Under the pieces are notes generated by a model. It saw nothing but the letters and a program-made list of their open reading frames with translations, was not told the origin of the DNA and searched no databases. From Bacilli bacterium (GTDB lineage Bacteria > Bacillota_I > Bacilli_A > ML615J-28 > CAG-313): a stretch of 64,000 nucleotides of DNA. Positions 1 through 64,000 of the stretch are shown here, one piece after another. Where the stretch lies: the NCBI GenBank assembly GCA_017501465.1, contig JAFVWY010000009.1, positions 179,092 to 243,091 on the forward strand, in the 5' to 3' direction. The first letter of the stretch is position 1. Each line of letters opens with the position of its first letter. A program made the position numbers and the translations under genes.

Positions 1-1
1 G

Positions 2-697
2 GAATATTTATATACTATTGCTAATTCTAATTATGAAGGTTGGCGTGGTGAAAATCCAGACTTGGATAAAGATGAATTTAAATTTAGTTTTGATAAAATG
101 AGTTTAGATGGAGCGTTATTTGATCTTGCGAAAGTTCAATTCTTATGTAAAGAAAAGCTTGGACGCATGAATACAAAAACATTTGCGGAAGAATCTTATA
201 AATGGGCTAAAGAATATTCATCAGAACTTGCTAATTTAATAGAAAAAAATCAACCATTCTACCAACAAATAGTAAGTATTGAAAGAGAAAAAGAAAACCC
301 AAGAAAAGACTATGAAAAGTATTCAGATATCCTACCTTTAATTAAATTTTTCTATAATGAATACTATAATGAAATGGTAAAAGAATTAGAATTCCCTGAA
401 AACTATTCTTTGGAAAATGTAAAAGAAGTATTAAATGAATATGTTAAGGTATTTGATTTAGAATTATCCGAAGAAGATTGGTTTAACCAAATGAAAGAAA
501 TTGCTACTAAGTGCGGTTATGCAACTAATAGAAAAGATTATAAAAAGAACCCTGAAGCATATAAGGGACAAGTTAGTGATGTTGCTGCAATTTTAAGACT
601 AGTTATTACTTTAAGATTACAATCTCCTAATTTATATTATGTTATGAAAATCTTAGGTAAGGATGAAGTAAGTAGAAGAATAGGATTATTTCTATAA
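2..697 (+). CDS. gltX: Glutamyl-tRNA synthetase, C-terminal part (5' end outside window)
   Basis: The reading frame is open from the first bases of the window, so this is the 3' part of a longer gene; the TTG at 62 lies inside it and is not a start. The visible part has 231 residues. It contains 'FSFDKMSLDGALFDLAKVQF' followed by an 'LGRMNT' segment, which matches the hinge of class I glutamyl-tRNA synthetases before the anticodon-binding domain, and ends with '...RLQSPNLYYVMKILGKDEV', like the tail of clostridial-type GltX (VTG...SPDLYxIMxVLG). The enzyme charges tRNA-Glu (and, in organisms lacking GlnRS, also tRNA-Gln) in the cytoplasm. The catalytic HIGH and KMSKS motifs would lie upstream. 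A terminator follows at 740-768. Identification rests on remembered family motifs only. Confidence 0.75.
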   Translation, partial: EYLYTIANSNYEGWRGENPDLDKDEFKFSFDKMSLDGALFDLAKVQFLCKEKLGRMNTKTFAEESYKWAKEYSSELANLIEKNQPFYQQIVSIEREKENPRKDYEKYSDILPLIKFFYNEYYNEMVKELEFPENYSLENVKEVLNEYVKVFDLELSEEDWFNQMKEIATKCGYATNRKDYKKNPEAYKGQVSDVAAILRLVITLRLQSPNLYYVMKILGKDEVSRRIGLFL

Positions 698-739
698 TTG
701 GATAGGAAAAAATCGCATCTTAAAAATCGATAAAAATTA

Positions 740-768
740 AAAAGGACTTAAAAAAGTCCTTTTTTTTA
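740..768 (+). terminator. Intrinsic terminator after gltX
   Basis: AAAAGGACTT and AAGTCCTTTT form a hairpin with a short A-rich loop, followed by a run of T. It closes the upstream gene. Confidence 0.8.
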
Positions 769-810
769 TGCTTTCTAATATGTAAAAAATGTCATTTGGT
801 ATTTAACCTA

Positions 811-839
811 TTGATTAATAATATGAAAAGGAGTATAAT
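811..839 (+). promoter_or_regulatory. Sigma-A promoter of the surface/export operon
   Basis: TTGATT (811-816), a 17-bp spacer and a perfect TATAAT (834-839) stand just upstream of the start at 868. GAGAGG before that start serves as ribosome binding site. Confidence 0.7.
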
Positions 840-867
840 AATTATGATAAAATGAGAGGTACTATGT

Positions 868-2349
868 ATGATTTATAGTCTAGTGGTAGTAATCCTAGTA
901 GCAATCGTATTTACATTGTTACTTATATTTAAAAATAAAATACCATCAATATATCTTGAAAAGGGTTTAAAAATAAGTGTAGTTGTATTATTTACAATTG
1001 CTAATATCAGACAATTTTTAAATGATAACTTTATTTGGATGATAAATGGTGGAACATATGGTGAAATCTATTATAAACAAACTGATATTTTACAAACTTT
1101 AGTAAGATGGGGACATTATTTATCTTTTGTTTTCTTACCATGTGCAGTTTTTTTTAAAGCAAGATTTTATAAAAATGTAGCAATTTACTTTTGTTTTTTT
1201 GTGACAATTATACAATTATTTATCTTTGATCAAACAATGACATATTTTGTAACTGATTCGACAAGAGCATTATATGCTCCTGAATGGTTTAGATATTTAG
1301 AATATATGTTAGAATTATTTATATGTCTTATCGTTCCATTAATATTAAGATTTATTAAGGGGCATCGATTTAATATCAAGGATAAAAAAGAGTATTTATA
1401 TTTCTTTGGTTTACTACCAATTGCTTTAATGATTGTAATGCCAGTTTATGTTCCTCAATCATTATTTGGCTTTACTCTTCGTTATATGTATCCATTATCA
1501 TTAGAAAATTTTTCTTGGATTTTATTAATTTTCTTAATGACAGCAATTATTTATTTTTGTTTTAGATTTAAAGATTATGAGACAAGATATTCTATATTGG
1601 TTTTCTTAGCATTACTTTTATTTGTTCATTATAATTCGATTTATTTAATGGACTTAATTGCTAGTAGATTACCATTCCAACTTTGTAATTTAGGTGCCTA
1701 TTTGGTTTTAATAGCCCTACTTATAAAAAAACAAGGATTCTTTGAATTTGTATTACTTGCTAATGTGCCAGGGGCAGCTATTGCTTTATTTGCTGTTGAT
1801 GTAAGCGAGGGCTTATTATCTTTTTGGAATATTCACTTTTACATTGAACACACATGGGTATTTATTTTACCGCTATTATGCATTGCATTAAGAATTTTTA
1901 AAAGACCTGGTAAACACGCTATTAAACATTTCTTGATTGGCTTTACAACATATTTCTTATTCTGTGCAGTAGCAGGTGTTGTAATGAACTATTTATATAT
2001 GAAGTATTATCAATTAGGACATACTTTCTTTGATAAAGTAAATTACTTCTATATGTTTGACGATAAAGTTCTAAGTTTTTTACCGTTCTTAGGTTTCACT
2101 AGAAAGTTAGGCGTAACTATTGGAGATTATACTTTTTATCCAATTTATATGTTGATGGTATATATATTATTTGTTATTTTCTGTTTTGCTTTCTATTATA
2201 TCTATAGAATTTTCTTAAATATTGGTGATGATCATTTCCATTTAAGACAAATTAGAATTAATATGAAACAAGAAAAAGGCTATTATGAAAAACATCATAA
2301 AAAAGTTCCACAACTTACCTATGATGAGACAGGAGAAGAACTATGTTAA
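868..2349 (+). CDS. YwaF/TMEM164-family (TIGR02206-like) polytopic membrane protein
   Basis: The product has 493 residues with about a dozen hydrophobic segments. It carries two marks of the YwaF/TMEM164 (TIGR02206) membrane family: '[12 protein letters not shown]', with Cys273, and '[13 protein letters not shown]', with His323 and His328. In animal TMEM164 a conserved Cys/His pair acts in acyl transfer on ether phospholipids; whether the bacterial relatives do this is not known, so an acyltransferase role is only inference. The gene overlaps the next one (ABC ATPase) by 7 bp, so the two are translationally coupled. It opens a five-gene operon ending in a large Ig-like lipoprotein, which suggests a role in envelope or lipid handling together with the ABC exporter. 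The length, 493, is about twice that of B. subtilis YwaF. Confidence 0.7.
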
Positions 2350-3059
2350 AAGTTACTAATCTTACAAAAACTTATGGAAATAGTGATAGAAAATCTGTTG
2401 ATAACTTATCACTGGAATTAAAACCTGGTGAAGTATTTGGTTTTTTAGGTCCAAATGGTGCAGGGAAATCTACTACTATTAAATCAGTTGTAGGTATTTT
2501 ACCATATGAACAAGGAACAATTGAAATTTGTGGTTTAGATGTTAAAAAGAATCCAATTGAATGTAAGAAAAATATTGGATATGTTCCAGATAATCATGCT
2601 TTATTTGAAAGATTAACAGGTAGAGAATATGTTAATCATGTTGCTAATTTATATAATGTTCCTAAAGAAAAGATGGAAGAGATTAGCTCATATTATTTAA
2701 AGCTATTTCAATTAGAACATGCTTTTGACAACCAAATTAGTAGTTATTCACATGGTATGAAACAAAAAATTTGTGTAATTGGTGTTTTGATTCATGAACC
2801 TAAACTTTGGATTTTAGATGAACCTTTAACTGGTTTAGATCCACAAAGTGTTTATCAATTAAAACAAGCAATGCGTAATCATGCATTAAAAGGTAATACA
2901 GTATTTTTTAGCTCACATATTTTAGATGTTGTTGAAAATTTGTGTGATCGTGTTTGTATTATAAAAAAAGGTCAACTACAAGGCGTTTTTGACTTACAAG
3001 AATTAAAAGAAACTAATCAATCATTAGAAAAATTATTTATGAATATTATCGAAGAGTAA
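2343..3059 (+). CDS. ABC transporter ATP-binding protein
   Basis: This 238-residue protein is a complete ABC ATPase: Walker [10 protein letters not shown] (36-44), signature YSHGMKQK (135-142), Walker B LWILDEP (155-161), D-loop GLD and an H-loop in 'FFSSHILD'. The Q-loop reads 'GYVPD', as often seen in the ABC-2/CcmA-type export subfamily. It energises export by the permease encoded next (3078-4688). It starts inside the last codons of the YwaF-like gene and is followed after 18 bp by the permease. The substrate cannot be told from the sequence. Confidence 0.9.
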
Positions 3060-3077
3060 AATCAAGAAAGGAAAAGT

Positions 3078-4688
3078 ATGGCTCAAGTATTTAAACTGTT
3101 GAGATTACAAATCGATAATAAATATGATTTTTTTAAGAAAACAAAAAAGAAAAGTTTTAAAAGTTTTGGTGGCTATGCGGTAATCTTTATTTTACTTTAT
3201 ATTATAGTATTCTATTTAGCTAGAATGATGATTAATTATTTGACAATTCAAATTAATCGTGAATTTTTATCTATCATGTTTAGCGTAACCCAAGCTATTT
3301 TATTAGTTTTTGGGATGAGTAGTGTACTTAAAAATTTATATATGAGTAAAGATAATGAATTATTAATTGTCTTTCCAGTTACTTTTAATCAATTGTATTT
3401 ATCGAAGATTTTAATCTTATACATTTCAGAATTAATATTTAATTTGGTTTATGTAACACCAATATTACTTGCTATTGGTACTATCGGATTAAATGCAGGA
3501 ACACTTGGTATTGAATACTTCTTAGGAGTATTTATTATGTTACCAATTTTACCAATTTTACCTTTAGCAGTTGCAGTAATTATTAGTATTCCTAGTATGT
3601 ACATAATTAAGTTTTTTAGAAAACATCAACTCATTGCATCAGTATTTATTCTAGTAATAGTTGCATGTGTATTCGTTGTTTATATGAAAATAGTTCCAAC
3701 AATTACTGGTGCATTTAATATTGCTGATAAGCAACTAGAAACTGGATTTAAAGTTAATTATGCAATTAAACGAATTGGTGCAAAAATCCCTATGTATTTT
3801 TGGTTAGTACCGGCTTTCCAAATGTTTAGTAAAATTTATACTTTATTTATTTTACTGGCTGCATCTTTAGCGTTATTCTTAATATGTACTATTGTTATTA
3901 GACCATTCTATAAAAATATTGTTTTAATAAACAATGAATCTACACAAATTAAAGGTAGAAAAAAGAACTTTAAAACAAGAACTCAGTTTGGGGAATTATT
4001 GATTACTCAATTTAGATTATTATTTAGAAGTTCTAATTATATTTTTGAATATTTATTATTCCCAATTTTGATGCCTATAATTACTGTAATATATGATCAA
4101 ATGTTATTTTCAATTGTAGTTAATCAAATGGGTAAAGCATTAATTGTAGCATCACATGTGTTAGTAATTGCTATTATTGCTTTTATTACTAATGCTATAT
4201 CTTCGACTGCAATTTCTCGTGATGGAGGAATGACTTATTTTATTAAATCATCTCCGGTTACATACTATAAACAAACATTAGTAAAAATTGTATTTAATGC
4301 TATTATTACATTTGCTGCAATACTTTTAACTATTGTAATGTGTTTGATTTTAAAAATTGCAAGTACTGATGTTATTATATTAAGTGGTTTAGTTGTATTT
4401 ATAATGAGTATTGGTCACATTTGTCAAAGCTATGATTGGGATTTAAGAAATCCAATTCTTAAGTGGTATGACAGTAATGAAATCACTACATTAAGTAAAA
4501 ATACTACTAAAAGTATTGTTTTAGGTTTAGCAATTGCATTAATGATGTTCGGCGTTTTAGCATTGCTATATCATAACTTAACTTTAGGATTCCTTATTCT
4601 TTTAGGCATTGCAATAGTGTATTCAATTTGTAGAATTTACTTACTATATTATAGAATTAATCACTATTATAATAAAATGGAGATCTAA
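3078..4688 (+). CDS. ABC exporter permease subunit
   Basis: The product has 536 residues and about 12 hydrophobic segments, starting with a soluble 25-residue lysine-rich N-terminus. It lacks an ATPase domain, and its size and layout fit the ABC-2-like 'putative ABC exporter' permeases that are partnered by a separate ATPase. It lies 18 bp behind the ATPase gene and 1 bp before the Ig-like membrane protein gene, with AAGGAAAAG as ribosome binding site. The specific family name is inferred from context rather than from a diagnostic motif. Confidence 0.75.
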   Translation: MAQVFKLLRLQIDNKYDFFKKTKKKSFKSFGGYAVIFILLYIIVFYLARMMINYLTIQINREFLSIMFSVTQAILLVFGMSSVLKNLYMSKDNELLIVFPVTFNQLYLSKILILYISELIFNLVYVTPILLAIGTIGLNAGTLGIEYFLGVFIMLPILPILPLAVAVIISIPSMYIIKFFRKHQLIASVFILVIVACVFVVYMKIVPTITGAFNIADKQLETGFKVNYAIKRIGAKIPMYFWLVPAFQMFSKIYTLFILLAASLALFLICTIVIRPFYKNIVLINNESTQIKGRKKNFKTRTQFGELLITQFRLLFRSSNYIFEYLLFPILMPIITVIYDQMLFSIVVNQMGKALIVASHVLVIAIIAFITNAISSTAISRDGGMTYFIKSSPVTYYKQTLVKIVFNAIITFAAILLTIVMCLILKIASTDVIILSGLVVFIMSIGHICQSYDWDLRNPILKWYDSNEITTLSKNTTKSIVLGLAIALMMFGVLALLYHNLTLGFLILLGIAIVYSICRIYLLYYRINHYYNKMEI

Positions 4689-4689
4689 T

Positions 4690-5661
4690 ATGAAAAAAGT
4701 TGTAATTATTTTATTATTAGTTTTACCATTTATATTAATTTATTTTATATCCGTAACAGGTAGAATCCTAGAAAAATATAGTCATATCTATGTAGAATCT
4801 TTAAAAATTCAAGATTTAGAAGATAATGATATTATTCCGAACAAACCAAATGAAATCAGGGTTGGTAATTCAAAACAATTTAAAATTGTTATTGGACCTG
4901 AACTAGCTAGTAATCCAAGTGTATTGATAAGTTGTTATAATAATGATATTTGTTCTTATACTGAAGAAAATGGCATCTTAACAGTAACTGCTTTAAAGTA
5001 TGGACAAACTACTATTATTGTTAGCTCGGTTGATAGAACAAATATCACAGCATCATTTATCGTTAAAGTAATTGATGATGTTCCAACTGGATTACAATTT
5101 GCTCAAAAAGAAATGACAGCTATGCCTGGGAAAACTTATGATATTACTCCACCTAGCTTTATCCCTTCAACAACTAAAGAACAATTCAAAGGTTTAGTTT
5201 GGGAATCAAGTGATGAAGAAATTGTTAAAATTGTTGATGCAAATGGTGGTAGAATTAAAGCGTTAAAAGAAGGCGAAGCCATCATAACTGCAAAATCGAC
5301 TTTTAATAGTGAGATTTTTGCAACTATAAAAGTCAATGTAACTAATCAAAAATTTACTGATGTATATTTTGATTATTACGATACTAGTGCTTATGTGGTT
5401 AATGATAAAGAGTTTAATTTATATAGCATTATTAAGTATAGTGATAATTTTATGAATCAGTATCCAGAAGAAGAACGTACTAATCAATACTTCTTCAAAT
5501 TAGAAACTAATGTTTCAGGTGTTGATGTTTCGAAATTAAGTGATGGATTGATTGTTTTTGATGATTCAAAATCAGTTATCTTAATTAAAATTGGTATTTA
5601 TATGGTAAGTGATCCGGATTCACAAGTTGACTTGATCACTATCGTATTTAATAAAAAATAG
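4690..5661 (+). CDS. Membrane-anchored extracytoplasmic protein with Ig-like (BIG2) domain
   Basis: The product has 323 residues with one N-terminal hydrophobic segment (about 4-21) that acts as an uncleaved anchor or signal peptide. Residues about 27-110 and 112-217 look like beta-sandwich repeats; the second has the BIG2 pattern 'WESSDEEIVKIV...G...AL.EGEAIITA'. A further beta-rich C-terminal domain follows. No catalytic motif is visible. It begins 1 bp after the permease stop and is followed within 15 bp by the lipoprotein gene, so it is probably an outer-face partner of the exporter. Confidence 0.65.
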   Translation: MKKVVIILLLVLPFILIYFISVTGRILEKYSHIYVESLKIQDLEDNDIIPNKPNEIRVGNSKQFKIVIGPELASNPSVLISCYNNDICSYTEENGILTVTALKYGQTTIIVSSVDRTNITASFIVKVIDDVPTGLQFAQKEMTAMPGKTYDITPPSFIPSTTKEQFKGLVWESSDEEIVKIVDANGGRIKALKEGEAIITAKSTFNSEIFATIKVNVTNQKFTDVYFDYYDTSAYVVNDKEFNLYSIIKYSDNFMNQYPEEERTNQYFFKLETNVSGVDVSKLSDGLIVFDDSKSVILIKIGIYMVSDPDSQVDLITIVFNKK

Positions 5662-5675
5662 AAATGAGGGAAAAT

Positions 5676-8387
5676 ATGAATAAAACAATGAAGTCTTTAC
5701 TATTAGTTCTTACTTTTATGCTAATAGTATTAATTACAGGTTGTAATGGTCCTAAGTTAGAACTTAAAACTGAAAACAACTCTAATAAAATTGCTCAAGG
5801 TGAATCAGTTCAATTAGTTGTTAATGAAACTGGTGATGTTACTTATGAAGTGACTAAAGGTAGTGCAGTTGTTAATGCAACTGGTTTATTAACTTGTAGC
5901 GAAGAAGCAGAAGTTGGTAGCCGTATTGAAGTAGTTGCTACTAGTGAAACAGGTACTGCCAAATTAACTTTATCTGTTGAACAAGCTAAATTAAAATCAA
6001 TTGAATTATCTTGTGATAGTACAGAAATTAAAAAGGGTCAAAAAGTTGTATTAACTACTACTTTAAATCCTGCATACGCAAAAGTAGAAGGCGTTACATA
6101 TACTGTTACTAAAGGTAGTGAATTTGCTGAAGTTGTTGATGGAAAATTACAAATCAAAGAATCAGCTAATCAAGCTGAAATTATTGGCAAAACAATTGAA
6201 GTAACTGCAACAACTTTAGAAACTGGACTAACTGATAAAGTAGAATTAACAGTTGTTGAAGCATTAGTTGAAGAATTAATTTTAGCCAGTGATGCAGAAA
6301 CATTATCATATGGAAAAGTTGTTAACTTAAATGTATCTTATATTCCAGTATTTGCTGGTGGAAATAAAGAATATAGTTTAACTATTGTCGAAGGTTTAGA
6401 AATTGCTGAGCTTAATGGTTTAGAATTAAGAGTTAAAGAAGGTTTAACTGAAGCTGAAATCGTAGGTCATGTAATTAGAGTAAAAGCAGTGTTAAATGAA
6501 AATGCTCAAATTTATGATGAAATTGAAATTAGAGTAGTTGAAGCTGAACAAATTAATATTGTTGTTTCTGATAAAACATTCGTAGCTGGTGAAAATGCGA
6601 CTGAAGCGTTATTACCTGAGGCATACGATGCCAACTTTAATTTAATGGATTTAGATGCAACTGATTTTACATATACAAGTTCAAATGAAAATGTTGTTAA
6701 AGTTGGAGCTAATGATGGTAAATTAACTCCAGTTGGTCATGGTAGTGCACAAATTACTGTATCTTATCGTAACTCTTCAACAACATGTGAGGTTTTTGTT
6801 ATTGTAGTTCCTGAGGCTATCGAATTTAGTGGTTTAAGCACTCATGTATTAACAAGCAGACGTTATTATTACGCTAAACATGAAACATTAAGTTTTGCAT
6901 TAGATATTACTCCAAATGAAAACTATGCTAGAAATGATCAAAATGTTCAATATAAATTTGAATTATTGAATGAAGCTGGTGAAGTTGTAAATTCTGGTGC
7001 AGAAGTAGCTACAATTAGTGAAGGTGCTATTACATTCCATACAGTAGGTAGTGTAAGAGTAACTGTTACTACTGATTCTTCATTAAATGGAAAAAATACT
7101 GCAAGTCATGAAAAATCAACATCAATCGTTGTTAATGTAAATGAAGGTATCAACATTAGAACTTTACAAGATTTAATGGCGTATACTGATTATTCATATC
7201 GTGGCAAAGCTGCAAACTTCATTAATACTATTAAGTTAGATGCAGAAAATAATCCAGGTCTTGATGATGCTTTAAGATATAAAACTTTAGAATTTGAAGG
7301 TGACCGTTATATGTATGGTAATGGTTATGTTATTGACTTATTAGATTTACCTCTTTCTGGTTCAGTTGGCAATTCTAATGACTTCTTAAGATTCTTAGTA
7401 TTTGGTTCAGAAAACACACACACTTTAGAACTTCGTGATTTAGAAATTATTGGTGTATGTGATATTGATGGATTATATGTCGGAAATAATGCTGCTGATA
7501 AAGGAAAAGAAGCTGTTGATGGTAGCTATAAACGTGGTATTAGAATTGGTAGAGTACAACAAGATGGTATGGGTATTTGTACTGATTTAGATGTAATTAA
7601 TGTTAAAGTATCTGGCTTTAATGTTGGTTTAAGATTTGAACACGTTGTTGATGGTTATGCATCTGATATTAATGTATCTCAATGTGCATCAAACGGTATG
7701 GAATTAAATCAAAATATCATTACTTTAAATAACATTACTGTTGGTCAAGTTGGTGCTTTCGCAATTGAAATGACACCTGATGATATGATTAAAGAAGCTG
7801 ATGGAACAATTCATGGTACTTCTGGATTAGGATTCAATGAAGCTCCTCGTACAACATTAACAGGTTACATTAAGAGTACTAACTATAATAATGGTAAATC
7901 AACTAAATATATGGAAAGTTTACAATTATCTGGTTATACAATTCCTGAAATTCTAATGATGATTGTTTCTCAAAAAATCCAATATGTTGCTCAAGAGGCT
8001 GCTAGCCAAACTGGTATGACAGTTGAACAATGTCAAGGATATTTGGCTGATATCGCATATAGATGCTTATTTAAAGATGCTGATCCTTCTCAATCATTGA
8101 TGAATTTCTTCTTATTAGTATTCATTGATCCAACTGAAGAAGTATTTGCTGGCTTTACTGATGGTAATAAAAATAGTATCTTTGGCACATATGAATCTGG
8201 AGAAGAAGATGGTAACGTTATTTCTATCGATAAAGTATTAATGGATGCAGCTACAACAGTTATTAATGGTGGAACATATGATGAATATAAAAACTATAAA
8301 TATGTTTTAATGGACTTAGACTTAACTAGTGCAATGGGCTTCAACTTAGGTGAAGTATTAGTTGTTAATGAATATTATAATAAATAA
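5676..8387 (+). CDS. Large surface lipoprotein with BIG2-type repeats and a probable beta-helix
   Basis: An in-frame ATG lies at 5664, but GAGGG at 5666-5670 sits directly before the ATG at 5676, so the second ATG is chosen (903 residues). A signal peptide ends in the lipobox 'LITGC' (Cys23), so the protein should be lipid-anchored. Residues about 25-380 hold four or five Ig-like repeats, including 'SSNENVVKVGANDGKLTP' and 'HGSAQITVS', typical of BIG2. From about 480 to 690 comes a stretch of short repeating beta strands (right-handed beta-helix pattern, as in pectate-lyase-like folds) with no recognisable active site. The tail is helical. It ends the operon and is the likely cargo or surface effector of the ABC system. 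Confidence 0.65.
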   Translation: MNKTMKSLLLVLTFMLIVLITGCNGPKLELKTENNSNKIAQGESVQLVVNETGDVTYEVTKGSAVVNATGLLTCSEEAEVGSRIEVVATSETGTAKLTLSVEQAKLKSIELSCDSTEIKKGQKVVLTTTLNPAYAKVEGVTYTVTKGSEFAEVVDGKLQIKESANQAEIIGKTIEVTATTLETGLTDKVELTVVEALVEELILASDAETLSYGKVVNLNVSYIPVFAGGNKEYSLTIVEGLEIAELNGLELRVKEGLTEAEIVGHVIRVKAVLNENAQIYDEIEIRVVEAEQINIVVSDKTFVAGENATEALLPEAYDANFNLMDLDATDFTYTSSNENVVKVGANDGKLTPVGHGSAQITVSYRNSSTTCEVFVIVVPEAIEFSGLSTHVLTSRRYYYAKHETLSFALDITPNENYARNDQNVQYKFELLNEAGEVVNSGAEVATISEGAITFHTVGSVRVTVTTDSSLNGKNTASHEKSTSIVVNVNEGINIRTLQDLMAYTDYSYRGKAANFINTIKLDAENNPGLDDALRYKTLEFEGDRYMYGNGYVIDLLDLPLSGSVGNSNDFLRFLVFGSENTHTLELRDLEIIGVCDIDGLYVGNNAADKGKEAVDGSYKRGIRIGRVQQDGMGICTDLDVINVKVSGFNVGLRFEHVVDGYASDINVSQCASNGMELNQNIITLNNITVGQVGAFAIEMTPDDMIKEADGTIHGTSGLGFNEAPRTTLTGYIKSTNYNNGKSTKYMESLQLSGYTIPEILMMIVSQKIQYVAQEAASQTGMTVEQCQGYLADIAYRCLFKDADPSQSLMNFFLLVFIDPTEEVFAGFTDGNKNSIFGTYESGEEDGNVISIDKVLMDAATTVINGGTYDEYKNYKYVLMDLDLTSAMGFNLGEVLVVNEYYNK

Positions 8388-8398
8388 TATCTAAAATA

Positions 8399-8427
8399 AA
8401 AAGCATTGATTTTTCAATGCTTTTTTA
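8399..8427 (+). terminator. Intrinsic terminator of the surface/export operon
   Basis: AAGCATTGA / TCAATGCTT hairpin followed by TTTTTT. It separates the operon from pncB. Confidence 0.85.
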
Positions 8428-8430
8428 TTA

Positions 8431-8466
8431 TTGCAATAATTATTAAATTGTGTTATAATTTATAAC
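8431..8466 (+). promoter_or_regulatory. pncBA promoter with overlapping palindrome
   Basis: TTGCAA (8431-8436), a 17-bp spacer and TATAAT (8454-8459) with an extended -10 TG. A perfect 15-bp palindrome, GTTATAATTTATAAC (8452-8466), covers the -10 box, where a repressor could block RNA polymerase. Confidence 0.7.
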
Positions 8467-8480
8467 AAGAGGTATGGATT

Positions 8481-9674
8481 ATGAAATTAGAACCAATTAT
8501 TCAATCACTTTTAGATACAGATTTATATAAATTTAATATGAATCAAGTAATGTTTCACAAACACACTGATTTAACTGGTGAATATGTTTTTAAATGTCGA
8601 AATGAAAATGTTGTATTCACTAAAGAAATGTTTGAAGAAATTAATGCTCAAATCGATCATTTATGTACTTTGAAATTTAAAAAGAGTGAATTAGACTATT
8701 TAAGAAATATTCGTTTTATTAAAAATGACTATGTTGAATTCTTAAGACTATGGCATCCATTAAGAGATTATGTTACTACTAGTTTAACTGAAAAAGGAGA
8801 ATTAAATATTCATGTTAATGGCCCTTTATTTAGCGCGATGCAATTTGAAATATATTTACTAGAAATAGTAAATGAAGTTTATTTTAGATTTCAATATGAT
8901 TATGAAGAACTTTTACAATCTGCTAGGGTTAAACTAGAACAAAAGATTAAAGATTTTGAAAACGGCAAATACACTTTTAAGTTTGCGGAATTTGGATGTA
9001 GAAGAAGACTATCTAGAAGCTGGCATGAAGAAGTAATTAAGAGATTTGTTGAGTCAAAAAATTGTATTGGTACATCTAATGTTTATTATGCAATGAAATA
9101 CAACATTAAACCAATAGGAACATATGCTCATGAGTTTGTACAAATGTATCAAGGTATTACGAGAATTCCGCTAGCTTATACAAATTATTATGCAATGAAA
9201 GACTGGTTTGCAGAATATAATGGTGATAATGGTACAGCATTAACTGATACTTTAACTACTGATTTATTTTTACTTGATTTTGACTATTTACAAGCATCAA
9301 CTTATACTGGCTTACGACATGATTCTGGTGATCCTTTTGTTTGGGGTGATAAGATTTTATCTCATTATAAGAAACTTGGAATCGATGCTAAAAATAAAAC
9401 TTTATTATTTAGTGATGGCTTAGATTTTGATAAAGCCGAAGAAATTTATAATTATTTTAAAGATCGTTGTAAGGTGACATTTGGTATAGGTACATATTGT
9501 TCTAATGATACTTGTGTTGAACCTTTAAATATTGTTATTAAATTACAATATGTTAATGGTTTACCGGTTGCTAAATTATCAGATGTTCCTGGGAAAACAA
9601 TGTGTTCTGATGAAGTATTTTTAAAATATCTAAAATCCAGCGTTAATTATCGTTTACAAAGTGAGAATAGATAA
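8481..9674 (+). CDS. pncB: Nicotinate phosphoribosyltransferase
   Basis: The 397-residue product converts nicotinate plus PRPP to nicotinate mononucleotide, the entry step of NAD salvage (Preiss-Handler route). Its N-terminus 'LLDTDLYKFNMNQVMF' is the family signature, and 'GTYAHEFVQMYQG' places the phosphorylatable active-site His at 217, close to His219 of E. coli PncB. 'RHDSGDP' and the C-terminal 'GIGT' phosphate-binding loop are also present. The length fits the short bacterial PncB type. The stop codon overlaps the pncA start by 1 bp, so both salvage steps are made from one message. A palindrome over the promoter suggests regulation by an NAD- or niacin-responsive repressor (inference). 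Confidence 0.95.
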   Translation: MKLEPIIQSLLDTDLYKFNMNQVMFHKHTDLTGEYVFKCRNENVVFTKEMFEEINAQIDHLCTLKFKKSELDYLRNIRFIKNDYVEFLRLWHPLRDYVTTSLTEKGELNIHVNGPLFSAMQFEIYLLEIVNEVYFRFQYDYEELLQSARVKLEQKIKDFENGKYTFKFAEFGCRRRLSRSWHEEVIKRFVESKNCIGTSNVYYAMKYNIKPIGTYAHEFVQMYQGITRIPLAYTNYYAMKDWFAEYNGDNGTALTDTLTTDLFLLDFDYLQASTYTGLRHDSGDPFVWGDKILSHYKKLGIDAKNKTLLFSDGLDFDKAEEIYNYFKDRCKVTFGIGTYCSNDTCVEPLNIVIKLQYVNGLPVAKLSDVPGKTMCSDEVFLKYLKSSVNYRLQSENR

Positions 9675-10183
9675 TGAAAGTATTAGTAGTTGTTGATATG
9701 CAAAGTGATTTTATTGATGGTGCACTAGGTACTAAAGAAGCTTTATTAATTGTCCCTAATGTTATTAATAAAATTAAACAGTATGAAGAATCAAACGATA
9801 TAATAATTTATACTAAAGACACACATTATGATAACTATTTAGATACATTAGAAGGAAAAAAACTTCCCATTCCTCATTGTATTAAAAATACTATTGGTTG
9901 GCAAATTCCTAAGGAAATTCTAAGAAATCATCAACTAATTTTTGAAAAAGAAACTTTTGGTTCCGTTGCATTAATCGATTATTTAAAAACTATTGAATGG
10001 CAAGAAATTGAATTAATCGGTTTATGTACTGACATTTGTGTTATTAGTAACGCTTTACTTATTAAAGCCAATTTCCCTGAAAAAAAGATTAAAGTAGATT
10101 CTAAATGTACAAGTGGTGTTAGTGTGGAATCATACCATGAAGCACTAAATACTATGAAGATGTGTCATATAGATGTAATTTAA
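9674..10183 (+). CDS. pncA: Nicotinamidase (isochorismatase family)
   Basis: This 169-residue enzyme hydrolyses nicotinamide to nicotinate and ammonia, feeding PncB. The cysteine-hydrolase triad is visible: Asp8 in 'VVDMQSDF', Lys92 in 'EKETFGS' and Cys122 in 'GLCTDICVISNA'. The metal-site residues Asp49, His51 and His68 match the pattern of PncA enzymes. It is somewhat shorter than the usual 180-210 residues. Overlap with pncB and a terminator directly behind show a two-gene salvage operon. Confidence 0.92.
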   Translation: MKVLVVVDMQSDFIDGALGTKEALLIVPNVINKIKQYEESNDIIIYTKDTHYDNYLDTLEGKKLPIPHCIKNTIGWQIPKEILRNHQLIFEKETFGSVALIDYLKTIEWQEIELIGLCTDICVISNALLIKANFPEKKIKVDSKCTSGVSVESYHEALNTMKMCHIDVI

Positions 10184-10208
10184 AAAGACAATGTATTCAT
10201 TGTCTTTT
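10183..10208 (+). terminator. Intrinsic terminator after pncBA
   Basis: AAAGACAATG / CATTGTCTTT hairpin with a short loop and a T-rich tail. Confidence 0.75.
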
Positions 10209-10220
10209 CTTGTTTCTTGC

Positions 10221-10249
10221 TTGTAAAAAAAAGTATTTAATGTTATAAT
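10221..10249 (+). promoter_or_regulatory. Sigma-A promoter of the DUF2130 gene
   Basis: TTGTAA (10221-10226), 17-bp spacer and TATAAT (10244-10249) with an extended -10 TG. Confidence 0.7.
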
Positions 10250-10273
10250 ATGATAGAATTATGAGGTAACAAT

Positions 10274-11551
10274 ATGAAAAAAATTAATGTTTTAGTAAGA
10301 GATAAATTTACATTAGTTCTAAATGAAGATGCTTTAAAAGGGGATATTATAGATTTAAATGAAATTACTAATTTAGAACTATCATATATTGAACATATGA
10401 TTGATGTTGGTAAAGACGAACTTTATAACAAGAAGTTGAGTGATTATCAAAAGACTGTGGAAAAGCTTCAAAATGAGGCTAAAAATATCCTTAAAATGGA
10501 ATTTGAGAAACAAGAGTTACAAAAACTTAATTCTAAAGATTTAGAAATTAAAGAATTAAAAAATAAGATTATTCAACTTCAAGAGCTAGAAAGACAAAAA
10601 ATTGAAAATGAAAAGTTATTAATTGAGAAGAAATATCAAGAACAAATCAGTAACTTAAATTTACAACTTCAAGCTAAAGATAATGAAACGAAAGATTTGA
10701 TTATTGAAATCAATAAAACACACTTAGATGAGTTGAATAAACAAAAAGAAGAATATCAAGATTTAAATAATCGCTTCTTACAATTACAACATCAAAAAGC
10801 TAATTTAAATGTAAAGATGATTGGTGAAAGTCTAGAAATAGCTTGTGATAATGAAGTGCTATCTTATATGCAAAATGGTTTATATAATTGTACTTGGGAA
10901 AAAGATACAACAAATATAAAAGAATTTGATGAATCTAAAGGTTCAAAAGCAGATTTTATTTTTAAGGTCTACGCATCAGAAGAGCTAAATCCTCAAGAGT
11001 TATTAACTAGCGTGTGTTTAGAAATGAAAGATGAAAATCCTGATTCAAAAAATAAAAAAACTAATGCGGATTATTATAATAAGTTAGATAAAAATAGAAC
11101 TAAGAAAGATTGTAAATATGCCGTTTTAGTATCTAATTTAGAAGCAGATAATACAAATAGTTTACCAATTTTTAAAGTTAATCAATATCCTGATATGTAT
11201 GTAGTAAGACCGGGATACTTGATGACATTTTTAAATATGGTAGTATCTTTAACAAATCGTTTTAAAGATTTATTGATTGCTCAAAAAGAAGAAAAATTAG
11301 AACTTCAAACTCAGTTAGAATTATTGGAAGAATTTGAAAGTGTTAAGAAGAAATATTTAGAAGATCCTCTAAATAAATTAAAAAAACTTGTTGATGAAAT
11401 TCAAAAGAATAATATGAAAATCATTGAGGCGGCTAATAAGTCTACACTTACTTGTGATAGTATTGTTAATAACTATATTGAAAGTATTCAAACAAAATTA
11501 GAAACTTTTGAAATAAATATCACAAAAAAATATAAAAAATATAATAAATAG
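10274..11551 (+). CDS. DUF2130 (COG4487) coiled-coil protein
   Basis: The product has 425 residues. After a short N-terminal segment, residues about 55-180 form a long Lys/Glu/Gln-rich coiled coil. Residues about 180-330 match the DUF2130 core: 'GSKADFIFKVYASEE', 'SVCLEMKDE', a 'KLDKNRTKKDCKYAVLVSNL' region and 'MYVVRPGYL', which resembles a decayed PD-(D/E)XK nuclease fold. A second coiled coil ends the protein. The family is widespread and sporadic, but its function is not established; a nucleic-acid role is only a guess from the fold. It has its own promoter and is followed 8 bp later by the next gene. Confidence 0.75.
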   Translation: MKKINVLVRDKFTLVLNEDALKGDIIDLNEITNLELSYIEHMIDVGKDELYNKKLSDYQKTVEKLQNEAKNILKMEFEKQELQKLNSKDLEIKELKNKIIQLQELERQKIENEKLLIEKKYQEQISNLNLQLQAKDNETKDLIIEINKTHLDELNKQKEEYQDLNNRFLQLQHQKANLNVKMIGESLEIACDNEVLSYMQNGLYNCTWEKDTTNIKEFDESKGSKADFIFKVYASEELNPQELLTSVCLEMKDENPDSKNKKTNADYYNKLDKNRTKKDCKYAVLVSNLEADNTNSLPIFKVNQYPDMYVVRPGYLMTFLNMVVSLTNRFKDLLIAQKEEKLELQTQLELLEEFESVKKKYLEDPLNKLKKLVDEIQKNNMKIIEAANKSTLTCDSIVNNYIESIQTKLETFEINITKKYKKYNK

Positions 11552-11559
11552 GAGTATTT

Positions 11560-12138
11560 ATGAAAGATTTTAGTGATGTCGTAAAATTATGTTTATTAGA
11601 ATTAGGAGTTGATGATTTAAGTATCACTGGTGTTGAGTTAATGGAAAAGCTTAATTTAACTTATGATGATATTTATGATTTTGCTTCAGAATCATTCTAT
11701 CCATTAGATAGCTTTACCATTGAAACTACCCCTAAGATTGCATCAAAGATTAAGTCTAAATTATTAATTGATGAATCTATGTGGTTTAAAAAAGCAACTG
11801 ATGATTACCCATTACATGAAGCTAATGGCTTAAAAGTTATTTTTGATGATTGTGAAAAGGTTCTATGTAGCTCTGGTTTAACTTTACAAGGTGAAGATTA
11901 TTCTTTTAAGGATTTATATGAACTTGTTAAAGACTTATCAAAAGAAGGTAAAGTAACAATTAGTATACCTTATATTATAGAAGACTATTATGAAATTACT
12001 TTTGATAAGGGTAGTATAAAAAAGATGAGTATTGATTTATCAAAAATTTCAAGAAAAGAAGGGACTTTAGCTGTTTACCAAGCAATCATGCTTGCTAATA
12101 AAATCTCTATTGAAGAGTTATTAGAGTTAATTGATTAG
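11560..12138 (+). CDS. Conserved hypothetical protein, 192 aa
   Basis: I do not recognise this family. The product is acidic and soluble, without signal peptide or membrane segment. The first ~50 residues look helical ('SDVVKLCLLELGVDDLSITG'); residues about 55-190 mix helices and strands. An AGGAG site precedes the ATG by a normal distance. It sits 8 bp after the DUF2130 gene and almost touches the next membrane protein gene, so it is probably co-transcribed with both. Confidence 0.6.
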   Translation: MKDFSDVVKLCLLELGVDDLSITGVELMEKLNLTYDDIYDFASESFYPLDSFTIETTPKIASKIKSKLLIDESMWFKKATDDYPLHEANGLKVIFDDCEKVLCSSGLTLQGEDYSFKDLYELVKDLSKEGKVTISIPYIIEDYYEITFDKGSIKKMSIDLSKISRKEGTLAVYQAIMLANKISIEELLELID

Positions 12139-12145
12139 GCATTGT

Positions 12146-12790
12146 ATGATGAAAAATAAACAGTTATTAATTTCTATGGGGTTAAATGTCTTAATAGTGA
12201 TATTTAGCTTTATTGGAATTATTTTGAAATTTAAAGAAGAGGGTATAGAGTTTTATCTATCTTATGCTTTTTTTACAAATGTATTAACGATAATTATTTG
12301 TTCTGTTTTTTTATATCAAGAAATTAAAGCATTATATTTAAAAGAAGAAGTTCAAGACTCGATTAAATACAATAAATATGTTGTAACTGGCATGTCTTTA
12401 CTTGTTATGATATATTGGGTAGCATTTCTAGCTCCTCTTGCAGGTAATGATTTTGTAGGCCCATACTTGTTTCAAGGGGGATCTTTATTCTTACATGTAT
12501 TATGTCCTATTCTTTTAGTGATTAGTTTATTAGGTTATGATATGGTTTCATTAAAAAAAGAACAAGTTTTAAAAAGTTTAATGCCTACTATTGTTTATGG
12601 GGCTTTAATTATCATTTTAAATATTTTTCATATTATAATTGGACCATATGGTTTCTTTGAGGTTTACTACAGTCCATGGGGTGTTATTATTTTAGTGCCT
12701 ATCGGGTTAGCTATTTTAGAATTACTAATTTTATTTATGGTTTATTTATTAAATAGACTATCTATCAAAGTTGAAAAGCAAGCTAAGTAA
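12146..12790 (+). CDS. Pr6Pr-family integral membrane protein
   Basis: The frame is open from a TTG at 12131, inside the preceding gene, but the ATG at 12146 is the likelier start; no strong ribosome binding site decides this. The product (214 residues) has six hydrophobic segments. 'YLSYAFFTNVLTIIICS' and 'HVLCPILLV' resemble the Pr6Pr/FAR-17a-AIG1-like six-helix proteins seen in Firmicutes, for which no function is established. It ends a small operon with the DUF2130 gene and closes with a terminator that overlaps its stop. Confidence 0.6.
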   Translation: MMKNKQLLISMGLNVLIVIFSFIGIILKFKEEGIEFYLSYAFFTNVLTIIICSVFLYQEIKALYLKEEVQDSIKYNKYVVTGMSLLVMIYWVAFLAPLAGNDFVGPYLFQGGSLFLHVLCPILLVISLLGYDMVSLKKEQVLKSLMPTIVYGALIIILNIFHIIIGPYGFFEVYYSPWGVIILVPIGLAILELLILFMVYLLNRLSIKVEKQAK

Positions 12791-12807
12791 TTAAGCTTGT
12801 TTTTTTT
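12777..12807 (+). terminator. Intrinsic terminator before the str operon
   Basis: CAAGCT / AGCTTG stem followed by TTTTTTTT; the stem overlaps the stop codon of the upstream gene. Confidence 0.7.
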
Positions 12808-12873
12808 ATAGGAAATAATTACTGGGTAATAATTTTATCAAATAAAAAAATAATAAAAAAATGATCAAATTGT

Positions 12874-12902
12874 TTGATTTAATGAATCAATTGGAGTATA
12901 AT
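12874..12902 (+). promoter_or_regulatory. str operon promoter
   Basis: TTGATT (12874-12879), 17-bp spacer and TATAAT (12897-12902). Transcription should start near 12909, leaving a leader of about 100 nt before rpsL. Confidence 0.8.
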
Positions 12903-12908
12903 ATTAGA

Positions 12909-13001
12909 GGTTTGAAGTAATAGGTCTGTTTGACCAAATCAGGCCATTATTTTATACAAATTTGAAACGCCAGGATTCGTGGCTAGAATCAATGAAAGGA
13001 G
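12909..13001 (+). promoter_or_regulatory. str operon 5' leader with alternative hairpins
   Basis: In the leader, GGTCTG (12923-12928) can pair with CAGGCC (12940-12945), extended by AATA/TATT-type pairs, or GGTC (12923-12926) can pair with GACC (12932-12935); the two folds exclude each other. Nearer the start codon, GCCA (12969-12972) can pair with TGGC (12980-12983), or GATTC (12974-12978) with GAATC (12986-12990). This could be an autoregulatory site for S12 or S7 (inference). AAGGAG before 13009 is the ribosome binding site of rpsL. Confidence 0.4.
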
Positions 13002-13008
13002 AAATAAA

Positions 13009-13425
13009 ATGCCAACAATTAACCAACTTGTACGCAAATCTAGAGAAGATAAAGTTCGTAAGAGTAAATCACCTCAATTAGGTGTTGGTTTAAATACACT
13101 AAAGAAAGTAACTACTGATGTTAAATCACCTCAAAAACGTGGTGTTTGTACACGTGTATCTACAGCTACTCCAAAGAAACCTAATTCAGCGATTCGTAAG
13201 ATCGCCCGTGTTCGTTTAACTAATGGTTTAGAAGTAACTGCTTATATTCCAGGTATCGGACATCGTTTACAAGAACACAGTGTTGTTTTAATTCGTGGTG
13301 GACGTGTTAAGGACTTACCAGGGGTTCGTTACCATATTATTCGTGGTACATTAGATACTACAGGTGTAGAAAAACGTAATCAAGCTCGTTCTAAATACGG
13401 TGCTAAACGTCCAAAAAGCAAATAA
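13009..13425 (+). CDS. rpsL: 30S ribosomal protein S12
   Basis: The frame is open from 12979, but AAGGAG stands before the ATG at 13009, giving '[14 protein letters not shown]', the standard S12 start (138 residues). S12 lies at the decoding centre of the small subunit and checks codon-anticodon pairing. '[17 protein letters not shown]' carries the wild-type lysine linked to streptomycin resistance, and '[15 protein letters not shown]' is intact. One slightly odd residue: '[10 protein letters not shown]' has Arg where most bacteria have Asn. First gene of the str operon. Confidence 0.98.
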
Positions 13426-13461
13426 CCATTAAAAATTTAAATCATAGAAAGGAGAAATATC

Positions 13462-13932
13462 ATGCCTCGTAAAGGACATGTCCCTGTAAGGGAAGTATTA
13501 CCAGATCCAATATATAATTCAAAATTAGTTACAAGATTAATTAATAGTGTTATGTTAGATGGTAAAAAAGGTGTTGCTCAACAAATTATCTATGGTGCAT
13601 TTGAAATCGTTGCTAAAACAACTGGACGCAATGCAATAGAAGTTTATGAACAAGCACTAGAAAATATTATGCCACAAGTCGAAGTTCGTTCTCGTCGTGT
13701 AGGTGGCGCAAACTATCAAGTACCAGTAGAAGTTCGTCAAGCTAGACGTTATACTTTAGGTTTAAGATGGTTAACTCAATATGCTCGTCTTCGTCATGAA
13801 AAAACTATGGAAGAAAGATTAGCAAAAGAAATTATGGATGCCGCTAATGGTGCAGGTGCATCTGTTAAGAAACGTGAAGATACTCATAGAATGGCAGAAG
13901 CTAACAAAGCATTTGCTCATTACCAATGGTAA
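13462..13932 (+). CDS. rpsG: 30S ribosomal protein S7
   Basis: The 156-residue protein is a normal-length S7, which binds the 3' domain of 16S rRNA and starts head assembly. '[20 protein letters not shown]' and '[19 protein letters not shown]' are family signatures. AAAGGAG precedes the ATG. It lies 36 bp after rpsL. In E. coli S7 represses its own operon by binding between rpsL and rpsG; no equivalent site is obvious in this short gap. Confidence 0.98.
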
Positions 13933-13968
13933 TTTTCAAAATTTACTAGTTGGAAGGGAGGGAAAATT

Positions 13969-16041
13969 ATGCCTCGTGATGTAGCGTTAAATAAAACAAG
14001 AAATATAGGTATCATGGCTCACATTGATGCTGGTAAAACAACATTCAGTGAACGTGTATTATATCATACAGGTAAAATTCATAAAATTGGTGAGACTCAT
14101 GATGGTGCAGCCCAAATGGACTGGATGAAACAAGAACAAGAAAGAGGTATCACAATTACTTCTGCTGCTACAACAGCTTATTGGAATGGCTATAGAATTA
14201 ACTTAATTGATACTCCAGGACACGTAGACTTTACTGTGGAAGTAAGTCGTTCACTAAGAGTACTTGATGGTGCAGTTACAGTTCTAGATGCACAAGCTGG
14301 TGTTGAACCTCAAACAGAAACTGTTTGGAGACAAGCTACTGAATATAAAGTACCTAGAATCGTATTCGTTAATAAAATGGATAAAACAGGTGCAAACTTT
14401 AGATTTAGTGTTGATTCTTTAAAGAAACGTTTAGGTGCAGTTGCTGCTCCATTACAATGGCCAATTGGTGCTGAAAGTGAATTTAAAGGTCTTATTGATT
14501 TAGTTACAATGAAAGCATATATTTATCAAGATGGAAATCCTGATGAAAAATGTGACGAAGTTGAAATTCCAGCTCACTTACAAGATGAAGCTGAATTATA
14601 CCGTGAAGAATTAATCAGTATTGTAGCCGATTATGATGAAGAATTAATGGAATTATATCTTGACGGACAAGAAATTCCTACTGAAGTTTTAAAACGTGCT
14701 ATTCGTACTGCAACATTATCTGTAGAATTCTTCCCAGTATTATGCGGTACTGCTTTTAAAAATAAAGGTATTAGAAGAGTAATTGATGCAGTTATTGATT
14801 ACTTGCCAAGCCCAGAAGAAGTTGAAGAGGTTAAAGGATTTGATGAAGATGGAAATGAAGTAGATGTTTCATATAGTGATGATGCTCCATTCTCAGCTTT
14901 AGCATTCAAAGTTATGACTGACCCATATGTAGGTAAGTTAACATTCTTCAGAGTATATTCTGGTACATTAGAATCTGGAACATACGTTTATAATTCTACT
15001 CGTGGAAAAAGAGAACGTATTGGTCGTATTCTATTAATGCATGCAAATAATCGTTCTGAAATTAAAGAAGTTCATGCCGGTGATATTGCAGCCGCTGTTG
15101 GTTTAAAAGATACAACAACAGGTGATACACTTTGTGATGAAAAGGCCCCTGTTATCTTAGAATCAATTAATTTCCCAGATCCAGTTATCTCAGTTGCTAT
15201 TGAACCAAAAACAAAAGGCGATCAAGATAAGATGGGTATTGCTTTAGCAAAATTAGCAGAAGAAGATCCAACATTTAAAACTCATACAGATCATGAAACT
15301 GGACAAACTATTATTGCCGGTATGGGTGAATTACACTTAGATATTATCGTTGATCGTATGAGAAGAGAGTTTAAAGTCGAATGTAACGTAGGTAAACCAC
15401 AAGTTTCTTATCGTGAAACTATTTCAGTTCCTGCTGAAATTGAAGGAAAATTTGTTCGTCAATCAGGTGGTCGTGGTCAATATGGTCACTGCGTAGTTAC
15501 ATTTGAACCTAATCCTGGCAAAGGATTTGAATTCGTTGATGAAATTGTTGGTGGTGTTATTCCTAAGGAATACATTCCAGCTGTTGAAAAAGGTTTAATT
15601 AATGCATTACAAAATGGTAACCTTGCTGGGTTCCCAACAATCGATATTAAAGCTAGATTAACATTTGGTTCTTACCATGATGTTGACTCAAGCCAAATCG
15701 CATTCGAAGTTGCTGCTTCTATGGCATTTAAAGCATCTAAAGAAAAATGTAAACCTGTTCTTCTAGAACCTATTACTCAAGTTGAAGTTAGTGTTCCAGA
15801 TGAATATGTAGGTAACGTTATTGGTGACTTAATGTCAAGACGTGGAAGAATTGATTCACAAGAAGCTCGTGGTCACTTACAAGCTATTCGTGGATTTGTT
15901 CCTCTATCAGAAATGTTTGGATATGCTACAGCTCTACGTTCTAATACACAAGGTCGTGGTAATTATACAATGCAATTCGATCATTATGAAGAATGTCCAA
16001 AATCTGTTACAGAAGCTGTAATTAAAGAACGTAATGCTTAA
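13969..16041 (+). CDS. fusA: Translation elongation factor G
   Basis: The 690-residue GTPase drives ribosomal translocation. G1 'AHIDAGKTT' (about 17-25), the effector stretch '[12 protein letters not shown]', G3 'DTPGH' and G4 'NKMD' are intact, followed by the beta-barrel domain II and the EF-G-specific domains III-V ('GGRGQYGHC', 'SRRGRI'). Length and motifs fit a canonical EF-G. AAGGGAGG precedes the ATG; it is the last gene transcribed from the str promoter before the separate tuf promoter. Confidence 0.98.
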
Positions 16042-16058
16042 AACACTTAGCATCTTTC

Positions 16059-16087
16059 TTGCAAAAAAGTTATAAATAAATTATAAT
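16059..16087 (+). promoter_or_regulatory. tuf promoter
   Basis: TTGCAA (16059-16064), 17-bp spacer and TATAAT (16082-16087) between fusA and tuf, so EF-Tu can be made in excess over the rest of the operon. Confidence 0.8.
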
Positions 16088-16131
16088 ATAATAGGAAAAA
16101 TAAATTTTAACCAAAAGGAAGGAAAACAAAA

Positions 16132-17316
16132 ATGGCAAAAGAAAAATTTGAACGTACTAAACCCCATGTAAACATTGGTACTATTGGCCACGTTGACCAT
16201 GGAAAAACTACTTTAACATCTGCTATTACTACAGTTTTAGCAGCTCAAGGCTTAGCTGAAAAGAAAGCTTATGACCAAATCGATGGTGCTCCAGAAGAAA
16301 AAGCTCGTGGTATAACTATTAATACTTGCCACGTTGAATACGAAACTAAAGCTCGTCACTATGCACACGTTGACTGCCCAGGACACGCTGACTATGTTAA
16401 AAACATGATCACTGGTGCTGCTCAAATGGACGGTGCTATCTTAGTTATCGCTGCTACAGACGGACCTATGGCTCAAACTCGTGAACATATCTTATTAAGC
16501 CGTCAAGTAGGTGTTCCAAAATTAATCGTATTCTTAAATAAATGTGATATGGTTGATGATGAAGAATTACTAGACTTAGTAGAAATGGAAGTTCGTGATC
16601 TATTAAATGAATACGGATTCCCTGGTGATGATACTCCAATCATTCGTGGTTCTGCTTTAAAAGCTTTAGAAGGCGATCAAGCTTACCAAGATAAAATTTT
16701 AGAATTAATGGATACAGTTGATGCTTATATCCCTGATCCAGTTCGTGAAACTGATAAACCATTCTTAATGCCAGTTGAAGACGTATTCTCAATCACTGGT
16801 CGTGGTACTGTTGCTACAGGACGTGTAGAACGTGGTACTGTTAAAGTTGGTGACAACGTTGAAATCGTTGGTATTAAAGAAACTCGTCCTTGCGTAGTTA
16901 CTGGTGTTGAAATGTTCCGTAAATTATTAGACCAAGCTGAAGCTGGTGATAATATTGGTGCATTACTTCGTGGTGTAGCTCGTGACGAAATCGTTCGTGG
17001 ACAAGTATTATGTAAACCTAAATCAGTAGCTCCTCATGCTGAATTCCAAGCTGAAGTTTACGTATTAACTAAAGAAGAAGGCGGACGTCATACTCCATTC
17101 TTCTCTAACTATCGTCCTCAATTCTATTTCAGAACAACTGACGTTACTGGCGTTATCGAATTAATGCCTGGAACAGAAATGGTTATGCCTGGTGATAACA
17201 CTAGAATGATCGTTAAATTAATCCACCCAATCGCTGTTGAAAAAGGTACTAAATTCTCTATTCGTGAAGGCGGCCGTACAGTAGGTGCTGGTTCAGTTAC
17301 TGAAATTGATGCTTAA
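16132..17316 (+). CDS. tuf: Translation elongation factor Tu
   Basis: The 394-residue GTPase carries aminoacyl-tRNA to the ribosome. 'GHVDHGKTT' (P-loop), 'DCPGH', 'NKCDMVD' and the C-terminal barrel domains ('[12 protein letters not shown]', 'FRTTDVTG') are canonical. Switch I reads '[13 protein letters not shown]', with Cys where Ala or Ser is commoner. Codon use is noticeably more C- and G-rich than in neighbours, as expected for one of the most expressed genes. It has its own promoter and a strong terminator. Confidence 0.98.
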
Positions 17317-17342
17317 TTTTTAAGAATTAATTTGGATAATTA

Positions 17343-17370
17343 ACTCCTAAACAATTGTTTAGGAGTTTTT
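17343..17370 (+). terminator. Intrinsic terminator after tuf
   Basis: ACTCCTAAAC / GTTTAGGAGT stem with loop AATT and a T-rich tail. Confidence 0.88.
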
Positions 17371-17434
17371 ATTTTTGTTGTATTATTTATCAATTTATGA
17401 TAAAATATAATAAATAAGAAAAGGAAAAACTATT

Positions 17435-18205
17435 ATGAAAAAAAGAACTATAATTCCTACTTTAATAAGCATTATAACTGGCGGAGTAATACTACTATGT
17501 AGTATTTTTGGTTTGATATTTAATGAAACAAAAGAGATTTACCCCATTCTTTTATTGATGTTATCATCAATCATCATCATTATAAGTGGTGTTTTTAGTT
17601 ATTTTATTAATGATAGATTGTTTGGCTTTGTTAATCTAGTCGGAACTATTTTAGCATTTGTTGCGGTAAGAATATTTTATGTTGGCCCAATTGAAAATTA
17701 TACTATTCCTTTTGTTTTAGTCCTTCTTTGTGTCTTGTCTACAATATTCAATTTTGCTTCGATTATTTTATCAATTTATCGCCTACCGGTTAATCAAATT
17801 ACTTTTGACAATAATTTATTTAAGGATGTTTTTAAGAATCAAAAAACTTCTTTAATTTTTACTTTGATTAATTCTATTACTTTAGTTATCATTATTATTA
17901 GTTTAATTTTAAATGAAACTAATATGTTGATTTCAATTATTGTTTGTATCTTGGTTTTATTAGGAATTAATTTTGGTAAACTATTATCTTTTAAATTTAA
18001 AAATCGTATTGGTTCTTTAATTATCTTTGCATGCAGTATAATTCTAATTCTTGGCGTTAATCCACAAGAATTTTCTGTTGATAATACATGTATATTATTA
18101 ATGTTATTAGAATATGTTTTATCGATAATTTTAGTGTTATGTGAATTCTTTAAATTTGATGATGCGGTTGAGACAAAGTTTGGTCCAAAGGAGTATAAGA
18201 AATGA
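17435..18205 (+). CDS. Hypothetical integral membrane protein, 256 aa
   Basis: I recognise no family. The product consists almost entirely of seven or eight hydrophobic helices with short loops and a polar C-terminal tail. AAAGGAAA precedes the ATG. Its end overlaps the start of tatD by 4 bp, so the two are translationally coupled. No transporter or enzyme motif is seen. Confidence 0.65.
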   Translation: MKKRTIIPTLISIITGGVILLCSIFGLIFNETKEIYPILLLMLSSIIIIISGVFSYFINDRLFGFVNLVGTILAFVAVRIFYVGPIENYTIPFVLVLLCVLSTIFNFASIILSIYRLPVNQITFDNNLFKDVFKNQKTSLIFTLINSITLVIIIISLILNETNMLISIIVCILVLLGINFGKLLSFKFKNRIGSLIIFACSIILILGVNPQEFSVDNTCILLMLLEYVLSIILVLCEFFKFDDAVETKFGPKEYKK

Positions 18206-18981
18206 TTTTTGTAGATACACATTGTCACTTAAATAGTGAACAATTATATAAGGATTATGATAATGTAAAAAAAGATGCTGAAAAAGAAGGAGTTAAATTA
18301 TTTATTGTTCCTGGCTTTGATTTAGAAAGTTCAAAGATCGCCTTAAAACTTGCTCATGAATATGAAAATGTATATGCAGCGATTGGTTTTCATCCTACAG
18401 AAATAAAACATTATTCCGATTTAGAGTATAAATGGCTAGAGGATAATATTAAAGATGATAAGGTTGTAGCTCTTGGAGAAATTGGTTTTGATTTACATTG
18501 GGATACGACTACTTTAGAAGAACAAATGGAAAGCTTTTTAAGACAGATAAGGATTGCTAAAGAGGTTAATAAGCCACTAATTATTCACTCAAGAGATGCG
18601 TTGAATTTAACTTATCAAGCTTTAAAAGATAATGATTGCCATCTATTAGGTGGTGTAATGCATTCTTTTTCTGGTAGTATAGAGATGGCAAAAGAGTTTA
18701 TTAAACTTAACTTTTATATTGGTCTTGGAGGACCTGTTACTTTTACTAATGCTAAAGATCCTAAAATTGTAGCGGAAAATGTTGATATTAATTATTTAAT
18801 TACAGAAACTGATTCTCCATATTTAGCTCCACACCCTTTAAGAGGAAAAATGAATTCTCCTAAGAATATTCCTTTAATTGCATCAGAAATTGCTAAACTA
18901 AGAGGTATTGATATCAACGATTTAAAAACTATTGTTTTAGACAATACTAAAAGATTATTTAGAATAAAGAGCGATGTGTAG
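18202..18981 (+). CDS. tatD: TatD-family metal-dependent DNase
   Basis: The 259-residue TIM-barrel hydrolase has the full metal-binding set: 'DTHCHL', 'GFHPTEI', 'ALGEIGFD', 'LIIHSRDA', 'MHSFSGS' and 'ETDSPYLAPHP'. TatD/YcfH enzymes are 3'-5' nucleases on DNA; related members act on tRNA ends. The size is normal. AAGGAG lies in the end of the overlapping membrane protein gene. It is often found near rnmV or metG in Firmicutes; here it is followed at once by a protease gene. Confidence 0.93.
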   Translation: MIFVDTHCHLNSEQLYKDYDNVKKDAEKEGVKLFIVPGFDLESSKIALKLAHEYENVYAAIGFHPTEIKHYSDLEYKWLEDNIKDDKVVALGEIGFDLHWDTTTLEEQMESFLRQIRIAKEVNKPLIIHSRDALNLTYQALKDNDCHLLGGVMHSFSGSIEMAKEFIKLNFYIGLGGPVTFTNAKDPKIVAENVDINYLITETDSPYLAPHPLRGKMNSPKNIPLIASEIAKLRGIDINDLKTIVLDNTKRLFRIKSDV

Positions 18982-18982
18982 T

Positions 18983-19810
18983 ATGAAAAAGATTATATGT
19001 TTTTTATTTATATTTTTATTAACTATTTTTATTAATGGATGTTTTAATAATAGCAATAAGGTAACAAATAATTCGATTAATAATAAAGTAGTTAGTGTTG
19101 AGGATTATACAATTTATGATGTAGAAGATGCGATTATGATTGCTAGTGAAAAAGCATCATCAAGTGTTGTTGCAATTATGGAAAGTAGTTTAAGCTCTCA
19201 ATCACTTGGCAGCGCAGTTGTTTGTAAAAGGGTACCATATGCTAATGATGAAATTGTATCAGAAGATGCAGCAAACATAACTCATTATGAATATTTCGCA
19301 ATTACTAATGAACATGTAGTAAATGGCATAATTAGTTTTCAATATCGAGTGTTTATTAGTGATAGAATAAGTGATCCTAGTTATCAAACGTCAAATGTTA
19401 CAGTAATTGAAAAAGATGAAGATTTGGATTTAGCCATAATAAAATTTAAAAGTAGTGTTTATATTGAAACCGCTACTATTAAGAATTCTAATGGCTTAAA
19501 AAAAGGTCAAATTGTCATTGCTATTGGTACACCAATGTCTATTGAGTATTTTAATACAATTACACAAGGTGTTATTAGTCATCCATATCGCTATACAAAA
19601 TTTGATGATTTTGGAGGATACTATATTCAACATGACGCCTCAATTAATCCCGGAAATTCTGGCGGCGGTTTATTTAATGTTGAGGGTAAACTGATTGGTA
19701 TTAATACTTGGAAACTAGAAGGGGATGAGACGGTATTTGGTATGGGCTTTGCTATACCTAGTAGTGTTATTTATACTAAATATAGTAAGTATATTGAATC
19801 TTATGAATAA
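18983..19810 (+). CDS. HtrA-like trypsin-fold serine protease, predicted lipoprotein
   Basis: The frame is open from an ATG at 18974, but the ATG at 18983 gives a clean signal peptide; no ribosome binding site settles it. 'FINGC' is a lipobox, so the enzyme should be anchored on the outer face. Counting from 18974, the triad is His114 ('TNEHVVNG'), Asp152 ('DEDLDLAII') and Ser219 ('NPGNSGGGLF'); the usual GNSGGPL has Gly instead of Pro. No PDZ domain follows, so it is shorter than DegP/HtrA. A role in envelope protein quality control is inferred. Confidence 0.85.
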   Translation: MKKIICFLFIFLLTIFINGCFNNSNKVTNNSINNKVVSVEDYTIYDVEDAIMIASEKASSSVVAIMESSLSSQSLGSAVVCKRVPYANDEIVSEDAANITHYEYFAITNEHVVNGIISFQYRVFISDRISDPSYQTSNVTVIEKDEDLDLAIIKFKSSVYIETATIKNSNGLKKGQIVIAIGTPMSIEYFNTITQGVISHPYRYTKFDDFGGYYIQHDASINPGNSGGGLFNVEGKLIGINTWKLEGDETVFGMGFAIPSSVIYTKYSKYIESYE

Positions 19811-19840
19811 AAAAAGACCTATTATTAATAGGTCTTTTAT
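19808..19840. terminator. Shared bidirectional terminator (protease / PBP1A)
   Basis: AAAAGACCTATT / AATAGGTCTTTT with A-runs on one side and T-runs on the other works for both converging genes. Confidence 0.8.
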
Positions 19841-21792
19841 TCATCTTTTTTATATATAAATTCTACATACCAAGGTATGTTGTTTTTTCTAAAATATAAT
19901 TTTTTTGTATATTCATTAACACCGGCATAAAAACCAGATACAGGATTAAGTTCTATTTCAATTATATTATTTGGCATTTTATACCAATTATTTAAGTGAT
20001 TACTACTTAGATAGTTTTCGATTGATCTTGCCCAAATAGTTTTACCAAATGCTGTTTCATTATTGCTAATTTCTTGGTTATTATCATATCCTGTCCAAAT
20101 AGATAAAAGAATATCTTGATTATAACCAACGATTAAATTATCAGTATTAGTAGAACCTGTTTTTGCACTTAAAGTGTGTGAAAGTAAAGAGTTAAGTCTA
20201 GAACAAGTAGGTAAAATATTTACACATACATTACTATCAAAAACAGAATTCATAGCAGTATTAAGAAGATAGATATCAGCTTCATCAGCTAGTCTTGTGC
20301 CATTACTATTTTTTTTCTCATATAGAAGAACATCGTCAAAGGTTGTAATTTTTTCGATTAAATAATTTTCATGTTTGATACCAGAGTTTGCTAAAATTTG
20401 ATATGCACATGTTAAATCCTCCAAAGTTACTTCATAAGTACCAAGGGCTAATGAAGGAATGGCAGGAATATTCTCACCTAGACCAAATGAAGTTAATTTC
20501 TCTGAAAGTTTTTCAGGTCCTAAAAAAAGATGCGTTTTCATAGCGTATATATTGTCACTTGTTGCAATAGCATAAACCATCGATACATCTTGATTAGGAT
20601 AGATTGAATGATAGTTTTTTGGTGAATATTCTAACTTGTTATAATAAAATGTAGTTGGTTCACTAATGAAGGTGGTAGCTTGAGTAAATCCGTTTTCTAA
20701 AGCAGTAAGGTATAAAAAAGGTTTAATTGTTGAACCTGGTTGCCTTTTGCTTAAAGTTGCTCTATTATAGGTGGATTCTTTATAATTAGTGCCCCCTATA
20801 ACGGTTAATACTTTGCCTGTTTTTGGTTCTATTGCATACGCGCTAAATTCAATTTCATCGTTAGGAAGATATTGATTTAAATATTTTAAGATTGTATTGT
20901 TTAAATCTAAATCTAAAGTTGTATATACTTTAATCCCTTCATATAAATAGTCATTAAGAAAACCCATTTTATTTATTTCTTCTATTACCATGTCTTGAAA
21001 ATATGGTGCGTTTTCATTTTCTAAGTTTTTATTTACACCAATTAATTTCGGAGTATCATTAATTGCTTCTATATATGTTTCTTCGCTGATTTTTTGATCA
21101 TTTAAAAGTTCTTTTAAAATTATGTTTTTTCTAGTTGTATTATTTTCGATATTTTTAATAGGAGAATAAATCGAAGGACCTTTAGGAATAGATGCAAGAA
21201 TACAGGATTCACTAACTGTTAATTCACTAGCGTGTTTCCCAAAATAAAATAGACTTGCATCTTCAACCCCATAAATACCATGATCAAAATAAATAGTATT
21301 TAAATAACCTTCTAAAATTTCATCTTTTGAATATTTACTTTCGATATTGATAGCAATTAATAACTCATATAGTTTTCTTTTAATGGTTTTGTTATTATTT
21401 AAATATAAACCCCTAACATATTGTTGTGTAATGGTAGAGGCTCCTTCTTTAAAACTTCCCGATTTTAAATCGCTAATGACTGCACCTATAATTCTAATAA
21501 AATCTACCCCTTGATGGTCATAATATCTTTTATCTTCTATTGAAATAAAGGCGTCAATTAATGATTGGCTAATATTTTCTAGTTTTACATAGGACTGTTT
21601 TTTACCATTTGTGTAAGATAGCACTAGATTTTCTTCATTATCATATAATTCAATGTTAACAACTTTAGGTATATCATAAGAAAGTTTATAATTTATTATA
21701 CTAAAGGCAATTACTACTATTGTCGATAAAATGATAACAATTGCTAAAAAAATTCTACATACTTTTAAAATAAATAATAGTTTTCTTCTCAT
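19837..21792 (-). CDS. ponA: Bifunctional class A penicillin-binding protein (PBP1A-like)
   Basis: The 651-residue protein has an N-terminal membrane anchor (about 10-32), a GT51 glycosyltransferase domain with catalytic Glu86 in 'SIEDKRYYDHQG' and 'EGASTITQQ', and a transpeptidase domain with Ser354-x-x-Lys357, Ser412-Asp-Asn414 and Lys544-Thr-Gly546. It polymerises and cross-links peptidoglycan on the outer face. Its presence shows that this organism makes a cell wall and is not a wall-less mollicute. No C-terminal Ser/Thr-rich or PASTA extension is seen. It lies alone between two terminators. Confidence 0.93.
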   Translation of the reverse strand: MRRKLLFILKVCRIFLAIVIILSTIVVIAFSIINYKLSYDIPKVVNIELYDNEENLVLSYTNGKKQSYVKLENISQSLIDAFISIEDKRYYDHQGVDFIRIIGAVISDLKSGSFKEGASTITQQYVRGLYLNNNKTIKRKLYELLIAINIESKYSKDEILEGYLNTIYFDHGIYGVEDASLFYFGKHASELTVSESCILASIPKGPSIYSPIKNIENNTTRKNIILKELLNDQKISEETYIEAINDTPKLIGVNKNLENENAPYFQDMVIEEINKMGFLNDYLYEGIKVYTTLDLDLNNTILKYLNQYLPNDEIEFSAYAIEPKTGKVLTVIGGTNYKESTYNRATLSKRQPGSTIKPFLYLTALENGFTQATTFISEPTTFYYNKLEYSPKNYHSIYPNQDVSMVYAIATSDNIYAMKTHLFLGPEKLSEKLTSFGLGENIPAIPSLALGTYEVTLEDLTCAYQILANSGIKHENYLIEKITTFDDVLLYEKKNSNGTRLADEADIYLLNTAMNSVFDSNVCVNILPTCSRLNSLLSHTLSAKTGSTNTDNLIVGYNQDILLSIWTGYDNNQEISNNETAFGKTIWARSIENYLSSNHLNNWYKMPNNIIEIELNPVSGFYAGVNEYTKKLYFRKNNIPWYVEFIYKKDE

Positions 21793-21849
21793 TATATCAC
21801 CCTTAATATTATGAGAAATATTTCTATTTTTTTACATGGTAAATATTAC

Positions 21850-21881
21850 AAAAAAAAGAAATCATATAAATGATTTCTTTT
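21850..21881 (-). terminator. Intrinsic terminator after pepC
   Basis: On the minus strand, AAAGAAATCAT / ATGATTTCTTT is followed by a run of T. Confidence 0.8.
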
Positions 21882-21887
21882 AATATA

Positions 21888-23234
21888 TTAATCAGCAAGT
21901 GAGCCCATTGGATCCCATGGTTTTAAAACAATTGGCTCTTTTTCAAAAGCTTTTAATTCTTCACTTGTTAGGTATTTTTTATTAATAACAATTTGGTAGA
22001 CAAAGCGATCAAACCAAGATTGAGTCATAACATAATATCCATTAATACCAGCAGATGGTCCCCAACTATTTTCAACTTTCCATTTAGTAGGTTGTCCGTT
22101 TTTTAATGCTACACCAGTTAATACCATTGCGTGATTCATGACGCTTGCTTTATAATCAAGGCCAGCTTCTTTAGTAAAGTTATAGTCAAGACCGAATAAG
22201 ACTTCATAATCAAAAGATAAATCATCCCAAATACCATCAGTACGAGAGGCATATTTACCACAATCACTACCAAACCATGTGATTTCTTTGTTTTTGATTT
22301 GGTTTAATGCAAGTTCAGTTAATCTTTCCATAGGAACATTTAAGTGAGTGATTTTTTTACCTTCAATAACATTACCTAAATAATTGATTGTATAAGTGTT
22401 ATAGAAAGGTTTATCAGAAGTTGGTGAATTAATTACACTAACATATTCATCTAAGATATTACCAATATACTTATTGTAAAATTCAATAGGTGTTAAGTCT
22501 TTGTCAATATGATAATTATTTTCTTCATCAACGTATTCAAAATCAAATTTTTGGCAAGGAACACCATGACAGTTTAGCAATACCGTATAGAATTTTTCTA
22601 ATAATTCTTCTTTTAATTGTCTTACACGTTTAATGCCTTCAGCTTGGTATGCTATTTTAGCATCATATGCAAATTTTTTCATACAAGCATTTATTAAATG
22701 ATTAGATAATCCAGTGTTACTTGATTGGAATGTTTCAGGCATCGCACTCTTTGGTACAATACCATATTTCTTTATAATATTAACAAACATATCCCATTGT
22801 CCACCATCACATAAACCATTAGATAAAATGTGTTCTAATGTTCGATCGTCATGTTCTTTATCGACAAAATCAATGATTGATTCTAATTCATAATTGATTT
22901 TTTCTAAACGATCATAAAAAGCTACATAACTTTGAGATAATTCAAAATTCTTAATCTTTAAGTTCTTCGCAATAATTTCTCTTAAAACATTGCATGCAGC
23001 AAAAATCCAACATCTACCACTTGATTTTTGATTAGTAACCGGCATTGTAGGAATTTCAATATCAAAGATCATCTCATTATTACAAAGATTATCTTTATGA
23101 TAAGCCATCTCTGTAATTGGAACATTAGACATTGTATGTCTTACAATTCGATTAATTTTATTATTTTGATATTCATTTGTTAATTGTTCTAATTTTTCTT
23201 TATTAATAAAAGTTGCTGTTTCAAATTGTTTCAT
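21888..23234 (-). CDS. pepC: C1-family aminopeptidase C (bleomycin hydrolase family)
   Basis: The 448-residue cytoplasmic cysteine peptidase trims N-terminal residues from peptides. The papain-like catalytic set is present: Cys75 in 'NQKSSGRCWIFAA', His368 in 'VMNHAMVLTG' and Asn389 in 'VENSWG'. Length and layout match lactobacillal PepC and eukaryotic bleomycin hydrolase, which form self-compartmentalising hexamers. A clear AGGAGAATAA site precedes the ATG. The small gene upstream ends 9 bp before it and is probably co-transcribed. Confidence 0.95.
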   Translation of the reverse strand: MKQFETATFINKEKLEQLTNEYQNNKINRIVRHTMSNVPITEMAYHKDNLCNNEMIFDIEIPTMPVTNQKSSGRCWIFAACNVLREIIAKNLKIKNFELSQSYVAFYDRLEKINYELESIIDFVDKEHDDRTLEHILSNGLCDGGQWDMFVNIIKKYGIVPKSAMPETFQSSNTGLSNHLINACMKKFAYDAKIAYQAEGIKRVRQLKEELLEKFYTVLLNCHGVPCQKFDFEYVDEENNYHIDKDLTPIEFYNKYIGNILDEYVSVINSPTSDKPFYNTYTINYLGNVIEGKKITHLNVPMERLTELALNQIKNKEITWFGSDCGKYASRTDGIWDDLSFDYEVLFGLDYNFTKEAGLDYKASVMNHAMVLTGVALKNGQPTKWKVENSWGPSAGINGYYVMTQSWFDRFVYQIVINKKYLTSEELKAFEKEPIVLKPWDPMGSLAD

Positions 23235-23243
23235 TTTATTCTC

Positions 23244-23528
23244 CTATTCTCCATTATATAAATGATCTAACGCATTAAAAATATCACCTATATATATATG
23301 TTCAATTGATGTTTGTCCAAAAAAGTTAGTAACAGGAACATCAATATCAATTAAAATATTGGTTTTTTCTAAATCTGTTAATAGATTCATATCATCTGTT
23401 ATTAAATAATCAAATTCAATAATTTGGTTTTGATAACTTAAATGATAATCATCAATTATTTGAACTTTATCATTAATGATTAACGCATCATCTACATTTA
23501 TATTTTTGTGAGTTACAATAATAATCAT
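23244..23528 (-). CDS. Small hypothetical protein, 94 aa
   Basis: GGTGA lies 6 bp before the ATG at 23528, so this start is preferred over the ATG at 23540. The sequence is rich in short beta strands ('IIIVTHKNINVDDALIINDK'). Its C-terminal half, 'VPVTNFFGQTSIEHIYIGDI', resembles the end of the FAD/NAD-binding domain of thioredoxin-reductase-like flavoproteins, where the Gly-Asp-Ile would bind FAD, but no Rossmann GxGxxG is present. It may be a reduced fragment of such a domain (weak inference). It leads into pepC. Confidence 0.45.
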   Translation of the reverse strand: MIIIVTHKNINVDDALIINDKVQIIDDYHLSYQNQIIEFDYLITDDMNLLTDLEKTNILIDIDVPVTNFFGQTSIEHIYIGDIFNALDHLYNGE

Positions 23529-23664
23529 ATTTATCACCATTATTAATTATACACAAAAAATACAAAAATGTTAATAGATTTACATTTTATTTCAAAAAAA
23601 TCTTTATTTTTAAAATGCTTTATAATTTTAGTAAAGTATGGTATAATAAGATACTGGTGATATT

Positions 23665-24531
23665 ATGAAAATTAGATGTAATAATTGTTATAAAGTTTTA
23701 AATAATGATGAAGTTTGGTGTACTAGATGTGGTGCTCATTCTGATGAAGTAGAAGAAATAATGAAATCTGGCATAACTCCAATTGATGAATCAGAAATTG
23801 GTAAAAAATCAATAATCATGTATTTATTATTTGCTTTTGTGATTAATGGTTTTTTAGATGTATTATTTGGTGTAGTCTTTAACTCGGTAAACTCTGGATA
23901 TGATTTGGGTGATGTTGGTCAAAATCTACCTCTAGCGTTAACTACTTTTTCGTCTATAAATTCTTTAATGATAGTAGGAATAATTTTAGCACCTATTGTA
24001 TTTTTAATAAATTATAAAGATTTGAAAGAATATTTTAGAATAGAGTTTAATAAAAAAAGTATTACAAGTTTAGTGATTGGTGTTATTATTGTGACATTTT
24101 TTGCTTTCTTAACTAAATATACAAATATTAACTTTATTGTTCCTTATTTTAAAGATTTTTTAATGAATCATCCACAAGAGATGTTATTGAGTGGTTCCGT
24201 TTCTACATTTAAAATTATTATTATTTTACTTTTATTCGTAATTATTGAAGAAATCGTATTTAGAAAAGCTTTTATTAGTTGGCTTGATCAAACAACACTA
24301 CTTCCTGATGGTGTGATTATTGATCTACAAACTTTATTAAGTACTGCTTTACAAGTCTTATGTTTTCTATTACTTGTAAGTACATCTATTTCTAATTATA
24401 TTTATTTCATTTTATCAAATCTTTGTTTTAATGCTTTACTTGCTGTAAACTATTATCACAATAATCGAAATATTTTTATTAATTTAATTATAAGAGTAGT
24501 CTTTATTATACTACTAGTTATTATATTATAG
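23665..24531 (+). CDS. Zinc-ribbon CPBP (Abi)-like intramembrane protease homologue
   Basis: The 288-residue protein starts with a Cys4 zinc ribbon (Cys5, Cys8, Cys19, Cys22), followed by about seven hydrophobic segments. 'EEIVFR' (195-200) is motif 1 of CPBP/CAAX-type intramembrane metalloproteases, which process prenylated proteins or bacteriocin-related peptides. The usual second motif (FxxxH) is not seen, so the protein may not be proteolytic. An extended -10 TGGTATAAT lies at 23639-23647. It runs 10 bp ahead of ychF. Confidence 0.6.
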   Translation: MKIRCNNCYKVLNNDEVWCTRCGAHSDEVEEIMKSGITPIDESEIGKKSIIMYLLFAFVINGFLDVLFGVVFNSVNSGYDLGDVGQNLPLALTTFSSINSLMIVGIILAPIVFLINYKDLKEYFRIEFNKKSITSLVIGVIIVTFFAFLTKYTNINFIVPYFKDFLMNHPQEMLLSGSVSTFKIIIILLLFVIIEEIVFRKAFISWLDQTTLLPDGVIIDLQTLLSTALQVLCFLLLVSTSISNYIYFILSNLCFNALLAVNYYHNNRNIFINLIIRVVFIILLVIIL

Positions 24532-24541
24532 GAGGATATTT

Positions 24542-25639
24542 ATGGCTTTAACAGCTGGAATTGTAGGATTACCAAATGTTGGTAAATCTACTTTGTTTAA
24601 TGCGATAACAAAATCGAAAGCACTTGCTGCAAACTTTCCTTTTGCAACAATCGAACCAAATGTTGGAATTGTCGAAGTAAAAGATCCAAGACTAGATCAC
24701 ATTGTTAGCGTGATAAATCCTAAAAGTGTTGTGTATACTTCATTTTCTTTTACAGATATTGCTGGACTTGTAAAAGGTGCAAGTAATGGCGAAGGACTAG
24801 GAAATCAATTTTTGTCACACATTAGAGATGTAGACGCAATATGTCAAGTTGTAAGATGTTTTGAGGATAATAATATAATTCACGTTGAAGGTAGTGTTGA
24901 TCCAATAAGAGATGTTGAAACAATCAACCTAGAATTAATTTTGGCGGATATGGATGTTATTGAAAAAAGACTACCAAAAATTCAGAAAAAAGCTCAATTT
25001 AGAGCCGAAGAAGATGCTCAATTAGAATATAGTATTTTAACTAAAATCAAAGAACAACTTGATTTGGGTAAGCCAGCTAGAAGTGCTAATCTTACTAAAG
25101 AAGAAAAGGATTATGTGAAGAATTTTAGTTTTCTTACCATGAAACCAATGTTATATATTGCTAATATATCAGATAGCGATATTTCAACAGGTAATAAATA
25201 TGTAGAAATGTTAAAACAAAAAGCTTTAGAAGATGGGGCAGAAGTAGTGATGATTTCTGCAAAAATCGAAGAAGAACTAATTGATTTAGATGATGAAGAT
25301 CGTGAAATGTTTTTAGAGGATTTAGGTCTTAAACAAAGTGGTCTTGATCAATTAATAGAAAAAGCTTATCGCTTATTAGGACTTGAAACATTCTTCACAG
25401 CTGGTGAAAAAGAATGTCGTGCATGGACTTATAAAAAAGGAATGAAAGCTCCTGAATGTGCTGGTGTGATTCATAGCGACTTTGAACGTGGTTTTATTCG
25501 TGCTGAAACTATGAGCTACGAAGATTTTGTTAAATATGGTAATCCACAAAAAGTTAAAGAAGCAGGCCGTGTTAGAAGTGAAGGAAAAGAATACGTAGTT
25601 CAAGATGGCGATATAATGTTATTTAGATTTAATGTATAG
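24542..25639 (+). CDS. ychF: Ribosome-associated ATPase YchF (OLA1 family)
   Basis: The 365-residue Obg-family P-loop protein has Walker A 'GLPNVGKST' (8-16), 'DIAGLVKGAS' (G3) and a C-terminal TGS domain ('FTAGEKECRAWTYKKG'). It lacks the NKxD guanine motif, in keeping with the ATP preference known for YchF. It binds ribosomes and is linked to translational and oxidative stress control. AGGAGG precedes the ATG. The end overlaps the ribosome binding site of cca. Confidence 0.96.
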   Translation: MALTAGIVGLPNVGKSTLFNAITKSKALAANFPFATIEPNVGIVEVKDPRLDHIVSVINPKSVVYTSFSFTDIAGLVKGASNGEGLGNQFLSHIRDVDAICQVVRCFEDNNIIHVEGSVDPIRDVETINLELILADMDVIEKRLPKIQKKAQFRAEEDAQLEYSILTKIKEQLDLGKPARSANLTKEEKDYVKNFSFLTMKPMLYIANISDSDISTGNKYVEMLKQKALEDGAEVVMISAKIEEELIDLDDEDREMFLEDLGLKQSGLDQLIEKAYRLLGLETFFTAGEKECRAWTYKKGMKAPECAGVIHSDFERGFIRAETMSYEDFVKYGNPQKVKEAGRVRSEGKEYVVQDGDIMLFRFNV

Positions 25640-25649
25640 GAGGATATCT

Positions 25650-27191
25650 ATGCAAGAACAATACTTAGAAAAAGGTTTAGAAATAATTAAGACATTGAAT
25701 AGCTTTACATATCAAGCATATTTAGTTGGTGGTGTTGTTCGTGATTACATAATGGATAATAAATTTGTAGATATTGATATTGCGACTAACGCAACACCAA
25801 CTCAAATTCAAGCAATTTATCCAGATGTTAATATGGAGTATGAACATTTAGGTTGTGTAACTCTAAAACTAGATGGTTTTACTTTTGAAATTTCAACATT
25901 TAAGAAAGAAGAATATACAGAACCTAGAAAGCCATCTAAGATTTACTATGCTCAAGAATTAATAGATGATGTTAAAAGAAGAGATTTTACAATTAATGCA
26001 TTAGCTTTGACAGATAATTTAAAAGTTGTTGATTTAGTAAAAGGTCAAAAAGATATTAAAAAGAAAAAAGTTAGAGTGATTGGTAAAGCAAAGGTACGCT
26101 TTAAAGAAGATCCTCTTCGTATTTTAAGAGCATATAACTTAGTCGCTAGATTTAATTTTAATATATCTTTCTTTACTGCATTAGGTATTAAGAAAACTAA
26201 TAAATATTTAAAAACTATTTCTAATCATCAAATTTCTAGAGAAATTTTAAAGATTTTTGAAGCACCCTTTGGTAGAAAAGCTATCGGTGAAATGATTGAT
26301 AATCGTACTTTTAAATATTTAAAACATTATAAAGATGGTATGGCGTGCATTTATAAATATTATAAGAAGTTAAGTACCATTGAAAAATTGACTCTATGTT
26401 TTGCGTTATCAGAAGAAATACCAGAAAATACTTCATTTGACAAAAATATGTTAAATAAGATTCAAACACTATATAAAGTAGTAGAAGAAACTAAACATTA
26501 TACTAAAAATTCTAAAGAGAATATTAACGAAAAAGATGTGTTTGACTATGGTTTAGAACTTCTTTTAAGTGCGTTAAAGATTAATTATTATATTAGAGAT
26601 GATTACCCTAAGCTATTTAATAAAGTTAAAAAAATGGATAAGAATCTTCCTATCCATGAAGTTGGTGAATTAAAGTTTAATGGTAAAGATGTTGTTTTAT
26701 TAAATAGAGGTGTTGCTGGACCATATGTTAAAACAGTAATGGATCAATTGGTAACTGAAGTTCTTTTAGGAAAAGTGAATAATGACTATAGTGAATTAAA
26801 AGTAAGAACGCTAGAAATTTTAGATGAAATGAATGGTGTAAATATTCAAGAAGAAAAACCAAAAGAAGAAACAGTTGTAAAACAAGATGTCTTTCCGGTT
26901 CAAGAAGTCGTTTATCCAAAACAAGAAGAAGTAGAAAAGACTAAAGTAGTTGATATATATGAAGATGAAAAACCTAAAGTAGAAGTAAGTAATGAAATTA
27001 TTAGACTTAAGGTTCATTATGATTTGGAGTTTAACGAATTGGTTAAAAATGCTCTAGCAAGTTTTATTAAAGGTAATGAATCTGATGACGAAGTGGATGC
27101 CTTAAAAACTTTAATTGCAAAACAAGTAAAAGAAGCTCTACTTTCTCAAAATCCTGAATATCACATATTAGAACAGAAAGGATTGATTTAA
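25650..27191 (+). CDS. cca: CCA-adding enzyme / poly(A) polymerase family tRNA nucleotidyltransferase
   Basis: The frame is open from 25632, but AGGAGG (25637-25643) points to the ATG at 25650 (513 residues). Class II nucleotidyltransferase motifs are clear: 'LVGGVVRDYIMDN', 'DIDIATNA', 'RRDFTINALAL' and 'FKEDPLRILRAYNLVARF'. It repairs or adds the CCA end of tRNAs; the five tRNA genes in this window already encode CCA, so a repair role fits. After residue ~390 a Lys/Glu-rich linker and a helical segment ('FNELVKNALASFIKGNESDD') extend the protein beyond the usual length. Lies between ychF and yhaM in one operon. Confidence 0.92.
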   Translation: MQEQYLEKGLEIIKTLNSFTYQAYLVGGVVRDYIMDNKFVDIDIATNATPTQIQAIYPDVNMEYEHLGCVTLKLDGFTFEISTFKKEEYTEPRKPSKIYYAQELIDDVKRRDFTINALALTDNLKVVDLVKGQKDIKKKKVRVIGKAKVRFKEDPLRILRAYNLVARFNFNISFFTALGIKKTNKYLKTISNHQISREILKIFEAPFGRKAIGEMIDNRTFKYLKHYKDGMACIYKYYKKLSTIEKLTLCFALSEEIPENTSFDKNMLNKIQTLYKVVEETKHYTKNSKENINEKDVFDYGLELLLSALKINYYIRDDYPKLFNKVKKMDKNLPIHEVGELKFNGKDVVLLNRGVAGPYVKTVMDQLVTEVLLGKVNNDYSELKVRTLEILDEMNGVNIQEEKPKEETVVKQDVFPVQEVVYPKQEEVEKTKVVDIYEDEKPKVEVSNEIIRLKVHYDLEFNELVKNALASFIKGNESDDEVDALKTLIAKQVKEALLSQNPEYHILEQKGLI

Positions 27192-27192
27192 T

Positions 27193-28140
27193 ATGAAATT
27201 TAAAAACTTAAAAGTCGGTGACAATAATATAGTTCTTCATGCTTTAGTGGTAGATGCTAAAATTAAACAAACAGTCAATCAAACACCATATTATGGATTA
27301 ACACTAAGTGATGGTGAAGATTTAGTTGATGCTAGAATTTGGACAGTAGGAATTGTTAATACCTTAGCAAAAGCAGAAATTGAAAATGGTAATGTATATA
27401 AATTAACTGTTAAAGTTAATGATTATGCTGGTAAAAATCAAATAATTATTACGAAAATTGAAGATGCCAATCCTAGTGAAGTTGATCTTAGTACTTTTTA
27501 TAAAACTGCTCCAATGGATTTAGACGTTCTTAAGAATAAAATTATTGAAGCAATGAACAGTATTAAAAATCCTACTCTTAAAAAAATTGTTTTTGATTTA
27601 ATTGGAAAAGATGCTGATAAATATTTTATTCATCAAGCTGCTATCACAATGCATCATAATTATTTGGGTGGTTTAGCATATCATGTATATTCAATGTTAC
27701 AAATAGCTGATGTATTAATTAAAAACTATCCTACACTTAATGCTGATTTATTAAGAAGTGGTGTTTTAATTCATGATATTGGTAAAACTGTAGAAATTAC
27801 TAGCGATAAGACACCTAGCTACTCAAAAGAAGGGAATTTACTAGGTCATATTGTTATTGGATTAAACAAACTATATGAAGTAATAAAAGATAATGAATTT
27901 GAAAATAAAGATGAAGCATTAGCTTTACTTCATATGTTAGCTGCTCATCATGGTGAATTAGAATATGGTAGTCCTAAAGAACCATTAATGTATGAAGCTC
28001 TTGCGTTACATTTAATTGATTTAATGGACTCTAAACTTGCTGGTTGTGAAGAAATTGTCAAAAAAACTGAAAAAGGTGGTTATACATCTTATATTCCAAC
28101 CCTTGGTAAAAAGGCATTATATGTACCGGATATAGAATAA
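27193..28140 (+). CDS. yhaM: 3'-5' exoribonuclease YhaM family (OB-fold plus HD domain)
   Basis: The 315-residue protein has an N-terminal OB-fold nucleic-acid-binding domain (to about residue 100) and an HD phosphohydrolase-type domain with 'MHHNYLGGLAYHVYSM' and 'VLIHDIGK'. YhaM degrades RNA and single-stranded DNA from the 3' end with Mn or Co. Size is the same as B. subtilis YhaM. It starts 1 bp after cca, joining two genes that act on RNA 3' ends. Confidence 0.93.
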   Translation: MKFKNLKVGDNNIVLHALVVDAKIKQTVNQTPYYGLTLSDGEDLVDARIWTVGIVNTLAKAEIENGNVYKLTVKVNDYAGKNQIIITKIEDANPSEVDLSTFYKTAPMDLDVLKNKIIEAMNSIKNPTLKKIVFDLIGKDADKYFIHQAAITMHHNYLGGLAYHVYSMLQIADVLIKNYPTLNADLLRSGVLIHDIGKTVEITSDKTPSYSKEGNLLGHIVIGLNKLYEVIKDNEFENKDEALALLHMLAAHHGELEYGSPKEPLMYEALALHLIDLMDSKLAGCEEIVKKTEKGGYTSYIPTLGKKALYVPDIE

Positions 28141-28173
28141 AAAAAGAAAGATTTTTAAATCTTTCTTTTTTAT
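28138..28173. terminator. Bidirectional terminator (yhaM / small Cys-rich gene)
   Basis: AAAGAAAGATTT / AAATCTTTCTTT flanked by A-runs and T-runs serves both converging genes. Confidence 0.8.
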
Positions 28174-28362
28174 TTAGCAGTCGCAACCACTTTGATTACA
28201 ACAGCCGTCTTTACTAACTTTAAACTCTTTCATAATTTTGTTGCCACATTCTTTCATATCTTTCATAAGATTTTCAATTTTAGACTTATTAGTTTTTAGA
28301 CAACAAATTCCAAGTACCATAAATGCACCTAAGGCAAATGGTAGTACTGTTGATTTCATCAT
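28174..28362 (-). CDS. Small membrane protein with Cys-rich tail, 62 aa
   Basis: The product has one N-terminal hydrophobic segment ('VLPFALGAFMVLGICCL'), a short lysine-rich helix and a tail with the pattern CCxxxGCxC. The tail looks suited to metal binding or disulfides, but I recognise no family. GGTG sits 6 bp before the ATG, and a shared terminator follows the gene. A 78-nt segment able to fold into a rod-like hairpin lies upstream (28391-28468) and would be part of its leader. Confidence 0.55.
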   Translation of the reverse strand: MMKSTVLPFALGAFMVLGICCLKTNKSKIENLMKDMKECGNKIMKEFKVSKDGCCNQSGCDC

Positions 28363-28390
28363 GTTATCACCAACCCTTTTAGTTTAAAGT

Positions 28391-28468
28391 GCTGATAAGG
28401 GCAATCGTTCTTAGATAGTTCTACATATTCATATGCCCCTAAATAAGCTGGATTACCTTTTCGTCAGC
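28391..28468 (-). ncRNA. Candidate structured leader RNA or small RNA
   Basis: Read on the minus strand, GCTGA (5' end) pairs with TCAGC (3' end); inside, AAGGTAAT pairs with ATTGCCCTT with one bulge; after a 4x4 internal loop, CTTA..TAG pairs with CTA..TAAG; the tip is CATAT/ATATG. TATAAT (28470-28475) or CATAAT (28475-28480) lies just upstream, without a good -35. It lies between the recD2 terminator and the 62-aa gene. It matches no riboswitch, SRP RNA or 6S consensus that I know. Confidence 0.35.
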
Positions 28469-28528
28469 AATTATATTATGTCTTCTAAATTAATATTCTA
28501 TGTAGGAAAGTTAGTGGTAAAATTTGTA

Positions 28529-28559
28529 AAAAAAAGAATCATAAAAATTATGATTCTTT
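28529..28559 (-). terminator. recD2 terminator
   Basis: Minus-strand AAAGAATCATAA / TTATGATTCTTT stem overlapping the stop codon and followed by a run of T. Confidence 0.75.
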
Positions 28560-30956
28560 ATCAAATTCAAATTCAAATGCACCCAAATCTACATCTTCTT
28601 TATTTTCTTGTATTTTTTTAATTTCAGTTTGTTTATTTTTTTTGTCAGGTAAAAAGTCATAAGGACTAATATCTGTTAAATCAGTTTCCACCTCACCTAA
28701 AGTGGTAAAGGCAGAAGAAGTATCATTAATCAAAACTTCTTTTGAATTAATCTTTTCAATGATTAGATTTTTTAGTATTGTATTACGATTGTTTTCGATT
28801 AAGCTTATTCCACGTTTGAAAGAGTGAACATCACCAATTAAAACAAGCATTTTTTTTGCTCTAGTGATGGCAGTATAAATTAGTTTTCTTTTGAACATAT
28901 AATAAAAATCACTAGTTAAAGGTAATATTACAATATCAAACTCACTACCTTGTGATTTGTGAATACTAATGGCATATGCATGTTTCAAATCTTCTAATTC
29001 TTCTATTGTATAATCAACACCACCAAAGTCATATGTAACAGTAATTCCACTAATCTCTCCATTTTTATAAGTAAAGGAATCAATTATACCAATATCACCA
29101 TTCATTACTTTCTTTTCATGACGATTAACTAATTGAATAACTTTATCATTTAATCTAAAAGATTGACCAAGATATTTGATTTCTTCGTGTTGTTTTAATG
29201 GGTTTGAGATATTTTGAAGTTCAACATTTAACTCATTAATCCCATTTTTGCATCTATACATTGGAGCAAGTACTTGAATATCTTTGTTTAGAGTCTTTCC
29301 TTTATTCATTGCTTGTGTGACCCATTCTGTGATAAGAGGGATAATATTATCTTTATCACAAGGTATAAAGATTCGATCAGGAAATTTAGTAATAAAATTT
29401 TCTGGAATTAGCCCTTCATTAACATTATGAGCCAATTGAATGATTTTAGAATCTTGGGCTTGTCTGTGTATTTTATTTAATCGAATAGTAGTAATTTCTT
29501 TGGAATCAATTAAATCTTTTAATACTTGACCAGGACCAACAGACGGTAATTGATCAACATCGCCTACAATTATTACTTGACAATTCATGGGCAGGGCAGA
29601 AAATAATTGGTAAGAAAGTGGTAAATCCATCATTGATGATTCATCAATGATGACAAGTTTAGAATCTTTTGGATTATCTTTACCATATTCAAAATAGTTA
29701 TTTCCACCATATCCTAAAAATTTATGGATAGTTTGAGCATGAAAATTAGTAAGTTCTACTAATCTTTTACTAGCTTTACCAGTTGGTGCAAGTAAAGCAA
29801 CTCCTTCTAAAACAGTAGAGTTATTTTTGTGTAAGGCAACATACATATTTAAAATAGCTTTAACAATTGTCGTTTTACCAGTACCAGGGCCTCCAGTAAT
29901 AATAACTAAAGGCTCTGTAAAGGCAGCCTTTACTGCAGTTTTTTGAAGTTCACTTAATTCGATGTTTATTGTCTTTTCTGTTTCTAAAAATGCTTTTTCA
30001 ATGTTTTTAGATGAATAATTTAATTTAGTTTTGGATAGTTTTTGAACAATAAGACTTGCTAGAGTATTTTCTTTATAATATAGATTATAATCAAAAACTA
30101 AGCCATTAGTATCAACAAATACAATTTTATCGTTAATTAATTCATTTAATACTTCTATATATAAGTCATAAGTTATAGTTATATCTTTTAAGAATTTATT
30201 TGTTGCGATAAACAAATCTTGCTTATTTATATAACTATTTCCCAGTTGATATAAAGTTTCTTGTAAAACATAGGATATTAATGCTTTTAGTCTTATTTTA
30301 GAATCTTTTGGAATGCCCATTTTAATTGCAAGTGCATCATTTTTAATGAAACTAAATCTTTCAATTTTTTCCATTAAAATATAGGGCTGTTCTTTAACAA
30401 TAGCAACAGCATTGTTCCCTAATGTGTTGATAATTTTATGACACATATCTAAAGTGATGCCGTAGTTAATGAAGAATAACATAGCATCTTGATTATTTTT
30501 ATTTACCAAAATTGTTTCATAAATAACATCAATATTTTTAGGCTTAATTCCAACTTGTTTTAAAACATTTTTATCTTGTAATATTAAATCTATTGCATCA
30601 GTTCCTAAACTATTAATGATATTTTTGGCTGTAACAATACCTATTCCTGGAAATAAATCGCTAGATAAATATTGAATTAAAGCATCAGGACTATTAATGG
30701 TAGTTCGTCTAAAGTTTTCAAACTTGAATTGAAGACCATAATTAGCATCTCTGACAAATTCACCGATAAAAGTATATTCTTCATCTAAAACAGGTTTACG
30801 ATCAAATGTACCTACAACCACTAGTTTATTTCCAATTAGGTTACCGGATTTTTTTAATAACGTAAATTGGTCTTTCTTAAGGCTAACAAGGACAACAGAA
30901 TATCCATTATCTTGATTATAAAAGTTGATTCTAGTAATGACACCACTTAGTTCCAT
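28548..30956 (-). CDS. recD2: RecD2-type ATP-dependent DNA helicase
   Basis: An ATG lies at 30974, but AAAGGAG inside those codons points to the ATG at 30956 (802 residues). After an N-terminal OB/HhH region ('LFPGIGIVTAKNI'), the SF1B helicase motifs appear: 'ITGGPGTGKTT' near residue 355, 'LVIIDESSMMD', 'VGDVDQLPSVGPG' and 'YAISIHKSQGSEFD'. RecD2 unwinds DNA 5'-3' and takes part in repair and fork stability in bacteria without RecBCD. In B. subtilis it lies downstream of mnmA; here an IS element now separates it from ribF-mnmA. An extended -10 (TGGTATAAT, 30982-30990) provides its own promoter. Confidence 0.95.
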   Translation of the reverse strand: MELSGVITRINFYNQDNGYSVVLVSLKKDQFTLLKKSGNLIGNKLVVVGTFDRKPVLDEEYTFIGEFVRDANYGLQFKFENFRRTTINSPDALIQYLSSDLFPGIGIVTAKNIINSLGTDAIDLILQDKNVLKQVGIKPKNIDVIYETILVNKNNQDAMLFFINYGITLDMCHKIINTLGNNAVAIVKEQPYILMEKIERFSFIKNDALAIKMGIPKDSKIRLKALISYVLQETLYQLGNSYINKQDLFIATNKFLKDITITYDLYIEVLNELINDKIVFVDTNGLVFDYNLYYKENTLASLIVQKLSKTKLNYSSKNIEKAFLETEKTINIELSELQKTAVKAAFTEPLVIITGGPGTGKTTIVKAILNMYVALHKNNSTVLEGVALLAPTGKASKRLVELTNFHAQTIHKFLGYGGNNYFEYGKDNPKDSKLVIIDESSMMDLPLSYQLFSALPMNCQVIIVGDVDQLPSVGPGQVLKDLIDSKEITTIRLNKIHRQAQDSKIIQLAHNVNEGLIPENFITKFPDRIFIPCDKDNIIPLITEWVTQAMNKGKTLNKDIQVLAPMYRCKNGINELNVELQNISNPLKQHEEIKYLGQSFRLNDKVIQLVNRHEKKVMNGDIGIIDSFTYKNGEISGITVTYDFGGVDYTIEELEDLKHAYAISIHKSQGSEFDIVILPLTSDFYYMFKRKLIYTAITRAKKMLVLIGDVHSFKRGISLIENNRNTILKNLIIEKINSKEVLINDTSSAFTTLGEVETDLTDISPYDFLPDKKNKQTEIKKIQENKEDVDLGAFEFEFDKES

Positions 30957-31020
30957 GATTCTGTCTCCTTTCATTTAATTTATTATACCAAAAAAAATAA
31001 AGTTATTAAAATAAATAAGT

Positions 31021-31040
31021 AAAATAAAAAAGTTAGTAAT
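31021..31040 (-). repeat. Distal arm of a ribF terminator split by the IS
   Basis: GTTAGTAA at 31032-31039 is the inverted match of TTACTAAC at 32417-32424 on the other side of the IS, and the A-run at 31021-31031 would be the U-tract on the minus strand. Joined together without the IS, the two sides form an intrinsic terminator for ribF. Confidence 0.5.
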
Positions 31041-31079
31041 TAATGAACTAGTTTGATTAAAACGGACTGAATAAAAAAA

Positions 31080-31135
31080 GACACATTAGACAAAGTAATC
31101 TAATATTGATTACTTGAAATCTAATGTGTTTTTTT
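31080..31135 (+). terminator. Large hairpin with T-run inside the IS left end
   Basis: ACACATTAGA (31081-31090) pairs with TCTAATGTGT, and an inner AAGTAATC/GATTACTT extends the stem; TTTTTTT follows. It stands just before the transposase ribosome binding site and would stop transcription entering from outside the element. Confidence 0.7.
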
Positions 31136-31163
31136 GTACAATAAGTTTAAGGAGAAAATAAGC

Positions 31164-31532
31164 ATGTATATTAGAAAATCAGATTATAAAACTCATATAA
31201 AGTACACGAATGAAGAAAAAGAAAAAATTGTACTCTTATATTTAAATCATCAAATGGGTGTAAGACAAATAGTTAGAGAATTCAAATTGTATGGTGATCA
31301 AGCATTATATCGTTGGGTTAAAATATATGAGAAATATGGTAGTATAATAGAAACCAGAGGAAAAGCCACAAAATTGAATAATCCAAATAAAGGGCGTCCT
31401 AGAAAACATTTAGAAAAAACTTTGGAGGAACTATCTAAGGACGAATTAATAGAAAGAGTGAGGATGTTAGAAGATATAAAAAAATCCCTGGTCTACCTAA
31501 CAAGCCAACAGCCAAACAAAAATACCAAGTAA
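31164..31532 (+). CDS. IS3-family transposase OrfA (HTH DNA-binding part)
   Basis: The frame is open from a TTG at 31134 within the T-run, but AAGGAG points to the ATG at 31164 (122 residues). The N-terminal half is a helix-turn-helix ('EEKEKIVLLYLNHQMGVRQI' and 'YGDQALYRWVKIYEKYG') that recognises the IS ends; the C-terminal half is a leucine-zipper-like helix. A run of seven A at 31478-31484 lies in phase as A-AAA-AAA, the slippery site for a -1 shift into orfB. OrfA alone usually limits transposition in this family. Confidence 0.88.
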   Translation: MYIRKSDYKTHIKYTNEEKEKIVLLYLNHQMGVRQIVREFKLYGDQALYRWVKIYEKYGSIIETRGKATKLNNPNKGRPRKHLEKTLEELSKDELIERVRMLEDIKKSLVYLTSQQPNKNTK

Positions 31533-32386
31533 TTGATATGTTAAGAAATAAATATTCAGTTAATACTCTTTGTAAAATGTTAGAATGTTCAAAGAGTGGG
31601 TATTATGATTGGATTAAGTTAGGTAGACCGAAAAATAAGGCTTTTAATGAATCTACTAATGAAATAGTAGTAAAAATGCATGAAAAGAATAAAACTTGGG
31701 GAATTCGCCAAATTAGAATGCAAATAAAAAAGATATACGGCTTAATAGTTACCAACTTCGCCGTATATCGATATATGAGATTGAATGATATTCAATCCAT
31801 AACACGTAAGAAGACTCATAGGTATTCAAAGTTACCACACCATCAGATACCAAATCTTCTACAACGTAATTTTACCACATTTTGTTCAAATTGTAAATGG
31901 TCTATCGACATTTCTTATATTTTTGCCACAGATGGAGTAAAATATCTGTGTGCAATCAAAGATATGTATGATAAATCTATAATAGCTTATACAATTTCTA
32001 AGACTCTTGATTTACCTTTTGTTCTTAATACTGTACAACAAGCAGTTAATTTAGTTCCTTGGGAACAAAGAAAAAATTTAATATTACATTCTGATCAAGG
32101 ATTTCATTTTACAAATATTGTTTATCAAAAATTATTAGCAGACAATAATATCATTCAATCTATTTCCGCAAAAGGTTCTAGTGTAGATAATGTACCAATT
32201 GAATCTTTTTTTAGCACACTTAAATCAGAATGTATTTATCTAATTAAAAATTTGAAAGTAAAAGATATAGATGAAACAATAGATAAATTTATAGAATATT
32301 ACAACAATGAAAGATTACAAGAGAAAATAAAAGAGCTAACTCCATTTGAATTTAGGGAGTTAACTCTTAATAGTGTCTTTTTTTAA
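31484..32386 (+). CDS. IS3-family transposase OrfB (DDE integrase), made by -1 frameshift
   Basis: The -1 frame is open through the slippery run, so the OrfAB fusion would have about 407 residues; an ATG at 31538 could start OrfB alone. The N-terminus 'IPGLPNKPTAKQKYQVIDML' and an HTH_21-like segment are typical. The rve integrase core has Asp in 'WSIDISYIF', Asp in 'LILHSDQGFHFT' and Glu in 'NVPIESFFS', with exactly 35 residues between the last two: DD(35)E. The C-terminal 'YYNNERLQ...LTPFEFR' is the family tail. Confidence 0.92.
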   Translation: MPGLPNKPTAKQKYQVIDMLRNKYSVNTLCKMLECSKSGYYDWIKLGRPKNKAFNESTNEIVVKMHEKNKTWGIRQIRMQIKKIYGLIVTNFAVYRYMRLNDIQSITRKKTHRYSKLPHHQIPNLLQRNFTTFCSNCKWSIDISYIFATDGVKYLCAIKDMYDKSIIAYTISKTLDLPFVLNTVQQAVNLVPWEQRKNLILHSDQGFHFTNIVYQKLLADNNIIQSISAKGSSVDNVPIESFFSTLKSECIYLIKNLKVKDIDETIDKFIEYYNNERLQEKIKELTPFEFRELTLNSVFF

Positions 32387-32416
32387 CTTGTCCGTTTTAA
32401 ACGAACAGGTTCAATT

Positions 32417-32424
32417 TTACTAAC
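32417..32424 (-). repeat. Proximal arm of the split ribF terminator
   Basis: TTACTAAC, 2 bp before the ribF stop codon on the plus-strand map, pairs with 31032-31039. Confidence 0.5.
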
Positions 32425-32425
32425 T

Positions 32426-33175
32426 TTATTTTATAAATTCTACTATTATGTTTTTTTTATCTTGAAATTGATAATTTTCAACAATTAATTTATTGTTATT
32501 TATTTCAACACTAATTAAGCTATCATTAATCTTAACTAAATAATTTCCATCTTTTATTAAGTGTAAGTTTTGAGCATATAAAAATTTATCAATTAATTCC
32601 ATTTTTAAAATTAGGTTATAACCTAAAAATTTGTTACAATTAATTATATCTCCATTTGATAGAAATTGTTTGATTTCTTTTGTTCCTACTTTAATATCAT
32701 CAATAGTTAAAGCATCAATTACTACTGGATTTAATGATTTGAAAGAATCATCAAAAATAGTGTGAATGTTGCCTTTGCCAAGATGACCATATGTAAAATC
32801 AAAACCAACAATTAAAGTTTGAATATTTAGTTTATTTAAGATTTTTTCAAAAAATTCTTCATGAGTGAACTTACTAATATTTCTATTAAAGTCAATAATT
32901 AGTAAATAATCAACACCTAATTCTTTAAGCTTATTTTGAAATAAATCTTGATCTATTAAATAGTTGTTGACATCATCTTGATGAATTACAACATCAACTC
33001 TTGGATTAAATGTAATAAGAGAAGCTTTTAAGTTTTTTTCATTTTTAATTTCTAAACATTTTTTGATAAGTTTAATATGTCCTAAATGTAGGCCGTCAAA
33101 CTGTCCAATAGTAGAAACATTAGGGGATAAATTAATATCATTAATGTTTGATTCGTTAATATGAATTACTTTCAT
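32426..33175 (-). CDS. ribF: RibF-like FAD synthetase with reduced riboflavin kinase region
   Basis: The 249-residue protein keeps the nucleotidyltransferase domain: 'TIGQFDGLHLGHIKLIKK' (canonical GNFDGVHLGH), 'LITFNPR' and 'IVGFDFTYGHLGKGN'. Bifunctional RibF proteins have about 310 residues. Here the C-terminal kinase barrel is only ~65 residues; 'LIKDGNYLVKIN' and 'NIIVEFIK' echo it, but the GFPTAN motif that binds ATP and Mg is gone. It may therefore make FAD from FMN but not FMN from riboflavin. It ends 12 bp from the IS. Start 2 bp after mnmA. Confidence 0.78.
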   Translation of the reverse strand: MKVIHINESNINDINLSPNVSTIGQFDGLHLGHIKLIKKCLEIKNEKNLKASLITFNPRVDVVIHQDDVNNYLIDQDLFQNKLKELGVDYLLIIDFNRNISKFTHEEFFEKILNKLNIQTLIVGFDFTYGHLGKGNIHTIFDDSFKSLNPVVIDALTIDDIKVGTKEIKQFLSNGDIINCNKFLGYNLILKMELIDKFLYAQNLHLIKDGNYLVKINDSLISVEINNNKLIVENYQFQDKKNIIVEFIK

Positions 33176-33177
33176 TA

Positions 33178-34293
33178 TCAGTAGTTCCTTTTAACATCAT
33201 CCATATATACCAAATCAATTGTTCCTCCACCTAAACAATATTCTCCATCATAGAAAACACATGCTTGACCAGGGGTTACTGCCCATGCTGGTTCTAGGGT
33301 TCTAACTTCGATTTGTTCATTATTTAGATAGTGTATAGTTACGGGAATATCTTTCGAACGATATCTGAATTTTGCTGAAATTTTTGCTCCATCAACTGGA
33401 GGCTCGTTAAAGAAATTGATATTTGAAATGATAACTCTGTTAGCAAAAAGAAGAGGATTATTCTTACCTTGAGCAACATATAATACATTTTCTTTCAAGT
33501 CTTTACCAACAACAAACCATGCATCACCATCACCACCAATGCCTAAACCGTGGCGTTGCCCGATTGTATAATACATGATGCCATCGTGTGTTCCCATAAC
33601 TTTTCCATCAATTGTTTTCATGACTCCAGGTTTAGCTGGAAGATAGTTTTTTAAGAATTCTTTAAAGTTTCTTTCTCCTATAAAGCATACGCCAGTAGAG
33701 TCTTTTTTCTTTGCTGTAACTAAATCATATTTTAATGCTTTGTCTCTAACATCCTTTTTTTGCATATCTCCTATAGGAAATAATGCCTTGGCAAGTTGGT
33801 CTTTTGAGATTTGAGATAAGAAGTAAGTTTGGTCTTTATTCTCATCTTTTCCTCTTAACATGTAGTGTTTATCACCATCATGAATAACTCTGGCATAGTG
33901 CCCCATTGCAATATAATCAGCACCAAGTTTCATCGCATGTTCTAAAAAACATTTAAATTTAATTTCTTTATTACACAAAATATCAGGGTTGGGAGTTCTT
34001 CCCTTTTTATATTCATCAATAAAATAACTAAACACTTTATTCCAATATTCTTCAATAAAATCGACACGATGTAGTTTTACATTTAGCTTATTAGCTACTT
34101 GTAAAGCATCTTGATAGTCTACTTCTTGAGGACATACATTATCAAATAAAGTTGGGTTGCCTTTAATATCATTATTAGTAGCACTATCCCAATTACGCAT
34201 AAACATTGCTTCTACATCGTAGCCTTCTTTTAATAAATTAATTACTGCAACGCTTGAATCAACGCCTCCGCTTAATCCGACGATAACTTTCAT
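33178..34293 (-). CDS. mnmA: tRNA-specific 2-thiouridylase
   Basis: An ATG at 34299 overlaps the uvrB stop, but GAGG is 8 bp before the ATG at 34293, which is preferred (371 residues). MnmA thiolates U34 of tRNA-Lys, -Glu and -Gln. The PP-loop 'GLSGGVDSS', the catalytic Cys107 ('PDILCNKEIKF') and Cys203 ('STGVCFIGER') and the C-terminal barrel 'WAVTPGQACVFY' are all present (E. coli Cys102 and Cys199). The stop is TGA. Part of the walJ-rlmH-uvrB-mnmA-ribF transcript. Confidence 0.96.
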   Translation of the reverse strand: MKVIVGLSGGVDSSVAVINLLKEGYDVEAMFMRNWDSATNNDIKGNPTLFDNVCPQEVDYQDALQVANKLNVKLHRVDFIEEYWNKVFSYFIDEYKKGRTPNPDILCNKEIKFKCFLEHAMKLGADYIAMGHYARVIHDGDKHYMLRGKDENKDQTYFLSQISKDQLAKALFPIGDMQKKDVRDKALKYDLVTAKKKDSTGVCFIGERNFKEFLKNYLPAKPGVMKTIDGKVMGTHDGIMYYTIGQRHGLGIGGDGDAWFVVGKDLKENVLYVAQGKNNPLLFANRVIISNINFFNEPPVDGAKISAKFRYRSKDIPVTIHYLNNEQIEVRTLEPAWAVTPGQACVFYDGEYCLGGGTIDLVYMDDVKRNY

Positions 34294-34298
34294 ATTCA

Positions 34299-36278
34299 TT
34301 ACCTCATTGTTTCTTTTATTTCTAAAATGGCATCTCTTAACATCATAGCTTCTTCAAAATTAAGTTCTTTAGAAGCTTTTTTCATTTGTTCTTCTAAAAT
34401 CTTTAAAAGTTTGCGTTTTTCTGTTAGGGTCATCTTAATAAATTCTTTATCTTCGATAGTAGTTTTTGTATCAACATCTTTTGTAATAATGAAATCTTCT
34501 GTAATAGCCTTTTTAATAGTAGTAGGTGTAATGTTGTGAAGTTTATTATGTTCTTCTTGAATAGCGCGTCTTCTGTATGTTTCTTGAATTGCTTTAGACA
34601 TTGAATCAGTAACTTTATCAGCATACATAATAACTTTACCATTAGCATTTCTTGCGGCTCTACCAATAGTTTGGATTAAAGATCGTTCACTTCTTAAAAA
34701 TCCTTCTTTATCAGCATCTAATATTAAAATCATACTAACTTCAGGAATATCTAAACCTTCTCTTAATAAGTTAATACCTACAATACAATCATAGACTCCT
34801 TGTCTTAATTTTCTAATAATTGACATTCTTTCTAATGCTTTAATTTCTGAATGAAGATAAGCAACTTTAATACCCACTTCTTTTAAGTAGTTAGTTAAAT
34901 CTTCACTCATTTTAATTGTAAGAGTTGTGATTAAGGTTTTTTCATTCTTTTTAATTTGTTCTTTAAGTTTAGAAATAACATCATCAATTTGATTTTTAGT
35001 TGGTAATATTTCAATTAATGGATCTAATAAACCTGTAGGTCTAATAATTTGTTCTACTATTTCATAAGATCTTTCTTTTTCATAATCACCAGGAGTGGCT
35101 GATACGTAAATTACTTGATCAATTTTATTTTCAAATTCTTTAAAGTTTAAAGGTCTATTATCAAGTGCACTTGGTAATCTAAAACCATAATCTACAAGGG
35201 TTTGTTTTCTACTTCTGTCTCCGTTATACATTCCTCTAACTTGAGGGATAGTAACATGAGATTCATCGATTACTAGTAAAAATTCATTTTTAAAAAAATC
35301 TATTAATACTGAGGGTGTTTCTCCTTCCTCACGTAAAGACATATGTCTTGAATAATTTTCAATACCACTACAACTTCCTACTTCTTTGATCATATCCATA
35401 TCATAAGTAGTTCTTTCTTTAATTCTTTGTGCTTCAATAAACTTATCGTTAGCTTTAAAATAACTAACTCTTTCTTCCATTTCTTGGTTTATTCTTCTTA
35501 GTGCTTCTTCAACTTTTAATGGATTAGTAACAAAGTGTGTAGCAGGGAAAATGGAAACAACTTTTGTCGTTTTAATTAATCTTCCACTAACAACTTCAAA
35601 ATAAGAAATTTTTTCAATTTCATTATCAAAAAAAGTAATTCTAATTCCTTGTTCGTGTTCATTGGCTGGGATAATATCAACATTATCTCCTTTTACTCTA
35701 AAACTTCCACGTACAAATTCAATATTATTTCTAACATATTGCATTTGTACTAATCTTTCAAGAAGGTAATCTCTTGAAAATTCTTCGTTAACTCTTAAAG
35801 TTAACATTGACTCTTTATAGTCATCAGGATCACCGATACCATAAATACATGAGACACTAGCAACAATTATTGTATCTTTTCTTTCTAAAATAGAAGAAGT
35901 TGCTGCATGTCTTAATTCATCAATCTCATCATTAATGCTTGAATCTTTTTCTATATACATATCCTTACTAGGTACGTATGCTTCCGGTTGATAATAATCA
36001 TAATATGAAATAAAATATTCAACTCTATTTTCAGGGAATAGATTTTTAAACTCTGCATAAAGTTGACCAGCAAGGGTTTTGTTGTGAGCTAATACTAATA
36101 CTGGTTTATCAATATTATCAATTACATTTGCAATTGTAAATGTCTTTCCAGTACCAGTTGCTCCTAGTAATGTTTGTTCTTTCACACCATTTAAAACATT
36201 AGTAGTAAGTTTTCTAATTGCTTCTGGTTGATCACCAGTTGGAGAGTAATTAGATTTTAATTGAAATAATTTACCCAT
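34299..36278 (-). CDS. uvrB: Excinuclease ABC subunit B
   Basis: The 659-residue helicase-like damage-recognition subunit of nucleotide excision repair has Walker A '[10 protein letters not shown]', the beta-hairpin region '[13 protein letters not shown]', '[13 protein letters not shown]', '[21 protein letters not shown]' and 'QTIGRAARN', and the C-terminal UvrC-binding UVR motif ('[18 protein letters not shown]'). Length is canonical. Start is 1 bp after the stop of the membrane protein gene. Confidence 0.97.
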
Positions 36279-36279
36279 A

Positions 36280-37116
36280 TTATTGTCTTAAATAAACTAC
36301 TTGTTTTGGATTTTTTGGATCATATAAGATATCAATATATTCTTCTTGTGTTTCTGAATACATAAATGAAGTAAGTTTAGTTTTAACTTGTTCACCAGAG
36401 TTTGTACTAAATTCTAAATCAATTATTGATTCTTTTAATCCTCTTGAATTTTTACTCTTACCAAATTTAAAAGTAATAACTCTAGCTTTAGTAACATTAC
36501 CATAGAATTTTAAATAGTTTTGAACGTCTTTTCTAGGAGCATCAAATATAGATGAAACCATATAATTACATAAAATAAAATAAATAACAAACATTAGTAA
36601 TATATAAAAATAATTACTGTATAAACCATTTTCTCCAACCAATGGAATATCAGTTTTTAATGCGTTGGCATCAATATACATATAAATTGTATTAACTAAA
36701 ATAAAACCAGCCATAAAAATTAATGCTGAATTTAAGAATAAAACACCTTTTTCTAGTTTGATTTTTTTATCTGCTAAAATTAGTGGGAAGTTTCTAACTC
36801 TTTTTTGATCTTTAACATCATTATAAATCATATCTACTTCTTCACCAATTGAATAAGTTTTTCCTTTTAAGTCACTTTCAAATAGTTCGAATGTTTCAGA
36901 CAATAATAATCTATTGTGTGAACTAGTAAATTCTACCGTTAAGAATACTTTACCTTTAACAGTTTGGATATCTCTTACGATCCCTTTTTGATAAATTGGA
37001 TTTTTCTTTAAAGCCTTCTTAGCTTTTAAATCTCTTGATAAACTAATACCAAAATTAATACAGAATGCTACTAAAAATAGTGCAATAATAACTAAATAAG
37101 ATATTTTTAAAAACAT
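36280..37116 (-). CDS. DUF3592-like membrane protein, 278 aa
   Basis: The product alternates membrane and beta-rich parts: one helix (about 3-24), a soluble beta domain ('[19 protein letters not shown]' to 'VRNFPL'), two helices (about 125-185), and a second related beta domain ('KARVITFKF' to '[13 protein letters not shown]'). Two copies of a 'variation on conversion/definition' beta unit ending in 'YDPKNP' resemble DUF3592 proteins, whose role is not known. It lies between rlmH and uvrB in one operon. Confidence 0.5.
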
Positions 37117-37131
37117 AATAATAAACTCCTT

Positions 37132-37590
37132 TTATTTGTGATATTCTTGATTGTTAATTATAGTAAAAGCCCGATATATTTGTTCTACTAAAATTAATCG
37201 CATAAGTTGGTGAGGGAATGTTAGTTTGGAAAAGGATAGATGATAATTACTTCTTTTTATAACTTCATCGTCTAATCCATTGCTACCACCTATTACAAAA
37301 ACAATTTGAGAAGAATGGTAATTTTTAATTTTAGTAATTTCTCTTGCTAATTCTTCACTTGATAGCATTTTGCCTAAAATCTCTAAAGTTACTACGAAAT
37401 CTTTATCATTAATTTCTTGGAGGATTGCTTTTCCTTCATCATAAATATTTCGTTTGAAATCTTTTTGATTGAATTCTTTCACCTCAATTAATTGAAATTT
37501 ATCGAATGCATTTATTCTTTTAGTATATTCTAAAATGCCATCTGTAATAAATTTTTCTTTTACTTTTCCTACTGCAATAACTTTAAGCAC
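37132..37590 (-). CDS. rlmH: 23S rRNA pseudouridine-1915 N3-methyltransferase
   Basis: GGAGG (37597-37601) directly touches an ATG at 37596 but is 6 bp from the GTG at 37590, so the GTG start is chosen (152 residues, 'MLKVIAVGKVKEKF'). RlmH is a SPOUT-fold SAM methyltransferase acting on helix 69 of assembled ribosomes. 'VFVIGGSNGLDDEVIKRSNY' (the knot/SAM loop), 'LTFPHQLMRLILVEQIYRA' and the C-terminal 'YHK' are diagnostic. The start overlaps the end of walJ by 8 bp, as often seen in Firmicutes. Confidence 0.95.
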   Translation of the reverse strand: MLKVIAVGKVKEKFITDGILEYTKRINAFDKFQLIEVKEFNQKDFKRNIYDEGKAILQEINDKDFVVTLEILGKMLSSEELAREITKIKNYHSSQIVFVIGGSNGLDDEVIKRSNYHLSFSKLTFPHQLMRLILVEQIYRAFTIINNQEYHK

Positions 37591-38374
37591 TTTCATCCTC
37601 CATAATAATCTCAACAGAGTGATTTTGATTTGCGATATAAAGTTTTGGATTAAATAAAGAATCATCAATTATTTTTTGCATTGAACTTCTAGCAATTTCA
37701 TCTTTATTACACTCCTCGCTTAGGTGAGCTAAAACAATTGATTTTGTGTTAGCATTAATTATTTCTTTTACAATACTACAGCATTCATCGTTGGATAAAT
37801 GTCCTTTATTCGAAAGTATTCGTTGTTTCAACCTATAATCACGATTACTATTTAGTAACATTTCAACATCATGATTAGATTCAATAATTAATACATTCAT
37901 TTGTTTTAATAAGCCATAATATTTAGGAAGGATGTGCCCTGTATCTGTAATATATGCGATATTCTGATTTTCTATTTTAAATAAAAAACCATAGGCGTTT
38001 TTTGTATCATGGAATAATTGAATTGGCACGAAAGTAATATCATTAATAGCGTATCTTTTTTCAACATTGATATGAAACGTTTTATTTAATGATAAATCAT
38101 TTAAAACTGCATATGATAAGTTTTCAAAAGATTCTGAAGAAATATAAATTTTAGCATTAGTTTTTTTAGCAATACTAGCAAGATGCATAACATGATCAGA
38201 GTGTTCATGAGTGACTAAAATAGCATCTAAATTAGTTAGTTCTATGTTATTTAGTTCTAATCTTTCTTTTAGTTGTTTATAACTAATACCGGCATCTATT
38301 AATATTTTAGTTTTATTAGTTTCTATATAAGTGGCATTACCTTTAGAACCACTCGCTAATACAATTACTCGCAT
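37583..38374 (-). CDS. walJ: MBL-fold hydrolase WalJ (YycJ)
   Basis: The 263-residue metallo-beta-lactamase-fold protein has the metal motif 'VTHEHSDHVMHL', followed by 'YITDTGH' and 'ESNHD'. The N-terminus 'VIVLASGSKGNATYIE' is characteristic of YycJ/WalJ, a nuclease-like protein linked to cell division and mismatch repair. In Bacilli it belongs to the walRK locus next to rlmH; here walRK is absent but the rlmH link remains. A good promoter lies at 38401-38429. Confidence 0.92.
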   Translation of the reverse strand: MRVIVLASGSKGNATYIETNKTKILIDAGISYKQLKERLELNNIELTNLDAILVTHEHSDHVMHLASIAKKTNAKIYISSESFENLSYAVLNDLSLNKTFHINVEKRYAINDITFVPIQLFHDTKNAYGFLFKIENQNIAYITDTGHILPKYYGLLKQMNVLIIESNHDVEMLLNSNRDYRLKQRILSNKGHLSNDECCSIVKEIINANTKSIVLAHLSEECNKDEIARSSMQKIIDDSLFNPKLYIANQNHSVEIIMEDESA

Positions 38375-38400
38375 ATTATCAACTTCCTTACAACTTTATA

Positions 38401-38429
38401 TTATACCATAAAATAATTATATGAACAAA
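38401..38429 (-). promoter_or_regulatory. Promoter of the walJ operon
   Basis: On the minus strand, TTGTTC (38424-38429), 17-bp spacer and TATAAT (38401-38406). Confidence 0.65.
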
Positions 38430-38437
38430 TAAATATG

Positions 38438-38462
38438 AAAAAAAGTAGGGAATTCCCTACTC
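38438..38462 (-). terminator. Terminator of the yjcZ-like gene
   Basis: GTAGGGAA / TTCCCTAC perfect stem followed on the minus strand by TTTTTTT. Confidence 0.82.
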
Positions 38463-38476
38463 TATCTTTACTGGAA

Positions 38477-38566
38477 TTAAAATGCCCAGCATGCACCAAT
38501 GATAACTAATAAAATAAATAATACTAAAATGAATGCGTAACCGTATTCGCCTCTGCCTTGGTTCAT
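38477..38566 (-). CDS. YjcZ-family small membrane protein, 29 aa
   Basis: The 29-residue ORF follows a near-perfect AAGGAGGCA ribosome binding site and ends before a strong terminator. The product has a short Gly/Tyr-rich head ('MNQGRGEYGYAF') and one membrane helix ('ILVLFILLVIIGACWAF'). This is the layout of YjcZ/YhdX-like small proteins of Bacilli, several of which are linked to sporulation. The role here is unknown. Given its size and clean signals I take it to be real. Confidence 0.75.
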   Translation of the reverse strand: MNQGRGEYGYAFILVLFILLVIIGACWAF

Positions 38567-38790
38567 AAATTGCCTCCTTCCGTTATTACAATACGCTAAA
38601 AAAAGTTTAAAGTTAATTACGATTGCCCAAAAAAAATTAAAAAAATTTTGTTATGTTATATGTAAATATAAAAAAGTATTTAAAAGCAGAATTTTAAATA
38701 GTATATAATTTGAATTTTTTAACAAATTTTGGTAATATATTAGTGTTACTTTTTTATAGAGTTTAAAAATTAAAAAAAGGAGATAAAAAA

Positions 38791-41700
38791 ATGAGTAAAA
38801 TTAACAAAACAGCAGGTGTTAAACCAAGCAATCCATTAAAAATTATGTTACCAGTTTTTGTAGTTTTAGTACTACTAGTAGTAACATGTGCAATTATTGT
38901 TATTGTTGATCAACCTGCAAAAAGTGCTAAAGTTGAAGATCCTAACAAAGTATTTGTTAAGATTGGTGATTTAGAAATTACTAACCAAGAAATGTATGAA
39001 GCTCTAAGATCAAGTGGTGGTGTTTCTACATTTACATTTATTACTGACAAAGCTTTATTAGAAAACGTTACTGTAACTCAAGAAGATTTAGAAGAAACTA
39101 GAAAAGAAGTTATCTATGGTAGCGAAGTTAAAGCTATGGAAGAAAGTTTAGAAGAATTAGAAAAAGAATTAGCTGAAATTACAGATGCTGATAAATTAGC
39201 TAAAAAGCAAGAAGAAATCGATAAGATTAAAGAAGATATTGCTGATGCTAAAGAACAATCTGAAGAATTATTCGCATTCAATATTAAATCTTTAGGTTAT
39301 GATACTGAAGAAGAAGTTGCTGCTTATTTTGCTGTTCTTGCAAAACGTAATGTTTATGCAAAAGCTAAATATCAAGAATATGTTGAAAAAAATGATTTCA
39401 CTGAAGAACAATATATTGCAGCATATAAAAATTTAAATCCTGATTTATATAATAGTACAGCACACGTTATTTCAATTGTATTCCAAACAAGCGATCAAGC
39501 TAAAAACTATTTAGCTGCATTAAATAATCCTGTTATTAAATCAGATTTAGCAAGTGGTTGGAAAGCTTTAAATGATCAAGAAACTATTGATCAAAAGAAT
39601 AAAGAAATAACTGACAAAGAAGCTGCTAAGAAAGCTGAAGAAGATAAGTTAGCTGCTGCATCTGATGCAGATAAAGCTGCTATTCAAGAAGAAATTGATA
39701 AATTAGCCGCTCAAATCTCTGCTTTAAAAGATGAAATCGATGGTTTAACAGCAAAAGCTGCTATGACTGATGCTGAAATTGCTTTAGCATTTGTTGAATT
39801 ATATAACTATGTAAATGCTTATTTCTATGGTGGAAATACTTCAACTTATTTTGATGCTGATGGTAATCTTTTAGATGAATATAAATTAATCAAAAAAGAT
39901 GTACACTATACAGTTACTACAGAACAAGTTACTGAAAATGAAGTAACAAAAACTGTAACTAAAGTTGAATTTAACCATGAAAAATTAGTTGAATTACAAG
40001 AAGAATATGATGGTTGCAAATTTGTATTTACTGAAGCTGAAGCTAAATCAACTTTAAGTAATGCAGTATTCTCTGAATTAGTTGCAAATGCTGATAAGAA
40101 AGAAGATACAACAAAACCTAACTATACATATAGTCCAACTCAAGCTGGTAGCAAATTATATTACTTAGCTTACAAATATGGAAGTTATACAAAAGTAGAA
40201 AAATCTTTATTCGAAGAAACAGCTGATAAAGTTGCTGAATTACAAAAAGAATATGATGCTCTTACTGATGAAGCACAAAAAGCTACTAAGAAAGCTGAAT
40301 TAGATGCTAAATTAAAAGAATTAAATGATCTTAAAGCTGAATTAAAACCTACTTTAATTGAAGAAAATTATAATGAAAATGAAAAAACTAGATTATTAGT
40401 AGAATTAAGACAAGCTAGACAATTAAAGATTTATGACAGATATATCAACGCTTCTTATAAAGCTGCCTATAACTATTTATACGAAACTACATTAAAATGG
40501 GAAGAAGATTCTTATGCTGAATATGCTGGTGATGCTGGTGAACACAAAGAATTAGCATTCTCATTCGTTAAAGAAGATGGAACTTTAGTTGAATACAAAG
40601 CTCAAGATTTCTTTAATGAATTAGTAGTATTATATGCTCACCAAGCTACTGCTACTATGGTTGGTGATTATACATTCTTAGCAAATAATAAATATAATAA
40701 GATTTATGATCCATATCATAAAGATATTTTTAATAAAACTGCTTATAAGAATTTATTAAATAGTGAATATGCTGATATCTATTCTGATTTAATGAGTGGT
40801 ACAGTAAATTCAGTTCAAGCATACAAATTTGCATTTGAACAAGGTATTTTTGCAACTAATGGTTTTGATAAAGAGTATGGTTGGAAAAACTTCTTAAGAG
40901 ATTATTTATTAGTTGAAGATGAAAGAGAGTTAGCTGGTGTATTATGTTTAGACGATGCTGAAGAAGTATTTAGCTTATCTAAGATTGATGCTGCTGAATT
41001 AGCTAAGAAAATTCAAGAAAAATATGATGCTTATTATTCAGTTAAAGGATTAAACTTAATCGTTTATGTTGACTATAATAATGATGCAACTCCTGATACT
41101 TATGTAGTAGATGAAGAAGAAGATCAAGTTAACTGGACTGAATATCAAATTAGTTTAGTTCAAGAATTATCTGATTTATTATATGAAGCTGCAAGTACAA
41201 GTGAAAAAACTAAATTAGAAGATAAATTAACTGAAAAAGTTACTGAATACAAAAATGCAACTGTTGAACATGCAACTTGGGGTAAATTCATTGCTGCTGG
41301 TCTTTGTGCAAAAGTAGAAGCTGCAACTGAGTACAAATCTAGTGCAAGTTTAGTTCAAGAATTCCATGATGAATTAGCTAAAATGTATTTAGAAATTGAA
41401 GCTGGTGAAGGATATGAATTAGGTGCTTGGACTGATGAAGAAAAAGCAGCTGGTAGATATTTCCCAACTGTATTTGCTACTCAATATGGTTTCCACAGAA
41501 TTACTGTTCTTGATGCAAACGAAAGAGTATATGTTAATGAAGATAAGAGCTTAGATTTATCTACATTAACTTTAGAAGTTTATGAAAAATATTTAGAAGA
41601 TGCTAACCAATTCAATAAAACTCAACAAACAGCTATTACAACTTATTTAGAACCTGCTTTAAATGATATGATTACAAGTAATGAATTATCATTATATAAG

Positions 41701-41838
41701 ACTGAATTACGTTTAGCGTTTATTGCTGAAAATAAAGTTGTATTTACTGATACAAAATATTTAGAAGCTTATAAAACATATGAAAATGATTATTTAGCAT
41801 ATGTTAAAGATTCAGTAGAAGAGGAAAAAGCTGAATAA
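38791..41838 (+). CDS. Giant PrsA/SurA-like exported foldase homologue (copy 1)
   Basis: The 1015-residue protein has one membrane segment (about 18-45) and a large outer part. Residues about 54-85 ('VFVKIGDLEITNQEMYEALR') match the N-terminal SurA/PrsA chaperone domain, and 'STAHVISIVFQTSDQAKNYLAAL' echoes the start of a parvulin domain. Two long coiled coils (about 100-160 and 265-320, with A/K/E heptads), a third near 485-515, and an acidic composition are unlike normal ~300-residue PrsA. 'FATNGFDKEYGWKNFLRDYL' recurs in the next gene. Probably helps fold exported proteins. Upstream AAAGGAG is strong; a TTGAAT-17-TAATAT promoter is possible at 38710-38738. Confidence 0.65.
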   Translation: MSKINKTAGVKPSNPLKIMLPVFVVLVLLVVTCAIIVIVDQPAKSAKVEDPNKVFVKIGDLEITNQEMYEALRSSGGVSTFTFITDKALLENVTVTQEDLEETRKEVIYGSEVKAMEESLEELEKELAEITDADKLAKKQEEIDKIKEDIADAKEQSEELFAFNIKSLGYDTEEEVAAYFAVLAKRNVYAKAKYQEYVEKNDFTEEQYIAAYKNLNPDLYNSTAHVISIVFQTSDQAKNYLAALNNPVIKSDLASGWKALNDQETIDQKNKEITDKEAAKKAEEDKLAAASDADKAAIQEEIDKLAAQISALKDEIDGLTAKAAMTDAEIALAFVELYNYVNAYFYGGNTSTYFDADGNLLDEYKLIKKDVHYTVTTEQVTENEVTKTVTKVEFNHEKLVELQEEYDGCKFVFTEAEAKSTLSNAVFSELVANADKKEDTTKPNYTYSPTQAGSKLYYLAYKYGSYTKVEKSLFEETADKVAELQKEYDALTDEAQKATKKAELDAKLKELNDLKAELKPTLIEENYNENEKTRLLVELRQARQLKIYDRYINASYKAAYNYLYETTLKWEEDSYAEYAGDAGEHKELAFSFVKEDGTLVEYKAQDFFNELVVLYAHQATATMVGDYTFLANNKYNKIYDPYHKDIFNKTAYKNLLNSEYADIYSDLMSGTVNSVQAYKFAFEQGIFATNGFDKEYGWKNFLRDYLLVEDERELAGVLCLDDAEEVFSLSKIDAAELAKKIQEKYDAYYSVKGLNLIVYVDYNNDATPDTYVVDEEEDQVNWTEYQISLVQELSDLLYEAASTSEKTKLEDKLTEKVTEYKNATVEHATWGKFIAAGLCAKVEAATEYKSSASLVQEFHDELAKMYLEIEAGEGYELGAWTDEEKAAGRYFPTVFATQYGFHRITVLDANERVYVNEDKSLDLSTLTLEVYEKYLEDANQFNKTQQTAITTYLEPALNDMITSNELSLYKTELRLAFIAENKVVFTDTKYLEAYKTYENDYLAYVKDSVEEEKAE

Positions 41839-41852
41839 TTAGGGTCCACTAA

Positions 41853-44627
41853 ATGAAAAAAGGCAAATTAATAACTTTAATTTCCAGCATTATTTTTGTA
41901 ATTGCAATTGCTGTTACATTAATTATCGTTTTTGTTGGAAATGGTAAAGATAAGTATAAATATCCTGATAAGCAACCTGCAATCACCACTAAAGATGAAG
42001 TGTTTATCAAATTAGGAAATAGAGAAATTACTAATGAAGATATTTATAACACTGGTATCTTAAATTATGGATTGACTACTTTAGTTGATTTAATTGATGA
42101 AAAGTTTTTAGACATCACTTATACACAAGAAGAATTTGAAGCCCATAAGAAGAAATTATATGCATCATATAATGGCATTAGTGTTGATGAGGTAACGTAT
42201 AGCGAAGAACAAATAAAGACTGTTCAAGATCAAATGTTTGTTAATGGCTATACTACAACTGAGGCTATTGAGAAAGCAATTAAATTAGACTTAATTAGAC
42301 AAAAGTTTAGTAAAGAACAATTTAAACAATATATTAATGCCTATGTTCCAACTGAAAAGAATCCGTATTTCTTTACTGATTCACAAATGAAAGCTGCTAT
42401 AAATAGTCTTGATGAACATTATGAAACTGTTAAAACTTTATATGTAGTTTTTAGAAGTGAAAATGAAGCAAAGCTTTTAATGAAAAAGTATGGAATCGAT
42501 ACTAATAATTTAGTTAATGGTTGGTATAAGACAGATGGTACTGCTTTTAATAAAGATGAAATTTTAAATATCTATATCAATATGTATAATGATGTTAATA
42601 ACACAAACATTACAGTAGATGATATAAAAAGCTATAAACAATCTGATTTGTCTACAATTTCATCTACTATTGCATCAACTGTATTTGGTAACTTAAAAGA
42701 TTTAGATAAAGCAGGTACTGATGGTATCTTACTAAAAGACTGTTATATCTCAAATCCAGCCGGAAAAAAATATTTAACAAGTTATTATTATCTTGCAGTT
42801 AGATTAAATTCTAATACGCCAATTACAATCGATCAATATAAGGATGTCATTAAAAATGGAACAACTGATGAGGCATTACTTGCAAAAGCAAATGCTGTAA
42901 CAGAAAAGTTAATTGATACTGCTTTAACTTCCAGTGTAATTAATGCCTTCTTATATAAAGCAAGAGTTGATGCTGGTATTCAAATTTATGATGAAAGATT
43001 AGATTTTGATTTTGATTCTAATTTTGATACATCGATTATCTATTTTGATAAAATACCTTGTGAATATGAATTAACTACTAAAGAAAGTGATAAACACGTT
43101 GCTACAATTAATAAAGGTAATGAAGAAAAAAATGTTACTGCAGATGAATTATTTAACGAGATGATTAATCGTTATGGAACACTAATTGCTGTACAATATA
43201 TGAATTTCTATTTATTCTTTAATCCAAATTATAGTGATGTATATGATTTTGAAAATAAAACTGAATTAGCTGGTTATATTATTTCTTACAATAAAAATAT
43301 CAATACAATTAAAGAATCTTTAGAATCTGGTGCAATGGCTACCAATGGATATTCAAAAAATTATGGATGGGAAAACTTTGCAAGAGACTACTTTGGTTTA
43401 ACAGATATTAAAGAAGCTGTTATGCTTGGTGAGGCATATGATGATTGTGTAGATAATTATATTCGATCATTCTTCACTATTACATCTCCTAATGCTGAAT
43501 TAATTTATGATAAATTAATGGATGTTTATCGTGATGGTAATGGTACAATTGAAGACTATAACAATTATGTTGCACAATTTGATAAAACAACTTATGAAAA
43601 TACCATTGTTTACCAAATTTGTAAAAACTTTACAGAATATTTCCATGTAAAAGCGGTACAAATAAATTATTTATTTGATGGCGATTTTGATGGTGTTGCT
43701 GATGAAGAAACTGATGAATCAAAACATAATCAAGCAAAAGAATTAATTAGTGCATTATATTATATTGCTCAAAATAATCCATCAAAAATTATTATTAATG
43801 ATACTAGTTCTAAAGAATTAAAATTAGCTGCTAAGATTTTAGAAGCTATGAAAGCTAATAAATATCCACCAATTTCTGAACTTACTTCATCAAGTGTTGA
43901 AGATCGCATTAAAGTTTTAGTACAAATGTATAATATCTCTAGCATTGATGATGAAATTTTTGGTGTGTATAAAAAGATGAATCTAAGATTAAATGTCACA
44001 TCAGAAGCTACTTACACTGATGCATCAGCTAGTGAAGAATTGTCTTTAAAATTTAAAGCAATTTGGAATCAAGTCTTACTTGGCACTCTAAAAGTAGATA
44101 ATGGTAGTTATGCAAGCTTCCCTTTAGCCGAAGTGGTAAATCCTACTACTACAGCATTAAGTGCAACACAAATTACAAGTGAAGCTCCATATAAAGTAGA
44201 AGGTTTTATTGAAAATAATAATATTACTTCAATTGTTTTTATTACAAGTGTAACTAATACTACTTGGTATCATTATTATCAAAAAACTGATTCTGAAAAT
44301 AGAACTATTGTTGTTAAAGAGTTAATGCCTGCTGTTGATCGTTTAACAACATTTGCAAGATATTATCAATTATCATTAATTGATATTTCAGATTTAAATT
44401 CAGAAGAATTAATTGAATTTAATAACATTACACCAATCTCATTTGAAGTTCCTTTTGTAACTAATACTTTAGGTGTCGCTTATGATGATTTATATGATAG
44501 TGATGTTTCAGATTTACATTTAAATGAAGTAAGAAAAGCATTCTTAGAAGATTCAACATTTACCTTTACTAATCCTAAATTTAAAGATGAATGTTTAAAA
44601 ATGATTGAACTTGCTTATCAAGATTAA
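41853..44627 (+). CDS. Giant PrsA/SurA-like exported foldase homologue (copy 2)
   Basis: The 924-residue paralogue follows copy 1 after 14 bp. It has the same architecture: a membrane segment (about 8-29), 'VFIKLGNREITNEDIYNTG' (SurA/PrsA N-domain), 'HYETVKTLYVVFRSENEAKLLMKKYG' in place of the parvulin start, and 'MATNGYSKNYGWENFARDYF'. It lacks the long coiled-coil insertions of copy 1. The shared 'ATNG(F/Y)xKxYGWxNFxRDY' motif marks a family-specific C-terminal domain. The two may act as a pair. No ribosome binding site as strong as that of copy 1 is seen (GGGTCC only). Confidence 0.62.
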   Translation: MKKGKLITLISSIIFVIAIAVTLIIVFVGNGKDKYKYPDKQPAITTKDEVFIKLGNREITNEDIYNTGILNYGLTTLVDLIDEKFLDITYTQEEFEAHKKKLYASYNGISVDEVTYSEEQIKTVQDQMFVNGYTTTEAIEKAIKLDLIRQKFSKEQFKQYINAYVPTEKNPYFFTDSQMKAAINSLDEHYETVKTLYVVFRSENEAKLLMKKYGIDTNNLVNGWYKTDGTAFNKDEILNIYINMYNDVNNTNITVDDIKSYKQSDLSTISSTIASTVFGNLKDLDKAGTDGILLKDCYISNPAGKKYLTSYYYLAVRLNSNTPITIDQYKDVIKNGTTDEALLAKANAVTEKLIDTALTSSVINAFLYKARVDAGIQIYDERLDFDFDSNFDTSIIYFDKIPCEYELTTKESDKHVATINKGNEEKNVTADELFNEMINRYGTLIAVQYMNFYLFFNPNYSDVYDFENKTELAGYIISYNKNINTIKESLESGAMATNGYSKNYGWENFARDYFGLTDIKEAVMLGEAYDDCVDNYIRSFFTITSPNAELIYDKLMDVYRDGNGTIEDYNNYVAQFDKTTYENTIVYQICKNFTEYFHVKAVQINYLFDGDFDGVADEETDESKHNQAKELISALYYIAQNNPSKIIINDTSSKELKLAAKILEAMKANKYPPISELTSSSVEDRIKVLVQMYNISSIDDEIFGVYKKMNLRLNVTSEATYTDASASEELSLKFKAIWNQVLLGTLKVDNGSYASFPLAEVVNPTTTALSATQITSEAPYKVEGFIENNNITSIVFITSVTNTTWYHYYQKTDSENRTIVVKELMPAVDRLTTFARYYQLSLIDISDLNSEELIEFNNITPISFEVPFVTNTLGVAYDDLYDSDVSDLHLNEVRKAFLEDSTFTFTNPKFKDECLKMIELAYQD

Positions 44628-44636
44628 TAAAAAAAT

Positions 44637-44670
44637 AAACTCGTTGATATAAAATTCAACGAGTTTTTTT
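44637..44670 (+). terminator. Terminator of the PrsA-like pair
   Basis: AAACTCGTTGA / TCAACGAGTTT hairpin with a run of T. Confidence 0.88.
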
Positions 44671-44727
44671 ATTTTTTAAAAAAAGTAAAATAAGAGTTTA
44701 ATAGTATTATACAAGTGAGGTGGTTGA

Positions 44728-45222
44728 ATGAAATGGTTAATTAGATTAATGTTAGTATTTTTGTATTTTGGATTATACGCTTGTGAAAATAATGATGTTG
44801 AAATTATTGATGATGATGAAAATGAAAATATAGAGATTTTAGTCAATATCCAAGGGAAAGTTAAGTTCCCAGGTATTTATCGAATTAATCAGGAAAAATA
44901 TTTATATGAAATAATTGAAATGGCAGGAGGACTTTTAAATACTGCAGATACCAAAAATATAAATTTAGTACAGTTAATTGATAAAAGTTGTACTATTAAT
45001 ATATTAGGAATGGAGACTAGTGAAGAAAATAGTTTAATTAATATTAACTATGCATCTTTTGAACAACTACTATTATTACCAGGAATTGGTAATTCTTTTG
45101 CAAATAAAATTATTGAATATCGCCAAACAGTTGGTTTTTTTAAAACCATTGAAGATATTAAATTAATTCCGGGAATTAAAGATAATGTCTTTAACCAAAT
45201 CAAAGATAAAATTACTGTTTAA
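44728..45222 (+). CDS. comEA: Competence DNA receptor ComEA
   Basis: The 164-residue protein has an N-terminal membrane segment, an SLBB-like domain ('VNIQGKVKFPGIYRINQEK') and two C-terminal helix-hairpin-helix motifs ('YASFEQLLLLPGIGNSFANK' and 'IKLIPGIKDNVFNQIKD') that bind double-stranded DNA non-specifically. In naturally competent Firmicutes it captures DNA at the surface for ComEC. 'LYACE' near the N-terminus could be a weak lipobox. Its end overlaps comEC by 38 bp. Confidence 0.92.
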   Translation: MKWLIRLMLVFLYFGLYACENNDVEIIDDDENENIEILVNIQGKVKFPGIYRINQEKYLYEIIEMAGGLLNTADTKNINLVQLIDKSCTINILGMETSEENSLININYASFEQLLLLPGIGNSFANKIIEYRQTVGFFKTIEDIKLIPGIKDNVFNQIKDKITV

Positions 45223-47335
45223 TAATTTATATAATAATATCCATTTTATAGTATTTGGCATAGTTTTATTAGCCATTAGTTATAAAAACGTTTATTTAAT
45301 TATTCTATTATTAATTTATTTAATAATTCTTTTTATTAAGAATAAACCAATATTTATATATACTTTAATTATATTATTACTGATAATTTCTGTTTTTATG
45401 ATAAAAGAAATAAATTATAATATCATAAAAGAAGATATCATTGTTGGTAAAGTAGTAAAGGTAGAAAAAATAAATGAATCCTTATATAAACATAAAATTA
45501 AAACTAATAATAGATATTATTTAGTTAATATAGAAAATGAGTATTCAGTCGGCAGTATTTTAAAACTCAAAGGGAAGTTAGATAGTTTTGATGTTCATTA
45601 TCCAAGTGGTTTTGATTACAATAACTATCTTCATTATCAAAATATTAAAGGGGTTATTTTATTAGAAGAATGTAGTTTTTTAAAAAAAGGCTTTAGTTTA
45701 CATTATTTTAATTATTTAATAAATAATTATATTGATAATAGTTTCGATGAATCAATTGCGCCTTATTTAAAAACTTTGATAATTGGTAATAGTGATTCCT
45801 TAGATACTACTAATATTAATAAGATTGGTATTAGCCATTTGTTTGTAGTATCTGGACTTCACGTTAATATTATAATATTAATAATTGGAAAAATACTTTC
45901 TTTATTTAAACTAAAAAACCAAACATCTAATATAATTACATTTATTTTTTCAACAATTTATGTAGTCATAGTAGGTTTTATGATATCTATTATCAGGGTA
46001 TGGATAAGTTTATTATTAAAACTAATTGTTAAAAATAAACTAACTAAAGTAGATATTATCTCTTTAAATATCATAATTGTTCTTATTATAAATCCTTATT
46101 ATATTTATAACTATAGTTTTATTCTTTCTTATTTGATTGCTTTTTTCATGTTAATTTATGAAGATATTTTAAAACTTAAAAATAGATTTTTAAATAGAAT
46201 TATTAATATGTTTATACTAACTTTTATTATTCAACTTTTGACTTTGCCTATTACTATTACAATGAATCCAGATTTTAATTTAGTTAGTTGTATAATAAAT
46301 CCTTTTTTTATTTATTTTGTCACATATCTTTTTTTACCTTTATCTTTCATTACCTTAATTTTTAAATTCATTTGGCCTATATATTCATATATAGTAATTG
46401 TTTTTGAATATTTGGTGGATTTTTTCTCGAATTTTGAATTTTTAATCGTTTCTTTAGGAAATATCAATGTATATTTTAAAATAGTATATTATTTAATTTT
46501 TTATTTTGTTTTATACCATATTTATAATAAAAAGTACTTATCCATTTTGATATTTCTTATCATTATGTTTATTTGGTATTATAAAGGATTATTTAATTTA
46601 ACGAATAAAATATATTTTTTAGATTTACCAGTTGGTGAGGCAACTTTAATTGTTAGTAAAAACAATCATGAAGTAATTCTAATAGATTCAGGGGAAATTA
46701 CTAAAAATCATGATATGACTAATATTTTAAAACATTTAGGAATTAAAAAAATAGATTACTTAATAATATCTCATAGTGATACTGACCATATAGGTGGAGC
46801 ATTCGATATCGTTAAATATATTAAGGTGAAAAATATTGTTTTTAATAAATATGATGTTAATTCTAAAACCAATTATTTTCATAGTTTTGGAAAGGTCATA
46901 TATTTAAAAAGTAATGATATAATAAAAGAAGAAAACTTTATGATTAAAGTATTATCTCCAAATAAAGATTATCATAATGTTAATGATAATAGTTTAGTCT
47001 TTATTTTAAATGTATTTAATATTAGTATTTTATTTACTGGTGATATATCTTTAAAAATTGAAGAGGAAATTTTAAAAAATTATTCGAATATCAATGTTGA
47101 CTTTTATAAAGTAGCCCATCACGGTTCATCCACATCTAGTAGTATAAAATTCATCAGCAACATTAAATTTAAATACGCAGTTATAATGAGTGGATATTAT
47201 AATACATTTGGTTTCCCTAAAAATGAAATTGTAAATAGGTTTAAAAAAGAAAAATTGTTGACAACCAAGGAATTTAATACAATTCAAATAAATGTTAAAA
47301 AGAATAAATATAAACTAATTCTTTTTAAAAAATAA
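45185..47335 (+). CDS. comEC: Competence DNA channel ComEC/Rec2
   Basis: The 716-residue protein holds an N-terminal hydrophobic part with an OB-like domain ('VVKVEKINESLYKHKIK'), the Competence domain ('ISHLFVVSGLHVNIIILIIG', many helices) and a C-terminal MBL domain with 'SHSDTDHIGGA' and 'VAHHGSSTSS'. The MBL part is thought to degrade one DNA strand while the channel imports the other. Length and order are complete. The start lies within comEA, so the pair is coupled. No comEB is present. Confidence 0.93.
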   Translation: MSLTKSKIKLLFNNLYNNIHFIVFGIVLLAISYKNVYLIILLLIYLIILFIKNKPIFIYTLIILLLIISVFMIKEINYNIIKEDIIVGKVVKVEKINESLYKHKIKTNNRYYLVNIENEYSVGSILKLKGKLDSFDVHYPSGFDYNNYLHYQNIKGVILLEECSFLKKGFSLHYFNYLINNYIDNSFDESIAPYLKTLIIGNSDSLDTTNINKIGISHLFVVSGLHVNIIILIIGKILSLFKLKNQTSNIITFIFSTIYVVIVGFMISIIRVWISLLLKLIVKNKLTKVDIISLNIIIVLIINPYYIYNYSFILSYLIAFFMLIYEDILKLKNRFLNRIINMFILTFIIQLLTLPITITMNPDFNLVSCIINPFFIYFVTYLFLPLSFITLIFKFIWPIYSYIVIVFEYLVDFFSNFEFLIVSLGNINVYFKIVYYLIFYFVLYHIYNKKYLSILIFLIIMFIWYYKGLFNLTNKIYFLDLPVGEATLIVSKNNHEVILIDSGEITKNHDMTNILKHLGIKKIDYLIISHSDTDHIGGAFDIVKYIKVKNIVFNKYDVNSKTNYFHSFGKVIYLKSNDIIKEENFMIKVLSPNKDYHNVNDNSLVFILNVFNISILFTGDISLKIEEEILKNYSNINVDFYKVAHHGSSTSSSIKFISNIKFKYAVIMSGYYNTFGFPKNEIVNRFKKEKLLTTKEFNTIQINVKKNKYKLILFKK

Positions 47336-47368
47336 AAGATTATGATATAATTAATTAGGAGGTAATTT

Positions 47369-48328
47369 ATGTATTTAGAAGAAGTATATCTTTTTACCGG
47401 AAATGAACAAGTAATAAAGAAAAATAAAATAGAAAGAATTTTGGAAAATGTTGATCCAAAAGAAACTGATATCATTAAATATGATTTAGAAACTATTAGC
47501 ATTCAAGAAGTCATAACAGATTGTATGACAATACCTTTTTTAAAACAAAGTAAAGTAATTATTGTTAAAAATCCTTTATTTTTAGCTTCTGTTAAAACCA
47601 GTATCAAACATGATGTGAAGCTTTTGATTAAATACCTTCAAAACCCGAATACTACAACTGTCTTAATGATTGACGCAGTTGGTATTAATATTGATAAAAA
47701 CTCTGAAGTTTATAAAAATCTTCAAAAGTATGCCTATATTATTGATGTTAAAGAACTAGATATCATTGAATGTAAAGCATGGGTTAAAAGAAGTTTTGCA
47801 GTTGAAGGAGTATCGATCGGTGATGAAGCCCTTAATTTATTGATTGAATATTTAAATGGCGATCTTTTAAGAATGGAACAAGAAATAAAAAAATTATCAG
47901 CATTAAGATGTAATGACCGTATAACTGAACAAGATATCAAGAATTTAGTAGCTAGAAATTATGAAGATGATATTTATACCTTAATTAAAGCAATTACTCA
48001 AAAAGATCGTGTAATGATTGCACAGATTTACCAAAGAATCTCTGAATCGGTAACAGATGTAATGAGCATTATGGGATTAATTTCAAAAGCATTCACAGAT
48101 CTTTATACTACTTTAAAGTTTTTACAAGCTGGTTATTCACAAAACGATATCGCTAATGTCTTTGGTATTAAACCAGGTAGAGCATATTATTTAATGAAAG
48201 ATGCAAAACAGTTTAAACTAGAGACTTTAGAATCATATGTTAATGAAATCGCTGAATTAGATTATAAGATTAAAAATGGTTTAATCGATAAAAATCTTGG
48301 TTTAGAAATGTTCTTATTATCAATATAG
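47369..48328 (+). CDS. holA: DNA polymerase III delta subunit
   Basis: The 319-residue clamp-loader subunit opens the sliding clamp. The 'VYLFTGNEQVIKKNKIERIL' start, the central 'EYLNGDLLRMEQEIKKLSAL' and the C-terminal collar helices ('LDYKIKNGLIDKNLGLEMFL') match HolA/YqeN. It follows comEC, the conserved comEA-comEC-holA-rpsT order of Bacilli. AGGAGG precedes the ATG, with TATAAT just upstream. Confidence 0.93.
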   Translation: MYLEEVYLFTGNEQVIKKNKIERILENVDPKETDIIKYDLETISIQEVITDCMTIPFLKQSKVIIVKNPLFLASVKTSIKHDVKLLIKYLQNPNTTTVLMIDAVGINIDKNSEVYKNLQKYAYIIDVKELDIIECKAWVKRSFAVEGVSIGDEALNLLIEYLNGDLLRMEQEIKKLSALRCNDRITEQDIKNLVARNYEDDIYTLIKAITQKDRVMIAQIYQRISESVTDVMSIMGLISKAFTDLYTTLKFLQAGYSQNDIANVFGIKPGRAYYLMKDAKQFKLETLESYVNEIAELDYKIKNGLIDKNLGLEMFLLSI

Positions 48329-48337
48329 AAAATTAAA

Positions 48338-48364
48338 AAGCATTAGACGAATTGTCTAATGCTT
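48338..48364. terminator. Bidirectional terminator (holA / rpsT)
   Basis: AAGCATTAGAC / GTCTAATGCTT stem flanked by A-run and T-run. Confidence 0.8.
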
Positions 48365-48380
48365 ATTTTTTTAGTGTAAA

Positions 48381-48644
48381 TTATGCTAAAGAGTTTAGCA
48401 TTTTTGATAAACGTGATTTTTGGTTAGCAGCATTGTTCTTATGTAAGATGCCTTTGCTAACGGCTTTATCAACTTTTTTGCATGCAAATTTGAAAGTTTC
48501 TAAAGCTTGTTCTTTATTGCCTGCAGCAACACTAGCTTCAAAAGCTTTAATTGCAGTTTTTAAAGATGATTTAAAAGATGCATTTAATAAATTCTTCTTT
48601 TTGTTAGTAATATCACGTTTTTGTTGTTGTTTAATGTTTGCCAT
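48381..48644 (-). CDS. rpsT: 30S ribosomal protein S20
   Basis: The 87-residue basic helical protein ('MANIKQQQKRDITNKKKNL', 'NNAANQKSRLSKMLNSL') is a standard S20, a primary 16S-binding protein. Convergent to holA, as in B. subtilis. CGGAGGTG precedes the ATG. It has its own promoter at 48674-48702. Confidence 0.97.
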   Translation of the reverse strand: MANIKQQQKRDITNKKKNLLNASFKSSLKTAIKAFEASVAAGNKEQALETFKFACKKVDKAVSKGILHKNNAANQKSRLSKMLNSLA

Positions 48645-48673
48645 TATTACACCTCCGAAGATTTAACGCAATT

Positions 48674-48702
48674 ATTATACCACATTTTAATAATTGTGGC
48701 AA
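48674..48702 (-). promoter_or_regulatory. rpsT promoter
   Basis: Minus strand: TTGCCA (48697-48702), 17-bp spacer, TATAAT (48674-48679). Confidence 0.78.
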
Positions 48703-48774
48703 GTGATAAAATAAATTACATTTTATAATGTTTATATTTTTGAAATAAAGCCAAAATAAATAGAGGTGAATTTT

Positions 48775-49725
48775 ATGAACAAACAAAAATTCTTTAGAAC
48801 TGATATTGTAAATGAAGAAACAAACCAGGTAAATGAAAAATTACTTGGGGTTAAAGAGACCATAAACTTAAACGAAGATATTAAAATAACTAAGATTAAA
48901 ATTAATAAAAAGCATGACCCGAGAATTAAAAGAAAAAGTGGAGTTTATTACACGTTAGATTTTGAAAAATTAGATCTTTATGATAACGAAACATCTAAAA
49001 AAATTATTAAAGTCTTTTCTAAAACTTTAATAGAAATATTAAAAAGTAAAAAGGTATTAGATAAGCAAGGGATGTTAATAGGACTTGGGAATATTAACAT
49101 TACACCCGATAGTATTGGACCTAATACTTTAGATAACGTAATAGTGACTAGACATTTATATTTAAATTCCATTAATAATGATGGATACAGTAATATTTCC
49201 GCATATTCTCCAGGTGTGATGGGAAATACGGGAATTGAAACTAAAGATATTGTAGAATCGATTAAGGATAAGGTAAAACCGGATTATTTAATTGTTGTTG
49301 ATGCATTATCAACTTCTAAAGTTTTTAGAATCAATAAAACAATCCAATTAACTGATACTGGTATAAGTCCAGGAAGTGGAGTTGGTAATAAAAGAAAAGA
49401 AATTTCATTTGAAACTCTAGGAATACCTGTTATTGCAGTTGGTATTCCTACAGTTGTTGATCTAAATACTTTAACTTTAAATATTTTAGATAATTTAACT
49501 ATTTATTTAAAAGAAAACAATATTGATACAAAAGTGGTAAACATTATTGAAGAATTATATGATAATAATATTTATGATTTATTAGATCAAGCAACTTCTA
49601 ATATCAAAATAGATATGATGGTTACACCCAAAGATATTGATGAGGCTGTGTTAGAATTATCAAAAATTGTGGCGGCGGGAATCGATATTGCTGTTCATGA
49701 AAAATTAAGAAGTATATATTTATAA
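48775..49725 (+). CDS. gpr: Germination protease GPR
   Basis: The frame is open from a GTG at 48766, inside the GAGGTG ribosome binding site; the ATG at 48775 is chosen (316 residues). GPR degrades small acid-soluble spore proteins when spores germinate. 'FRTDIVNEE', 'LGNINITPDSIGPNTL', 'VIVTRHLY', 'SPGVMGNTGIETKDIVE', 'VDALSTSKVFRINKTIQLTD' and 'GISPGSGVGNKRKEISFETL' are family signatures. The N-terminal propeptide seems short. In Bacilli gpr follows rpsT and precedes spoIIP, the same place as here. It argues for sporulation or a sporulating ancestor. Confidence 0.93.
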   Translation: MNKQKFFRTDIVNEETNQVNEKLLGVKETINLNEDIKITKIKINKKHDPRIKRKSGVYYTLDFEKLDLYDNETSKKIIKVFSKTLIEILKSKKVLDKQGMLIGLGNINITPDSIGPNTLDNVIVTRHLYLNSINNDGYSNISAYSPGVMGNTGIETKDIVESIKDKVKPDYLIVVDALSTSKVFRINKTIQLTDTGISPGSGVGNKRKEISFETLGIPVIAVGIPTVVDLNTLTLNILDNLTIYLKENNIDTKVVNIIEELYDNNIYDLLDQATSNIKIDMMVTPKDIDEAVLELSKIVAAGIDIAVHEKLRSIYL

Positions 49726-49745
49726 ATTGTAAAATATAATTAAGT

Positions 49746-49985
49746 ATGAACAAGATATTATTATTTTTATTTTTTATGACAGTTATATCATTCATAAATA
49801 ACTATTTATTAACTTTTGATACATTAAATAAAATAATTATAAAATCAAATGTAAATTCTTTTTTTAATATATACCAAGGTATTAGTTTAAAAGAATATAT
49901 TAAATTAATTATAAATCAAATATATTATTTTTTGTTTTTTATCAATATTGATGAATTAAATTCTATAAAGGAAGTGATATTTTGA
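49746..49985 (+). CDS. Small hydrophobic protein, 79 aa
   Basis: I recognise no family. It has an N-terminal membrane segment ('ILLFLFFMTVISFINNYLL') and a second hydrophobic stretch near residues 57-67. It lies between gpr and another small membrane protein gene and ends with a TGA that overlaps the next start by 3 bp. The position after gpr corresponds to spoIIP in Bacillus, and the N-terminus could be a remnant of such a protein, but no amidase motif is present. Confidence 0.45.
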   Translation: MNKILLFLFFMTVISFINNYLLTFDTLNKIIIKSNVNSFFNIYQGISLKEYIKLIINQIYYFLFFINIDELNSIKEVIF

Positions 49986-50242
49986 ATAAAATAGGAAGAA
50001 TTATATTTTTAATTATAGTGATTTTATTAATAGGGATAATTATTGGTAGTATTAATACTGTTGGACAAAGAAGTTATTTTGAAAACGCAAAAGATGAGTT
50101 TGAAAATAATATAAAAGATCCCAACCATACCAATTTACCTGTGGTTGTAGAAAAAGATAGAACAACAAAAATTGCTCAAAAAATTGATACTACTATTTAC
50201 AACAATTTTAAAAAAATATTAAAAAAAATTGCTCAAGACTAA
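49982..50242 (+). CDS. Small membrane-anchored protein, 86 aa
   Basis: It starts with TTG behind GGAAGTG, overlapping the preceding gene. One N-terminal membrane segment ('IIFLIIVILLIGIIIGSI') is followed by a polar, charged outer part ending 'KILKKIAQD'. I recognise no family. Probably co-transcribed with gpr and possibly linked to spore formation (inference from context only). Confidence 0.45.
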   Translation: MNKIGRIIFLIIVILLIGIIIGSINTVGQRSYFENAKDEFENNIKDPNHTNLPVVVEKDRTTKIAQKIDTTIYNNFKKILKKIAQD

Positions 50243-50259
50243 ACTAAATTACCATAAAT

Positions 50260-50288
50260 TTTACAAAATTAATTTAATATGATATAAT
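50260..50288 (+). promoter_or_regulatory. Promoter of the 603-aa surface protein gene
   Basis: TTTACA (50260-50265), 17-bp spacer, TATAAT (50283-50288). Confidence 0.65.
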
Positions 50289-50310
50289 AATAAACAGCGA
50301 GGTGTAATGT

Positions 50311-52122
50311 ATGAAGAAAGTTATTTATTCATTATTTATATTATGTTTATTATTTAGTTATAGTATTGTTAAAACAACTGCTAGTTCTAACAATTACTAC
50401 TACACAAAATTAACTAGCAATGAACAAGTTTATTATGAAGCTTTGGAAAAAATGTATAACAAAAATATGTTTTTAAAAGAAGAAACTTTAGATCTATTCA
50501 GTGAAGGATATCTTACTTGTGAGGACGTTAATGATTATGTACATGGTAGTAATGTAATTTATAGTTCTTTTGAAAATGCTAAAAAAGCCTTCTTTCTAGA
50601 TCATGAAGAAGTTTTTTATGTAGATATTGATAAATTACAAATAAGAATTTATCAAAGCGATTCTGCACAATATTTTGTTGAAATTGGCAGTGGTATTTAT
50701 AATTCTTATTTAACAAATAGTTATCTAAAGATAAATGAACAAATTAATGCTTACAATGAAATTGTTGATAAAACTTATAGAAAGGCTAAAAAATTAGAAA
50801 CCTTAGAAGAAAAGATTGATTATGTTATTAATGATTTAACACTTACTTCACCACAATTAGTTAAATCAGTTTTAGATGAATTACATATCGATAATATTTT
50901 AGTACCAACTATTGGAAGTTTAATCAGTGTTGAAAGTGAAGTTGACTCTTGTGAAGAAGTGTTATGTAACTTCTATCATGATGGTAATACTTATGTAGAA
51001 TTAAATAGTAAAATTAGTCTTACTTCTATAGCTTTAGATAATTTCAAAGTATCAAATGTAAATAATAGTTATAATAATATTGGATATAATGAAGTTTCTT
51101 TGCTTGAAAATTCAACAATTGGCAATTATACAATTACTTCTTTAGAATTAAATAAGATTGTTGAAAATGATCCGTTAATAATGGCAAGCAACTTTTATCA
51201 AATTAATATTTATGAAGATCAACAAATTATAAACGAGACATTAAAAACTCCTTTAACTATATTGCTTCCATATCCAAAAGGATATGCTAAAAATAGTAGT
51301 CAAGTAGATTTTGTAGTAAGACAATATGATGAAGAAACAGCTGCATACGTTGAGATAGAAAGTGTATGTACAAATATTGGTTTAGTTGTGGATATTAATA
51401 GATCAACAGAACTAAAAGTAGAAGTAGTTGAAGAAAAAGAAAAAGAAGCTGTTAAAGAAATTGTTGTACTTTTAAATATTGGTGGAACTTCAACTATTGA
51501 AGGTATTCAAAAAATTAAAATTGATAAGAATATTAAATTTGATGTAGTTGCTTTAGAAGACTATATAGTAGAAAAAATTTCTATTGATGGTAATTATATT
51601 AAATTTAAACCTAGCGAAGAATTCCAATGTGCAATTAATTATAATGAAGTTGAAGATGGTAGTATTGTGATTATAGAATTTTTACCTACTAATAAATATG
51701 TAGAAAATAACACTTGGATTAAAAGAGAAAGTCAAGATGTTTTACTAGCCATTTCAGGTAGTAATTATGCCTTCCAAGGTGGAAAAGCATCTCTTAGTGT
51801 AGAAGGGGAATTTAAAGGTAGTGCTGTTTATGAATGGTATCATAATGGAGAATTAGTTGCTAGAACAGACAATAATAAATATACAATTGATGTAATGACA
51901 GAGAATGATAGAGGCAATTATCAGGCTAAAGTAATTATTACAAATGGTATTAGACAATCAATTGTGGAAACTGATAGTTTTAAATTACATGATACAGTAA
52001 TTATGGATGAAGATCCATTTGTATATACTATATTATTATGTGGTATTATTTTAATTGGTTTTGTTATTTTTGTAATTTGTGATAATGCTTCATTTAATCA
52101 AGTAAATAGAAGAAAACGTTAA
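50311..52122 (+). CDS. Surface protein with signal peptide, Ig-like domain and C-terminal membrane anchor
   Basis: The 603-residue protein has a signal peptide (about 1-25), an N-terminal helical domain ('LTSNEQVYYEALEKMYNKNM', 'AFFLDHEEVFYVDIDKLQIR') like the region that precedes transglutaminase-like domains in Firmicute surface proteins, beta-rich middle domains, and an Ig-like domain with 'YEWYHNGELVARTDNNKYTI' near 505-560. A membrane helix (about 575-595) and an 'NRRKR' tail anchor it. The catalytic Cys-His-Asp part of a transglutaminase is not seen. Function unknown. Confidence 0.6.
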   Translation: MKKVIYSLFILCLLFSYSIVKTTASSNNYYYTKLTSNEQVYYEALEKMYNKNMFLKEETLDLFSEGYLTCEDVNDYVHGSNVIYSSFENAKKAFFLDHEEVFYVDIDKLQIRIYQSDSAQYFVEIGSGIYNSYLTNSYLKINEQINAYNEIVDKTYRKAKKLETLEEKIDYVINDLTLTSPQLVKSVLDELHIDNILVPTIGSLISVESEVDSCEEVLCNFYHDGNTYVELNSKISLTSIALDNFKVSNVNNSYNNIGYNEVSLLENSTIGNYTITSLELNKIVENDPLIMASNFYQINIYEDQQIINETLKTPLTILLPYPKGYAKNSSQVDFVVRQYDEETAAYVEIESVCTNIGLVVDINRSTELKVEVVEEKEKEAVKEIVVLLNIGGTSTIEGIQKIKIDKNIKFDVVALEDYIVEKISIDGNYIKFKPSEEFQCAINYNEVEDGSIVIIEFLPTNKYVENNTWIKRESQDVLLAISGSNYAFQGGKASLSVEGEFKGSAVYEWYHNGELVARTDNNKYTIDVMTENDRGNYQAKVIITNGIRQSIVETDSFKLHDTVIMDEDPFVYTILLCGIILIGFVIFVICDNASFNQVNRRKR

Positions 52123-52146
52123 TGGATTCCATTAACGTCTTTTTTT
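52117..52146 (+). terminator. Intrinsic terminator after the 603-aa gene
   Basis: Perfect CGTTAATGGA / TCCATTAACG stem overlapping the stop codon, then a run of T. Confidence 0.85.
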
Positions 52147-52160
52147 CGAAAATAGCAATT

Positions 52161-52201
52161 GTTTACAAACTATATTTTATATGTTAGAATTAGTTTGTAA
52201 C
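52161..52201. repeat. Inverted repeat upstream of pgsA-recA
   Basis: TTACAAACTA (52163-52172) is the exact inverse of TAGTTTGTAA (52191-52200), 18 bp apart, without a T-run. It lies about 50 bp upstream of the extended -10 TGATATAAT (52244-52252) and could be an operator. Confidence 0.4.
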
Positions 52202-52269
52202 TTTAATTATGAGTTGTAAATGGTAGATTTTAAAATTGGAATATGATATAATTTAAGTGAGGTGATAAT

Positions 52270-52860
52270 ATGAATCTTCCAAACAAAATAACTTTATTTA
52301 GAGTATTTTTAATACCTATCATTATGGTGATTGCAGAAATAGATTCTTTACAAACACAATTTATTGGTACACTAACACTTGGTAATTTTATCATGTTAAT
52401 AATTTTTCTAATTGGTACATTTAGTGATTTTTTAGATGGATATATTGCAAGAAAACAGCATATTGTTACTGATTTTGGAAAATTTGCCGACCCACTTGCT
52501 GATAAAATTTTAGTTTTAGCATTAATGATTATTTTATTAGAGCAAAAAACTTTATTGCCAGGATATGCAGTTACTTTGATTTTAGCAAGAGAATTTATTG
52601 TTACTGGTTTTAGAATTTTAGCCGCTAGTAAAAAAGTTGTAATTGCTGCTGGTTGGTTAGGAAAAATAAAAACTAATTTACAATTCATTATGGTTATATT
52701 AATTTTAATTAATGGACCAGCTCCTCTAAAACTTGGAGTATTTGAATATATTATTTTAGTGGTTGTATATGCAACTGTTTTAATGACTATTATTAGTGGG
52801 GCTGAATACATTATTAAAAACATTCATGTATTTAAAATTGAAGAAAAAGGGGAAGAATAG
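52270..52860 (+). CDS. pgsA: CDP-diacylglycerol-glycerol-3-phosphate 3-phosphatidyltransferase
   Basis: The 196-residue membrane enzyme makes phosphatidylglycerol phosphate. The CDP-alcohol phosphatidyltransferase motif D-x2-DG-x2-AR-x8-G-x3-D-x3-D is complete in 'SDFLDGYIARKQ' to 'DFGKFADPLADK'. The start 'MNLPNKITLFRV' is typical. It touches recA (the TAG is followed directly by the recA ATG). The pgsA-recA neighbourhood is common in Bacilli, usually with cinA between them, which is missing here. Confidence 0.95.
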   Translation: MNLPNKITLFRVFLIPIIMVIAEIDSLQTQFIGTLTLGNFIMLIIFLIGTFSDFLDGYIARKQHIVTDFGKFADPLADKILVLALMIILLEQKTLLPGYAVTLILAREFIVTGFRILAASKKVVIAAGWLGKIKTNLQFIMVILILINGPAPLKLGVFEYIILVVVYATVLMTIISGAEYIIKNIHVFKIEEKGEE

Positions 52861-53841
52861 ATGACGGAAGAAAAAGAAAAAGCACTTCAGGAGGCATTAA
52901 AATCAATTGAAAAACAATATGGTAAAGGAGCGGTGATGAAGCTTGGTGACCATTTGGATGAAAAAATTGAAGTTATTCCTACTGGCTCTATTGGATTGGA
53001 TGTTGCACTTGGTGCTGGTGGATATCCAAAAGGAAGAATTGTTGAAATTTTTGGACCGGAAAGTAGTGGTAAAACTACTTTTGCATTACATGCAATTGCA
53101 GAGGCTCAAAAATTAGGCGGTTATGCGGCTTTTATTGATGCTGAACATGCTCTTGATCCAACTTATGCCAAAGCTTTAGGCGTAGATATTGATAATTTAA
53201 TTTTATCTCAACCAGATAATGGGGAACAAGCTTTGGAAATTGTTGAAGCGTTGGTTAGAAGTAATGCTATTGATATAATCGTAATTGATAGTGTTGCAGC
53301 TTTAGTCCCAAAAGCAGAAATAGATGGTGATATGGGCAATAACTATGTTGGTTTACAAGCTCGTCTTATGAGTCAAGCAATGCGAAAACTTGCTGGGGCT
53401 ATTAGTAAAACAAAAACAGTTGCCATTTTCATTAACCAAATTCGTGAAAAAGTTGGTGTTATGTTTGGTAGCCCTGAAACTACATCGGGTGGAAGAGCGT
53501 TAAAATTTTATGCAACTATTAGATTAGATATTAGAAGAATAGATCAAATAAAAAATGGAACTGATACCATTGGTAATACAACAAGAATCAGAGTAGTTAA
53601 AAATAAAGTTGCTCCACCATTCAAGACAGTTGAAGTTGATTTAATTTTTGGTAAAGGGGTTTCAAAAGAAGGAGAACTGCTTGATATGGCTACAAATTTA
53701 AATGTTGTCCAAAAAAGTGGTGCATGGTTTAGTTATAATGGAGATCGCTTAGGTCAAGGTCGCGAAAATGTAAAAGAACTTTTATCGAACAATAAAGATT
53801 TGGCTAATGAAATTGAAGTAAAAGTTAGAGAATTGATATAA
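52861..53841 (+). CDS. recA: Recombinase RecA
   Basis: The 326-residue strand-exchange protein has Walker A 'GPESSGKT' (65-72), Walker B '[10 protein letters not shown]', loop L1 '[12 protein letters not shown]' and L2 '[20 protein letters not shown]'. It mediates homologous recombination and would act on DNA taken up by ComEC. The acidic C-terminal tail of other RecA proteins (B. subtilis has 348 residues) is missing. No LexA box of the CGAAC-N4-GTTCG type is seen upstream. Confidence 0.97.
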
Positions 53842-53844
53842 AAA

Positions 53845-53868
53845 AAGAAGTGATATTTATCACTTCTT
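53845..53868. terminator. Bidirectional terminator (recA / ispH)
   Basis: AAGAAGTGATA / TATCACTTCTT-type stem with flanking A- and T-runs; it overlaps the ispH stop. Confidence 0.78.
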
Positions 53869-54714
53869 TTTAATTTTTTCAATTACTTCATCAATAAAAG
53901 TATTAGGAGTAGAGGTTCCACTAGTTATATATAAAGTATCATTTTCTAAAATATCTAAATTATCTACATCTTCTATACAATTAATGAAGTAGTATTTATC
54001 TGTATATTCTTTGATAATTTCAACAAGTTTTTTGGTATTGTTACTTAATTTATCTCCAATGATAATCCACTTATCGAGTTGATTGTGGTGTAGTTTAACT
54101 TCCTCTAATACTTTTTGTTGACGTTCTTTGGTAGCAGGACAAATACATGTATCTATTATTATATTTGGATATTTTTCTTGTATTAATTTAGAAAAATATT
54201 CAATTTGAACAATAGAAACAGTTGTTTGATTAGTAAGAACAATTAAATTATTAGAAATATTTAAATTATGGATATCATTTTCATTTTCAATTAAATGAAC
54301 ATACTCTTTAATAACATTGCTTTCTTGATGATTTCTTTTCCCTATATAAATAATATCATAATTATTTTGATAGTACTTATAGATTTTGTTGTTGTTATTT
54401 AAAACGATGGGGCAAGTAGTATCTATTAAAGTAAACCCCATATCTTTTATCATTTGGGAGTTTTCTTTTTTAATACCGTGCGCAGTTGTTATAAAAGTTC
54501 CATTAGTATTATTTAAAACATCAGCTAAGTTATTAATATCAACAATATTAAAACCTAAACTTTTTAATTCATCGTTTACAATATTATTGTGAACTAGCAT
54601 TCCTAATAAATTAAATGGTTTTTGATAGTTTCCATTGATAAGTTCTTTAGTCATGGTAATAGATCTTTCTACACCATAACAAAAACCTACTTTGGGCATG
54701 ATTACGATTTTCAT
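53860..54714 (-). CDS. ispH: 4-hydroxy-3-methylbut-2-enyl diphosphate reductase
   Basis: The 284-residue iron-sulfur enzyme makes IPP and DMAPP in the last step of the MEP isoprenoid pathway. The three cluster cysteines are Cys12 ('KVGFCYGVER'), Cys101 ('DTTCPIV') and Cys192 ('CICPATKERQ'); 'TTAHGIKKE', with the catalytic histidine region, and 'SGTSTPNTFIDEV' are also present. Length is canonical. The stop is TGA followed at once by TAA. AAGGTG precedes the ATG. Confidence 0.95.
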   Translation of the reverse strand: MKIVIMPKVGFCYGVERSITMTKELINGNYQKPFNLLGMLVHNNIVNDELKSLGFNIVDINNLADVLNNTNGTFITTAHGIKKENSQMIKDMGFTLIDTTCPIVLNNNNKIYKYYQNNYDIIYIGKRNHQESNVIKEYVHLIENENDIHNLNISNNLIVLTNQTTVSIVQIEYFSKLIQEKYPNIIIDTCICPATKERQQKVLEEVKLHHNQLDKWIIIGDKLSNNTKKLVEIIKEYTDKYYFINCIEDVDNLDILENDTLYITSGTSTPNTFIDEVIEKIKKK

Positions 54715-54800
54715 AATTTCACCTTCTTAGTATAATTATACACTATTCTATGAGTAAATTCTATTTTTATTACAAAAAAACATTTTAATAATTACATTTC

Positions 54801-54829
54801 TTGATAAATATATTAAAATATTGTATAAT
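54801..54829 (+). promoter_or_regulatory. efp promoter
   Basis: TTGATA (54801-54806), 17-bp spacer, TATAAT (54824-54829). Confidence 0.78.
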
Positions 54830-54871
54830 AAGATGAATTAAATATATCAAATGTGAAAGGAAATATTATAT

Positions 54872-55429
54872 ATGATTACAACTGCAGATTTTAAAACTGG
54901 TATGACTATTATTTATAATGGTGACCCATGCGTGATTCAAGACTTCCAACATGTTAAACCTGGTAAAGGTGCAGCTTTTGTTAGAACAAAATTACGTAAT
55001 TTAAGAACAGGCGCTAACATTGACTATTCTTTCAGTGCTGGTGTTAAAGTTGAACAAGCAATGATTGAAAAGAAAAAAATGCAATATTCTTATTCAACTG
55101 GGGAAAACTATGTTTTCATGGATATGGAAACATGGGAACAATTAGAAATCCCAGCTGAAAGAATGAAATGGGAATCTAATTTCTTATTAGAAGGTGCTGA
55201 AGTTGAAATAGTAATGTATGGCACAGAAGTTTTAGGTATCAACATTCCAGAAAAGATTGCATTAGAAGTTACAGAAAGCAGTCCTGCTGTTGCTGGTAAT
55301 ACTGCAACTAATGCTTTAAAAGAAGTAACACTTGAAACTGGTTTTGTTGTTAAAGTTCCAATGTTTATTGAACAAGGCGATAAAATTATCGTTACTACTT
55401 TTGATGGTAAATATTCTTCAAGAGCATAA
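54872..55429 (+). CDS. efp: Translation elongation factor P
   Basis: The 185-residue three-domain protein relieves ribosome stalling at polyproline. Lys32 at the tip loop ('HVKPGKGAAF') is the position modified in other bacteria; no modification genes are seen here. The conserved C-terminal 'VPMFIEQGDKIIVTTFDGKY' is present. Own promoter and terminator make it monocistronic. Confidence 0.97.
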   Translation: MITTADFKTGMTIIYNGDPCVIQDFQHVKPGKGAAFVRTKLRNLRTGANIDYSFSAGVKVEQAMIEKKKMQYSYSTGENYVFMDMETWEQLEIPAERMKWESNFLLEGAEVEIVMYGTEVLGINIPEKIALEVTESSPAVAGNTATNALKEVTLETGFVVKVPMFIEQGDKIIVTTFDGKYSSRA

Positions 55430-55442
55430 TTATTGAGAAACT

Positions 55443-55467
55443 AAAGAGTCACTGAGTGACTCTTTTT
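55443..55467 (+). terminator. Intrinsic terminator after efp
   Basis: AAAGAGTCACT / AGTGACTCTTT stem with a run of T. Confidence 0.88.
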
Positions 55468-55487
55468 TAAATGTATAATCATGAAGG

Positions 55488-55516
55488 TTGAAAATTAAAT
55501 ATTATTTTGTTATAAT
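55488..55516 (+). promoter_or_regulatory. Promoter of the NAGPA-domain gene
   Basis: TTGAAA (55488-55493), 17-bp spacer, TATAAT (55511-55516). Transcription would start close to the AAGGAG site, leaving almost no leader. Confidence 0.8.
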
Positions 55517-55535
55517 AATAAAAAAGGAGAACTTT

Positions 55536-57497
55536 ATGAAAAAAATATTTAGATTATTTGTATCTTTATTAATATGCTTTTGTTTGACAGCAGTTAGTTT
55601 TGTAGTTTATGCTGATGGCGAAACGATAGAAGCTAGATGTGGAGAATCTTATTATAAGACTGATAAATTAGTTTCTTCACATACTTTAAAAGCTGGTGTC
55701 ACACATGAAAAATACATTGCTTATAGTAGTTCTGGCTTAAGCGGTTTTAATGCTGCTGGTAGTGGGGGTGGAGGATTGAATGTTCCTAACCAATTATATC
55801 CACAAAGTGTTAATGTTTTAAATGTTCCTAGTGGAACAGGCGCGAGAGTTGTAAACTGGACTAAGTCTTCATCTTATGGTTGGAAAAGAGGTACAGTGGT
55901 TGAACTTGCTAAGGATTTTGAAGAAAAAAATCCTGGTTGGATGGTTATTGCTGCCGTGAATGGTGATTTTTTTGATATAAATTCTGTTCATGCTCTACCA
56001 GAGACAACATCAGGCGCTTTTATTTCAAATGGTGATGTTTATAAAACTGTTGGTAGTACAGTAATCGGATTTACCAATGATAGTGGAACAAACACTTTAA
56101 TTGGTGATAAACCAATTGAATTTACAGATTACTTTATACTTACTTTATATAATAATGAAGGTAAGGTAATCGCTGAATATAATATTGATAATGTGAATCC
56201 TACATCAAATGTAAGTGGTTTGAGTTTATATTATTCATTCCCAACAATAAGAGAAGGGGAAGGAGCAACAGCTACTAGAGTTTATTCGGAAGCAACAATT
56301 CCTAATGGTGGCTATATTGTAAAAACTCCAATTAAATGTATTCCTTATTCTGGCGGAGATAATGGCTCATTCTTTGGTAAAGGTATTCAAACTTTAGTTT
56401 CTGAAGATACAGCGATTAATTATAATCAATTTGGTGTATATTCTGATAATCAAGAAATTAATCAAAATTTAAAATCTGCAGCAACTATTAGAGTTCAAAG
56501 AAATGCAATTGGAGCCTATGCTGATTGTGATAATGTATCAGGTACTGGTAATACACTTGTAAGAGATGGTAACCCTGTTGTAATAAATGATAAAAATCGT
56601 CACCCTAGAACTATGATTGGTGTTAAGGCAGATGGTACATTAGTGTTAGTAACGGTTGATGGAAGACATCCAGAAGTTGAAATGTATGGTATGACATTAG
56701 ATGAATTGTCTGCAGTAATGTATGCTCATGGATGTGTGGCTGCGTATAATATGGATGGTGGAGGTTCTACTACTGTTTTAATTAGAGATGGTGACAAATT
56801 AAAAGTTATGAATAATCCATCAGATGGTAATGAAAGAAGAGATTCTAATGCAATCTTAATTGTTGTTCCTGAAATTGAGTTAGTTTTATCTGATGTATTA
56901 GATACATCTTTAGTGATTAATGCACCTAAAAATTTAGATGATGTAATTGTGGAAAATATTTCTGTAACAATTAATAACCAAACATTTGATTTAGTTGATA
57001 GCTATAAAGTTGAAAACTTAGAATCTAAAAAAGAATACACAATTACTTATAGTTATGATCGTACATATGATGGAGTAACTGAAAGAATAAACGGTGACCC
57101 AATCGTAGTAACAATGGGAAAACATATTCCAACTATATCAAACGTAAGATATGATTATAAAGATAATACGTTAAAAGTTACTTTTGATATTAATGATCCA
57201 GATGAAGCTATTAATATCATGAGACTATATTATAATAATAAAAATAAAACAATTACTTCTAATGAAGTTATTATTGAAAATTTAACAAGTTTTGATCCTT
57301 CTACATTAAGAATAATTGCTCCTTATGAAATTGGTTCAATCACTAATTCAGTTATGTATATTACAATTAATGCTGAGGATTTTAAACAATTTGAAGTTGA
57401 AGAAGAAAAGAAGAGCGGTTGTCAAACAGGTGCTTATGTATCTCTTATGCTTACTTCAATGATTGGATTAGCTTATATAATAATTAAAAGAAAGTAG
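55536..57497 (+). CDS. Secreted NAGPA-domain phosphodiester glycosidase-like protein
   Basis: The frame is open from 55488, but that point is the -35 box itself; AAGGAG leads to the ATG at 55536 (653 residues). A signal peptide (about 1-27) and a C-terminal membrane helix (about 632-650) make it cell-bound. The NAGPA/DUF2233 domain covers about 60-440: 'AAVNGDFFDIN', 'RHPRTMIGVKADGTLVLVTV', 'GRHPEVEMYGMTLDEL', 'AYNMDGGGSTTVLIRDG'. Family members remove sugars linked by phosphodiester bonds or act in exopolysaccharide metabolism. One or two fibronectin-like beta domains follow. A wall-polymer substrate is inferred. Confidence 0.85.
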   Translation: MKKIFRLFVSLLICFCLTAVSFVVYADGETIEARCGESYYKTDKLVSSHTLKAGVTHEKYIAYSSSGLSGFNAAGSGGGGLNVPNQLYPQSVNVLNVPSGTGARVVNWTKSSSYGWKRGTVVELAKDFEEKNPGWMVIAAVNGDFFDINSVHALPETTSGAFISNGDVYKTVGSTVIGFTNDSGTNTLIGDKPIEFTDYFILTLYNNEGKVIAEYNIDNVNPTSNVSGLSLYYSFPTIREGEGATATRVYSEATIPNGGYIVKTPIKCIPYSGGDNGSFFGKGIQTLVSEDTAINYNQFGVYSDNQEINQNLKSAATIRVQRNAIGAYADCDNVSGTGNTLVRDGNPVVINDKNRHPRTMIGVKADGTLVLVTVDGRHPEVEMYGMTLDELSAVMYAHGCVAAYNMDGGGSTTVLIRDGDKLKVMNNPSDGNERRDSNAILIVVPEIELVLSDVLDTSLVINAPKNLDDVIVENISVTINNQTFDLVDSYKVENLESKKEYTITYSYDRTYDGVTERINGDPIVVTMGKHIPTISNVRYDYKDNTLKVTFDINDPDEAINIMRLYYNNKNKTITSNEVIIENLTSFDPSTLRIIAPYEIGSITNSVMYITINAEDFKQFEVEEEKKSGCQTGAYVSLMLTSMIGLAYIIIKRK

Positions 57498-57506
57498 GAA
57501 ATTAAT

Positions 57507-58583
57507 ATGTATAAAGATGTTACTTTAATGCATAGTAAAGCATTGCTTGATAAATCTGCAAATACGATAGATGCAACTATTGGTGTACTTCTTGATGACA
57601 ATAAGAATTTAGTTTATTCTCGAGTGTTTGATAAAGCTTTAAATCAAGTTTCTAAAAAAGTATATAATTATGCTCCTGTTGACGGAGGCAATGCTTTTAA
57701 GTCTGCTATCGCAGAATATTTTAAAGTACCATCTGATTATAGTATCTTAGCTACTCCTGGTGCTACAGGTGCATTAACTGTGCTTTTACAACATAAAAAA
57801 AGTACAAGTAATGCACTTGTTATACCAGAATTATCTTGGGTTAATTATCTTAAAATGGCTGAATTGAATGATTATGATATCTACTTTTATGATAATTTTA
57901 CTATGGAATTTGATTTAGAAATTTTCAACAAGTATGAAAATGTAGTTGTGGTGATTAATACTCCAGCATCTAATCCAATTGGAACGACATATACAAAAGA
58001 AGAATTAGATGTTTTTACTAGTAAAATTAATGAATATGAAAATGCTACTTGTATTTTTGATTTGGCTTATTATAGTTTTGATAGTAATCAAGAATTTATT
58101 TTTGAATATGGTGAAAAATTTCCATGTTATTTTGCGGTAACTTTTTCTAAAACATTAGGAGTTTATGGATTTAGACTAGGAGCTTTAATAAGTAGTCAAA
58201 AAGAATTGCTTGCGCCAATTGCTAGAGGTACTTGGAGTTCAATTAGCAATTTAGCTATTGAAGCATTTGTAAATTGTTGTGATTCTAGAGAACAGATGGA
58301 CATAGAAGTTGAACAAAATAAATTATTATTACAAGAAAGAACAAGTTATTTTATTAGTTTATTGGATGAATATAAGATTCCATATTACTCATTTCAAAAT
58401 GGTTTCTTTGTAACATTAAAATTTGCAAATCCAAATCCAGTTGTTGAATTTTTAATGCAAGATCATATATATACTATTAATTGTAACCATGGTGTAAGAG
58501 TTGCTGTATGCAGTTTAAATAAAAAAGAATTATTAAAAATAGCAAATAAGGTGAAAGAATTCATTCAAATTACTTGCATTTAG
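57507..58583 (+). CDS. PLP-dependent class I/II aminotransferase
   Basis: The 358-residue enzyme is of fold type I. 'ATPGATGAL' binds the cofactor phosphate, 'NTPASNPIGTTYTKEEL' contains the substrate-side Asn, 'FDLAYYSFD' supplies the Asp and Tyr, and 'TFSKTLGVYGFRLGAL' has the PLP-binding lysine and phosphate-binding arginine. It looks closest to aspartate/aromatic aminotransferases, with a short N-terminal arm, but the substrate cannot be assigned. It follows the NAGPA gene by 9 bp. The tRNA promoter lies over its last codons. Confidence 0.85.
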   Translation: MYKDVTLMHSKALLDKSANTIDATIGVLLDDNKNLVYSRVFDKALNQVSKKVYNYAPVDGGNAFKSAIAEYFKVPSDYSILATPGATGALTVLLQHKKSTSNALVIPELSWVNYLKMAELNDYDIYFYDNFTMEFDLEIFNKYENVVVVINTPASNPIGTTYTKEELDVFTSKINEYENATCIFDLAYYSFDSNQEFIFEYGEKFPCYFAVTFSKTLGVYGFRLGALISSQKELLAPIARGTWSSISNLAIEAFVNCCDSREQMDIEVEQNKLLLQERTSYFISLLDEYKIPYYSFQNGFFVTLKFANPNPVVEFLMQDHIYTINCNHGVRVAVCSLNKKELLKIANKVKEFIQITCI

Positions 58584-58602
58584 ATTTCGTTTGTGCTATA
58601 AT
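58574..58602 (+). promoter_or_regulatory. tRNA operon promoter
   Basis: TTGCAT (58574-58579), 17-bp spacer, TATAAT (58597-58602) with extended TGC. The -35 box overlaps the end of the aminotransferase gene. Confidence 0.82.
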
Positions 58603-58633
58603 ATAAAAGCACTAAAGGTAAATGAATACTTAT

Positions 58634-58716
58634 GCGGGTGTGGCGGAACTGGCAGACGCGCTAGACTTAGGATCTAGTTCCTTGGAGTGCAGGTTCGATT
58701 CCTGTCACCCGCACCA
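58634..58716 (+). tRNA. tRNA-Leu (anticodon TAG)
   Basis: Cloverleaf with acceptor GCGGGTG/CACCCGC, anticodon stem CTAGA/TCTAG with loop CTTAGGA, a long variable arm as expected for leucine, T-loop GGTTCGATTCC and encoded CCA. Confidence 0.95.
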
Positions 58717-58731
58717 TCTCATATGCTATTT

Positions 58732-58807
58732 GGTCCCATGGTGTAGTGGTTAACATGCCAGTCTGTCACACTGGAGATCGCGAGTTCAAGTCTCGTTGGG
58801 ACCGCCA
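58732..58807 (+). tRNA. tRNA-Asp (anticodon GTC)
   Basis: Acceptor GGTCCCA/TGGGACC, anticodon stem CCAGT/ACTGG with loop CTGTCAC, T-arm GAGTTCAAGTCTC, discriminator G and encoded CCA. Confidence 0.95.
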
Positions 58808-58815
58808 TTCTTGAT

Positions 58816-58892
58816 GCGCCCATAGTTCAATTGGATAGAATACTTGACTACGGATCAAGGGGTTAGGGGTTCGAATCCTCTTGGGCGCGCCA
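58816..58892 (+). tRNA. tRNA-Arg (anticodon ACG)
   Basis: Acceptor GCGCCCA/TGGGCGC, anticodon stem CTTGA/TCAAG with loop CTACGGA, T-arm GGGGTTCGAATCCTC, encoded CCA. A34 would be read as inosine after TadA editing. Confidence 0.95.
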
Positions 58893-58918
58893 TGTTATTA
58901 CAATTTAATCTTATTAAT

Positions 58919-58995
58919 CGGGAAATAGCTCAGCTTGGTAGAGCGCTTGGTTTGGGACCAAGATGTCGCAGGTTCGAATCCTGTTTTCCCGACCA
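58919..58995 (+). tRNA. tRNA-Pro (anticodon TGG)
   Basis: Acceptor CGGGAAA/TTTCCCG, anticodon stem CTTGG/CCAAG with loop TTTGGGA, T-arm CAGGTTCGAATCCTG, encoded CCA. Confidence 0.95.
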
Positions 58996-58998
58996 TTT

Positions 58999-59072
58999 GC
59001 GGGTGTAGTTCAACGGCAGAACCTCAGCCTTCCAAGCTGACTACGTGGGTTCGATTCCCATCACTCGCTCCA
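58999..59072 (+). tRNA. tRNA-Gly (anticodon TCC)
   Basis: Acceptor GCGGGTG/CACTCGC with one G-U pair, anticodon stem TCAGC/GCTGA with loop CTTCCAA, T-arm GGGTTCGATTCCC, encoded CCA. It is the last tRNA of the cluster, and the 245-bp repeat begins at its CCA end. Confidence 0.95.
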
Positions 59073-59315
59073 TTTTTTGAAATCTATAGGTCTTCTGAAT
59101 TGAGGATCTTTTTTTAATTTTTAAGGACTATTTTGCTTGAAATATAGTGAAATAGTCTCTTTTTTTACCTGTTTATGAAACATTTAGATTTAAAGACTAG
59201 GTGAGACTGACCACGGACTCGAACCATTAACTTACGGGATTCGAATGTTAGGTTCTGATGGGACTCGAACCTATAAGAGATAATGGTGGAAATAAATTTA
59301 TAAATAGCATATAAT
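59071..59315 (+). repeat. 245-bp boundary repeat, copy A
   Basis: This copy starts at the CCA end of tRNA-Gly and recurs at 62051-62294. In order it holds hairpin 1 (GGTCTTC/GAGGATC, 59089-59107, then T-run), hairpin 2 (GACTATTTT/GAAATAGTC, 59126-59157, then T-run), a core identical between copies (from 59172), three antisense T-arm-like motifs (59215-59225, 59236-59246, 59260-59271) and a TGGAAA-17-TATAAT promoter (59287-59315). The first hairpin also ends the tRNA operon. No gene is seen in the roughly 365 bp between tRNA-Gly and the XRE regulator. Confidence 0.85.
59287..59315 (+). promoter_or_regulatory. Promoter at the end of repeat copy A
   Basis: TGGAAA (59287-59292), 17-bp spacer and TATAAT (59310-59315), in the same place as in copy B. 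Confidence 0.55.
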
Positions 59316-59385
59316 ATAATTAGAATCTCGCTTGTATAGAATATATCTCTACAAATGGGGTATGGATTAAACATTGATTAGTTAG

Positions 59386-59409
59386 TATAATATTGTTGTA
59401 AGCTTACAA
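59386..59409 (+). promoter_or_regulatory. Second -10 box and 14-bp palindrome before the XRE gene
   Basis: TATAAT (59386-59391) is followed by the perfect palindrome TTGTAAGCTTACAA (59396-59409), which would lie at the transcription start. It is a likely operator for the XRE regulator encoded 28 bp downstream. Confidence 0.5.
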
Positions 59410-59436
59410 TATATGCAAAAAAGGAGAATAATTTAT

Positions 59437-60513
59437 ATGAATATAGGTTTAAAAATTAAACAGTTACGAAGAGAAAGAAACATTACTCAAGAAGAATTAG
59501 GTGAATTGGTTGGTTTAACAGCAAAGGCGATTTCTAGATGGGAAAATTCAGCATCATATCCTGATATTACATTATTACCGATTCTTGCAAATATTTTTGA
59601 AATAACTGTGGATGAATTACTTGATGTAGATATTTATAAAAAGGAACAAGAAATTAAAGAGATTCTTGAAGAAAATCACAAATATAAACATTTAGGTGAA
59701 GTAGAAAAATCTATAGAATTATTAAGAAACGCACTTTTGAAATATCCTAATAATTATAAAATTATGGAGGAGTTAGCAAGCTCTTTACATGGATTTTTCT
59801 ATGCCCAATACCCAAATAGAGTTGATGCATTAGATGAAATGATAACACTGTCTGAAAAAATATTAGAAAAGTGTATTGACGACGAATTAAGACATCACGC
59901 AATCCAAATATTAGTGCATGGTTATACTGAAAAAGGAGAAGTGGAAAAAGCCAAACAATTAGCTCTAAAGATGCCTGTATTTTATTGTTGTAGAAATGTT
60001 TTATTAGAAGATGTTTATAAAGGTGAAGAACTAGAAAAACATGTTAAGAGAAATGTTATTCTAATAACAGAGTGGTTCCAAGATGAAATATTAGTTTTGT
60101 CTCAAAATGTAGACGAAGAAACAAATATAAAACTTAGAATGAAATACATTGATTTAATGAAATTTGTATTTGAAAGTGATAATTGCGGATTCTATAATGA
60201 AAGAATATATAGAGCATATTTCAATATAGCGTTAAGTTATGCAAAACTTGATGATGTGGAAAATGCAATAGAAAATTTAATTAAATGTATTAAATCGGCA
60301 ATACTATTTGAGAAGAATGATAAAGTAAAATTAAATTCATTACTTTTAGATGGATTAGTAGTAGATAAAAACGAAACAACTTCTAATATGGCTATTAGTA
60401 CTTATCAAAGGATATATGATTGGGTAAATTCAAAATATTTTGATAAAGTTAGAAACAATTATAGTTTTAAAGAAGTTGAAAATTTATTAAATCAGTTAAA
60501 TAAAATATCTTAA
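59437..60513 (+). CDS. XRE-family HTH regulator with TPR-like C-terminal domain
   Basis: AAAGGAG points to the ATG at 59437, not the upstream ATG at 59413 (358 residues). Residues 1-60 are a Cro/CI-type helix-turn-helix ('IKQLRRERNITQEELGELVG', 'ISRWENSASYPD'). Residues about 75-350 are helical with TPR-like repeats ('KSIELLRNALLKYPNNYKIM', 'YTEKGEVEKAKQLAL'), as in peptide- or stress-responsive Firmicute regulators. It probably controls its own gene through the 14-bp palindrome, and may control the ATPase gene downstream, which has a separate promoter. Confidence 0.82.
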   Translation: MNIGLKIKQLRRERNITQEELGELVGLTAKAISRWENSASYPDITLLPILANIFEITVDELLDVDIYKKEQEIKEILEENHKYKHLGEVEKSIELLRNALLKYPNNYKIMEELASSLHGFFYAQYPNRVDALDEMITLSEKILEKCIDDELRHHAIQILVHGYTEKGEVEKAKQLALKMPVFYCCRNVLLEDVYKGEELEKHVKRNVILITEWFQDEILVLSQNVDEETNIKLRMKYIDLMKFVFESDNCGFYNERIYRAYFNIALSYAKLDDVENAIENLIKCIKSAILFEKNDKVKLNSLLLDGLVVDKNETTSNMAISTYQRIYDWVNSKYFDKVRNNYSFKEVENLLNQLNKIS

Positions 60514-60567
60514 TACAATAGTTTATAATATTTTTGTTATAAATTACGACTTTAAAATAACACCAAT

Positions 60568-60622
60568 ACCTTGCAACAAAATGCCTCAAAACCTTGCAAC
60601 AAAATAACTCAAATGCTTGCAA
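60568..60622 (+). repeat. 23-bp direct repeats leading into the ATPase promoter
   Basis: Two full units (60568-60590 and 60591-60613; 19 of 23 bases or more equal) and the start of a third bring TTGCAA to 60571, 60594 and 60617, exactly 23 bp apart. The third TTGCAA is also the -35 box of the promoter that follows. Confidence 0.75.
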
Positions 60623-60645
60623 TTTAAATTAAATTATTGTATAAT
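60617..60645 (+). promoter_or_regulatory. Promoter of the DUF4143 ATPase gene
   Basis: TTGCAA (60617-60622), 17-bp spacer, TATAAT (60640-60645). Confidence 0.75.
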
Positions 60646-60661
60646 TAAGTTGGTGATAAAA

Positions 60662-61942
60662 ATGAATTATAAGAAAAGAATAGCTGATAAAATATTAAAA
60701 GAGAAATTGGAAAGTTTTGGTGGTGTATTAATAGTTGGTCCAAAAGGATGTGGCAAAACTACAACAGCAAAATACTTTTCAAAAAGTTTCATTGAATTTC
60801 AGGATGAAGAAAATAGAGATAAATATTTGATGGTTGCTCAAACAAGTCCGAGTAAATTATTAATAGGAGAAAAGCCAAGGTTATTTGATGAATGGCAAGA
60901 TGCTCCAAAAATTTGGGGAGCTATTAGAAAATCAATTGATGATGAGCAAAAAACAGGATTATATATTCTAACTGGTTCTTCATCTAAAGATGTAAAGACA
61001 CCACATACTGGAACAATGAGAATCAGTAGAATGAAGATGTTACCACTCAGTTTGTATGAGTCAGAAGAATCAAATGGCGAAATTTCTTTAATTGAGTTGT
61101 TTAATAATCCTAATATGTTTGATGGATGTATTTCTGACCTAGATATTGATGGATTAATTAATGCTATTTGTCGTGGTGGTTGGCCGAGTTGTTTTAAAAT
61201 AAAAAAAGAAATTTTAAAGTTAAATGTTGCCAAGGATTTATTTTACCAAACTGCCCATGTGGATGCTTCAAGCATTGATGATGTAAAAAGAAATCCTATA
61301 TGGATGGAAACAATAATGAAATCATATGCAAGAAATCTATGTACTTTAAGTACAAATCAAACAATATATAAAGATGTAATAGCAAACTGTGAATTGTCTG
61401 AACGTACATTTAATGATTATTTATCAGTATTAGAAAAATTATATATAATAGAAGATATTGATGCATGGTGTCCTGCGATTAGATCTAAAACTTCTATTCG
61501 TTCTAGTAAAAAAAGAAATTTTATTGATCCTTCTATTGCTGTTGCAGCACTTGGTATTTCTCCAGAATATTTTAATTTGGATTTTAAAACATTAGGGTTT
61601 TTATTTGAGTCATTAGTTATTAGAGATTTAAAGATTTATTCTCAAACTTTTGATGGTAAAGTTTCTTATTATAGAGATAGATATGGATTAGAAGCTGATT
61701 GTGTTCTTCATCTTAATGATGGACGATACGCATTAATAGAAATTAAACTTGGCAGTAATGAAATTGAACTAGGTGCAAAACATTTAAACGAAATAGAGAA
61801 ATTAGTCAGAGAATATAACGAACATGAAAAACAATGCCCATTAAGATTACCAGATTTAAAAATAGTAATTACAGGTGGACAATATGGTTATAAACGTGAA
61901 GATGGTGTTTTTGTAATACCTATTGGTTGTTTAAAAAATTAA
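60662..61942 (+). CDS. AAA ATPase with DUF4143 and nuclease-like C-terminal domain
   Basis: GGTGATAAAA leads to the ATG at 60662 (426 residues; the frame is open upstream). Walker A 'VGPKGCGKTTTAKYF' (about 24-38), Walker B 'RLFDEWQDAPKIW' and the sensor 'LYILTGSSS' define the archaeal-ATPase-like AAA domain. The DUF4143 part has a winged-helix section ('ERTFNDYLSVLEKLYIIEDI') and then 'YYRDRYGLEADCVLHL' and 'YALIEIKLGS', the D..ExK pattern of a PD-(D/E)XK fold. Such proteins are common and scattered in genomes; some may act in toxin or defence modules, but the function is not established. It ends just before repeat copy B. Confidence 0.88.
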   Translation: MNYKKRIADKILKEKLESFGGVLIVGPKGCGKTTTAKYFSKSFIEFQDEENRDKYLMVAQTSPSKLLIGEKPRLFDEWQDAPKIWGAIRKSIDDEQKTGLYILTGSSSKDVKTPHTGTMRISRMKMLPLSLYESEESNGEISLIELFNNPNMFDGCISDLDIDGLINAICRGGWPSCFKIKKEILKLNVAKDLFYQTAHVDASSIDDVKRNPIWMETIMKSYARNLCTLSTNQTIYKDVIANCELSERTFNDYLSVLEKLYIIEDIDAWCPAIRSKTSIRSSKKRNFIDPSIAVAALGISPEYFNLDFKTLGFLFESLVIRDLKIYSQTFDGKVSYYRDRYGLEADCVLHLNDGRYALIEIKLGSNEIELGAKHLNEIEKLVREYNEHEKQCPLRLPDLKIVITGGQYGYKREDGVFVIPIGCLKN

Positions 61943-61995
61943 CCACATTTATTGTATTATTAATATAATTTAGTCATTACTGCTAAAAGTTGCGT

Positions 61996-62043
61996 CGTGA
62001 AACATATTGTAGTGTAAAAGCTTAAAATGAAACATTTGGTAGT
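61996..62043 (+). repeat. Short direct repeats between ATPase and copy B
   Basis: CGTGAAACATATTGTAGT (61996-62013) and AATGAAACATTTGGTAGT (62026-62043) are 30 bp apart and similar; GTCATTACT (61973-61981) and AGTAATGAC (62041-62049) form a 9-bp inverted pair around them. Confidence 0.5.
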
Positions 62044-62050
62044 AATGACA

Positions 62051-62294
62051 CATTTTCTGAAATCTATTAGTCTTCTGAATATGAAGGCTAATTTTTATTT
62101 TTATAGGGTATTTTAGCTAGTTTTAGTTAGAATACCTTATTTTTTATACATTTATGAAACATTTAGATTTAAAGACCTAAGGAGACTGACCACGGACTCG
62201 AACCATTGTTTTATGGGATTCGAATGTTAGGTTCTGATGGGACTCGAACCAATAAGAGATAAATATGGAAAATATTTGATAATTGTGATATAAT
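62051..62294 (+). repeat. 245-bp boundary repeat, copy B
   Basis: The same order of parts as in copy A: hairpin 1 (TAGTCTTC/GAAGGCTA, 62068-62090), hairpin 2 (13 bp, 62107-62136), the core (from 62151), T-arm-like motifs (62194-62204, 62215-62225, 62239-62250) and a TGGAAA-17-TATAAT promoter (62266-62294). The hairpin stems differ in sequence from copy A but still pair. No gene is seen in the 370 bp between the ATPase and the next ORF; all of it is repeat sequence. Confidence 0.85.
62266..62294 (+). promoter_or_regulatory. Promoter at the end of repeat copy B
   Basis: TGGAAA (62266-62271), 17-bp spacer, TATAAT (62289-62294), 18 bp before the start codon at 62313. Confidence 0.6.
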
Positions 62295-62312
62295 AAAATA
62301 TGGAGATTTGCT

Positions 62313-64000
62313 ATGAAAATAAAAAAATATATTATTGAGAATAAAAAATATATGAATGAGTGGTTGTATGAAAAAAATGTAAATTTCGATCCGAATTTAT
62401 TGACTTATGGTAGCAATCAGAAAGTTTGGTGGAAATGTGAAAAAGGACATATTTGGGAAGATACAATTTCTCATAGAACTCGCGGAAGAAATTGTCCATA
62501 TTGTTCAAATCATCGATTATTAAAAGGTTTTAACGATTTTGAAACTATAGCTCCTCATTTAATACAGGAATGGAATTATGATAAAAATATTATTATGCCT
62601 TATGAGATTTTTCCGCATAGTAATAAAAAAGTATGGTGGAAGTGTGAAAAAGGACACGAGTGGGAAGATACACCTAATCATCGTGTTAGTAGAGATAATA
62701 ATTGTCCATATTGTTCAAATATTAAATTGCTTAAAGGATATAACGATTTAGCAACCATTAATCCTGAAATATCTGAAGAATGGAATTACCAGTTAAATGG
62801 AAATTTAAAACCCGATGAAGTTATTTTTTGTAGTAGTAGAAAAGTATGGTGGAAGTGTGAAGCAGGCCATACATGGGAAGCAATGATTAGAACTAGGAAT
62901 TTAGGTGCTAGATGTCCAATTTGTAAAAGGGAACTTCAAACTTCATATCCTGAGCAAACATTATATTTTTATATTAAAAAAATATTTCCAAATACAATTA
63001 ATAGATATAAAGAAAAAAAGTTTGAATTAGATGTATATATTCCTGATTTAAAATTAGGTATTGAATATGATGGTGCTCGTTATCATAATGAAAAAACTTA
63101 TTTCAAAGAGATAGAAAAGGATGAATATTATAGTAAAAAAAATATCAGAGTTATTAGAATAAAAGAGGATTTTAAAAAAGAAACTATTGATTCACAAAAC
63201 AATGTAATTTATTATTCACCTATTAGTAATTATAAAAATTTAGATGAATTAGTTAACTATTTATTTAATTATATAAATAGTCAATTTAAAATAAATATTA
63301 ATATTCCATACATAAATCATACAAAGGATAGTACTAAAATATATTCATTATATTTATCATATATAAAAGAAAATTCGATTATGAACGATTACAAGCTTTC
63401 GTCAGAATGGAATTATCAAAAGAATGGCAATTTGAATCCTTGGTATATTACAATAAATTCAGGAAAAAAGGTATGGTGGCAATGCGATAAAGGTCATGAA
63501 TGGCAAGCAGTTGTATCTAGTAGACATAAACATAGTTGTCCAGTCTGTTCTAATCAATTAGTTTTAAAAGGATTTAATGATTTACAATCAAAATATCCAA
63601 AATTGATTGAAGAATGGAACAAAACAAAAAATATTAATATAACTCCTGATATGATTGTGCCGGGTACAAATAAAAAAGTGTGGTGGATGTGTTCGAAAGG
63701 TCATGAATGGCAAGCAGCTGTTTCAAGTAGAATAAAAGGAATTGGGTGCCCTTATTGTACAAGACAAAAAGCAATTGTAGGAGAAAATGATCTGAAAACA
63801 TTAAAACCAATGCTAGTATCTGAATGGGATTATGAACAAAACGGAAATTTGTTACCAGAATTTGTAACTATAGGATCAGGAAGAAAAGTATGGTGGAAAT
63901 GTTCTAAAGGACATACATGGCAAGCAATAATAAAAAATAGAGTTGCAGGAATGGGTTGTCCTATATGTTATTCAAAAGAAAAAGGGAAATCACTTGAAAA
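62313..64000 (+). CDS. DUF4379-type zinc-ribbon repeat protein with internal PD-(D/E)XK nuclease-like domain (3' end outside window)
   Basis: The frame is open from the ATG at 62313 (GGAG 8 bp upstream) to the window end: 562 residues, incomplete. It has at least six ~70-residue units, each with 'VWW(K/Q/M)C..GH.W' and then 'CP.C' (near residues 37, 106, 176, 384, 455 and 527). These are the probable zinc-ribbon repeats of DUF4379. Between units 3 and 4 (about 208-290), 'YPEQTLYFYIKKIFP', 'KKFELDVYIPDLKLGIEYDG' and 'IRVIRIKED' match the Vsr/DUF559-like nuclease fold, with Glu, Asp and Glu in place. A DNA- or RNA-binding endonuclease, perhaps in defence, is inferred. Confidence 0.82.
   Translation, partial: MKIKKYIIENKKYMNEWLYEKNVNFDPNLLTYGSNQKVWWKCEKGHIWEDTISHRTRGRNCPYCSNHRLLKGFNDFETIAPHLIQEWNYDKNIIMPYEIFPHSNKKVWWKCEKGHEWEDTPNHRVSRDNNCPYCSNIKLLKGYNDLATINPEISEEWNYQLNGNLKPDEVIFCSSRKVWWKCEAGHTWEAMIRTRNLGARCPICKRELQTSYPEQTLYFYIKKIFPNTINRYKEKKFELDVYIPDLKLGIEYDGARYHNEKTYFKEIEKDEYYSKKNIRVIRIKEDFKKETIDSQNNVIYYSPISNYKNLDELVNYLFNYINSQFKININIPYINHTKDSTKIYSLYLSYIKENSIMNDYKLSSEWNYQKNGNLNPWYITINSGKKVWWQCDKGHEWQAVVSSRHKHSCPVCSNQLVLKGFNDLQSKYPKLIEEWNKTKNINITPDMIVPGTNKKVWWMCSKGHEWQAAVSSRIKGIGCPYCTRQKAIVGENDLKTLKPMLVSEWDYEQNGNLLPEFVTIGSGRKVWWKCSKGHTWQAIIKNRVAGMGCPICYSKEKGKSLE

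Follow-up and report, generated by a model that had tools for sequence, protein, structure and literature searches.

A DUF4379-flanked EDxHD/Vsr-class nuclease gene, probably of the homing type, in a repeat-bounded cassette of a gut bacterium

Downstream of a tRNA cluster in a gut bacterium lies a gene whose product sets a nuclease-like domain between two arrays of zinc modules, and this arrangement raises the question of what such a protein would cut and for whose benefit. We examined the gene in a window of 64,000 nucleotides (the whole stretch of DNA that was analysed, whose coordinates are used below). The open reading frame starts with an ATG at 62313 and is still open at the window end. 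When the assembly was read beyond position 64000, a stop was found 193 bases past the window, about 0.8 kb before the contig ends, and the complete frame proved intact, encoding 626 aa without internal stop. The preliminary description had counted three units, a nuclease and at least three further units; the full protein has exactly three modules on either side of the nuclease, followed by a NUMOD-like tail of about 65 residues. Its parts are as follows.

62313..64000 in the window, stop at equivalent position 64193, + strand: DUF4379-nuclease-DUF4379 gene, 626 aa (assembly)
62427..62504, + strand: DUF4379 module 1, zinc core, residues 39-64 (Pfam match, ligand check)
62634..62714, + strand: DUF4379 module 2, zinc core, residues 108-134 (Pfam match, ligand check)
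62847..62924, + strand: DUF4379 module 3, zinc core, residues 179-204 (Pfam match, ligand check)
62928..63182, + strand: EDxHD/Vsr-type PD-(D/E)XK nuclease domain, residues 206-290 (profile, AlphaFold, Foldseek)
63234..63371, + strand: helical linker of two helices behind the nuclease, residues ~308-353 (predicted models)
63474..63548, + strand: DUF4379 module 4, zinc core, residues 388-412 (Pfam match, ligand check)
63681..63758, + strand: DUF4379 module 5, zinc core, residues 457-482 (Pfam match, ligand check)
63891..63968, + strand: DUF4379 module 6, zinc core, residues 527-552 (Pfam match, ligand check)
after module 6, mostly beyond the window, + strand: NUMOD-like tail, residues ~560-626 (profile comparison)

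Pfam returned six matches to DUF4379 (PF14311), a family of treble-clef CxxxH...CPxC modules, with an E value of 1.2e-112 that is far past chance and a score of 368 bits against a cut-off of 24.5. The zinc ligands of the W-W-x-C-x-x-G-H-x-W...C-P-x-C cores are intact in all six modules, which are spaced 69-71 residues apart inside each arm. The full-length model (pLDDT 88, pTM 0.55) is a string of well-folded modules whose mutual placement is uncertain. Chains named DUF4379 by their depositors, namely mS66, mt-SAF33 and a large-subunit assembly protein of the trypanosome mitoribosome, have solved structures (E 1e-12 to 1e-15), which suggests that the module is a nucleic-acid-associated fold. 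These proteins share the modules with the window protein but are ribosome parts with no nuclease domain evident. The corresponding PDB chains are 6yxx_E2, 7aor_at and 6sga_Fd.

The central domain had been described as a Vsr/DUF559-like PD-(D/E)XK nuclease, and both its profile and a confident fold place it in the Vsr/EDxHD type. AlphaFold2, run on an alignment of 85 relatives, gave a pLDDT of 90.4 for this domain and a helix-strand-strand-strand-helix-strand order. Residues E214, D240, E251, H258 and K269 (full-protein numbering), together with one serine and one glycine, are invariant in that alignment, and the five named are the predicted active-site residues. The top PDB sequence match of the nuclease profile was 3r3p, the catalytic domain of the EDxHD homing endonuclease I-Bth0305I, with an E value of 2.1e-4 for the 85-sequence profile and 0.018 for one built from 7 sequences; Foldseek with the predicted model also ranked 3r3p first (E 5e-3, prob 1.00), while Vsr (1cw0) was a weak fold match. 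Searched against a viral fold library, the same model retrieved phage endonucleases, including a treble-clef protein of a Listeria phage and annotated homing endonucleases. The earlier proposal of a modular nucleic-acid reader built around a single nuclease is thus far a plausible prediction.

The C-terminal tail may point in the same direction. A Pfam search with the tail of the window protein gave no match of its own, and hhalign, comparing a profile of this tail and three similar ones with NUMOD-type tails, returned a probability of 94.8. Two relatives (L049 and L055) carry a C-terminal NUMOD1 (E up to 9.5e-18) and I-HmuI-NUMOD above cut-off, and two more (L026/L027) end in I-HmuI-NUMOD. 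NUMOD1 is a hallmark of homing endonucleases. The NUMOD homing endonucleases of the I-HmuI type share these C-terminal domains with the relatives, and the window protein has its NUMOD-like tail, but they have an HNH nuclease in place of EDxHD and lack DUF4379 arrays.

A close parallel has been published. In four phage group II introns the encoded protein has three to five modules akin to CapR, DUF4379 and DUF723 ahead of an EDxHD/Vsr-like nuclease; these proteins were proposed to be homing endonucleases, and thousands of unannotated relatives were noted (PMC12350094, NAR 2025). The statement that target and activity of DUF4379 proteins are not established is therefore partly outdated, given this assignment and the solved mitoribosome structures. 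The group I/II intron proteins and the window protein have in common zinc modules of ~60-70 aa, akin to CapR/DUF4379, joined to an EDxHD/Vsr nuclease, and a proposed homing function with modular DNA binding. In the former the nuclease is C-terminal and the gene intronic. The window protein is a variant of this type in which modules surround a nuclease in mid-protein, and its gene stands free in the chromosome of a bacterium, within a repeat-bounded cassette. EDxHD enzymes with elongated DNA-binding regions have been reviewed, among them I-Bth0305I with a target of nearly 60 bp (PMC3943268). The window protein resembles I-Bth0305I in nuclease fold and motif arrangement, and as a long multi-domain protein is likewise expected to contact a long target; it differs in that the nucleases are ~20% identical, the DNA-binding parts are of another kind and I-Bth0305I is intron-encoded.

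We consider it reasonably likely that the window gene encodes a homing-type EDxHD/Vsr-class endonuclease and is a mobile single-gene element, parked in a cassette in this genome. Both three-module zinc arms and the NUMOD-like tail would follow the DNA on either side of the position cut and recognise a long sequence. The central domain, to judge from its fold and the invariant residues, would cut both strands with a metal held by some of the five residues named above. An empty site cut in this manner would be mended by the cell's own break repair, which could copy the gene in. Since DUF4379 is a widespread label of unknown function, placing the nuclease fusions among homing endonucleases would suggest a testable activity for thousands of hypothetical proteins and would explain the presence of these fusions at tRNA genes and in defence islands. 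Moreover, the modules, six here and up to 13 per protein in relatives, could represent a new kind of modular DNA reader.

The claim that the gene sits in accessory DNA behind a boundary repeat is supported, and the distribution of relatives is sporadic. Of 60 relatives of the window genome, a count that includes this genome, only 4 have a match, and close relatives of the nuclease domain are encoded in 230 genome stretches; the best 80 of these 230 loci come chiefly from gut Bacillota, with others from Bacteroidota, Saccharibacteria, Alphaproteobacteria, Elusimicrobia and further groups. Nearly all cellular members have modules on both sides of the nuclease, 1-6 before and 0-9 after it. On a quick tree of the nuclease domain with weak support, the label Bacillota takes 8 changes, near the number after shuffling (mean 9.6; 33 of 500 shuffles as low), which suggests that the tree mostly disregards phylum. 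The dN/dS ratio among relatives (0.11-0.18) indicates strong purifying selection, from which it follows that the proteins are functional. Relatives also occur on plasmids and in phages, and the viral ones carry homing endonuclease annotation; in Sporosarcina phage Lietuvens a DUF4379 gene is flanked by helicase and primase. Two different DUF4379 nuclease genes stand in tandem, 25-66 bp apart, at L084:5588-9662 and L099:2587-6312.

Comparison of related loci showed that cellular relatives behave as one-gene mobile units lodged at conserved sites, among them the 3' ends of tRNA, tmRNA and guaA genes. The clearest insertion is at a tmRNA. In one genome (L232) the site is empty, the tmRNA end ...GGTCCACCA being followed by AAAGTTCTGCCGC. 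In a related species whose site is occupied (L055), the flank, 91% identical over 170 bp, lies ~2.0 kb away from the tmRNA, and the insertion of ~2.0 kb, exactly at the tmRNA 3' end, consists of the DUF4379 nuclease gene alone and terminates with TCCAC(C)A. A second comparison, of L073 with L227/L230, gave a right-hand junction matching that of the first. Our literature search found no paper on tmRNA insertion by this family; within tmRNA introns, only LAGLIDADG genes have been reported (PMC11915505). At guaA, a nuclease gene and its downstream ORF are bracketed by the 3' end of guaA and a 78-bp duplicate of that end (L045/L051), and the nuclease genes are 96.9% identical against 82.6% for the guaA region. 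Similarly, the nuclease genes of L055 and L071 are 84.0% identical against 68.8% for the upstream core gene. Elsewhere, two loci (L099/L103) have a common stretch of 1,865 bp that is 99.3% identical in otherwise unrelated flanks and contains solely the DUF4379 nuclease gene and an 87-aa ORF; the loci were binned as different Bacillota groups, and bin contamination could alter these species labels but not the two contexts. Among 18 gene pairs more than 72% identical, homology clearly reaches far into both flanks only in L045/L051.

The surroundings of the genes show the same preference more broadly. Wherever a tRNA or tmRNA lies within ~2.6 kb, its 3' end is turned toward the nuclease gene (13 of 13 loci, binomial p 1e-4), and tRNA density is 0.045 per kb near the gene versus 0.018 further out (p 0.04); both p-values are optimistic, as some loci are close kin and three have one common tmRNA site. 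Direct repeats surround 11 of 61 nuclease genes versus 2 of 60 control genes (Fisher p 0.009). A far-side copy of the tRNA 3' end was seen in L055, L068 and L090, weakly in L060, and is absent from most loci. At L068:1232-6628, tRNA-Met is followed by integrase-less cassettes, each closed by a duplicate of the tRNA 3' end. Three genes (NERD, DUF4379 nuclease and Abi_alpha) make up the first of them, between tRNA-Met and such a duplicate. In the search for empty sites, the alcohol dehydrogenase neighbouring the L060 gene was not syntenic, no usable relatives turned up for L049, a presence/absence test in Listeria Pecentumviruses found the related gene in essentially all phages with no empty site seen, and for the window gene the search yielded no empty allele of its exact site. 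Hairpins beside tRNA-adjacent genes, considered as element ends, were rejected because they have the appearance of tRNA terminators. Movement into unrelated sites, as in L099/L103, goes beyond classical homing into a cognate allele, and the short flanking repeats suit insertions made by a recombinase equally well.

The gene had also been called typical of defence genes. The window protein matched none of the PADLOC models, and no conserved partner emerged when a recurrent partner gene was sought among the neighbours, so that this part of the claim found no support in that form; what did hold is that the neighbourhood is rich in defence genes. Next to the genes of 78 relatives lie, among others, Abi_alpha, SocA/Panacea, Schlafen AlbA_2, OLD-like ATPases, MvaI and SinI restriction-modification, HerA, a retron Ec107-like reverse transcriptase and several candidate systems. 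The 132 immediate neighbours matched 341 PADLOC families versus 33 for 118 genes of the same loci at a distance of more than 4.5 kb; this tally counts families rather than proteins, and since one methylase or ATPase matches 60-70 related models, it is a rough measure that gives the direction and not the size of the effect. At L063:5736-9125, a DUF4379 nuclease gene, which might be a retron effector, is preceded at 28 bp by an RVT_1 reverse transcriptase gene.

Since varied defence genes adjoin the relatives, defence stays a genuine alternative or an additional role. The protein could be a stand-alone nuclease against phages or other mobile elements, perhaps a homing endonuclease adopted by the host, whose zinc modules recognise conserved invader sequences and whose Vsr-like domain cuts them. 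The enriched neighbourhood, the strong purifying selection and the tandem pairs in L084 and L099 are in keeping with such a role. We nevertheless regard it as unlikely: besides the missing partner and PADLOC match, the neighbour count is inflated by multi-model matches, any type of mobile gene accumulates in defence islands, and phage genomes encode the same fold. Fold, NUMOD-like tail, phage relatives and single-gene mobility favour a homing endonuclease in the first place.

Homing and defence might also be combined in one enzyme. The 3' ends of tRNA, tmRNA and guaA genes are landing sites of genomic islands and prophages too. DUF4379-EDxHD genes could be autonomous one-gene mobile elements of bacterial chromosomes, specialised for these ends, that occupy the host's own site, cut intact copies of it on incoming elements and so guard the landing site. 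This proposal is quite doubtful; if true, it would directly link selfish DNA to immunity.

A Vsr-like accessory role beside cytosine-5 restriction-modification, acting on mismatches from deaminated 5-methylcytosine or on modified DNA, is very improbable. Vsr belongs to the same PD-(D/E)XK subgroup and is often found beside C5 methylases, and its fold does resemble that of the window nuclease, if weakly. Three relatives have such neighbours: one gene lies directly behind SinI and a C5 methylase (L027:1999-6130), another directly behind a C5 methylase and MvaI/BcnI (L048:4223-9545), and a C5 methylase is 1.2 kb from the gene of L046. These are, however, only 3 of ~84 loci, and no methylase partner was seen beside the window gene. 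Vsr is also a single small domain, and to our knowledge it comes without long DNA-reader arrays.

Action on RNA resembling tRNA or rRNA is suggested by mS66 and mt-SAF33, DUF4379 chains that are parts of mitoribosomes or of their assembly intermediates. The nuclease, however, belongs to a DNA-cleaving homing family and NUMODs bind DNA, which leaves this reading with slighter prospects still.

The setting of the gene in the window is seen from the array past the tRNA cluster, which runs R1, HTH-TPR regulator and AAA/DUF4143 ATPase, R2, DUF4379 nuclease and a 114-aa ORF, R3.

58634..59072, + strand: tRNA cluster Leu-Asp-Arg-Pro-Gly, with the cassette array beginning at its 3' end
59071..59320, + strand: boundary repeat R1, beginning at the tRNA-Gly 3' end, a related copy of R2
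59413..61942, + strand: neighbouring cassette between R1 and R2 (ORFs, PADLOC match)
59413-60513, + strand: HTH-TPR regulator of the neighbouring cassette
60617-61942, + strand: AAA/DUF4143 ATPase of the neighbouring cassette (PADLOC candidate PDC-S01, E 6e-52)
61970..62312, + strand: boundary repeat R2, directly upstream of the nuclease gene
62066-62092 and 62103-62140: terminator hairpins within R2
62266-62294: promoter-like site within R2 for the nuclease gene, TGGAAA-17-TATAAT

The boundary repeat proposed earlier is real: besides the copy at 61970-62312 there is a related one at 59071-59320 and a third 3' of the gene. Of 40 relatives of the window genome, 17 have the repeat, in up to 17 copies each. 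In these it starts at the 3' ends of tRNA clusters and delimits small cassettes that are exchanged and shared among genomes, with homology stopping at the repeats (L290/L291, 91% over 2.6 kb; L291/L294; L293/L021). At the orthologous tRNA cluster of one relative (G002, L289) the array is occupied by other genes. Nearly all of the repeat-bearing genomes lack the nuclease gene, and therefore the gene is here the cargo of a cassette and not its mover. On the homing reading, it would have turned into such cargo behind the tRNA cluster and may by now be dormant or have been co-opted there. That the nuclease itself moves these cassettes, as its place inside one and the repeat-flanked or tRNA-adjacent relatives in other taxa might suggest, is the least probable reading and was rejected for this repeat family, since genomes have the repeats without the nuclease gene and cassettes lacking it are exchanged as well.

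No recombinase common to the repeat-bounded arrays was identified, and an Rfam search of the boundary repeat returned nothing besides ordinary tRNAs. A serine resolvase gene is present in two arrays (L022 and L289). The repeat family, ~250-340 bp long and spread family- to order-wide, combines two terminators, a conserved block with tRNA T-arm-like motifs and a promoter (copies at 59071-59320 and 61970-62312 of the window, L002:3744-4087 and L289-L294). Some copies open with a short direct-repeat block (TGAAACATTTTGTAGTGTAAA...) that resembles the end of an insertion element, as at 61970-62060 of the window and L022:5350-5457.
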